From Phycisphaerales bacterium (GTDB taxonomy: Bacteria > Planctomycetota > Phycisphaerae > Phycisphaerales > UBA1924), in assembly GCA_007693765.1 (NCBI GenBank), contig RECZ01000085.1, forward strand, positions 1-37,914: a DNA stretch of 37,914 nt, given 5' to 3'. This document shows, piece by piece, positions 1 to 37,914 of the stretch. The number at the start of each line of letters is the position of its first letter. Within the stretch, counting starts at the first letter, position 1. Position numbers and translations under genes: made by a program. The notes below the pieces were generated by a model. The model was not told the DNA's origin. It ran no database searches and saw nothing but the letters and a program-made list of their open reading frames with translations.

Positions 1-560
1 GGCCCTCGATGCTGCGCGGCGTGTTCGGCGACCGCGAGCGCTACATCGAGACGTACTGGTCCACCATCCGCACGAAGGAAGGCGTGCCGTACTACAAGGC
101 CGGCGACGGCGCGCGCCGCGACGAGGACGGCTACTTCTGGATCATGGGGCGCGTGGACGACGTGATCAACGTCTCCGGGCACCGTCTGGGCACGATGGAA
201 GTGGAGAGCGCGCTGGTCAGCCACGAGGCGGTGGCGGAGGCCGCGGTGGTGGGCGTGCCCCACGAGATCAAGGGCACGGGCATCGCGGCGTTCGTGACGC
301 TGCGCGGCGATGCGCTCAAGGAAGGCCACCCGGGCGATGCGCTGCGCGACGAACTCAAGGCGCACGTGGTCAAGGAGATCGGCGCGATCGCTCGCCCGGA
401 CCACCTGCGCTTCACGCAATCGCTGCCCAAGACGCGATCGGGCAAGATCATGCGGCGCCTGCTGCGCGACATCGCGGAGGGCAAGGCGGAGGTCGGCGAC
501 ACGACGACGCTCGAGGACTACAGCGTGCTGGCGAAGATCCGCGAGAGCGACGAGGGGTGA
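1..560 (+). CDS. acs: Acetyl-CoA synthetase, C-terminal part (5' end outside window)
   Basis: This is the C-terminal end of an AMP-forming acetyl-CoA synthetase, which activates acetate to acetyl-CoA through acetyl-AMP. The frame is open from the first bases, so the N-terminal catalytic domain lies outside the window. Visible family features are the hinge and start of the C-terminal domain ([24 protein letters not shown], here in part), [18 protein letters not shown], the [12 protein letters not shown] strand, and the terminal [11 protein letters not shown] motif. The Lys in SGK is the residue that in characterised Acs proteins is needed for adenylation and is switched off by acetylation. The gene ends in TGA at 558-560 and is followed at 632 by an O-methyltransferase on the same strand. 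Propionyl-CoA synthetase is the main alternative, but the motif spelling fits Acs. Confidence 0.93.
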
Positions 561-600
561 CCCCCCCACCCCCGGACTCTCCCCGGGGGGGGCAGAGGGG
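561..600. repeat. C/G-tract hairpin after acs, possibly an interspersed intergenic repeat
   Basis: Directly after the acs stop, runs of C (561-567 and 569-573) face a run of G (585-592), giving a very stable hairpin around the sequence GGACTCT. No T-tract follows, so it is not a classical intrinsic terminator. The arrangement (C-rich arm, GGACTCTCCCC, G-rich arm) resembles GC-rich intergenic repeats found in many high-GC genomes. Only one copy is seen in this window, so the repeat assignment is an inference. Confidence 0.3.
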
Positions 601-619
601 ACAGGATCGCGGGGATCGG

Positions 620-625
620 TACGAT
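620..625 (+). promoter_or_regulatory. -10-like hexamer TACGAT just before the O-methyltransferase start
   Basis: TACGAT matches TATAAT at four of six positions and ends 6 nt before the ATG at 632. No Shine-Dalgarno sequence is present. If it is a real -10 box the transcript would begin at or within a base or two of the start codon (leaderless). No convincing -35 box is seen. Confidence 0.3.
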
Positions 626-631
626 CCGGTC

Positions 632-1315
632 ATGCCGATGACGCACGAACGCTGGGAGCGGACGAACGCCTACGTCAACGAGGTGTACGGACGCGAGGAT
701 GCGCACCTCCGCGGGCTGATGGCCCGGGCCGTCGAGGCCGGGCTGCCGGACATCGCGGTGGACGCGGGCGTCGGGCGGATGCTCAAGGTCCTGTGCTCGA
801 TGACCAACGGGGGGAACGGGGCTCGGCTGGCGCTCGAACTGGGCACGCTCGCCGGGTATTCGGGGATCTGGATCGCCCGGGGCCTGGCCCCCGGGGGGCG
901 TCTGATCACCGTCGAGCCCGAGGCGAGCCACGCGGCCTTCGCGCAGCGGGCTTTCGAGGACGCCGGCGTGGGGGACCGCGTAAAGATCGCGCAAAGATTT
1001 GCGATCGACGTTCTGCCCGAGTTGCGCGATGCGCACGGCGACGGCGCCTTCGATTTCGTGTTCGTCGACGCGATCAAGGAGGAGTACCCGGACTATCTCG
1101 TGCACCTGCGCGACATGGTTGCGTTGGGTGGTTTGCTCGTCGCGGACAACGCGCTCGGCTCCGGCGCTTCGTGGTGGATCGACGATGCGCCGGGCTCGCA
1201 CCCGTCGCGCAACGGCGTGGATCGGTACAACCGCGCGCTGGCGGCGGATGAACGGTTCGAATCGTTCTGCGCGCCGATCCGTGAGGGCGTGTCGGTGGCG
1301 CTGCGGGTGCGCTGA
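632..1315 (+). CDS. SAM-dependent O-methyltransferase, CCoAOMT/COMT-like family 3
   Basis: A 227-residue class I methyltransferase of the caffeoyl-CoA/catechol O-methyltransferase type. Motif I is seen as LALELGTLAGYSGIW; the acidic strand-2 end is LITVEPEA, which binds the SAM ribose; and FDFVFVDAIKEEYPDY holds the Asp that in the family helps to bind the catalytic metal. LGGLLVADNALGSGA is the following strand and loop, where family members have a second DN metal ligand pair. The frame is open from 557, but the first 25 codons are low-complexity Pro/Gly, so the ATG at 632 (MPMTHERW) is preferred. ATG 638 is also possible. Substrate cannot be inferred. The gene stands alone between acs and a convergent minus-strand gene. 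Confidence 0.87.
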   Translation: MPMTHERWERTNAYVNEVYGREDAHLRGLMARAVEAGLPDIAVDAGVGRMLKVLCSMTNGGNGARLALELGTLAGYSGIWIARGLAPGGRLITVEPEASHAAFAQRAFEDAGVGDRVKIAQRFAIDVLPELRDAHGDGAFDFVFVDAIKEEYPDYLVHLRDMVALGGLLVADNALGSGASWWIDDAPGSHPSRNGVDRYNRALAADERFESFCAPIREGVSVALRVR

Positions 1316-1325
1316 CGCGGCGTCG

Positions 1326-1904
1326 TCACGCCTCGTCGGCTTGATCGGACGCCTCGCCGTTGCTGTTGGCGCGTCGGTCCTGCTTACGCATGGACTTGTA
1401 CGCCGCGAACCCGAAGGGCTCTGAGGAGCCCGCTTCTTCGTCGCCCACGGAGCGGGCGAGTTGTTCGAGTTCTTCGAGCAGTTCGTTGGTGAGCGAGTGG
1501 ACGGCGCGGATCTCGTGCAGCGGGAGGGTGAAGACCTCTCCGGTGGGCGTGAGGATGTTAAAGACGGTTCCCTGCACGGCGTGGCAGAGCTGCTGGGCCT
1601 CGGGCGCGAGCAGCGAGCAGGGGAAGAGCGGCTCGACCCCGGCGATGGGGATGCGTTCCCCGGCGCGGGTGAGCACGGCCATGCGTCCGTCGAGCACCTC
1701 GGGGTGTGCGGCGGCGAGCGCGGGGAGGGTGATGAGCATCTCGCGCACGACGTTCTGCCAGAAGATGGCGCGGATCTCGGCGAGGTTGTGCAGGGGCTCG
1801 ACCTCGGGCGTGCGCTCGAGCACGGGCAGGGCCGGCGTGGCCGGCTTTGGTGTGATCCCGTCGGTCGCCGCGGGCGGTTCGGTCGCTCTGTCTTTGTGCG
1901 GCAT
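1326..1904 (-). CDS. Hypothetical protein, 192 aa
   Basis: I do not recognise the family. The protein has a Pro/Ala-rich N-terminus (residues 1-30), a compact middle with alternating hydrophobic and helical segments (about 35-155: LAEIRAIFWQNVVREML, then VLTRAGERIPIAGVEPLF and GTVFNILTPTGEVFTLPL), and a charged, probably disordered tail. No signal peptide or membrane segment is seen, so it is probably cytoplasmic. It lies downstream of the porin gene on the same strand, but a strong terminator separates them, and a -10-like box sits 8 nt before its ATG, so it probably has its own, possibly leaderless, transcript. Its 3' end converges on the O-methyltransferase, with only 10 bp between the two stops. 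Confidence 0.72.
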   Translation of the reverse strand: MPHKDRATEPPAATDGITPKPATPALPVLERTPEVEPLHNLAEIRAIFWQNVVREMLITLPALAAAHPEVLDGRMAVLTRAGERIPIAGVEPLFPCSLLAPEAQQLCHAVQGTVFNILTPTGEVFTLPLHEIRAVHSLTNELLEELEQLARSVGDEEAGSSEPFGFAAYKSMRKQDRRANSNGEASDQADEA

Positions 1905-1912
1905 GGTGCGGG

Positions 1913-1918
1913 AGTGTA
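1913..1918 (-). promoter_or_regulatory. -10-like TACACT, 8 nt before the 192-aa gene
   Basis: On the minus strand the sequence reads GTACACTCCC, then the ATG 8 nt after the hexamer. There is no Shine-Dalgarno site. The same GTANACTCYC string recurs before kbl, coaD and the P-loop fusion gene, which supports a promoter role. Confidence 0.4.
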
Positions 1919-1943
1919 CGCGTCGCGTGGGGTTGGTGGTGGC

Positions 1944-1981
1944 AAAAAAAAGAACCGGCCGGCCCCGAGGGGCCGGCCGGT
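1944..1981 (-). terminator. Intrinsic terminator of the porin gene
   Basis: A near-perfect hairpin with arms at 1954-1965 and 1970-1981 (ACCGGCCGGCCC / GGGCCGGCCGGT) and a four-base loop is followed on the minus strand by eight T residues (complement of the A-run at 1944-1951). It lies 39 bases after the porin stop codon and is the textbook rho-independent form. Confidence 0.92.
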
Positions 1982-2019
1982 GGAACGTTCGTCAGAGAAC
2001 GTCGCTGGTTCGCATCGCC

Positions 2020-3312
2020 TCAGAAGAGGAGCTGGAACTGCGTGCGGACGACGACCTCGTTCTCCTCGCTTGAGCCGAGGAGGCCAAGACCGCGCTGGTT
2101 GCCGAAGATCGCGCTGGACGCGCCGGTGATGGGATCGACGGCGACGGTCTCGTCGAGGACCCACACGACGTCCATGGTGAACTTGGCGGCGTGGCCGTGG
2201 AGGTAGTAGTTGAAGCCGGCGGTGATGGAGTTGATGTTGTCGTTGAAGGTGTTGTCGTCGGGGATGAGGATGTCGTAGCGACCGAAGAGCTCGAAGTCGT
2301 CGGTCAGGTAGGCGCCGCCCTGGACGACGAAGCCGTGGTCGGTGAAGTTGCCACCGGTGTGGACGTCGTTGTAGGAGCCGATGTAGGCGGCGAAGAGGTT
2401 CCAGCCGTCGCCCTGGAGGGTGGCGTCAACGGTCCAGCCGAAGAAGTCGTAGTGGCTGGTGGGGATCTGCATGAAGCGATCAGCGCCCTGCTCGTAGTGG
2501 GCGGCGGCGCCGAGGAGCAGACCGAAGTTGCTGCCGCGGGGGCTGGTGTAGTCGCGGAACTGGCCCCAGTCGCCGTCGACGAGGAACTCGAAGCGACCCG
2601 TGAAGCCGAAGTCGGCGGGGTTGGTGTCGAACTCAGAGTTGCTCGAGCGGAAGCCGTCGGAGAAGGCGAACATGGCCTTCCACATCTCCTCGGTGTAGCC
2701 GACCTCGATGGCCTGCGAGCGGCCCTGCGTGAAGTAGTTGTTCGTCAGCGAGCGGTCGACGGCGAGCATCATGGTGCTGCTGTTGGACTCTTCGCGGAGG
2801 AAGGGCAGCTTGAACTGGCCCCACTTGGCGTGCCAGCCATTGCCGAAGCGGTAGCCGACGAAGGCGTCTTCGAGCTGGAAGTTGCCGCCGTTGCGGTTGT
2901 AGGCGCCGAGGACGCGGTAGAAGAGGTTGGGGTCGAAGATGTGACCCTCGAACTGCAGCTTGGTGCGGCGGGTCTGGAAGCCGGCCTCAAAGCTGTCGTG
3001 GGTGGCGCCGTTGAAGCCGACGGAGGGGCCGTCACTGAAGTTCATGTAGTGACGGAACTGGACCTGACCGCTGACGTTGAGGCGGAAGTTGCCGTCCGGA
3101 GAGGCGAGGAAAAACTTGCCGTCGTGGCCGGCCGTCGCGCCGCTCTGGAGCAGGCTCGAACGGGTTTCGGCGTCGGACATCATCTCGGCAACGATGGCAC
3201 GGACTTCGTCCGCGTTCGCGCTCGACCAGGCCGTGTTCGACTGCGCGGTGGCGACACCGCTGAAGCCGAGCGCAGCGCCGGCGAGCACCACAATGCTCTT
3301 CGTGTGACTCAT
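2020..3312 (-). CDS. OprO/OprP-type outer-membrane porin
   Basis: A 430-residue outer-membrane channel protein. It starts with a signal peptide (KSIVVLAGAALGFSGVATAQ), then a short helical segment (about 30-60), then a beta-barrel region rich in aromatic-ended strands: FRLNVSGQVQFRHYMNF, TRRTKLQFEGHIFDP, WHAKWGQFKLPFLREES and a final strand ending QFQLLF, as in the phosphate-selective porin O/P family. The ATG at 3312 is preferred over 3321 because AGGAG (complement of 3322-3326) touches the 3321 codon but is correctly spaced from 3312. Family members pass phosphate, polyphosphate or other anions, yet many planctomycete homologues are uncharacterised, so substrate is open. The divergent neighbour is a PhoB/PhoR-like pair, which fits phosphate control. 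Confidence 0.85.
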   Translation of the reverse strand: MSHTKSIVVLAGAALGFSGVATAQSNTAWSSANADEVRAIVAEMMSDAETRSSLLQSGATAGHDGKFFLASPDGNFRLNVSGQVQFRHYMNFSDGPSVGFNGATHDSFEAGFQTRRTKLQFEGHIFDPNLFYRVLGAYNRNGGNFQLEDAFVGYRFGNGWHAKWGQFKLPFLREESNSSTMMLAVDRSLTNNYFTQGRSQAIEVGYTEEMWKAMFAFSDGFRSSNSEFDTNPADFGFTGRFEFLVDGDWGQFRDYTSPRGSNFGLLLGAAAHYEQGADRFMQIPTSHYDFFGWTVDATLQGDGWNLFAAYIGSYNDVHTGGNFTDHGFVVQGGAYLTDDFELFGRYDILIPDDNTFNDNINSITAGFNYYLHGHAAKFTMDVVWVLDETVAVDPITGASSAIFGNQRGLGLLGSSEENEVVVRTQFQLLF

Positions 3313-3463
3313 CTGAGACATCTCCTATTTGAACGACGCGGTGTGCGGCGTTCATTCGTTTGACCCGTCCTTGTCTCGTCGAGCCAAACCGACACGGCCT
3401 GACTCTCGGACGGCGTTGCACATTTGGATCCGACACGCGGGGCAGCGACGCTACACTCCGCGT

Positions 3464-3483
3464 GGTGGGGGCTCCGCCCCCCG
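3464..3483 (-). other. GC hairpin in the porin leader
   Basis: GGGGGC (3467-3472) and GCCCCC (3476-3481) form a six-pair hairpin with a three-base loop. If the promoter at 3498-3525 is used, this hairpin lies near the 5' end of the porin mRNA, where such structures can protect a leader from decay. The role is inferred. Confidence 0.35.
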
Positions 3484-3490
3484 CTAAGCG

Positions 3491-3525
3491 AGTGATCACT
3501 ATACCAAGGAGGATAGCAAACGCAA
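3491..3525 (-). promoter_or_regulatory. Porin promoter candidate with palindromic operator-like site
   Basis: On the minus strand a -35-like TTGCGT (3520-3525) and a -10-like TATAGT (3498-3503, five of six) are separated by 16 bp. A perfect 10-bp palindrome AGTGATCACT (3491-3500) overlaps the -10 box and the expected start, a position suited to a repressor or regulator. This gives a leader of about 180 nt for the porin gene. The whole gap between porin and response regulator (3313-3692) is poorer in G+C than the genes around it and holds no convincing ORF. Confidence 0.5.
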
Positions 3526-3692
3526 ACTCGCCAGAAGAATCTTTCGGCTCGCCGCAACTGATTCGTTGAGCATTCCCCTCGTTCCCGCTGCTCCGCTCCC
3601 CTGCCCCCCGCTGTCCTCCCGCCCCGAATCCCGCCGGCCCACACTGCCGCACCGGGCCCGACACCGTTTGTAAGCCACTGGGATATAAGAAC

Positions 3693-4403
3693 ATGCGACT
3701 GAGTCCAAAGATTCTGGTCGTCGATGACGAGCCCGATCTGATCGAACTTGTGTCCTATAACCTTTCCCAGGCCGGGTACGAAGTTTTTCGCGCCTGCAAT
3801 GGTTTTGAGGCTATTGAAGTCGCCACAAAACAAAAACCGAACCTCATTTTGCTCGACGTGATGATGCCCGAGATCCAGGGAACGGAGGTCGCGCGCCGGC
3901 TCCGGGCCGATCCGCGGACGGGGTCGATCCCCATCATCATGCTGACGGCCCGGGCCTCCGAGGCGGATCAGCTCACGGGCCTCTCGGTGGGGGCGGACGA
4001 CTACGTCGTCAAGCCCTTCTCCATAAAGGTGCTGCTGGCCCGCATCGACGCGGTGCTGCGACGCGTCAGCGAGGGCAGCGCGCCCGAGGGCCTGACCATC
4101 GGCGACGTGCGGCTCGACCTCGACAGCCAGGAGGTCTTTGTCGCGGATGAGTCTGCGCAGTTCACGCCGACGGAGTTCCGGCTGCTCGCGGCGTTGATCC
4201 AGGCGAACGGACGCACGCTGACCCGCGAGGACCTCGTCCGCAAGGGGATGGGGCCCGGCGTCACGGTGACGGATCGCGCCATCGACGTGCACATCGCGGC
4301 GGTGCGTCGGAAGCTGGGCGATCGGGCCGGGCTGGTGCAGACGGTGCGGGGGGCCGGGTACCGTATCGGCAACCCCGGCGCCGACACCGCGCATGCAGAG
4401 TGA
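3693..4403 (+). CDS. PhoB/OmpR-type response regulator
   Basis: A 236-residue two-component DNA-binding response regulator. The receiver domain (about 6-120) has the acidic pair D11/D12, phosphoacceptor D55 in LLDVMMPE, T85 in MLTAR and K107 in VKPF. A winged-helix OmpR/PhoB output domain follows (about 135-228: FTPTEFRLLAAL, VTDRAIDVHIAAVRRKLG, VQTVRGAGYRI). It overlaps the sensor kinase by 11 bp, so the two are translationally linked. It reads away from the OprP-like porin, and a role in phosphate starvation is likely but not proven, as no pst or phoU gene is in the window. No good Shine-Dalgarno site precedes the ATG. The first 60 codons are richer in A and T than the rest of the gene. Confidence 0.93.
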   Translation: MRLSPKILVVDDEPDLIELVSYNLSQAGYEVFRACNGFEAIEVATKQKPNLILLDVMMPEIQGTEVARRLRADPRTGSIPIIMLTARASEADQLTGLSVGADDYVVKPFSIKVLLARIDAVLRRVSEGSAPEGLTIGDVRLDLDSQEVFVADESAQFTPTEFRLLAALIQANGRTLTREDLVRKGMGPGVTVTDRAIDVHIAAVRRKLGDRAGLVQTVRGAGYRIGNPGADTAHAE

Positions 4404-5883
4404 ACGAACCACCATCGCGCCGCCCCCACTGCTCTGGAGAGTCGCCGCGCCCGCGATCGTCGCCTGGACGGCGTGCGCGCTCTTGGCGTGGGTCTGCGCC
4501 CCGTTCTGGTGGGCGGCCGTCGTGACCGCGGCGAGCGTCGCGGGCGGCGTGTTCACGCTGTGGTGGGTGCACGTGTGCGTGCGGGCGCCGCTGTGGCGCG
4601 TGCGGGACAGGGCCCGTCGGCTGGCGTCGGTCGAGGCGCCCACGGGGATGCGGGGGGCGGGGGACGAGATCCGCGACATCCAGAGCGCGATGGGCGTCGT
4701 CGGCGAGACGCTCGAGAGCCAGCGCCGAGCGCTGGATCAGGCGCGTGGATCGCTCGAATCGCTCATCGATGCGCTGGCGGACGCGGCGTTCATGTCGAGC
4801 TACGACGGCGTGGTGATGCACTGCAACGCGGCGGCGTCGGCCTTCTTCGGGGAGAGCGAGGACCGTGTCGTGGGGCGGCCGACGCGGTCGCTCTTCACAC
4901 GCGCGGACCTGCTGTCGCTGCACAGCGCCGGGTGGCGCGACGGCTCGCGTCAGGTGCGGTGCCGCCTGCCCACGCCGCGCGGCGAGCGGACGTACGAGGT
5001 CGTCGTCACGCCCCTGCCGCCGACGGGCGTGAGCGCGCCGGCGTCGATCACGGTGCTGCGCGACGTGAGCGAGCTGGCCGACACGCAGCGCGTCAAGACC
5101 GATTTCGTGGCCAACGCCTCGCACGAGCTGCGCACGCCGCTGGCGGCGATCCGCGCGGGGATCGAAACGCTGCACAGCGCGCGCGACGATCCGCGCATGA
5201 CGGAGCGTGTGCTGCAGATGATCGGCGGGCAGGTGACGCGCCTCGAAGAGCTGGTGCGCGACCTGCTCGACCTGGCGCGCGTGGAGAGCCCCGACCTGCC
5301 GGTGCGCCCCGGGCCGCTGCGGCTGCAGGAGCTGATCGATTCGCTCCGCTCGGAGTTCGAGCCCGTGTGCGCGGAGCGGAGCCTCACGATCGATTTCGCG
5401 CTGGATGAGGCTCTCGACGGCGTCGAGACGGACCCTCGCCTGTGCTATCTGATCCTCCGCAACCTGGTGGAGAACGCCACCAAGTTCTGCGACGAGCGCA
5501 CGACGGTCGGCGTCGTCGGGGCGTTGCGTCGTGACGGCGAGGGGGAGACGAGGCTCCGCTGCGAGGTGCGCGACCGGGGGATGGGGATCCCGCTCAACCA
5601 GCAGCACCGCGTCTTCGAGCGGTTCTACCAGGTGGATCAAGCTCGCTCGGGGGGGCCACCGTCGTCGGGCGCCGTGCGGCGGGGAACGGGGCTGGGGCTG
5701 GCGATCGTGCGTCACGCCGTGCGGGCGATGGGCGGGAGCGTGGGGGTGGAGTCGGTGTGGAAGCACGGTACGACGGTCTGGTTCGAGACCCCCGTCCCGC
5801 CGCGCCCCGCGCCGGCGCCCGCGGACACCGACGATCCCGGAGTCGAGGATCCGACCAACGACGCGGGCGGCCCTCGTCGATAA
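4393..5883 (+). CDS. PhoR-like membrane sensor histidine kinase
   Basis: A 496-residue kinase that should phosphorylate the upstream response regulator. Two membrane segments (about 15-35 and 40-62) are joined by a very short loop, so there is no periplasmic sensor domain; this is also the layout of PhoR. A HAMP-like linker and a PAS domain (about 118-230, SLIDALADAAFMSSYDG) follow. The dimerisation/phosphoacceptor domain holds H244 in ANASHELRTPL, and the ATPase domain has the N box (NLVENATKF), G1 (DRGMGIP), the F box (FERFYQVD) and G2 (GTGLGLAIV). The Pro/Asp-rich tail after about residue 465 is probably disordered. The start is the ATG within the end of the response regulator gene. Confidence 0.92.
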   Translation: MQSERTTIAPPPLLWRVAAPAIVAWTACALLAWVCAPFWWAAVVTAASVAGGVFTLWWVHVCVRAPLWRVRDRARRLASVEAPTGMRGAGDEIRDIQSAMGVVGETLESQRRALDQARGSLESLIDALADAAFMSSYDGVVMHCNAAASAFFGESEDRVVGRPTRSLFTRADLLSLHSAGWRDGSRQVRCRLPTPRGERTYEVVVTPLPPTGVSAPASITVLRDVSELADTQRVKTDFVANASHELRTPLAAIRAGIETLHSARDDPRMTERVLQMIGGQVTRLEELVRDLLDLARVESPDLPVRPGPLRLQELIDSLRSEFEPVCAERSLTIDFALDEALDGVETDPRLCYLILRNLVENATKFCDERTTVGVVGALRRDGEGETRLRCEVRDRGMGIPLNQQHRVFERFYQVDQARSGGPPSSGAVRRGTGLGLAIVRHAVRAMGGSVGVESVWKHGTTVWFETPVPPRPAPAPADTDDPGVEDPTNDAGGPRR

Positions 5884-5947
5884 CGCTTTGAACGGGGATG
5901 ACAAGGGTTCCTCCGGCCCGGGGGGTGGGCGACGCCGGCCGCGCACC

Positions 5948-5953
5948 TAGAAT
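5948..5953 (+). promoter_or_regulatory. -10-like TAGAAT before the 555-aa gene
   Basis: TAGAAT matches the consensus -10 at five of six positions and lies 35 nt before the ATG at 5989. No clear -35 is seen. A GC hairpin region (5910-5940) precedes it. Confidence 0.35.
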
Positions 5954-5988
5954 GACCCCGTGTACAGGCATCGCACCAGGAAGGCGAC

Positions 5989-7656
5989 ATGAAGAACACG
6001 ACGAACCGTTCCGAACACGATCACACCCGCGGGCTGTCGACGGGCGCGCTCCGCGCCGGCGCACTCGCCGGCGCCCTGCTCGCGCTGACCTTCGCCGAGG
6101 GCCTCCCCGCGCGGGCGCAGGACGCCTTGGGCACCGGGCATGCGCTCGACGCCAACCCGCTTGTGGGCAGCGGAGGTCGCAACCGGCCCGTTCGCGATTT
6201 CGAGCGAGAGCTGCGATTCCGCGAGGCGGTCGTGACCGGCAACGTCGCCGGCGGTTTCGCCTTTCGTGACTTTGTCGGCTACAGCGCCTCGGGCGACTTC
6301 ACCGGTGAATTGGGCAGCGACGACCTCTTCGAGTTCGAGCGCGACTCGCTCTTCTCCGGCCTCGCGGCCCGCAACGTGCGCGGTATCTCGGCGCTGCAGT
6401 CGGTGCTGGCGCTCTCCACCGGCGGCTTGCCAGACATGGAAACCGCGTCCGCGTTCGTCGTGCGCCCGGGACGCGGCATGACCGCCTCCGACCTGCGGAT
6501 GCCCACGGACGCCATGGAGGGGCTCGACCCCTTCACGATGCGCTCCAGCTCGTTGCGCTCCACCAGCGACCACCTCGTCTCCGCGGCGACGCAACCGATC
6601 CCCTTCGGCGTCTCCGAGCGGCAGGACGGCCGCCCCATGCTCGTGAGCAGCTCGCCCCTGCGTGGCGTCTACTGGCAAACGCTCCCGGACGGCATCCCCG
6701 GCGTTTCAGCCCCCGCAACCCCCGGCGCCCCCGGAACACCGGGAGCCCCCGCAGACCCGGCACGCCGCGCCTCGCCGGACCGCATCGAATCGACCCGTGT
6801 CGACGGGCGCGTCCCCAGCGACGGCCGCCGCGCTGATCCGCTCACAGCGCGCGTGGACCCCGTGCGTACGACCTACGAGAGCGTGCTTCGCGAGTACAGC
6901 GCGCGTCCCCTCGCCCCGCTCGATCCCGAGCCCCGCGACGCCGACGTGCGTCCGGAACGTCCCGCCGAGCCCGCGTTGCCGGAGCAGATCGAGGACTCGT
7001 TCGAGGCCGACGAGCGGTTCATGGACCGCATCGAGGCGTTGCGCCGCAAGCTGCTCTTCGTCGACGAGCCCGTCGACGGCGAGGAGGAGGAGACGCGCAC
7101 CGAGTTCGAGCGCCAAACCGCGGAACTCTTCCGCGGGGTGGCGCCCCGGATCGACCGTTTCATCGATCCCGCCGAGACGCCCGACGCCTACCACCGCCAC
7201 ATCCGCGACGGCCAGGCCGCGCTCGCGGCGGGGCGCTGGTTCACGGCGGAAGAGGCGTTCACGATCGCTTTGACGCGCCGCCCAGGAGACCCGATCGCCT
7301 CGGCCGGGCGTGTGAACGCGCAGCTCGGCGCCGGCATGGTCCTCTCCGCGGCGGTGAACCTGCGTTCGCTGCTGCGAGCGCACCCGGAGATGATCCCGGT
7401 GCGGTACGGGGATGAACTGCTGCCGCGTGAGCCGCGCCGGACGGAGATCCTTGAGATGCTGCGCACCGAGTCGCAGCGCGACGACAACTTCGGGCGCGAC
7501 GCGGGGCTGCTGCTCGCGTACGCCGGGCGACAGTTCGGCACGCAGGAGGACGTGCGGGCCGGGCTCGACGCCGTCGCGCGGGTGGACCGCTACTTCGCCG
7601 CTGACCCCGACCCGCTCACCGACGCGCTCCGCGCCGTCTGGCGCAATAACCGCTGA
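5989..7656 (+). CDS. Secreted hypothetical protein with TPR-like C-terminal region, 555 aa
   Basis: I recognise no named family. A signal peptide follows a polar N-terminus (hydrophobic stretch LRAGALAGALLALTF, Ala-x-Ala-like site near PARAQD, about residue 43). Residues 50-220 are Phe/Arg-rich with short repeats of F-R-D-F and S-G-D/E type; 235-265 is Pro/Ala/Gly-rich with a collagen-like APGTPGAP run; 265-330 is Pro/Arg-rich; and 345-395 is acidic. The end (about 395-550) is helical and contains a tetratricopeptide-like unit (HIRDGQAALAAGRWFTAEEAFTIALTRRPGDPIA). The start is supported by AGGAAGG upstream of the ATG. It may be an envelope scaffold. It lies between the sensor kinase and a PP2C phosphatase in the same direction. 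Confidence 0.75.
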   Translation: MKNTTNRSEHDHTRGLSTGALRAGALAGALLALTFAEGLPARAQDALGTGHALDANPLVGSGGRNRPVRDFERELRFREAVVTGNVAGGFAFRDFVGYSASGDFTGELGSDDLFEFERDSLFSGLAARNVRGISALQSVLALSTGGLPDMETASAFVVRPGRGMTASDLRMPTDAMEGLDPFTMRSSSLRSTSDHLVSAATQPIPFGVSERQDGRPMLVSSSPLRGVYWQTLPDGIPGVSAPATPGAPGTPGAPADPARRASPDRIESTRVDGRVPSDGRRADPLTARVDPVRTTYESVLREYSARPLAPLDPEPRDADVRPERPAEPALPEQIEDSFEADERFMDRIEALRRKLLFVDEPVDGEEEETRTEFERQTAELFRGVAPRIDRFIDPAETPDAYHRHIRDGQAALAAGRWFTAEEAFTIALTRRPGDPIASAGRVNAQLGAGMVLSAAVNLRSLLRAHPEMIPVRYGDELLPREPRRTEILEMLRTESQRDDNFGRDAGLLLAYAGRQFGTQEDVRAGLDAVARVDRYFAADPDPLTDALRAVWRNNR

Positions 7657-7703
7657 GCCCGCCGCACCCGGGGGAGGCTCACGCCGACGAACGCAAGCAC
7701 CGC

Positions 7704-9350
7704 ATGGACGAAGCGCCGCTCTCGATCACCGACTTCATCACCGATGGCTCGCTCGCGGCGTTGTGCGAGGCGATCGGGCGCGTCGCCGGCGCCCGTGTCG
7801 TGCTGCGCGACCCGGCGGGTCGGACGATCATCGGCGGCAGCGGCGAGCGGATGTGGCGCTACTTGGAGGAGCAGAACGCCGCGACGGGCGGCGTGGCCAC
7901 GGCCGCGGACCTCTTCACGGCGCCGATCCACGTCAGCGAGGGGCTGATCGGCACGCTCGCGGCCATCGGCGGGGCCGAGGTCGAGGCGGGGCGCCTGCCG
8001 CACGTGCGGGTGCTGCTTTCCTCGCTGGCCTCGATCGTCGGTGAGATCTGCGAGCGGGAGATCGAGCTGCATCAGCGGGTGGACGAGCTCGACGCGTTGC
8101 AGCGTGTGTCGTCGATGCTCGTGGGCGCCATCGACACCGATGCGCTGCTCGACGTGGCGCTGCGGAGCGCGATCGACGTGATGGGCGCCGACGCCGGCAC
8201 CGTGCGCTCGCTGGACGAATCCGGCAACGCGCTGGTGCTGCGGGCGTGGGCGGGGCTGAGCGACGAATACGTCTCTTCGGTGGTCAGCGTGCCGGTGCGC
8301 GACCTCTCCGACGCGGGTGTGCTGCGCGGCGAAGTGGTGTGCGTGGAGAACCTCCTCGCCGACACCGCCTCGCCCAACCACGAGGCGCGCCGCAGCGAGG
8401 GGTTGGTCAGCATGATCGGCGCCGGGCTCGTCTTCCGCGGGCGCCCGCTGGGCGTGATGCGGCTCTTCACGCGCACGCTGCGCACCTACAGCGATCGCGA
8501 ACGCTCGCTGCTGCGGGCCATCTCCGAGCAGAGCGCCGCCGCGATGACCAGCGCCCGCCTGCTGGAGACCGAGAAAGATCACCAGAGCGTGCAGCGGCAG
8601 GTGCGGCTGGCGGCGGACGTGCAGCGGCGTCTGCTGCCGGTCTCGATCCCCACGCTGCCGGGCGTGCAGGCCGCGGCGCGGTACATCCCCTCGCTCGAGC
8701 TCAGCGGCGACTTCTACGACTTCATCGACCTCAACGGTCACCTGGGCGTGGCGGTGGGCGACGTGGTGGGCAAGGGGTTCGCCGCGGCGCTGCTGATGGC
8801 GTCGGTGCGGTCCTCGCTGCGGGCGTACGCGCAGGACCTGTACCACCTCGACGAGATCATGGATCGCGTGAACCGCGCCATGTGCCGCGACACGCTGGAC
8901 CGCGAGTTCGCCACGATCTTCTACGGCGTGATCGACCCCGCCACGCGCCGGCTGACGTACTGCAACGCCGGGCACGAGCCGGCGCTGGTGCTGCGCTGCC
9001 CGCGCGACCGGGCGCCCGAGTCGCGCGATGTGCAGGAACTCTCCGCGGGGGGCATGGTGGTGGGCGTGGACCCGGAGCAGATCTACCAGCGCGCCAGCTT
9101 CGACCTGCGCGAGGGCGACGTGCTGCTGATCAACTCGGACGGCCTGTCCGACGCGGTGAATTTCCAGGGCGAGAAGTTCGGGCGCCAGCGCGTGCGCCAG
9201 GCGTTGCTCGATGCGCTCCGGGCCGAACCAGACGCCGACGCCAACCGCATCGCCGATCACCTGATCTGGGAACACCGGCGCTTCGCGGGCATGAGCCACC
9301 GCACCGACGACACCACGCTCATCGTGCTGCGGGTCGCCGCGAACGCCTGA
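7704..9350 (+). CDS. PocR-like/GAF/PP2C (SpoIIE, RsbU-type) serine phosphatase
   Basis: A 548-residue signalling phosphatase. Residues about 5-95 (ITDFITDGSLAALCEAIGRVAG...VVLRDPAGRTI) look like a PocR-type ligand-binding domain. A GAF domain follows (about 130-285, LQRVSSMLVGAIDTDALLDVAL to FSDRERSLLRAISEQSA-like helix), then a short coiled coil and the SpoIIE/PP2C catalytic domain (about 315-545). The metal-binding acidic residues are visible in SGDFYDF, VAVGDVVGKGFAAAL, LINSDGLSDA and RTDDTTLIVLR. In RsbU and SpoIIE systems the substrate is a phosphorylated STAS anti-anti-sigma factor, but no such partner gene is in the window. It starts 47 nt after the secreted protein, and a GGAGG lies too far upstream to act as the ribosome site. 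Confidence 0.9.
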   Translation: MDEAPLSITDFITDGSLAALCEAIGRVAGARVVLRDPAGRTIIGGSGERMWRYLEEQNAATGGVATAADLFTAPIHVSEGLIGTLAAIGGAEVEAGRLPHVRVLLSSLASIVGEICEREIELHQRVDELDALQRVSSMLVGAIDTDALLDVALRSAIDVMGADAGTVRSLDESGNALVLRAWAGLSDEYVSSVVSVPVRDLSDAGVLRGEVVCVENLLADTASPNHEARRSEGLVSMIGAGLVFRGRPLGVMRLFTRTLRTYSDRERSLLRAISEQSAAAMTSARLLETEKDHQSVQRQVRLAADVQRRLLPVSIPTLPGVQAAARYIPSLELSGDFYDFIDLNGHLGVAVGDVVGKGFAAALLMASVRSSLRAYAQDLYHLDEIMDRVNRAMCRDTLDREFATIFYGVIDPATRRLTYCNAGHEPALVLRCPRDRAPESRDVQELSAGGMVVGVDPEQIYQRASFDLREGDVLLINSDGLSDAVNFQGEKFGRQRVRQALLDALRAEPDADANRIADHLIWEHRRFAGMSHRTDDTTLIVLRVAANA

Positions 9351-9382
9351 GGCGCCTCATCGTCGCCGTTACGTGTCGCCGT

Positions 9383-9883
9383 TTAGTTGGCGAGCGCGAG
9401 TTGTCGCTGCTGATCGAGCCAGCGGACGAGGTTGTCGCCGTTCATGGCGCCCACGGTGCGGGCCACGGCCTTGCCGCGGTGGTAGACGACCGTGGTGGGC
9501 AGCGCGCGGGCGCCGACGGTCGCGGCGTCTACGGTGTCGCGATCGACATCGATGTAGAGGGCGAGGCCGTTTTCTCGCACCCACGATTCGACGCGCTCGT
9601 CGCGCAGGGCTGTTCGCTTATAGGTCTGGCAGGGGCCGCACCACGTGGCGCTGGCGACCACGACCACGAAGCGGTCGTCGTCGCTGGTTTCGTCGAGAGC
9701 GGCCTGAACGCTCACACCCTGCGTGAACATGGGCGGCGTGTCGGCCGACCCGCCGCCGCGGGTCGCGCCGAAGGGACCGATGCGCGCGATGAGCAAGGCG
9801 CTGAGCACCACGAACACGATGATCGCGATGCCGAACGCCTGGCTGGGGCGTCGTTTCGATTCCTGCGCGGTGTTTTCGGGCAT
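9383..9883 (-). CDS. Membrane-anchored thioredoxin-fold protein
   Basis: A 166-residue protein with one N-terminal membrane segment (about 16-36, AFGIAIIVFVVLSALLIARI) and a thioredoxin domain outside. The active site WCGPC (in ASATWCGPCQTYKR) and the cis-proline region (ARALPTTVVYHRGK) are both intact, so it should be redox active. Such anchored thioredoxins reduce or oxidise envelope proteins or serve cytochrome c maturation, but nothing near it fixes the job. It converges on the phosphatase gene (32 bp between stops) and diverges from the PilZ gene. A TAACAT hexamer at 9945-9950 (minus) could be its -10 box. Confidence 0.88.
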   Translation of the reverse strand: MPENTAQESKRRPSQAFGIAIIVFVVLSALLIARIGPFGATRGGGSADTPPMFTQGVSVQAALDETSDDDRFVVVVASATWCGPCQTYKRTALRDERVESWVRENGLALYIDVDRDTVDAATVGARALPTTVVYHRGKAVARTVGAMNGDNLVRWLDQQRQLALAN

Positions 9884-10015
9884 TGATTCGGCTCCGTGTG
9901 TCGTGGTGTAGGAGGGAGAACCACTTGTCGGCGGATGTTATTCCGAACGCCGCGTGGGGGCTCGCGGGCCGGGAGGGGCGGGTGTGTGACGGGGGCGCCG
10001 GTTATGCGGGCCCGC

Positions 10016-10459
10016 ATGCGAGGGTTGGGCGTCCGGCGTGTGGGTACGGATCAAGGTCTGCGCGGCGCGGGCCGAATCGACAGCGTGCTCAAGCGGATTC
10101 TGGACATTCCGGAGGGCGAGCGCGGGGCGGTCATCGCCGGCCCCAGCTCGAAGCGCGACGCTCGGCGCGAGTCGCGTCTGCTTGTGCAATCCATCGACTG
10201 CAACCGCGGGCGCGTGCTGGACATCTCCAGCCGCGGCATGCGGGTGATCTCGCGGACGCGCTGGAAAGAGGGCGAGATGCTGCCCGTCACCCTGCGCAGC
10301 GGGGCGATGCGCGTCACGACGCCGGCCCGGTGCGTGTGGGCGCGTCGGGAGGGCTGGTTCAGCTGGGTCATCGGGGTCGCGTTCGAGCACGCGACGGATG
10401 AGCAGCGCCGTCGCGTGGGCGACATCGCTTCTGCGCACACGCAGCGCGCCGCGGCGTGA
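10016..10459 (+). CDS. PilZ-domain protein (putative c-di-GMP receptor)
   Basis: A small protein of about 147 residues with one PilZ domain. The c-di-GMP signature is seen as RRESRL, where the family has RxxxR, followed by VLDISSRGMRV, matching D/NxSxxG. Later strands (MLPVTLRSGAMRVTTPARCVWARREG and FSWVIGVAFEH) complete the beta barrel. The upstream frame is open from 9896, so starts at 10004, 10016 and GTG 10040 are all possible; no ribosome site decides. It is not fused to another domain, so it may bind c-di-GMP and act on a partner, such as surface or motility machinery. Confidence 0.8.
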   Translation: MRGLGVRRVGTDQGLRGAGRIDSVLKRILDIPEGERGAVIAGPSSKRDARRESRLLVQSIDCNRGRVLDISSRGMRVISRTRWKEGEMLPVTLRSGAMRVTTPARCVWARREGWFSWVIGVAFEHATDEQRRRVGDIASAHTQRAAA

Positions 10460-10477
10460 GCGCCGCCCGGTCAACGA

Positions 10478-11695
<1,218 letters not shown>

Positions 11696-11740
11696 GGGTG
11701 CGGGGGGCTCCGTGGCGGGTCGCGGCGATCGTGGACTGGG

Positions 11741-11746
11741 AGTGTA
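11741..11746 (-). promoter_or_regulatory. -10-like TACACT before kbl
   Basis: Minus-strand GTACACTCCC sits in the 58-bp gap between the 651-aa gene and kbl, about 45 nt before the kbl ATG. It is the same string as the box before the 192-aa gene. It would allow kbl to be transcribed independently of the genes upstream. Confidence 0.4.
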
Positions 11747-11753
11747 CGGACGC

Positions 11754-13709
11754 TCAGGGCGAGCCGGTGAGGGCGCGGCGGAGGCGTTCTCGCTGTCGTT
11801 CGTTGCGGGTGTCGCGGATGAGCGTGTCGACGAACGCGTCGGCCGCGGCGTCGCCCTCGAGCGTGCGGATGGCGCCGATGAGCAGGCGGGCGTCCTCCTC
11901 GGCCGAGCCGGCGCGGACGCGGGTGCGGAGCGCACGCACCACGCGGGGGTCCGGCGTGGCGCGGAAGCGGTCGCGGAGCGAGCGCCAGAGCATGTCGGTC
12001 GCGGCGGCGTCGTCGAGGGCGTCGTCGTCGGCGAGGGCTTCGCACGCGTGCAGCAGAGCGTCGGTCTGGCCGGTGCGGTGCAGGGCCCATATTGCGGCGC
12101 GGGCGACATCGGGCGTGGCCTGCTCGGGCGTCTCGCGCATGATCGTGGCGAAGAGGCGGGCCGCGTCGGCGTCGCGGCCCAGCATGACGAGCGTGCGCGT
12201 GGCCTTGGCGAAGTCGCCGCTGGTGAGCGTGTCGCGCAGGTCGGCGTCGAGGGCGGCCGCGCCGTCGAGATCGGGCATTTCGGCGATGCGGGGGGCGGTG
12301 TCGCCAAGCAGCAGCGCCAAGGGGTCGCCGAAGTACGCGACTTTCCACGGCGGGGCGATGATCGAGCGCACCGTGGCGCCGAGGGGCGAGCGCCCTGTGG
12401 CCATCGATGCGACGATTTCGGGCGTGCGGAAGGCCTGCAGCCCGGGTTCGTCGACGGAGCCGACGTAGACGTAGGCGCCGTGCTCGAGCCAGCGGGCGGC
12501 GATGGAAGAATCGTCGTCGACGTTCTGTGCGGAGAACGAGTGGACGAAGTGCACGATCGCGGGCGCGCCGAGGGTGGGGATCTCTGAGGCTTGGGCGTCG
12601 GTGTCCTGGATGCGGAACCAACGCCGCTGGCCGCTGGAGTTCACCCAGATGAAGTCGGCGTCGACCGGTCGGGTGGCGCGGGAGCGAAGGTCGGCGAGCC
12701 GGGCCCGGGGCCTTCGGTCGACGAGCGTGGTGAATTCGTGCAATTGCAGCGTGGAAGCGCCGCGCTCGGCCGCGTACGCCGCGAAGGGGCCTTGGTGCTC
12801 GTAGGCGTCGAAGAACCACGCGCGGGTGGGCTGGAGGAAGATCGCGCTCATGGCGGTGTAGGCGCTGCGCGCCTCGTCGCCGAGGATGTGCCCCGTCAAC
12901 GCCCAGCGGGCGCCGGTGTCGAGGCGGCCGATGGTGTCGGTGAGGGCGACGGGGCCCCGCGATGAGGGCGACTTCGTGGGCGCGCTGAGGCAGAGGGTGA
13001 TGGCGTCCACGCCCTCGCCCATGGAGCGCCAGGGGTGGCCGAGTTTGTCGACGCCGGCCTCGATCTGTGTGTGCAGGGTGCGCAGGGCGTCGTCTTCGAT
13101 GACCGAGCCGGGGCGCCCGGGCACGCTGTCGACCCACACCACGGGCTGGCCCCGCCCCGCGCCCAGCGCCGCCGCGGCGGTCCAGGCGGGGTCGCCGGCG
13201 TTGGCGACGACGACGCCCGGGGGCGTGAACCCCTGCTCGCGCCAGCGCGCGGGCAGCGATGCGGCGTCTGGCGCGCCCCATGCGGTGGCAATGACGTGCT
13301 CGATGCGATCAGCGCGCACCTCGAGGGCCTGCGCCCACATGCGCCCGTCGCCCTCCCAGCGCAGCACGCGGTCGGGGCGGAAGGCGCGCACGAAGCGGGC
13401 GATGTCCTCCTGTGCGCGCAGGGAGCCGTCGTCGATCAGCACGGGGAAACGGGCGTCGGTGGACCAGTGTTCGATCGCATCGAGGTAGGCGTCGGCGCTG
13501 GTGGCGATCACGACCACGGGCGCCACCGGCAACGCGGCGCGCGTGGCCTCGACGCGCAGGCCCAGGAGCTGGGCTGGGTGGCGCTGGGAGGCGTCCGCCG
13601 CGGGTTGGGAGTGCGCCGGGTGGGCGAGTAGGCCGGCGGCGACGACGCCCATTGCGCACGCGAGGCGGCGCGGGCGATCGTGGCGGGACGGTGCGTATCG
13701 CTTCGTCAT
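11754..13709 (-). CDS. Secreted hypothetical protein with clan-CD-like and helical-repeat regions, 651 aa
   Basis: No named family is recognised with certainty. A signal peptide is present (LACAMGVVAAGLLAHPAHSQ). Residues about 60-200 form alternating strands and helices (VVVIATSADAYLDAIEHW, FPVLIDDGSLRAQEDI, RPDRVLRW, GVVVANAGDPAW). Around 380-460 the order VHFVHSF, ARWLEHGAYVYVGSVDEPGL, PWKVAYFGDPLALLL resembles the last part of caspase-like (gingipain/C25, TIGR03790) domains, but where a catalytic Cys is expected the text reads HSFS, so it may be inactive. The last 180 residues are helical with TPR-like pairs. It starts 42 bp after the MBL-like gene and ends 58 bp before kbl, so it may be part of a coaD-led minus-strand unit. 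Confidence 0.75.
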   Translation of the reverse strand: MTKRYAPSRHDRPRRLACAMGVVAAGLLAHPAHSQPAADASQRHPAQLLGLRVEATRAALPVAPVVVIATSADAYLDAIEHWSTDARFPVLIDDGSLRAQEDIARFVRAFRPDRVLRWEGDGRMWAQALEVRADRIEHVIATAWGAPDAASLPARWREQGFTPPGVVVANAGDPAWTAAAALGAGRGQPVVWVDSVPGRPGSVIEDDALRTLHTQIEAGVDKLGHPWRSMGEGVDAITLCLSAPTKSPSSRGPVALTDTIGRLDTGARWALTGHILGDEARSAYTAMSAIFLQPTRAWFFDAYEHQGPFAAYAAERGASTLQLHEFTTLVDRRPRARLADLRSRATRPVDADFIWVNSSGQRRWFRIQDTDAQASEIPTLGAPAIVHFVHSFSAQNVDDDSSIAARWLEHGAYVYVGSVDEPGLQAFRTPEIVASMATGRSPLGATVRSIIAPPWKVAYFGDPLALLLGDTAPRIAEMPDLDGAAALDADLRDTLTSGDFAKATRTLVMLGRDADAARLFATIMRETPEQATPDVARAAIWALHRTGQTDALLHACEALADDDALDDAAATDMLWRSLRDRFRATPDPRVVRALRTRVRAGSAEEDARLLIGAIRTLEGDAAADAFVDTLIRDTRNERQRERLRRALTGSP

Positions 13710-13715
13710 CCCGTC

Positions 13716-13721
13716 ATGGTA
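13716..13721 (-). promoter_or_regulatory. -10-like TACCAT, 6 nt before the 651-aa gene
   Basis: On the minus strand TACCAT (four of six matches) is followed after 6 nt by the start codon, another case compatible with a leaderless transcript. A C/G-tract hairpin lies just upstream of it. Confidence 0.25.
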
Positions 13722-13751
13722 CCCCCGTCGGGGGGGCGCCCCGGGTGGGCG

Positions 13752-14438
13752 TCAGAAGGGGCGTTTTGTGGGGTTCACAACGATGTTGTCGCGTCCAAGC
13801 ACCAGCATGTCGGCGATCTCCACGGCCTCGGCGAAGGAAGCGCGGGCGCGATCGACGTCGGCGCAGTCGGGCAGCACCTTGCCCTCTTCGAGGTGCTCGA
13901 CGGTGGGGACGGCGTCGCCACAGATGAGCAGGGTCATGCGGGGCAGGGCGATGAGCAGGCCGCACATGCCGGGCGTGACGCCGGGCAGCGGGAAGATGTC
14001 GATGTGGGGCGCGAGGTTGTCGGGCGCGGCGTTGCAGCGGCGCATGACCTCGACCTCGCGTTCGAGCGTCTCGGAGAGCTCCTCGTCGCCGGTGTCGAGC
14101 GCCTCGTGGAGCTTCTGGATGAGGGGCGTGCCGATCATCTCGCGCTCGGTGTCGTGGATCCACCAGTTGGCGCGGTCGAACGCGCGGAGCGCGCGGCGGA
14201 CGTCGGGGCGGAAGCAGGTGAGGAAGACGTCCGTCACGGCGTTAGGGCCGATGTTGGCGCGTTCGTAGAGCCGGGGGATGAGGGCCTGTTGGGGCAAGCC
14301 GGGGTCAACGAGGATGACGCGCTGGCCGGCGTGGATGAGCGTGGTCGTGGCGTGGCCGGTGCGCACGGGGGTGCGTTCGCCCCAGAGGGGGTGCTCGGCG
14401 AGGGTGCCGATGCTGATGACGCGGACATCGATAGACAT
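13752..14438 (-). CDS. Metallo-beta-lactamase-fold protein lacking the metal-binding motif
   Basis: A 228-residue protein with the MBL fold order: a first strand (VRVISIGTLAEHPLWGERTPVRTGHATTTLI), AGQRVILVDPGLP, then the position of HxHxDH, then GVTPGMCGLLI, LLICGDAVPTVEHLEEG and a final VLGRDNIVVNP. In active enzymes these would read THxHxDH, TPGH, GD and GH. Here the first is LTCFRPDV, the second has Met for His, the Asp of CGD is kept, and the last His is Arg. A conventional two-zinc hydrolase activity is therefore unlikely. The start at 14438 (MSIDVRV) is chosen because the upstream open frame runs back into coaD. It follows coaD after 16 bp. Confidence 0.83.
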   Translation of the reverse strand: MSIDVRVISIGTLAEHPLWGERTPVRTGHATTTLIHAGQRVILVDPGLPQQALIPRLYERANIGPNAVTDVFLTCFRPDVRRALRAFDRANWWIHDTEREMIGTPLIQKLHEALDTGDEELSETLEREVEVMRRCNAAPDNLAPHIDIFPLPGVTPGMCGLLIALPRMTLLICGDAVPTVEHLEEGKVLPDCADVDRARASFAEAVEIADMLVLGRDNIVVNPTKRPF

Positions 14439-14454
14439 GGGGCGGGGCGGTCCT

Positions 14455-15003
14455 TTATTCGAGCAGGTCGCGCAGCGAGTCGGGGTTTTCGCGCTTCTTC
14501 TTTCGCAGCCGCTCGATGACGAGCGGCGGGCACATGGGCGCGAGCACGCCGAGGTCTGAGCCCATGGCGGTGATCTGCTTGATGAGGCTGCTGGAGGTGT
14601 ACGCGAAGGACTGCCCGGCGACGACGAACGCGGTCTCAAGCCCCGCGACCTCGCGGTTCGTCACCGCCTGCTGCACCTCGTACTGCAGGTCCGACAGGTT
14701 GCGGATGCCGCGCAGAATGACGGTGGCGCCGACCTCCTTGGCGATGTCGACCGTGAGGCCGGCGTACGCGACGACCTCGACGGGGGCGGCGTCGGGCTCC
14801 TTGCCGACCACCTCGCCGACGAGCGTCCGGGCGAGGTCGACGCGCTCCTCGATTGTGAACAGGCTGGTCTTGCCGGGGTGACGCCCCACGGCGACGATAA
14901 GCCTGTCGAAGAGGCGCCGGCCGCGGCGGACGACGTCGAGATGCCCGTAGGTCATCGGGTCGAACGAGCCGGGGTAGATGGCGACATGCTCCTTGGTGGG
15001 CAT
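14455..15003 (-). CDS. coaD: Phosphopantetheine adenylyltransferase
   Basis: A 182-residue enzyme that joins 4'-phosphopantetheine and ATP to dephospho-CoA, the penultimate step of CoA synthesis, in the cytoplasm. The nucleotidyltransferase signature is clear: AIYPGSFDPMTYGHLDVV with the T/HxGH-type motif, VAVGRHPGKTSLF, ILRGIRNLSDLQYE, and the C-terminal TSSSLIKQI loop (ISSS in other species). It is some 20 residues longer than the E. coli enzyme, through a basic tail. The start codon has no Shine-Dalgarno site but has a -10-like TAGACT 7 nt upstream, so it may be leaderless. It heads the minus-strand run coaD, MBL-like, 651-aa, kbl. Confidence 0.95.
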   Translation of the reverse strand: MPTKEHVAIYPGSFDPMTYGHLDVVRRGRRLFDRLIVAVGRHPGKTSLFTIEERVDLARTLVGEVVGKEPDAAPVEVVAYAGLTVDIAKEVGATVILRGIRNLSDLQYEVQQAVTNREVAGLETAFVVAGQSFAYTSSSLIKQITAMGSDLGVLAPMCPPLVIERLRKKKRENPDSLRDLLE

Positions 15004-15010
15004 GCGTGAG

Positions 15011-15016
15011 AGTCTA
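15011..15016 (-). promoter_or_regulatory. -10-like TAGACT, 7 nt before coaD
   Basis: Minus-strand GTAGACTCTC precedes the coaD ATG with a 7-nt gap. This is one of four GTANACTCYC strings found before minus-strand genes in the window. The start of transcription would fall on or next to the ATG. Confidence 0.42.
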
Positions 15017-15035
15017 CCCGACCCCCGGAAGTTGC

Positions 15036-15088
15036 CCCCGGGCGCTTACCCCGGACGCCAACCCCCGGGCGCCAACCCCGGGATGCGG
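15036..15088. repeat. 13-bp tandem repeat upstream of coaD
   Basis: Four adjacent units of a 13-bp sequence, CCCCGGRCGCYWA: exact or one to three changes at 15036-15048, 15049-15061 and 15063-15075 (one extra C before the last), and a weaker fourth at 15076-15088. It lies about 20 bp upstream of the coaD -10-like box. The rest of the gap to the AhpD-like gene (15089-15171) is GC-rich and shows no gene or T-tailed terminator. Confidence 0.6.
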
Positions 15089-15171
15089 TCGCGCAGGGCG
15101 CCGGGGCGGGGTTCTCGACCCTGCGGGGAATCGCCGCCCGCGGCGGTGAGCTGGGGGCGGCGGTGGAGCGT

Positions 15172-15708
15172 TCAGGAAAGCGCGGGCGGCGCGGGGAAGT
15201 CGATGTCGGACTCGTTGACGTGGTTGAAGTAGTTGGTGAAGACGTTCTGGGCGTAGCAAGCGACGGCTTCGGCGACGTGGCCGTCGTTGTAGCCGGCGTC
15301 GCGGAAGGACTTGAGGTCGTCGTCGCTGACGTAGCCCCGCTTCTCGTGCAGGGCGGTGGCGAAGCGGACGAGGGCGTCGAGCTTGGCGTCGCCCTCGACA
15401 CGCCCCTTACGGGCGCCGAGGGTCTGCTCCTCCTTGAGGCCGGCCATCTTGCCGAGTGTGGTGTGGGCGGCGACGCAGTAGTCGCAGCCGTTGGCCTCGC
15501 CGACGGCGAGGGCGATGGCCTCTCGCTCTTTCTCGCTGAGGGCGGCGTCTTTGAGCGCGCCGCCCATGGCGAGGTAGAAGTTCAGGGCCGCGGGCGAGTT
15601 GGCGAGCCCCTTGAAAAGGTTGAAGTGCTTGCCCTTGAGGGGGCCGTCAAAGATCTCCTTGACCTTGCCGGTGGCCTTCTCGGGGTTGACGACGTTGAGG
15701 CGTGCCAT
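15172..15708 (-). CDS. Carboxymuconolactone decarboxylase/AhpD-like protein
   Basis: A 178-residue alkylhydroperoxidase-D-like protein. The active-site motif is EANGCDYCVAAHTTLG, which holds the CxxC pair and the following His of the AhpD family (EXXCX2CX3H), so it probably takes part in peroxide reduction or a related thiol chemistry. The helical framework (EREAIALAVGEANG, LDALVRFATALHEKRG, DDDLKSFRDAGYNDGHVAEAVACYAQNVFTNY) matches the YciW/CMD type with a long C-terminal half. The start at 15708 is decided by a strong GGAGGA six bases upstream, one of the best ribosome sites in the window. It stands alone and diverges from the PHP-glycosyltransferase gene. Confidence 0.88.
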   Translation of the reverse strand: MARLNVVNPEKATGKVKEIFDGPLKGKHFNLFKGLANSPAALNFYLAMGGALKDAALSEKEREAIALAVGEANGCDYCVAAHTTLGKMAGLKEEQTLGARKGRVEGDAKLDALVRFATALHEKRGYVSDDDLKSFRDAGYNDGHVAEAVACYAQNVFTNYFNHVNESDIDFPAPPALS

Positions 15709-15999
15709 GGTGATTCCTCCTGAATCAGGGGTGTGCGTGGTGTGCGAACTCGCGCCGGGGGACTCGCCCCGAAGGGCCTTGCTGCGGCGCCGCTGGACCG
15801 GGATAAACCGCGGTCGGCGCCCGATCATTCCCGACCGCGGCGGGGTTCCGGCTCCGGGGGTGTGTGAGGAACAGGGCGTTCGGGCGAACAAAGCGCTCAC
15901 GGAATCTTATCCCTGTTTTCGGGAAGAACATGCGCACCCTGTGGTACCGTACAAGCGTGGAGACACACCCGGTTCGACAGCACGCGCTGAGGAACAGCC

Positions 16000-18630
16000 A
16001 TGATCGACCGCAGCCAGGACGGCGTTGCGCGCACGAGCGATCTCTCTGACCCCGCCGCCGGCGGCGTCGGGCGGGTGGTTCGCATGGACATGCACTGTCA
16101 CTCCCGCGCGAGCGACAAGCCCGTGGTCGCGGCCTTGGGCGTGATCGACTGCCCCGAGTGCTACTCGGAGCCGGAGCGTGTGTACGAGCAAGCCCGGACG
16201 AGGGGGATGGACTTCGTCACCATCACCGACCACGACACGATCCGGGGTGCGCTCGAGTTGCACGAGCGCGGCTTCGAGCGATTCGTGATCGGTGAGGAAG
16301 TCACCGTCTACTTCCCCGAGGATCGCTGCAAGCTGCACGTGCTGGTGTGGGGCCTGACGCCCGCGCAGCACGAGGAGATCGGCTCTCTGGGCCTGCGCAA
16401 CGACGTGTATCAGTTCGCGCACTGGCTCGTCGAGCACAACCTGCCGCACTCGCTGGCGCACCCGCTCTACATCCAGAACGGGCGTTTGACGATCGAGCAC
16501 ATCGAGCGCGCCGCCCTGCTCTTTAAAGCCTTCGAGACGCTCAACGGCGCGCACAGCGGCTCGCACCGCAGCGTGCTGGAGCGCTGGATGGGCACGCTCA
16601 CGCCCGCGCGGGTGCGGCACTTGAGCGAGAAGCACGGCGTCGAGCCGCTCTGGCCGCGGGTGTGGGACAAGGGCGTCACCGCGGGCTCCGACGATCACGC
16701 GCTGCTGAACGTCGGGCGCACGTGGACGGAGGTCCGGTGCGACGGCGAGGCCGTCGTGGCGCCGCAGGATTTTCTTCGCCGGGTCATGTCGTGCCGCTCC
16801 GGCGTCGGTGGCGGCGCCGGCCGGTCGGACCTGCTGGCCCACCAGCTCACGGCGGTGGGCGTGCGGTTCTACGCCGAGGCGTTCCACGACAGGGCTTCGG
16901 CGCGGGGCAAATTGATCGGCTCGAAACTCGGACGGTTCGCGGGCGTGGAGATGGATCGCCCCGGCAAGCCCGCGCTGGCGCTCGACGCGCTCAAGAAAAA
17001 ACTCACGGGCGACTCGTCGCGCGGCCTGCCCATCGTCGACGCTTTGCGGTCGGAGCTGGGCCCGGTTCTGGATAAGTACCCAGATCTGAAAGCCTGCCTC
17101 GATCCCGAGACGTGGGCGGACGAGGGACCCCCCATCAGTCAGCACGCGCGGATGGCGGATTTCAGCGACGACCTCGGCGCGGCCCTCGGGCGCGCGATGG
17201 CGGGCGGGGCGATGCGATCGCTGCGCGAGCGAGACAAGGTGGGCCTCGTCGATCACCTGATCTCGTACGCCATCGTGCAGGCGGCGCGCTTGCCCTACAT
17301 CATCTCCCTCTTCCACCAGAACAAGGAGCGCGTGATGCTCGAGCGTATCGAGCATCAGGCCGCCGAATCGGGCGGCGGCCCGAGCGTGCTGGAGAGACCG
17401 ATGCGCGTGAGCCTCTTCACCGACACGCTGGGCGACGTCAACGGCGTGTGCCGGTTCATCCAGAACGCCGCGGCCCAAGCGAACGCGACGGGGCGCGACC
17501 TGCGCGTCGTGACATCGACCACGCTGCCGACGCCCGACTGGGGCAACATCTACAACTTCGAGCCGGTGTTCTCCACGAAGATGCCCAAGTACGAGCATCT
17601 GGAGCTGGTGCTGCCGCCGCTGATGAAGATCCTGCGCCACCTCGACGAGCACCAGCCCGACGTCATCCACATCTCCACGCCGGGGCCGGTGGGCATGATC
17701 GGCTTCCTCGCGGCCAAGATGCTGCGCGTGCCCGTGCTGGGCGTGTACCACACCGATTTCCCGGCCTATATCGACCGGCTCTTCGACGACGTCGGCATGA
17801 CCCGCACGACGGAGTGGTTCATGCGGGCGTTCTACGAGCCCTTCCGCGCGATCTTCACCCGCTCTCAGGACTACGTCGAGTCGCTCACGACCATGGGCAT
17901 GCAGCGCGAGAAGATCGTCGCCCTGATGCCCGGCGTCGAGACGAGCGCTTTCCACATCCGCCACCGCGACCCGGGCGTGTGGTCGCGGTTCGGCGGCGTC
18001 GATCCGGCCGCGGTGAAGGTCCTCTACGTGGGGCGCGTCAGCGTCGAGAAGAACCTGCCGATGCTGACGCAGGTGTGGAAGCGCGTGCACTGGCGCCTGC
18101 GCGAGACCGGCCGCAACGCCCAACTCATCGTTGTCGGCGACGGCCCCTACCGCGCCCAGATGGAGCAGGAGCTCGAGGGCTGCGCCGCGGCGTTCCTCGG
18201 CTTCCGCCACGCGGAGGAGCTCTCGAAGCTCTACGCCTCGTCGGATTTCTACGTCTTCCCCTCGACGACGGACACCCTCGGGCAGGTGGTGATGGAGAGC
18301 CAGGCCTCGGGCCTGCCCGTCATCGTCACCGACAAGGGTGGGCCCAAGGAAGTGGTGGACCACGGCCTCACCGGCTACGTGCTGCCCCACGACGATCACG
18401 ACGAGTGGGTGGCGCGCATCCTCGAGCTCATCACCGACGAGAAGATGCGCAAGGGCATGGGCCGGGCCGCGCACACGCGCATGCAGCGGTACACCATCGA
18501 CGCCTCCTTCGAGCACTTCTGGAGCGCCCACGTCAACGCGTGGCACGAGCACCTCGCGACGCTGGGCATCAAGCAACGCGGCGACGAGGAAGGCTCGGGA
18601 GAGCCCGCGCTGACGCCCGCTCGGGTCTGA
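16000..18630 (+). CDS. PHP-domain/GT4 glycosyltransferase fusion protein
   Basis: An 876-residue two-part protein. The N-terminal part (about 28-300) is a PHP phosphoesterase domain: HxH at H32/H34 in DMHCHSRAS, FVTITDHDTI, IGEEVTVYF, a middle LAHPLY histidine, and the terminal AGSDDHALLNVGRTW. All usual metal ligands seem kept, so it may be active. A helical linker follows (about 300-460). The C-terminal part (about 465-860) is a GT-B, family GT4 transferase: MRVSLFTDTLGDVNGV glycine loop, PDVIHISTPGPVG, YVGRVSVEKNLPML and the E-x7-E motif in MESQASGLPVIVTDKGGPKEVV. It resembles GDP-mannose-dependent mannosyltransferases. GAGGAA precedes the ATG. The gap 15709-15999 shows no gene. Confidence 0.9.
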   Translation: MIDRSQDGVARTSDLSDPAAGGVGRVVRMDMHCHSRASDKPVVAALGVIDCPECYSEPERVYEQARTRGMDFVTITDHDTIRGALELHERGFERFVIGEEVTVYFPEDRCKLHVLVWGLTPAQHEEIGSLGLRNDVYQFAHWLVEHNLPHSLAHPLYIQNGRLTIEHIERAALLFKAFETLNGAHSGSHRSVLERWMGTLTPARVRHLSEKHGVEPLWPRVWDKGVTAGSDDHALLNVGRTWTEVRCDGEAVVAPQDFLRRVMSCRSGVGGGAGRSDLLAHQLTAVGVRFYAEAFHDRASARGKLIGSKLGRFAGVEMDRPGKPALALDALKKKLTGDSSRGLPIVDALRSELGPVLDKYPDLKACLDPETWADEGPPISQHARMADFSDDLGAALGRAMAGGAMRSLRERDKVGLVDHLISYAIVQAARLPYIISLFHQNKERVMLERIEHQAAESGGGPSVLERPMRVSLFTDTLGDVNGVCRFIQNAAAQANATGRDLRVVTSTTLPTPDWGNIYNFEPVFSTKMPKYEHLELVLPPLMKILRHLDEHQPDVIHISTPGPVGMIGFLAAKMLRVPVLGVYHTDFPAYIDRLFDDVGMTRTTEWFMRAFYEPFRAIFTRSQDYVESLTTMGMQREKIVALMPGVETSAFHIRHRDPGVWSRFGGVDPAAVKVLYVGRVSVEKNLPMLTQVWKRVHWRLRETGRNAQLIVVGDGPYRAQMEQELEGCAAAFLGFRHAEELSKLYASSDFYVFPSTTDTLGQVVMESQASGLPVIVTDKGGPKEVVDHGLTGYVLPHDDHDEWVARILELITDEKMRKGMGRAAHTRMQRYTIDASFEHFWSAHVNAWHEHLATLGIKQRGDEEGSGEPALTPARV

Positions 18631-18666
18631 GCCCGGGCCGACACGCATCGATCGCTCGACGTGGGC

Positions 18667-19224
18667 TCAGGAACCCTTGGGCTTGTCGCGCCGCGCCCGA
18701 CGCGCCCGGAAGAACGCGCGGAGCAGTTCGGCGCTCGGGCGCGCCAGCACGCCGCCGATGGGCTCGATCCGGTGGTTGAGCCGCGGGTCCTGGCAGAGCC
18801 GGTAGAGCGAGGCGACGGCGCCGGCTTTGGGGTCCGCCGCGCCGTAGACGAGGCGGCCGACACGGGCGTTGACGATGGCGCCGGCGCACATGGCGCAGGG
18901 CTCGAGCGTGACGACCAGCGTGCAGGCGTTCAGGCGCCAGTCGCCGAGCGCCTTGCCGGCCTCGCGCACGGCGATGAGTTCGGCATGCCCGGCGGGGTCG
19001 TGGTGGCTCTCGCGCGTGTTGTGAGCCTGCGCGAGGACGCGACCCGTCGCGGTCTCGTAGACGACGGCGCCGATGGGCGCTTCGCCGGCGTCCGCCGCGG
19101 CCTGGGCGAGCGCGAGCGCCCTGCGCATCATGGCGATGTCGGTGGTGGTGGCGTGGGCGTGGTGTTTGCGGGCGTTGAGACGGTGAAGCCGCAGCAGCCG
19201 CCCGCGCGGGGCGAGGCGGCTCAT
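18667..19224 (-). CDS. tadA: tRNA-specific adenosine deaminase
   Basis: A 185-residue zinc deaminase that converts A34 of tRNA-Arg(ACG) to inosine. The catalytic motifs are H80-A-E82 in PAGHAELIAV and PC110AMC113 in VTLEPCAMCAGAIVNARVGRLVYGAADPKAGA; the last segment is typical of TadA rather than of cytidine or guanine deaminases. The start codon overlaps the tatC stop as ATGA (19221-19224), which indicates coupled translation. This start adds about 28 basic residues (RGRLLRLHRLNARKHH) before the usual beginning; a start near 19128 is the alternative. Its 3' end converges on the PHP-glycosyltransferase gene. Confidence 0.92.
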   Translation of the reverse strand: MSRLAPRGRLLRLHRLNARKHHAHATTTDIAMMRRALALAQAAADAGEAPIGAVVYETATGRVLAQAHNTRESHHDPAGHAELIAVREAGKALGDWRLNACTLVVTLEPCAMCAGAIVNARVGRLVYGAADPKAGAVASLYRLCQDPRLNHRIEPIGGVLARPSAELLRAFFRARRARRDKPKGS

Positions 19225-20225
19225 CGCGGGGCCTCGTCGTCCGTGTCGGCGTCGGTCTCGTGCGCCTCGCGCCCGAACCCGGAGGCCACCGCCCGCGCCG
19301 GCACGCGATAGGCGAGCAGCAGGCCGAGTTCGAAGAGCAGGTACAGCGGGATCGTCAGCAGCGCGAGGGTGACCGGGTCGCCGGTGGGTGTGATGATCGC
19401 CGCGGCGATCGTGCAGCCCAGGATCACGTGCCGCCGCTTCCGCCCCAGCGCCCGCGGGTCGACGAGCCCCACCCACGAGAGCAGCATCACGACGACGGGC
19501 GTCTGGAAGGCGATCGCGAAGGCGATGCCCAGCGTGAACACAAGGTCGATGTAGTCGCTGATGCGGTACTGCTGCGCGATCAGCCCGCCCGAGGTCATGG
19601 GGAGGGTGAGCGTCATGCCGTCGCGCACGTGGACGCGGAGTTGCCGGGTGGGCTCGAGCACCCACATCGAGCCGGGGTCGGGGTCGGGCGGGTCGGCGCT
19701 GAGGATGGCGACGTGCGCGAGGGCGGCGCCCTCGGGCAGGGGCATGACCGGGGCGTCCGGGCGGGAGAGCCCGGCGCCGAAGGTGATCAAGAAGAAGAGG
19801 ATGATCGGCAGCATGACCTTGTAGAGGAACACGCCGGCGAGCGCCGTCAGGGCGGTGCTGAGGGGGATGAGGAAGTAGGCGAAGCGGCGCTCGTGGGCGT
19901 AGAGCCCGGGGGCCACGAAGAGCCACAACTGCCAGAGGATCCACGGCACGCCGATGAGGATCGTGGCCACGATGGAGATCTTGATGTACGCCGCGAAGGT
20001 CTCGATGGGGCTGACGGCCTGCATCGTGGCCGCCTGCCCGCTGCGGAGGAGTTGCCGCTCCACGGGGCCGGTGAGGAACCGCAGGATCGACTGCCCGAAC
20101 ACGAGGCAAACAACGAGAACCGGGAGTATGCCCGCGATCGACAGGAGGAGGCGCCGGCGCAACTCCTCCAGGTGATCTCCGAATGACATGCTGTTCTGGG
20201 GCGTGGTCATCGTTGGCGGGCTCAT
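19221..20225 (-). CDS. tatC: Sec-independent translocase subunit TatC with enlarged periplasmic loop
   Basis: A 334-residue multi-pass membrane protein of the twin-arginine export system, the subunit that binds signal peptides of folded proteins. The N-terminal cytosolic signature HLEELRRRLL is at 18-27, and six hydrophobic segments can be placed (about 28-48, 80-102, 115-150, 223-248, 262-280, 284-300). Between segments three and four there is an extra stretch of about 65 residues (about 152-218, rich in Pro/Asp) that E. coli TatC, about 258 residues long, lacks. Starts at 20252 and 20210 are also possible. tatA/B genes are not nearby. tadA follows in the same transcript. Confidence 0.92.
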   Translation of the reverse strand: MSPPTMTTPQNSMSFGDHLEELRRRLLLSIAGILPVLVVCLVFGQSILRFLTGPVERQLLRSGQAATMQAVSPIETFAAYIKISIVATILIGVPWILWQLWLFVAPGLYAHERRFAYFLIPLSTALTALAGVFLYKVMLPIILFFLITFGAGLSRPDAPVMPLPEGAALAHVAILSADPPDPDPGSMWVLEPTRQLRVHVRDGMTLTLPMTSGGLIAQQYRISDYIDLVFTLGIAFAIAFQTPVVVMLLSWVGLVDPRALGRKRRHVILGCTIAAAIITPTGDPVTLALLTIPLYLLFELGLLLAYRVPARAVASGFGREAHETDADTDDEAPR

Positions 20226-20363
20226 CGGCGCTCCCGGCGCGGCCCCAAGCATAGATTGACCCCGTCGGCGGCGTTCGGGTGGGGTCGGGACGAGAAAAAT
20301 CTGTCCTCGGCGCGACTGGAGACCCGGGGTTGCGCGTCTGAACAGGCAGGAGCCTCCCGAAAC

Positions 20364-20930
20364 GTGACCCAGCCCACCACACAGACGGAGCGAGCGATGG
20401 CGGGCGATCCCGAGGCCGTGCGGGCGCTGTGGGAGACGCACCGGCGCTGGGTGGCAGCGGTGATCCTCGCGCACAAGCCCCGCGACGCGGAGCTGGAGGA
20501 CCTGCTGCAGGAGGTGGCCGTGCGGTACGTGCGCACGATCCATGAGCTGCGCGATCCGGCCTCGCTGCGCGGCTGGCTCCGGGCGGTCGCCGTGAACGTG
20601 GCCCGCACGGCCGGGCGTCGGTCATCCACGCGGCTGCGTCTGACGAAGGGCGGCGCCGCCGGGATGAGCGCGGGGGTTGGGGCGACGGAGGACGTCTCCG
20701 TCGAGGTCGCCGCGGCGGAGGAGGGCCGCTCGGCGCTGGAGGCGGCGCAGCGGCTGCGCCCCGAGTACCGCGAGCCGCTGCTGCTGCGCTGCGTGCGCGG
20801 CATGACGTACCACCAGATCGCGCACGCCATGGGGCTGCCGATCACGACCGTCGAGACACGATTGGCGCGGGCGCGCCGGATGCTCATCGAAGAGATGGAG
20901 CGACATCGCACCGGCGCCGCGAACGACTGA
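20364..20930 (+). CDS. ECF-type RNA polymerase sigma factor
   Basis: A sigma-70 family protein of 188 residues with only regions 2 and 4. Region 2 is seen in LWETHRRWVAAVIL, ELEDLLQEVAVRYVRTI and LRGWLRAVAVNVARTAGRR; region 4 is LRPEYREPLLLRCVRGMTYHQIAHAMGLPITTVETRLARARRML, with a clear helix-turn-helix. The GTG at 20364 is chosen because AGGAG (20350-20354 region) lies upstream; ATG 20397 is a shorter alternative, and the open frame runs back to 20256. It is followed after 20 bp by a one-TM protein that is likely its anti-sigma factor and then by a PDZ protein, so it probably directs an envelope-related response. It diverges from tatC. Confidence 0.88.
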   Translation: MTQPTTQTERAMAGDPEAVRALWETHRRWVAAVILAHKPRDAELEDLLQEVAVRYVRTIHELRDPASLRGWLRAVAVNVARTAGRRSSTRLRLTKGGAAGMSAGVGATEDVSVEVAAAEEGRSALEAAQRLRPEYREPLLLRCVRGMTYHQIAHAMGLPITTVETRLARARRMLIEEMERHRTGAAND

Positions 20931-20950
20931 CGAACGAGAGAGGAAACGGT

Positions 20951-21601
20951 ATGGAACCGACACGCGAAGACATCCTGATCGGCCGCGTGACCGACGCCGA
21001 GGCCGCGCCCGACGATTGGCGCGAGCTCGAGGCGCTCGCCGCCGCCGACCCCGGCGTGTGGACGCGCCTCGCCGCGGCCCAGCGGGCGCACGCGCTGCTC
21101 GAACGCGGCGTCGAGGACGTGCTGACCGTCGCGGAGCTGATCGATGCGCCGGACGCGTCGGCGGCGCGCTCCGGCGCGGCGGTGGACGTCGCCCATCGGT
21201 GGCGTGCGTATGCCGGTTGGGCCGCGGCGGCGATGATCGGCGTCGCGTGGGCGGGCGTGAGCGGCGTGCTGCCGGGCGCCTCCTCCCCTTCGGGCGTTCC
21301 CGGCGCCCCCGGAGGACAGGGCGTCATCACCGCCGGGCCGCCGCGACTCGCGCCGGACGAACTCATGGAGCGGTATCTGGACACCGGGCGTGCGCAGGGG
21401 CGTGTGCTCGCGGAGCTGCCCATGGTGATGGTGGAGAGCCGGCCGCTCGAATCGGGCGAGGGCGCCGAGGTGATCTACCTGCGCCAGGTGCTCGAGCGGG
21501 TGATCGTCCGTGACATGTTCGAGGTCGGCGCCGACGAACTCGGTAGGCCCACAGTGGCGCCGGTGATGCGCCCGTCGTTCACCCGCACGGACCCCATCTG
21601 A
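20951..21601 (+). CDS. Putative anti-sigma factor, single membrane segment
   Basis: A 216-residue protein with an N-terminal cytosolic part (about 1-80, acidic and helical: DDWRELEALAAADPGVWTRLAAAQRAHALLERG), one hydrophobic segment (about 86-106, YAGWAAAAMIGVAWAGVSGVL), a Pro/Gly linker, and an outer part of about 100 residues. It lacks the zinc-binding HxxxCxxC of the ZAS class, so the anti-sigma call rests on topology and on position 20 bp after the ECF sigma gene. A GAGAGAGGAAA ribosome site supports the start. It may sense an envelope signal through its outer part. No homology could be checked. Confidence 0.7.
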   Translation: MEPTREDILIGRVTDAEAAPDDWRELEALAAADPGVWTRLAAAQRAHALLERGVEDVLTVAELIDAPDASAARSGAAVDVAHRWRAYAGWAAAAMIGVAWAGVSGVLPGASSPSGVPGAPGGQGVITAGPPRLAPDELMERYLDTGRAQGRVLAELPMVMVESRPLESGEGAEVIYLRQVLERVIVRDMFEVGADELGRPTVAPVMRPSFTRTDPI

Positions 21602-21687
21602 ACGAGCCGACACGCGGCCCCCTCCGGGCGCCGCGCACACAACACACATCCCGGTGCGCACGATGCGCATCACTCGGAGATCACGCC

Positions 21688-22968
21688 ATGCTGCAATTCT
21701 TTGTCACCCTGTTCACGTTCCTCTTCCTCGGCGGGGCCCACGCCGCGCCGGCGCCGAGCCCCACGCCGACCTCGACCCCGCCGCCGCCCGCGGCCGCGCC
21801 CGCGCCGATGCACGGCGCGGTGTACACGCTCGTCGCGGCCCCCCCCACCCCCGCCCGCGCCCCCGCCCCCGGAATCCGCGGCGCCTCGGGATCCGATGGA
21901 CGTTCGGTCGCTTCCAACGTCACCATCATCGAGGACGCCAGCGACAAGCGGCGTGTGCGCATCGAACTCCGCGGCGGGGCAGTCCGCGCGTTCGTCAACG
22001 GGCAGGAGGTCCCCGCCGAGCGTGTGGTGCGCGAAGGCGACGCGCTCAACATCCTCGACGAACAAGGCGACGCGATCTACACAACCAAGATCGTTGACCA
22101 CGTGATCATGGACGCGCGGGACTTCGACACCAACGTCCGCATCTATCGCGGCGCCATGGGCGAGGACCGGAGCATCTTCGACCCGGTCACGCTCGGGCCT
22201 CGCCCGATGATCGGCGTCTCGATGAGCGCCCCCGATGAGGCGCTGGCCGCCCAACTCGGGCTGGCGCCGGACGCGGGCGTGCTCATCCGCGACGTCACGC
22301 CGGGGATGCCGGCGGAGAAGGCGGGGCTGCGTCGCTTCGACATCGTCACGCACGTCAACGGTGTCGAACCCGTGAACGAGGAGACGCTGCGCCGAGCGGT
22401 GCGCGAGAGCGCCGCGGGCGACACGATCACGCTGCGCGTGCTCCGCCAGGGGCGGAGCGTCGATGTCCCCGTCGTCGTCGAGGAGTCCGATCCCACCATG
22501 CGGCTGCAGGTCGACGTCAATCGCGAGCTGGCCGGCAACGCGCAGCGCTGGCGGGCCTTCGCCGAGGCGCAGGGCGCAGAGGCTCGCGAGCGGGCGGAGG
22601 AGATCCGGCGCATGCTCAGCGTGCGGCAGGAGCAGCTCGGCGACGTGCGCGAGCGCCTCATGGCCGAGTGGGACAAGCTGCGGGAGCGGCTCGACGGGGA
22701 CGAACTGGCCGAACTCGAGGACACGATCCGCCGGATCACCGAATCGCTCTCGTCGCTGCAGCTCGACATCAACCTGCCGAGCATCCGGTTTGTTCCCGAC
22801 GGCGACCAAGAGCGGAGCATGGTCATGCTGCGGCCGGCGCAGCCCGCCGTCCCCCCCGCGCCGCATGGCGTCGGCGGGCAGGCCGGGGAGCAACGCATGC
22901 GTTCGCTCGAGGAGCGGATGGCCCGCATCGAGGCGCTGCTCGAGCGGCTCGTGGAATCCGACCGTTGA
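21688..22968 (+). CDS. Secreted PDZ-domain protein, 426 aa
   Basis: A signal peptide (LQFFVTLFTFLFLGGAHA) is followed by a Pro/Ala/Thr-rich stretch (about 20-65), a small beta-rich region (70-150), one PDZ domain (about 170-270: PRPMIGVSMSAP, GVLIRDVTPGMPAEKAGLRRFDIVTHVNGVEP, GDTITLRVLRQGRSVDVPV) and a long coiled coil (about 275-345, ARERAEEIRRMLSVRQEQL). A second coiled coil at the C-terminus (RSLEERMARIEALLERLVE) suggests oligomers. There is no protease domain, so it is not an HtrA or RseP. It follows the ECF sigma/anti-sigma pair and may act in sensing misfolded envelope proteins; that is inference. A strong terminator lies 140 bp downstream. Confidence 0.85.
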   Translation: MLQFFVTLFTFLFLGGAHAAPAPSPTPTSTPPPPAAAPAPMHGAVYTLVAAPPTPARAPAPGIRGASGSDGRSVASNVTIIEDASDKRRVRIELRGGAVRAFVNGQEVPAERVVREGDALNILDEQGDAIYTTKIVDHVIMDARDFDTNVRIYRGAMGEDRSIFDPVTLGPRPMIGVSMSAPDEALAAQLGLAPDAGVLIRDVTPGMPAEKAGLRRFDIVTHVNGVEPVNEETLRRAVRESAAGDTITLRVLRQGRSVDVPVVVEESDPTMRLQVDVNRELAGNAQRWRAFAEAQGAEARERAEEIRRMLSVRQEQLGDVRERLMAEWDKLRERLDGDELAELEDTIRRITESLSSLQLDINLPSIRFVPDGDQERSMVMLRPAQPAVPPAPHGVGGQAGEQRMRSLEERMARIEALLERLVESDR

Positions 22969-23076
22969 TTCTCGGAACAATCTCCCGCACAACCGGAACC
23001 CGCGGCACGGGAACGCGTCATACCGGTTCACTGAACTCCTCACGTTGGGCGGGAGGCTCACACCCCCGACCCCACA

Positions 23077-23104
23077 GCGTCGCCGTCACACTCGGTGGCG
23101 ACGC
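23077..23104. other. 8-bp hairpin between PDZ gene and terminator
   Basis: GCGTCGCC (23077-23084) and GGCGACGC (23097-23104) form an eight-pair hairpin with a 12-base loop, eight bases before the terminator hairpin. It may be part of the 3' end structure of the sigma-PDZ transcript. Otherwise the 247-bp gap before the M61 gene shows no gene. Confidence 0.35.
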
Positions 23105-23111
23105 ACTCCGC

Positions 23112-23150
23112 AAACGCGGCCGCGTCTTTCGAGGCGCGGCCGCGTTTTTT
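23112..23150 (+). terminator. Intrinsic terminator after the PDZ gene
   Basis: A 13-pair stem with arms at 23112-23124 and 23135-23147 (AAACGCGGCCGCG / CGCGGCCGCGTTT) and a ten-base loop runs into a T-tract (23145-23150, then GTTTT). It ends the sigma, anti-sigma-like, PDZ unit. Confidence 0.92.
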
Positions 23151-23215
23151 GTTTTCAACCCGATCGCGCCCGGCGCCGCTGGCCGCGGCGCCGTTGATCG
23201 TCATACCCTGACGCC

Positions 23216-25147
23216 ATGACACCGACACCCGCATCGTGGCGCGCCGGCGCGCTCGGAACCATCGCCGCTCTCACCCTCGGCGCCTGCGCCGAGGCCGGGG
23301 CCGGGGCCGGCGAGCGCGACATCCGCCTGCGCGTCGACGCGACGGACATCGAGCGCCGGCTGGTGCACTCGCGGATCGACCTTCCCGCGGCGCCGGGGCC
23401 GAACGAGCTGTACTTCGTCGAGTGGACGCCGGGCAACCACAACCCCAGCGGGCCGATCCAGAACGTCGTCAACGTGCGGTTCTTCGACGACCACGGGCGC
23501 GAGCTCGACTGGCGACGCGACCCGGCGCACGTCGTCCGCTTCACCGTGGACGTGCCCGAGGGCGCCCGCGCCCTCACGGCGCACCTCTCGTACATCGCCA
23601 ACCAGCCCGGCGTGAACTCGCGCTCCACGGACACCTACGGCGCCCCTGAATACGGCGGCCTCAACTGGAACACCGTGCTGCTCTACCCCGCGGGCGAGCA
23701 CCGCGAAGACATCCGCTTCAGCGCCTCGCTGCGCCTGCCCGAGGGCTGGCGTGCGGCGACGCCGCTTCCGGTCGCGTCGGAGGACGCCGACGGCGTGCGG
23801 TTCGAGACGGTGTCCCTGGCGCGGCTGATCGGATCGCCGGTGATCTTCGGTTCGACGCTGCGCTCGCAGGAGATCGAGGCCGAGCACATCGACGGGCGCA
23901 CGGCGCCGCACGTGGTGCACAGCGTCGCCCCGAGCCACGACCTCACGGAGCTGCCCGCGACACGACTGGAGAAGTTCGCGCGGATGGTGGAAGAGACGCA
24001 GGCGGTCTTCGGGGCTTTCCCGCGCGATCGGTACGACTTTCTGGTGATTCTCAGCGACGAGTGGCCGGGGTTCGGCGTGGAGCACGAGGACAGCACGTTC
24101 ATCGGCATGAGCGCGCGGTCGTTCGTGAACGCGGAGACGGCGCGGGGCGGGCCGATGCTCGTCGTGCCGCACGAGTACATCCACACGTGGTGCGGGAAGC
24201 TCCGCGCCCCCGAGGGGCTGCTGGCGGACGACTACCACACGCCCGCGGCGCCGGACCTGATGTGGGTCTACGAGGGGTTGACGTCGTACTACACCGACGT
24301 CATCGGCGTGCGGAGCGGGCTGCTCGACCGCGAGGAGTACACCGAGCGGCTCGCGTCTCGGATCGGCGGCTACGAGCTGCAGAAGGGCCGGGCGTGGCGC
24401 AGCGTGCTCGACACCGCCCACGCCCTGCGTCACCTGCGCGCCCCGAGCGACGCGTGGGAGGACCTGCGCCGGCGCCAGGACTACTACGCGGAGGGCGCCA
24501 TGTTCTGGCTCGAGGCCGACGCCCTCATCCGGCGCGGCACGGGCGGGGAGCGCTCGCTGGACGACTTCTGCGCCGTGTTCTTCGACGTCGAGCCCGGTCC
24601 GGCGGGGCGCCCGTCTACGTACACGCGCGAGGAGGTCATCGACACGCTCGCCCGCGTCTATCCCGGCGTGGACTGGGATGCGCTGGTGCGGGTGAGGCTC
24701 GAAACGCCGCAGCGAGAGAGCCTCGCGTTCGACTCGCCCGCGTTGCTCGGCCACCGCTTCGAGTGGTCCGGCGAGCCCACGGCGCGTCAGCGGAGCGCCG
24801 AAGAGCGCGCCGGCAACGCGAACCTGCGCAGCTCGCCCGGCTTCGCCGCCGACGCCCGGGGGCGCATCACGAGCGTCGTGCCGGGGTCGCCCGCCGACGA
24901 TGCGCGCCTCGCGTACGGCATGCGGATCGTGGGTGTGAACGACCGAACGTACTCGGCCGCGACGCTGCGCGACGCGGTTCGCGCCTCGGTCGAGACGGGG
25001 CGCATCGACCTCACCGTGGAGTGGGGCGACCGGCTGCGCAGCGTGCGCATCGAATCGGACCAAGGGCTGCGCTACCCACGGCTGATCCGCGATTCGTCGC
25101 TCGGCCCCGACCTCCTCGAGGGCATCCTCGCGCCCCGCGTTCCCTGA
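23216..25147 (+). CDS. M61-family metallopeptidase with PDZ domain, lipoprotein-like
   Basis: A 643-residue zinc peptidase of the M61 glycyl aminopeptidase type. The N-terminus has a hydrophobic stretch ending LTLGAC, a plausible lipobox with Cys near residue 24, so the protein may be lipid-anchored. A beta-sandwich N-domain (about 35-230, with FVEWTPGNHNPSGP and the conserved LNWNTVLLYP) is followed by the gluzincin domain: H319-E-Y-I-H323 in VVPHEYIHTWCGK and the third ligand Glu in LMWVYEGLTSYY. A PDZ domain ends the protein (about 545-620: GRITSVVPGSPADDARLAYGMRIVGVNDRTY), as in other family members. All catalytic residues are present. It is monocistronic, with a terminator before it and another about 290 bp after it. 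Confidence 0.9.
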   Translation: MTPTPASWRAGALGTIAALTLGACAEAGAGAGERDIRLRVDATDIERRLVHSRIDLPAAPGPNELYFVEWTPGNHNPSGPIQNVVNVRFFDDHGRELDWRRDPAHVVRFTVDVPEGARALTAHLSYIANQPGVNSRSTDTYGAPEYGGLNWNTVLLYPAGEHREDIRFSASLRLPEGWRAATPLPVASEDADGVRFETVSLARLIGSPVIFGSTLRSQEIEAEHIDGRTAPHVVHSVAPSHDLTELPATRLEKFARMVEETQAVFGAFPRDRYDFLVILSDEWPGFGVEHEDSTFIGMSARSFVNAETARGGPMLVVPHEYIHTWCGKLRAPEGLLADDYHTPAAPDLMWVYEGLTSYYTDVIGVRSGLLDREEYTERLASRIGGYELQKGRAWRSVLDTAHALRHLRAPSDAWEDLRRRQDYYAEGAMFWLEADALIRRGTGGERSLDDFCAVFFDVEPGPAGRPSTYTREEVIDTLARVYPGVDWDALVRVRLETPQRESLAFDSPALLGHRFEWSGEPTARQRSAEERAGNANLRSSPGFAADARGRITSVVPGSPADDARLAYGMRIVGVNDRTYSAATLRDAVRASVETGRIDLTVEWGDRLRSVRIESDQGLRYPRLIRDSSLGPDLLEGILAPRVP

Positions 25148-25245
25148 CGCCGCCACCCCCGCGGCGCCGGCGTGTGCTCGCGGGAAAACATCCCCCGAGT
25201 TGGGCATTTACACGCAGAGCGTCACGGCACGGCTCTAACTTGGAA

Positions 25246-25445
25246 CCGCTCTACGTTGCGCTGCGAATAGTCCCGCAGCAGGGGAGAGAAAGCCCCACTC
25301 GCGACCACACGGGCGTGTGTTCGGTCTCGCGGACTCCTTCCCCCGCGAGCACCGCCGCCGGATGTCGACGCGACGTGCAGGGGCCATAAGAACCTTGCCC
25401 GTGCGGGCGCCTTGGGAGGACGCCTGTGTGGGCAAGGTTTTTTTG
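25246..25445 (+). ncRNA. Candidate structured RNA between the M61 gene and a terminator
   Basis: No convincing ORF lies here, yet the DNA folds well. A long-range helix pairs ACGTTGCG (25253-25260) with CGCGACGT (25369-25376) and can extend outward with mismatches. Inside it, GGGGAGAGA (25281-25289) pairs with TCCTTCCCC (25335-25343) with one mismatch. The tip is a hairpin of CGCGA..CC (25300-25306) with GG..TCGCG (25323-25331), capped by ACAC-GGGC-GTGT (25307-25318). A side hairpin CTGCG/CGCAG (25261-25278) sits in the junction. A terminator hairpin closes the 3' end. The outline (closing stem, open centre, long apical arm) recalls 6S RNA, but no signature sequence proves this. TCTAAC at 25234-25239 is a possible -10. 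It could instead be a long 3' UTR of the peptidase gene. Confidence 0.35.
25391..25444 (+). terminator. Long intrinsic terminator hairpin
   Basis: AACCTTGCCC (25391-25400) pairs with GGGCAAGGTT (25430-25439). The stem continues inward through GTGCGGGCG/CGCCTGTGT with several G-U pairs, ending in CCT-TGGG-AGG. Seven T residues follow (25438-25444). The T-tract is on the plus strand; on the minus strand the other side is only weakly T-rich, so partial bidirectional use for the convergent gene at 25476 is possible. Confidence 0.9.
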
Positions 25446-25475
25446 CATCACATCAATCTGCGGTCGCGTGACCGC

Positions 25476-26114
25476 TCAACGCCGGCGGCGCGAGCCGAGC
25501 AGCAGCAACGCTGCGAGCGGCGCCGCGGCGCCCGGCGCGGGGATCGTGCCGCCGATGTCGGGCGTGATCATCGCGGGCGCCTTGGCGGATCCGCCGTTGT
25601 CGAGGCCGCGGAAGCGGATTACGAAGTTCTGCTCGGCGGGGCCGTCGAAGAAGTTGGAGGCCTGGAGCGACTCCGCCTGCGCGCTGAGCACGCTGAACAC
25701 GAAGATCCCGGTGTCGCCCACGCCGATGCCGCCCGCGGGGTTGCCGCCGCCCTGCCAGTTGCCGCCGAGCGCGGCGCCGGCGAGGAACGAGTGTCCGAAG
25801 GGCATCGTGTTGACGTTGGTCATGCCCTGAAACGCGGCGTGCGTGGAGGACGTGAGCGTGGCGCTGACGCCGTCGACGCCCGAGTTAAATGCGAGGCCGG
25901 TGATCGTGCCGCCCACGCTGGGCGTGGTGTTGGTGAGCGTGATGACGAGCGATCCGGCATTGCCGCCGGTGTGCGTGTACCCGGCCGTGCCGGTGAAGGC
26001 CACGCCCTGGTCGCCATCGATGGCGGAGCCGAGTTGTGAGAACCCGATAACGCCCGCGGAGGCGGCGCCGGCGGAGAACGCGAGTATGGCGGCGGTGGCG
26101 GTGAGGTGCATCAT
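25476..26114 (-). CDS. Secreted protein with PEP-CTERM-like sorting tail
   Basis: A 212-residue exported protein. It has a signal peptide (LTATAAILAFSAGAASA), a Gly/Thr/Asn-rich beta-type body (SLVITLTNTTPSVGGTITGLAFNS, NFVIRFRGLDNGGSAK), and a C-terminal tail that reads IPAPGAAAPLAALLLLGSRRRR. A Pro-rich motif, a hydrophobic helix and a basic end are the three parts of PEP-CTERM-type sorting signals, here in the IPAPG form common in this group. The exosortase-like enzyme that would handle it is not in the window. The body has no recognised enzyme motif. GGAAGGAA lies upstream of the ATG; the next codon is also ATG. Confidence 0.8.
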   Translation of the reverse strand: MMHLTATAAILAFSAGAASAGVIGFSQLGSAIDGDQGVAFTGTAGYTHTGGNAGSLVITLTNTTPSVGGTITGLAFNSGVDGVSATLTSSTHAAFQGMTNVNTMPFGHSFLAGAALGGNWQGGGNPAGGIGVGDTGIFVFSVLSAQAESLQASNFFDGPAEQNFVIRFRGLDNGGSAKAPAMITPDIGGTIPAPGAAAPLAALLLLGSRRRR

Positions 26115-26235
26115 GTTTCATTCCTTCCCTGGGCGACGTCCGGATGTGTCGCGGGCACAGCCCTCGACACCGGACGCGGCTTGTTGCTGCTCTGTACTCC
26201 TTGAAGTGTCAGATTCAGCGTCGCGGAAGCAAGCG

Positions 26236-26303
26236 AAAAAAACAGGGAATTCCGCGGTGCGCGTTCTCGGACGCGGCCATCGCCGACGGCGATGGCGCAC
26301 CGC
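26236..26303 (-). terminator. Possible terminator of the P-loop fusion gene
   Basis: On the minus strand a large hairpin (outer arms 26254-26261 and 26296-26303, inner arms CCATCGCC 26277-26284 and GGCGATGG 26288-26295) is followed by GGAATTCCCTG and then seven T residues (complement of 26236-26242). The T-tract is about 11 nt from the stem, farther than in a standard terminator, so the call is tentative. It lies 76 bases after the gene's stop codon. Confidence 0.45.
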
Positions 26304-26378
26304 GCAGCCTGCATCAGGAGCAGCGCGAGTTCGGGCGCCGCGTCGATGCGCTGCGCGACGTGAAGCGTTCGAGAAGCG

Positions 26379-27497
26379 TCAGTGCCCGAAGAGGTTGGTC
26401 GTGGCGAACATGCCCTTGGCCTCGAAGTGGGCGAGGGCTTCCTCGACGGACTCGAAGACCTTCGTCGCGGTCTCGGTGATGAAGGGCGAGGGCGACTTGG
26501 CGGGGCGCCACACGACGTAGACCTCTTTCGTGTGCTCGAAGGCGTGCTGCAGCTCGCGCTCCACGCCGCTCGAGAGCCCGGGCGAGCCGCCGGGCAGCTC
26601 GGGGATGTACGAGACGATCATGTCCGCCTGATCGATGAGCTTGAAGTCGCGCATGTAGATCTGGCCGTCGATGTCGCCGGCGATGTCCAGCACCTCGCGA
26701 ACCGAGACGCGGATGGGCTTGTCGCCCGCGCGACCGCCGAAGGAGTGCGGCTGCACCTCGATGAAGTCCTTGCTCTCCTTGCTGGCGGCGATGGCGCGTT
26801 CGAGCAGCAGTTTCTCGTCCACGTCGCCGGGGTCGAAGGCGACGAAGCGCTCGGCGAGGGCGGCGCGGAAGCCGTCGATCTCCGCCAGCACGTCGGGCAT
26901 GTCCACCACGTGGCTCATGGGGAATGAGGGGTAGACCTTGCGCATGTCGGGGCGGCAGATGAGGCGGAAGAGCGTGGGGATGTTGTCCTGCTGGCGCCCG
27001 CGGCTGACGATGTAGAACGGCTTGTTGCACGCCTGCGCCATGAGTTCGGTGGCGAGGATCTCCTCCTCGCGCCACACCATGCAGTCCTTGAGCGAGGCGT
27101 CGATGACGTGCTCGGCGTGCAGGCGGTGGTGGACGACCTCGATGTTGTCCACGAGGCAGATGAAGAGGTCGGGCTCGAAGCCGCGGATCTGGTCGAAGTC
27201 GAACGCGCTGAACAGGCCGTGGCGCCAGCGGAAGGTGGCGTGGGAGTTCACCATCACGTTCTCGCGCCCCTTGGAGGAGGCGATCACGTCACGGAAGACG
27301 GCCCGGCGCAGCGACTGCAGCCGCGAGAGCGGCAGGTCGAGGATGCGCCCGGGGCGGACGTCCGGCGCCTCGGCGTACATCATGTCGCCGACGTGGTGGA
27401 CGTCCACCGTCTCGCCCTGCTGGCCGGCGAACTCGCGCACGGCGTTGAGGTAGGGCTTCTTGTCCATGCCGACCTGGCCGGTGACGATCGCGCGCAT
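26379..27497 (-). CDS. P-loop adenylate-kinase-like protein fused to a deoxyribosyltransferase-like domain
   Basis: A 372-residue cytoplasmic protein. The N-terminal strand and loop read MRAIVTGQVGMDKKPYL, a GxxGxxKK form of a nucleotide-binding P-loop, followed by helices like those of adenylate-kinase-type NTPases (FDFDQIRGFEPDLFICLVDN; WREEEILATELMAQACNKPFYIVSRG). The C-terminal part (about 265-370: DGQIYMRDFKLIDQADMIVSYIPELP, then GLSSGVERELQHAFEHTKEVYVVWRP) has the D-x-V and S-G-x-x-E-L-x-x-A pattern of nucleoside 2-deoxyribosyltransferase-like domains. Together they suggest a nucleotide-handling or sensing protein; the true substrate is unknown. GAGGAG lies 6 bases before the ATG, and TATACT at 27571-27576 may be its -10 box. 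Confidence 0.75.
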   Translation of the reverse strand: MRAIVTGQVGMDKKPYLNAVREFAGQQGETVDVHHVGDMMYAEAPDVRPGRILDLPLSRLQSLRRAVFRDVIASSKGRENVMVNSHATFRWRHGLFSAFDFDQIRGFEPDLFICLVDNIEVVHHRLHAEHVIDASLKDCMVWREEEILATELMAQACNKPFYIVSRGRQQDNIPTLFRLICRPDMRKVYPSFPMSHVVDMPDVLAEIDGFRAALAERFVAFDPGDVDEKLLLERAIAASKESKDFIEVQPHSFGGRAGDKPIRVSVREVLDIAGDIDGQIYMRDFKLIDQADMIVSYIPELPGGSPGLSSGVERELQHAFEHTKEVYVVWRPAKSPSPFITETATKVFESVEEALAHFEAKGMFATTNLFGH

Positions 27498-27570
27498 CGC
27501 GAACTCCTCGCGTGAGACCTTGGGGAACCGAATATCCGTCGCCGAGGGACGCCCGACCCTCGGGGCGGAG

Positions 27571-27576
27571 AGTATA
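27571..27576 (-). promoter_or_regulatory. -10-like TATACT before the P-loop fusion gene
   Basis: TATACT matches the consensus at five of six positions and is part of the string GTATACTCTC, which fits GTANACTCYC seen before three other genes. It predicts a leader of about 68 nt. No -35 box is evident. Confidence 0.5.
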
Positions 27577-27677
27577 CGGGCCGCGGCGTCCGTCCCGCGC
27601 CGGCGGACGCCCTCACCAAATCTTCGCGCGGCGGCGTGCCCCCGGAGACGCGCGCCAATGCGGGTTCCGCGCGGGCC

Positions 27678-27705
27678 TTTACTTCGTTATTTGGCGAACT
27701 ATGCT
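27678..27705 (+). promoter_or_regulatory. arsR promoter with ArsR-type operator candidate
   Basis: TTTACT (27678-27683) and TATGCT (27700-27705) are separated by 16 bp, and the ATG of arsR follows 9 bp later. Between the boxes lies the inverted repeat TTCG-N8-CGAA (27683-27698), placed where a dimeric ArsR repressor would block polymerase. The region is visibly richer in A and T than its surroundings. The expected transcript start is 2-3 nt before the ATG, so the message may be nearly leaderless. Confidence 0.6.
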
Positions 27706-27714
27706 GTATGTGCC

Positions 27715-28164
27715 ATGCCCCCCGACCCCGTCGCCATCGCCAAGGCCCTCGCCGACGACAGCCGCGTCCGCCTCCTGCTCGCGCTCCGCGGCGGCGAGGT
27801 CTGCGTCTGCCAGCTCATCGAGCTCATTGCCCTGGCGCCCTCCACCGTCTCCAAACACCTCTCCATCCTGCGCAGCGCGGGGCTGATCGACGCCCGCAAG
27901 GACGGGCGCTGGATGCACTACCGGCTGGCCGGCGACGACGCCCCTCGCCCCGTCCGCCAGGCGCTGGCCTGGATCACCGAGTCCATGGCGAAAGACGACC
28001 GCACCGTGGAGGACGCGAAGCGCCTCCGCGCCATCCTCAAGATCGACCCGGAGGCGTTATGCCGCACGCAACGAGAAAACTCAGGGTGCTGTTCCTCTGC
28101 ACCGGCAACTCCTGTCGCAGTCAGATGGCGGAAGGCTGGGCGCGGGCGCTCAAAGACGACGTGA
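27715..28164 (+). CDS. arsR: ArsR/SmtB-family arsenic-responsive repressor
   Basis: A 149-residue winged-helix repressor that leaves DNA on binding As(III). The helix-turn-helix is APSTVSKHLSILRSAGLIDARKDGRWMHYRL (about 38-70). The metal site is in GGEVCVCQLIEL, which equals the ELCVCDL motif of As(III)-binding ArsR proteins, with two Cys close together. The last 35 codons overlap the start of arsC by 106 nt; the tail read in this frame (about 115-149) has another Cys pair (SGCCSS). It may add a ligand or simply be a by-product of the overlap. The start is the only good ATG after the promoter. Confidence 0.9.
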   Translation: MPPDPVAIAKALADDSRVRLLLALRGGEVCVCQLIELIALAPSTVSKHLSILRSAGLIDARKDGRWMHYRLAGDDAPRPVRQALAWITESMAKDDRTVEDAKRLRAILKIDPEALCRTQRENSGCCSSAPATPVAVRWRKAGRGRSKTT

Positions 28165-28517
28165 TCGAGGCGCACAGCGCCGGCGTCTCGCCGCACGGCC
28201 TCAACCCGCTCGCGGTGCGCGCCATGGCGGAGGCGGGCGTGGACATCTCGTCCCACACCTCCAAGACGCCCGACGACCTCGGCTCGGACCCCTTCGACGT
28301 CGTCGTCACCGTGTGCGCCAACGCGCACGAATCGTGCCCCGTCTTCCCCGGCGATGCGCGCATCGTGCATGTCGGCTTCGACGACCCGCCCCTCCTCGCC
28401 AAAGACGCGGCCAACGACGAAGAAGCCATGCCCCACTACCGGCGCGTCCGCGACGAGATCCGCGCCTACATCGAAACACTGCCCGACGCGCTCTCCCGGC
28501 GCGCCGAGGCCCACTGA
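28059..28517 (+). CDS. arsC: Thioredoxin-coupled arsenate reductase (low-molecular-weight phosphatase fold)
   Basis: A 152-residue cytoplasmic enzyme that reduces arsenate to arsenite. The phosphate-binding loop C14-T-G-N-S-C-R20 near the N-terminus is the CX5R site of the LMW phosphatase fold. The redox pair C86 and C93 (TVCANAHESCPVF) has the seven-residue spacing of the C82/C89 pair of S. aureus ArsC, so this is the thioredoxin type and not the glutaredoxin type. The acidic DPP-like region near the end (GFDDPPLLA) fits the family. Start: ATG at 28059 with GGAGG upstream, inside arsR. It is followed after 39 bp by arsM. Confidence 0.94.
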   Translation: MPHATRKLRVLFLCTGNSCRSQMAEGWARALKDDVIEAHSAGVSPHGLNPLAVRAMAEAGVDISSHTSKTPDDLGSDPFDVVVTVCANAHESCPVFPGDARIVHVGFDDPPLLAKDAANDEEAMPHYRRVRDEIRAYIETLPDALSRRAEAH

Positions 28518-28556
28518 ACCAACCCCCCGCACTCACGCCCACCGAAAGGCCAAACC

Positions 28557-29459
28557 ATGAACACCCCCACTCCCGTTCCCCACGACGCCCACGCCACCCG
28601 CGACAAGGTGCGCGAGGGCTACGCCACGATCGCGAAGGCCGGCTCCTGGAACGACGCACAGTCCCAGCGCGCCGACGAGGCGCAGGGCTCGTGCTGTGCG
28701 CCCGGCGGCGGCTGCTGCGGCGTCTCCACCATGAGCGCCGACGACCTGGCGCAGCGCATCGGGTACGACGCCGCCCAGCTCGCGGCGATCCCCGCCGAGG
28801 CGAACATGGGCCTCTCCTGCGGCAACCCCGGCGCCATCGCGGCGCTGCGCGAGGGCGAGGAAGTGCTGGACCTCGGCTGCGGCGGCGGCTTCGACGCCTT
28901 CCTCTGCGGGCCGAAGGTCGGCGCGTCGGGGCGCGTGATCGGCGTGGACATGACGCCCGACATGCTCGCCAAGGCCCGGCGCGGGCTGGAGCACTACACG
29001 CGGACCTCGGGCCTCGAGAACGTCGAGTTCCGGCTGGGCGAGATCGAGCACCTGCCCGTGGCGGACGCGAGCGTGGATGTGGTGATCTCCAACTGCGTCA
29101 TCAACCTCTCGCCCGACAAGGCGCGGGTGTGGCGCGAGGTCGCGCGCGTGCTCAAGGTGGGTGGACGTGTTGCGGTCTCGGACCTCGTGCTGCTGCGCCC
29201 GCTGCCCGAGGCGGTGGCGTCGCGGCTCGATGCGCTCATCGGCTGCATCGCGGGCGCGTCGCTGGTGGACGACATGCGGGCGATGATGGAGGCCGCGGGG
29301 CTGACGGACATCACGCTCACGCCCAAGCCCGGCTACGTCGGCGCGCTCGCCGGCTCCGGCGACCCGCTCTACGCCGAGATCGCGGCCCTGCTGCCCGGGG
29401 GCACGACCGCAGATGACTTCATCACCAGCATGGACATCGCGGCCCGCAAGCCGGCGTGA
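28557..29459 (+). CDS. arsM: Arsenite S-adenosylmethionine methyltransferase
   Basis: A 300-residue enzyme that methylates As(III) with SAM, producing methylated and finally volatile arsenicals. SAM motif I is [11 protein letters not shown] (about 103-113). Cys residues that bind arsenic in the family are present: C88 in [10 protein letters not shown]180 in VISNCVINL and C230 in LIGCIAG; the last two are 50 apart as in characterised ArsM. There are also four Cys at 46-54 ([12 protein letters not shown]), common in bacterial members. AAAGG precedes the ATG. It is the last gene of arsRCM. Since no arsB or acr3 efflux gene is in the unit, methylation may be the main exit for arsenite. Confidence 0.95.
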
Positions 29460-29634
29460 CAATCCCGCCTTCCTGCCTCCAGGTGGGGCTGCTCGCCGAG
29501 CCGCCCTCTTGGTCCGCACCCCATCATTCTGACCACCAACCGTCTCACCAGGCGCCCCCGGGTGGCCGACGGGCTGTGCTATCCTCTGCCCCCCACCATT
29601 TACCCCCGACCACCGCTCCGGAGTCCAGAATCAT

Positions 29635-30615
<981 letters not shown>

Positions 30616-30724
30616 TCGGACGATCTGCGCTCGCTGGCTCCGCTCGAATCGAGAAAATATCGGCGTCTCCCCGATTTCTGGGTCGCGGCGTTGATTTTTA
30701 GGCTGTGATTTCCGTTTTTCCCGG

Positions 30725-30847
30725 TAGACGCGCTCCCCATCGGTGGTATGTTGAGCCTGTGTGGGGGAACTGAGAGGGCGACAACTCCGTCGTCCCGACT
30801 ACGCGGAGTTCCCCCCCTGATCCCTGGGGGCCAAGGAGACCATCCTG
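30725..30847 (+). promoter_or_regulatory. Promoter and structured leader of the secreted protease
   Basis: A promoter-like pair, TAGACG (30725-30730) and TATGTT (30747-30752), has a 16-bp spacer. The predicted leader of about 88 nt can fold in two ways. GGGGGAACT (30763-30771) pairs with AGTTCCCCC (30807-30815), and inside it GGCGAC can pair with GTCGTC. Or AACTCCG (30783-30789) pairs with CGGAGTT (30804-30810), which frees the C-run (30811-30817) to pair with GGGGG (30826-30830) next to the AAGGAG ribosome site (about 30833-30838). The forms exclude each other. The bases before the promoter (30640-30725) are unusually A/T-rich. No known riboswitch core is recognised. Confidence 0.5.
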
Positions 30848-33619
30848 ATGCGTCGAACCGCACCCACCGCTTTGTCGGTCGTCCTGTTGGCATGCGCCGG
30901 CGGGGCCTTCGGCCAAGCCGATTTCACAGACATCCACGCCCAATCACTGGACGCCTTCCGGATCGCCCATCCGGGTGCGGGTCTCTACGAGCGCAACGAG
31001 CGCATCACCAGCGTGTACGGCCCGGCGTTCTCGCACGGCGAGACCGCGCAACAGAGCGTCGACACCTTCCTCGCGCAGCACGTCGCGATGCTCGGGGCCA
31101 CACGCGCCGAGCTGCGGCAGATCTCGCTCGAAGGCCCCGATCGCGCCCCCGCGGCGCAGCCGGTGATGTACGACCGCGAGACGGGCACGTACAAGTTCAG
31201 CCTCTTCACCTACGAGCAGCACCTTGAGGGCGTGCCCGTGGCGGGCGGCGTGCTCAAGCTGCTGGTGCGCAACGAGCCCGGCTTCCCGCTGGTGCTGGCG
31301 CGCTCCGACGTGCGCACGCTCGGCGATTTCGCGATCGATCGCGCCGTGCGGGCCGAGCCCCAGACGGCGCAGGCGCTGCTGGTGGCCCAGACGTTCCACC
31401 CCGCGCTGCGCGAGTTCACCGAGCCCGAGCTGGCGATCTGGGCGGGCACGGAGGAGCACCCCGTGCGGCCGCGTCTGGCGGTGACGTTCGTCGGTGAGAG
31501 CCCCGACATCCGCGTGCCGGGCTACGAGATCTGGCGCTTCTACATCGACGCCGCCACCGGCGAGATCCTCCATCAGGAAGACCTCAAGCATCACAACGAC
31601 ATCCCAGGCGTCGTGACCGGTCGCGCCACGACGGGCGACGGCGCCGACGTCTGCGGCGGGGTGCAGCCCGTGGGCATGCCCTACGCGCTGGTCACCTCGA
31701 GCGCTGGCCCGTCCACGTTCGCCGACGCCGACGGCAACTTCCTGCTCGCGAACCCGGGCGGCGGCACGGTGACGGTGTCCTCGCAGCCGCGTGGGCAGTG
31801 GTTCCGCGTCTTCAACCAGCAGCAGGCGACCACCAACCTCTCGACGAGCACGAGCGGCGGCCCGGTGACCTTCGAGCACAACGCCTCGAACGCCCAGTTC
31901 ACCCGCGCCGAAGTGAACGCCTACGTTCACTCCAACATCGTTCGCGACTTCACGCTGGAGTACAACCCCTCGTTCCCCACCATCAGCACGCAGCAGGAGT
32001 TCACGGTCAACGTGAACATCTCCAACTCGTGCAACGCCTTCTATAACGGCTCGTCGATCAACTTCTACGTCTCGGGCGGCGGCTGCGCCAACACCGCGTT
32101 CTCCAGCGTGGTCTACCACGAGTACGGCCACCATCTCGTGAACCGCGCCGGCAGCGGGCAGGGTCAGTACGGCGAGGGCTTCGGCGACACCGTCGGCATG
32201 CTCATCCAGGACAACCCCATCCTCGGCATCGGCTTCCAGAACAACTGCGGCGCCGGCATCCGCAGCGCCGTGAACAACATCCAGTACCCGTGCTCCGGCG
32301 GCATCCACTTCTGCGGCCAGCTCCTCTCGGGCTCCATCTGGGACGTCCGCAACGCGCTGCTCGCCACCAACCCCACCGACTACCTCGACATCGTCTCCAA
32401 CCTCGCCATCAACAGCGTGCTCCTGCACACCGGCACCCTGATCGCTCCGGACATCACCATCGCGTTCCTCACGCTCGACGACGACGACGCCGACATCACC
32501 AACGGCACGCCGCACTACCAGCAGATCAACGCGGGCTTCAGCGCCCACAACATGCCGGCGCCGCCGATCCTGGCGCTGCGCTACGAGTTCATCGACGGCG
32601 TGCCCGACAGCGTGAACCCCGCCGGCGACGAGGTGACCGTCAAGATCGTCGCCAACAGCGGCTTCCAGACACAGCCCGGCGCCGCCCAGATCTTCATCGA
32701 CGTCGACGGCGACGGCTCCTTCAGCCCCTTCTCGATGCAGCTCGTCTCCTCCGACTCCTCCGGCGACACCTACCTCGCGCCCTTCCCCGCGACCGACTGC
32801 GGCGAATCGGTGAACTTCTACTTCAGCGCTCAGGACAGCATGGGCGTGGTCGTCACCAGCCCCTCCAACGCGCCCGGCAGCGCCTTCACCGCGCTCAGCG
32901 CGACCTCCATCGACAGCGTGCTCGAGGACGACTTCGAGACCGACCTCGGCTGGACCGTGTGGTCCGACGTCACCGACGGCGAGTGGGAGCGCGGCGTGCC
33001 CGTCGGCGGCGGGCTGCGCGGCGATCCGCCCACCGATTACGACGGCTCCGGTCAGTGCTACCTCACCGGCAACCGCCCCGGCGACTCTGACGTCGACAAC
33101 GGCTCCACCATCCTCACCTCGCCCGTCATGGACGCCAGCGGCGGCGAGGCGTACATCTCCTACGCCCGTTGGTACTCGAACAACTTCGGCGCCAACCCCA
33201 ACACCGACATCTTCGTCGTCGAGCTCTCCAACAACAACGGCGCCTCGTGGGTGAACCTCGAGACCGTCGGCCCCGCGGGGCCCGAGTCCAACGGCGGCTG
33301 GTACTACGTGACCTACCGCATCTCGGACTTCATCGAGCCCACGAGCACGATGCGCGTGCGGTTCATCGCCTCCGACCTCGGCCCGCAGGCCGTCGTCGAG
33401 GCCGCGGTCGACGCCGTGTCGGTGCGCACCGCAGCGTGCGACACCTGCCCCGGCGACGCCAACGGCGACGGGGTCGTGGACTTCGCCGACCTCTCGATCG
33501 TGCTGGGCGCGTTCGGCGACACCGGCGTCGGCATCCCCGGCGATCTCGACGGCGACGGCGCCGTCAACTTCGGAGACCTGGCGATCGTGCTGGGCGCCTT
33601 CGGTCAGTCCTGCTTCTAA
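30848..33619 (+). CDS. Secreted zinc metallopeptidase (M36/M4-like) with dockerin-like C-terminus
   Basis: A 923-residue exported protease. After the signal peptide (TALSVVLLACAGGAFGQ) comes a propeptide of FTP/PepSY type (about 30-250, FSLFTYEQHLEGVPVAGGVLKLLV; WRFYIDAATGEIL). The catalytic region has H424-E-Y-G-H428 in VVYHEYGHHLV and a downstream Glu in YGEGFGDTVG that is likely the third zinc ligand, so it is a gluzincin. A beta-sandwich follows, then an MAM/jelly-roll-like domain (about 690-865, DDFETDLGWTVW), and the end carries two EF-hand-like repeats, GDANGDGVVDF and GDLDGDGAVNF, each with LGAFG. These resemble dockerin repeats and may anchor or bind calcium. AAGGAG lies upstream of the ATG. 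Exact peptidase family is uncertain. Confidence 0.85.
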   Translation: MRRTAPTALSVVLLACAGGAFGQADFTDIHAQSLDAFRIAHPGAGLYERNERITSVYGPAFSHGETAQQSVDTFLAQHVAMLGATRAELRQISLEGPDRAPAAQPVMYDRETGTYKFSLFTYEQHLEGVPVAGGVLKLLVRNEPGFPLVLARSDVRTLGDFAIDRAVRAEPQTAQALLVAQTFHPALREFTEPELAIWAGTEEHPVRPRLAVTFVGESPDIRVPGYEIWRFYIDAATGEILHQEDLKHHNDIPGVVTGRATTGDGADVCGGVQPVGMPYALVTSSAGPSTFADADGNFLLANPGGGTVTVSSQPRGQWFRVFNQQQATTNLSTSTSGGPVTFEHNASNAQFTRAEVNAYVHSNIVRDFTLEYNPSFPTISTQQEFTVNVNISNSCNAFYNGSSINFYVSGGGCANTAFSSVVYHEYGHHLVNRAGSGQGQYGEGFGDTVGMLIQDNPILGIGFQNNCGAGIRSAVNNIQYPCSGGIHFCGQLLSGSIWDVRNALLATNPTDYLDIVSNLAINSVLLHTGTLIAPDITIAFLTLDDDDADITNGTPHYQQINAGFSAHNMPAPPILALRYEFIDGVPDSVNPAGDEVTVKIVANSGFQTQPGAAQIFIDVDGDGSFSPFSMQLVSSDSSGDTYLAPFPATDCGESVNFYFSAQDSMGVVVTSPSNAPGSAFTALSATSIDSVLEDDFETDLGWTVWSDVTDGEWERGVPVGGGLRGDPPTDYDGSGQCYLTGNRPGDSDVDNGSTILTSPVMDASGGEAYISYARWYSNNFGANPNTDIFVVELSNNNGASWVNLETVGPAGPESNGGWYYVTYRISDFIEPTSTMRVRFIASDLGPQAVVEAAVDAVSVRTAACDTCPGDANGDGVVDFADLSIVLGAFGDTGVGIPGDLDGDGAVNFGDLAIVLGAFGQSCF

Positions 33620-33893
33620 ACCGGCGGCTCACCGCTGGAAACACAAACCAACCCCGCCGGCGCAGAGATGCGTCGGCGGGGTTTTTGTATCGCGGCGTGC
33701 GTGTGTCGCGGCGTCGGCGGGGCCGTGTTCAGCGCCCCGAGCCGAACGCGCCGAGGACGATCGAAAGGTCGGCGAAATCCACCACACCGTCGCCGTTGAG
33801 GTCGCCCTTGAGGCCGGGGCCTGTGAGCCCGAACTCGCCCAGCACGATCGCGAGGTCGTCGAAGTCCACGACGCCGTCGCCGTTGACGTCGCC
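33452..33893. repeat. Inverted repeat made by two dockerin-like coding segments
   Basis: The 65 bp at 33452-33516 (first dockerin-like unit of the protease) and the reverse complement of 33829-33893 (first unit of the multicopper oxidase) are nearly identical, with about five or six differences by eye. They face each other across about 310 bp that hold both stop codons and a terminator. The second units of each gene are also similar. Confidence 0.8.
33650..33687 (+). terminator. Terminator between the convergent protease and oxidase genes
   Basis: AACCCCGCCG (33650-33659) pairs with CGGCGGGGTT (33674-33683), with an inner GCGC/TGCGT section, and five T residues follow (33682-33686). Read from the other strand, the hairpin is followed by TTGGTTTGTGTTT, so it may also serve the convergent oxidase gene. 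Confidence 0.9.
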
Positions 33894-36284
33894 GGGGATG
33901 GCCGGCGCCACGACAAGGAACTGGCGCATCATCTCGTGGTCTTCGTGTTCGAGGATGTGGCAGTGGTACGGGAACAGGCCGGTGAAACCGGTGAACCGCG
34001 CGATGACGCGTGTGATCTCGCTCGGCGGCGCGTTGACCGTGTCCTTCCACCCCATCTCGTTCGCCGCGGGCGGGACGCGCGGCCCGGTTGGCTGGCCGGT
34101 GACCGGGTCGAAGGGCTGTCGGTCGAGCACCTGGAATGCGACAAGGTGCATGTGCATAGGGTGACTGACGCCGGATCGGTTCACCCACGCCCAGATCTCC
34201 GTCGTGTTGAGCACGGGATACTCGGTGACGTCGTCCCAATGCAGACTGTTGATCGTCCACAAGCCGTCATGATGATCGGGGCAATGCGTGTTGGCGATCT
34301 GCCTGAGTTCGAAATCACGTTGCAGCAGCGCCTCAGACTCGGGGATTCGCGGCACTTCGGCGAGCGACGACGGCAGCGGATCGGTGTGACCCACCGCCGC
34401 CCCGACGATGAACTTCATCACGTTCGGCACGACGCCGACACCCGCGAACCCTGGGTAGGGCGCGGGCGCGCTGTTGGTGAGTATGATCTCTGTTCCCGGC
34501 GCGTAGGAGGCGAAATCGATGACGATGTCGGCACGCTCGCCGGGTGTGAGCGTGAGTTCTGTCATGGGCACGGGAGACTCGAGCAGACCGAGGTCGCTGC
34601 CGATCTGCCAGAAAACGGCGCCGTCGGACAGCGAAAGCGTGTACACACGCGAGTTGCTGCCGTTGAGCGCTCGGAATCGATACTTGCCGCGGTTGACGTC
34701 AAGGTAGGGCCAGACCTTCCCGTTGACCAGGATCGCGTCGCCGAAGAAGTGATCGTGCCACTCTTCGTGGTACTTGAGGGCGCCGTCCGGGTGGAAGGAT
34801 CGGTCTTGGATGGCGAGCGGGATCTCGTTGGCGCCTCGTGGGATGTTGAGCGCATCCTCTTCGTCGTCGCGGAGGATGTAAAAACCCGCGAGGCCCATCA
34901 TCACGTTGAGGCGCGTGATCCCCAGCGCGTGGTCGTGGTACCAGATGGTCGCGGCGGGCTGGTTGTTCGGGTAGACATACACGGGGGATTGATCGCCGGG
35001 CGGGAAGGCGTATTCCGGGTAGCCGTCGCTCTCGTGACCGACGTGCCCCCCGTGGAGGTGAACCACCGTGACAGGGACTTCGCCCGTCATGTTCGGCCCG
35101 TGCAGGCAGGTGTCGACGGCGAGAACGTGCGCTGTGCGGAGCTCGCCCGTCTCCCAGACGCGGAGGTCGTTGACCCATGCCACGGTGACCTCCTCCCCCC
35201 GACGCGCTTCGATCGTGGGGCCGGGGTAGGAACCGGCGTACCCCCAGACGCGGGTCGGCGGCAGGTCTCGGTGAAGCGACTGGAACTGCTCGGTCATGGG
35301 GATGACGTAATGCGCCGCGCCGCCGGGCGTGCCCGTGACGGGCTGCGCGACGGCGGGGAGCGGGAGCGGATCAACGAATGGCTCGAGCGCGATCGGGCAG
35401 GAGGCCATCGCGCATTCGGAGCCGGCGCCCTGATGCACGCCCATCATGTCCGCGCATTCGCTCGCGGTGGCTTCCACGCAGGACCCGTCTGCGAGACAAC
35501 ACGCGCCGAGCGCACCGGGCGGCAGGTACGTCACGACCAGGACGGGATGGTTCGCGGGCGTGAGGCTGTTGCGGCTGTCGAACCGCTTGCCGTTTGCGCT
35601 ACTGTTCTCATCGCCGCGGAACACCCACCCGAAGTTCATGGAGGGCATGTTCACCCAGCCCTGCACGTCGGCGACGAGCGCGGGCGTGCTCCACGTGTAA
35701 AACGTGCCGGAAGCCATGACCATCACACCGGCGCTGCTCGACGACACGTAGTCGCCCCCCGAGGCGGACCAGAACACGTTCGGGTAAAAGCGGTGGAGCC
35801 ACGTGGCGTCGCCGGTTGTCGCCGCGGCGCCGGCTCCCTCATTCCCCGTCGCCTGCGACGTGCCCTCGCCCCAGTCGGCGAGCAGCCGGTGCAACATGAC
35901 GTTGATAGGCATGCCGGACGACTGATTGCAATACAACCGCACGCCAGCGGAGAGCACCGTCGAACCGGGCGGGATGGCGCTGAGATCAAAGCTCACGACC
36001 GCTCTTCGGCGGGCGCCGCTGTTCTGATTGCCCGTGTAGAGATGCCGCCCCAACGCGTTGCTGATCGATCCATCGACCGTCTCGTACAGGATGTTGTCCT
36101 TGTCGGCGACGACCGCGACCATGACGGGTTGCGCCTCGCAGGGGTTCGGCGAGCACGACGTCCCGACGCCTTGAAACACACCCTGCTGCGCGAGGCACTG
36201 GCTCTCGGTGAGGAGATCGCAATCGCCGTTGTCGAGGCAGCACGCCCCGACCCCTACGGGGAGCACGGTGACCGTGCCGGCCAT
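33729..36284 (-). CDS. Multicopper oxidase with DNRLRE-like and dockerin-like domains (main part of frameshifted gene)
   Basis: About 850 residues, exported as part of a larger protein whose N-terminus is in another frame (36254-36619). Order: Cys-rich linker (GACCLDNGDCDLLTESQC...), a DNRLRE/TGF-beta-propeptide-like beta domain (AVVSFDLSAIPPGSTVLSAGVRLY to HPVLVVTYLPPG), a second Cys-rich linker (GACCLADGSCVEATASEC), then a three-domain oxidase of the CotA/bilirubin-oxidase type. All four copper motifs are present: HLHGGHVG, WYHDHALG, HPMHMHL and HCHILEHEDHEMM, so T1 and T2/T3 sites appear complete. Two dockerin-like repeats (GDVNGDGVVDF, GDLNGDGVVDF) end it. Likely substrates are metals or phenolics. 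The first in-frame Met is at 36284; true translation should begin at 36619. Confidence 0.85.
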   Translation of the reverse strand: MAGTVTVLPVGVGACCLDNGDCDLLTESQCLAQQGVFQGVGTSCSPNPCEAQPVMVAVVADKDNILYETVDGSISNALGRHLYTGNQNSGARRRAVVSFDLSAIPPGSTVLSAGVRLYCNQSSGMPINVMLHRLLADWGEGTSQATGNEGAGAAATTGDATWLHRFYPNVFWSASGGDYVSSSSAGVMVMASGTFYTWSTPALVADVQGWVNMPSMNFGWVFRGDENSSANGKRFDSRNSLTPANHPVLVVTYLPPGALGACCLADGSCVEATASECADMMGVHQGAGSECAMASCPIALEPFVDPLPLPAVAQPVTGTPGGAAHYVIPMTEQFQSLHRDLPPTRVWGYAGSYPGPTIEARRGEEVTVAWVNDLRVWETGELRTAHVLAVDTCLHGPNMTGEVPVTVVHLHGGHVGHESDGYPEYAFPPGDQSPVYVYPNNQPAATIWYHDHALGITRLNVMMGLAGFYILRDDEEDALNIPRGANEIPLAIQDRSFHPDGALKYHEEWHDHFFGDAILVNGKVWPYLDVNRGKYRFRALNGSNSRVYTLSLSDGAVFWQIGSDLGLLESPVPMTELTLTPGERADIVIDFASYAPGTEIILTNSAPAPYPGFAGVGVVPNVMKFIVGAAVGHTDPLPSSLAEVPRIPESEALLQRDFELRQIANTHCPDHHDGLWTINSLHWDDVTEYPVLNTTEIWAWVNRSGVSHPMHMHLVAFQVLDRQPFDPVTGQPTGPRVPPAANEMGWKDTVNAPPSEITRVIARFTGFTGLFPYHCHILEHEDHEMMRQFLVVAPAIPGDVNGDGVVDFDDLAIVLGEFGLTGPGLKGDLNGDGVVDFADLSIVLGAFGSGR

Positions 36285-36619
36285 GCCGCCCGCCGTCCCG
36301 TGCCGTTGTCGAAGCCGTGCGGGATGCAGTAATACCACCACGTGCCGACGTTCGTGAACGTGTGCTCGAACGTCTGGTTGCTCGAATTGATGTTGCTGTT
36401 CCACTGCTCCAGACTGCCGGAGACGGACGTTGTCGTGTGATTGCCTTGGATCCACACCCAGCGCACGGTGTCCCCCATCGAGATCACCGGGTCCGCGACG
36501 GGCTGCCCCGGCGGGTTCATGCTGAACTCGTTATTGAAGACGTAGACCTCGACGGTGGCAGCGCGGGCCGAGAACGCGGCGATCACGGCCGCGAGAACAA
36601 CAACGAAAGCGCGACACAT
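36254..36619 (-). CDS. Plastocyanin-like N-terminal domain of the multicopper oxidase (split by frameshift)
   Basis: The frame starts at 36619 (AAGGGAGA six bases upstream) with a signal peptide (AFVVVLAAVIAAFSARA) and a blue-copper-like domain: VYVFNNEFSMNPPG, VSMGDTVRW-type strand (VISMGDTVRWVWIQGNH) and a late FTNVGTWWYYCIPHGF holding the Cys and His ligands expected near the end of cupredoxins. At about 36297-36299 this frame leaves the protein and runs on as RRAAWPARSP. The adjacent frame reads GTAGGMAGTVTVLPV, which is the normal end of a cupredoxin. Adding one base in the CCC run joins the two frames smoothly. So 33729-36619 is best seen as one gene with a one-base frameshift, real or a sequencing error. 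Confidence 0.8.
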   Translation of the reverse strand: MCRAFVVVLAAVIAAFSARAATVEVYVFNNEFSMNPPGQPVADPVISMGDTVRWVWIQGNHTTTSVSGSLEQWNSNINSSNQTFEHTFTNVGTWWYYCIPHGFDNGTGRRAAWPARSPCSP

Positions 36620-36687
36620 CGATAATCTCCCTTCACGCGGATGCGTGACGCCGATAACACCGCGTTGCGCGACGCATGTATGCACGG

Positions 36688-36693
36688 ATTATC
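36688..36693 (-). promoter_or_regulatory. -10-like GATAAT before the cupredoxin/oxidase gene
   Basis: Minus-strand GATAAT matches five of six -10 positions and lies about 70 nt before the ATG at 36619. No good -35 box is seen. The surroundings (36680-36720) are A/T-richer than the flanks. Nothing else is seen in the 36620-36824 gap. Confidence 0.35.
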
Positions 36694-36824
36694 CAGTTCA
36701 GACTCCATTCAATGTACCGAGGCGCCGAACGCACGCTACAGGGAGACTTCCCCGAATTTTGCCCTATCGGGCCGCTCCGCTCACGACGGCCCCGCAGGTA
36801 CGACCACACGACCAGAGGCCAAGG

Positions 36825-37727
36825 TCAGGTCGCCGCGCTCACGACGCGCAACGCCCCAGCCTCCACGGTCAGCCGCACGGGGATGCTCGGCGCGATGGGC
36901 GAGCCGACCTCGCCGTCGCACTGCGTGGGAGCGGGGTGGTCAAAGGCGGAGACTTCCACCTCGCGCCCCGTGCATCGGACGACCGAACGCCGTCGCGCAC
37001 GCAGCCGCAGGCGCGAGCACACCACGAACGCCGCCGCGCTGAGGCCGCTCCTCGCGGGCACGAAGACGACGTCGAGGAGACCGTCGTCGATGCGCGCGTC
37101 CGGGGCGGGGTCGATGCGAACGGCGTACTGGCGCGAGTTCGCCACAACCAGCCACCCGTGCGTCTCGTTTACGATCCGCTCACCGTCGACCGTCACGCTC
37201 AGCCGCGGGAGCGTGGGGGCGAGCGTCTCGGCGATGATCGGACGGACGTAGGAGAGATGGCGGATGGCGCCGGCGCGGTTCGCAGCGACGCGGGAGACGA
37301 CGGCCGCGTCCGGCCCGACGCTGAGCATCACCGCGAAGGGCTCGCCGTCGCGCAGGGCGACGTCGACGCGCCGCTCCTTCCCCCGAGCGACGTCCTCGAC
37401 GATGCGCTCGACGCACGCCGTCCAGCCGAACTCGCGCGCGAATAGGTTCTCCGTGCCGCAGGGCACGACGCGCACGGGGGCGTCGGCGTCGAGAATTGTG
37501 CCGAGAGAATGATGGAGCGTTCCGTCTCCCCCGACCACGACGATCGCGTCCTGTGCGCCGGGTTCGAGCGTGGGGTCGTCGTGCACGTCGAGTGTTTCGA
37601 CCGCGACGCCGTGCGAGCGCAGGGCGCGGGTGATCGCGTCAGCCACACCCGCTGCGCGCCCGCGTCCGGAGGCGGAATTGAGGAGGAGGACGATGCGCTC
37701 GCGCTTCGGTTCTCCGGGTTCGCTCAT
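36825..37727 (-). CDS. Diacylglycerol/lipid kinase family protein (DagK/YegS-like)
   Basis: A 300-residue kinase of the DAGK catalytic family. The N-terminal strand and loop ([22 protein letters not shown]) and the nucleotide-binding [14 protein letters not shown] motif are typical, as is [18 protein letters not shown], where the family has GTxNDFA. The C-terminal beta-domain is present ([37 protein letters not shown], and a final CDGEVG). It probably phosphorylates diacylglycerol, sphingoid or phosphatidylglycerol-type lipids at the membrane. Its ATG overlaps the stop of the upstream aconitase gene (ATGA), so the two are cotranscribed. The 205-bp gap between it and the oxidase start has a GATAAT box (36688-36693) that may serve the oxidase. 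Confidence 0.88.
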
Positions 37728-37914
37728 ACGCCAGCCGCCTCGCGCGACTCGTTCAGGATGCGCCGCAGCACGCTGTGCAGGATCCCGCCGTGGCGGTAGT
37801 ACTCCACCTCCACCGGCGTGTCGATGCGGCAGCGGGCGTTGAACTCGATCGACGACCCCTTGTCGGGCCCGTGTGTCTTGGTCGCGCGCACGTGCACCAT
37901 GCCGCGGGGCTCGA
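37724..37914 (-). CDS. acn: Aconitate hydratase, C-terminal end (5' part outside window)
   Basis: The last 62 codons of a gene that continues beyond the window edge. The residues include [17 protein letters not shown], then [20 protein letters not shown] and [11 protein letters not shown] before a short tail and TGA at 37724-37726. The RIDTPxExxYYRxGGIL segment is the well-known C-terminus of AcnA/IRP-type aconitase, the TCA enzyme that interconverts citrate and isocitrate with a 4Fe-4S cluster. The cluster ligands lie in the missing part. Isopropylmalate isomerase and 2-methylcitrate dehydratase lack this exact end. The stop codon overlaps the start of the lipid kinase gene. Confidence 0.9.

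Follow-up and report, generated by a model that had tools for sequence, protein, structure and literature searches.

The stretch from 25148 to 25444 of the window (the 37,914 nt of contig RECZ01000085.1 from a Phycisphaerales bacterium) is most probably the long 3′ UTR of an M61 peptidase transcript, a non-coding spacer of about 240 nt closed by an intrinsic terminator (probability about 0.8). The host genome, of which the window is a single contig, measures 2.9 Mb (176 contigs, 96% complete), and the gap in which the stretch lies (25148–25475) separates two convergent genes. On the + strand is a gene for an M61 glycyl aminopeptidase-type protein with a PDZ domain (23216–25147), in which Pfam families M61_N, M61 and PDZ were found above cut-off and the coding phase is strong. 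The gene facing it on the − strand (25476–26114) also shows coding phase and is predicted to encode a secreted protein, with a signal-like N terminus and a CTERM-like sorting tail (APGAAAPLAALLLLGSRRRR); its product scored 13.9 bits against MYXO-CTERM, under the cut-off of 20. RNA polymerase leaving the M61 gene would read through into the spacer (25148–25389) and transcribe it, and the GC-rich hairpin with its seven U would then stop transcription before it could enter 25476–26114 in the antisense direction.

The gap between the two genes is non-coding. The GC contrast across the three codon phases is 0.3–0.5 in the flanking genes against 0.04–0.12 in 25150–25450, and the first-pass annotation had rightly described a stretch without a convincing ORF. 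Two antisense ORFs of 66 aa are present in the gap, neither of which has a Pfam match. These ORFs, along with a 13-bit match to the Chlorobi-1 family on the − strand, could be taken to mean that the opposite strand carries a small gene or an RNA, but this is very unlikely given the lack of a coding phase, the low score of the Chlorobi-1 match (E 1.3, far under the gathering score of 50) and the G-U pairs of the terminator stem, which pair better on the + strand than on the − strand.

The intrinsic terminator (25390–25444, + strand) is the sole feature of the gap that is clearly beyond chance. It consists of a hairpin of about 23 pairs with a folding energy of −36.9 kcal/mol and a shuffle z of −5.3 to −6.3, followed by seven T (25438–25444), so that a stable, GC-rich hairpin has a U run immediately 3′ of it, as in intrinsic terminators. 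The long terminator hairpin with seven T noted at first pass thus stands far above shuffle expectation. A simple terminator scan missed it, presumably because of the limits that the scan sets on stem shape. The hairpin lies 243 nt beyond the M61 stop codon and about 32 nt from the stop of the opposing gene. It also folds on the − strand (−28.8 kcal/mol for 25380–25446), where it is followed by the tail UUCUUAU, making shared use with the opposing gene plausible; the same hairpin probably ends the opposing transcript as well.

Four strong hairpin-plus-T sites were found in the window, three on the + strand (25438, 33682 and 23145) and one on the − strand (1951), with that at 25438 being the strongest. 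The other three are likewise long, near-perfect hairpins with T5–T8 tails (23111–23150, 33645–33686 and 1944–1980), and all lie behind gene ends. Since they trail genes on the same strand, a gene followed by a spacer and then a hairpin with a T-run is a common arrangement in the window. The distances from gene stop to hairpin are about 30 nt (33682), 143 nt (23145) and about 40 nt (1951), all of which are exceeded by the 243 nt behind the M61 gene, and this counts against the 3′ UTR reading.

Upstream of the terminator, structure is only marginally better than chance. The host genome has a GC content of 70%, at which long helices arise by chance, and the presence of a strong terminator can give an entire spacer the look of a highly structured RNA: 25240–25450 as a whole has a z of −4.0, whereas 25246–25393, which excludes the terminator, has a z of about −1.7, with 13 of 200 shuffles (about 6.6%) being equally stable. 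An uninterrupted stem of at least eight pairs spanning 100–140 nt was present in 19% of shuffles. With hand-picked bounds (25252–25377) the z is −2.2, a value that counts against the 3′ UTR reading.

The individual helices proposed at first pass fared unequally. The minimum-energy fold of 25240–25450 is multibranched and contains both the closing helix (25253–25260 with 25369–25376) and the side hairpin (25261–25278), with mean pairing probabilities of 0.84 and 0.97, respectively, in 25240–25446. The side hairpin is thereby upheld. Whether the closing helix forms depends on exactly where the RNA begins, and adding upstream sequence abolishes it: its probability drops to 0.01–0.02 for an RNA that reaches the terminator from a start at 25200 or 25148, and to 0 for one starting at 24900. 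The inner arm (25281–25289 with 25335–25343) and the capped apical hairpin (25300–25331) are formed by strings that are indeed complementary, but both have a probability of about 0 in the isolated RNA. Enforcing all of the named pairs, in our own encoding of them, gave a structure less stable than the optimum by about 27 kcal/mol. What survives of the proposed structured unit is its non-coding character, its terminator and, provided that the RNA starts near 25240, its closing helix and side hairpin, but not the inner arm or the apical hairpin.

A start near 25240 would suit a small RNA that is lineage-specific and independent, or else a stable product processed from the M61 3′ UTR, in either case ending at the terminator. 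Such an RNA would fold compactly, with side hairpins and a closing helix of probability 0.84, and the strong terminator would give it a defined 3′ end. This alternative is nevertheless unlikely, as the fold is near chance once the terminator is removed, the closing helix hinges on the exact 5′ end, no promoter was recognised, and no homologue was found by DNA search (163 family genomes) or by structure model (100 genomes).

The promoter evidence concerns the sequence TCTAAC (25234–25239), which had been called −10-like. It matches TATAAT at four of six positions, and those missing are A2 and T6, the two most conserved bases of the −10 element. Hexamers of this 4/6 type occur at 4.1 per kb in the window, and the best −35 match at a spacing of 16–18 nt has only two of six bases. 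The best hexamer pair matches at 6 of 12 positions, which is also what stretches taken at random from the window give. The scan found no sigma-70-type site for an independent small RNA near 25240, although planctomycete promoters can depart from the consensus that was scanned, a point that counts against the 3′ UTR reading. Two readings were originally offered, a long structured 3′ UTR and an independent small RNA. The first is favoured by the M61 strand, the real terminator and the lack of a credible promoter, while the 6S-like part of the second fell away and no result speaks for the rest of it.

The first-pass annotation had proposed aligning the same gap from related genomes. No homologue of the candidate was found that could be aligned. 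A DNA search of 163 genomes of the same family, all from genera other than that of the host, gave only matches of up to 38 nt, and a search of 150 relatives gave only matches of up to 46 nt, about half of them within coding-like ORFs. A single-sequence covariance model run against 100 family genomes reached a best E value of 0.37, which is at chance level, and two of its three weak matches fell in coding-like ORFs. Phage and plasmid collections returned no match to the region. With only short DNA matches and chance-level covariance-model matches, the candidate unit is not a conserved feature of the family.

M61 homologues were located at 21 loci of relatives (the closest at 62% identity), and the sequence downstream of them differs, often with another gene following immediately. 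No comparable hairpin-plus-T unit was seen behind the homologues at these loci. Two relatives found by a protein search of a named collection are Phycisphaerae/Phycisphaerales MAGs. In the closest relative (L025), the gap behind the M61 gene contains GA-rich and TC-rich tracts (GGAACGCGGAGTGAGACGGAGTTTTTGAG and CTCAAAAACTCCGTCTCACTCCGCGTTCC) that look complementary, forming a long inverted repeat unlike anything in 25148–25475. That the unit is missing behind the relatives' M61 homologues would fit a young gene, and a genus-restricted small RNA of recent origin can be envisaged, released from the M61 peptidase gene or transcribed behind it, folding compactly into several branches and ending at a terminator of its own, but this is quite improbable.

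Known RNA families do not account for the region. A search with Rfam covariance models, 6S among them, had been suggested as a check, and nothing relevant to the region appeared at either the gathering or the E 10 threshold. RNase P RNA and SRP RNA were rejected as identities, in agreement with the earlier view that their conserved cores are absent, and the copies of the host genome lie elsewhere (G000:C91:8960–9369 and G000:C21:11–109, respectively).

The suggestion of a 6S-like architecture was compared with genuine 6S RNAs of the same family, and this control search shows what a real structured RNA looks like there. Of 100 family genomes, 23 gave an RF00013 match at E 1 or better (4 of them above the cut-off), and the remaining 77 gave none at E 1. 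Conserved blocks are common to 22 of the 23 matched RNAs (CGAACCTT, GGGAGCC, CAAGCCnCCnCCGAGnGGAAGG, GGCRCCCACCT and GGGGTTCG; loci L046–L067), and at 12 of the 21 consensus pairs both sides have changed with pairing preserved. RF00013 seems to underdetect the 6S RNAs of this planctomycete family, given that 4 of 100 genomes passed the cut-off and 22 have a recognisable 6S. In four relatives (L088, at 2000–2168, L047, L055 and L086) the 6S RNA adjoins a serine acetyltransferase (cysE-like) gene.

No 6S feature of this kind is seen in the candidate. RF00013 gave no match in 25000–25600 up to E 10, the clade-specific 6S model scored at most 3.4 bits on the candidate with filters off, the blocks conserved in the 22 same-family 6S RNAs are absent from 25240–25446, and the inner arm and apical hairpin that would make the rod have a probability of about 0. 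A literature search on the 6S RNA and other small RNAs of these organisms found nothing relevant.

The place of 6S RNA in the host genome does seem vacant. Neither RF00013 nor the clade pattern detected one in the whole genome (about half of the 100 family genomes also lack the pattern), and the clade model found none among the 150 of 3881 candidates that it scored, a weak negative. The host carries a serine acetyltransferase gene (G000:C132:14046–14945; L091), and no recognisable 6S RNA was found beside it, including in its upstream region. A divergent 6S RNA in the M61 gap could fill this vacancy, but is extremely unlikely in view of the low clade-model score, the lack of conserved blocks and the multibranched optimum, and the vacancy itself may reflect an assembly gap or a limit of the search. 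As a host 6S RNA was not found elsewhere, the argument that the candidate is not 6S rests on its own lack of 6S features.

Compared with known systems, the candidate resembles 6S RNA (RF00013) in its size, which is near 150–200 nt, and in a possible long-range closing helix. It differs in being multibranched rather than a single rod of closing stem, central bubble and apical arm, and in having none of the family 6S blocks. The closer likeness is to an intrinsic (Rho-independent) terminator with a long 3′ UTR, with which it shares the GC-rich hairpin followed by T7, the gap between convergent genes and the non-coding spacer; relative to the other terminators of the window, the M61 spacer is longer, at 243 nt.
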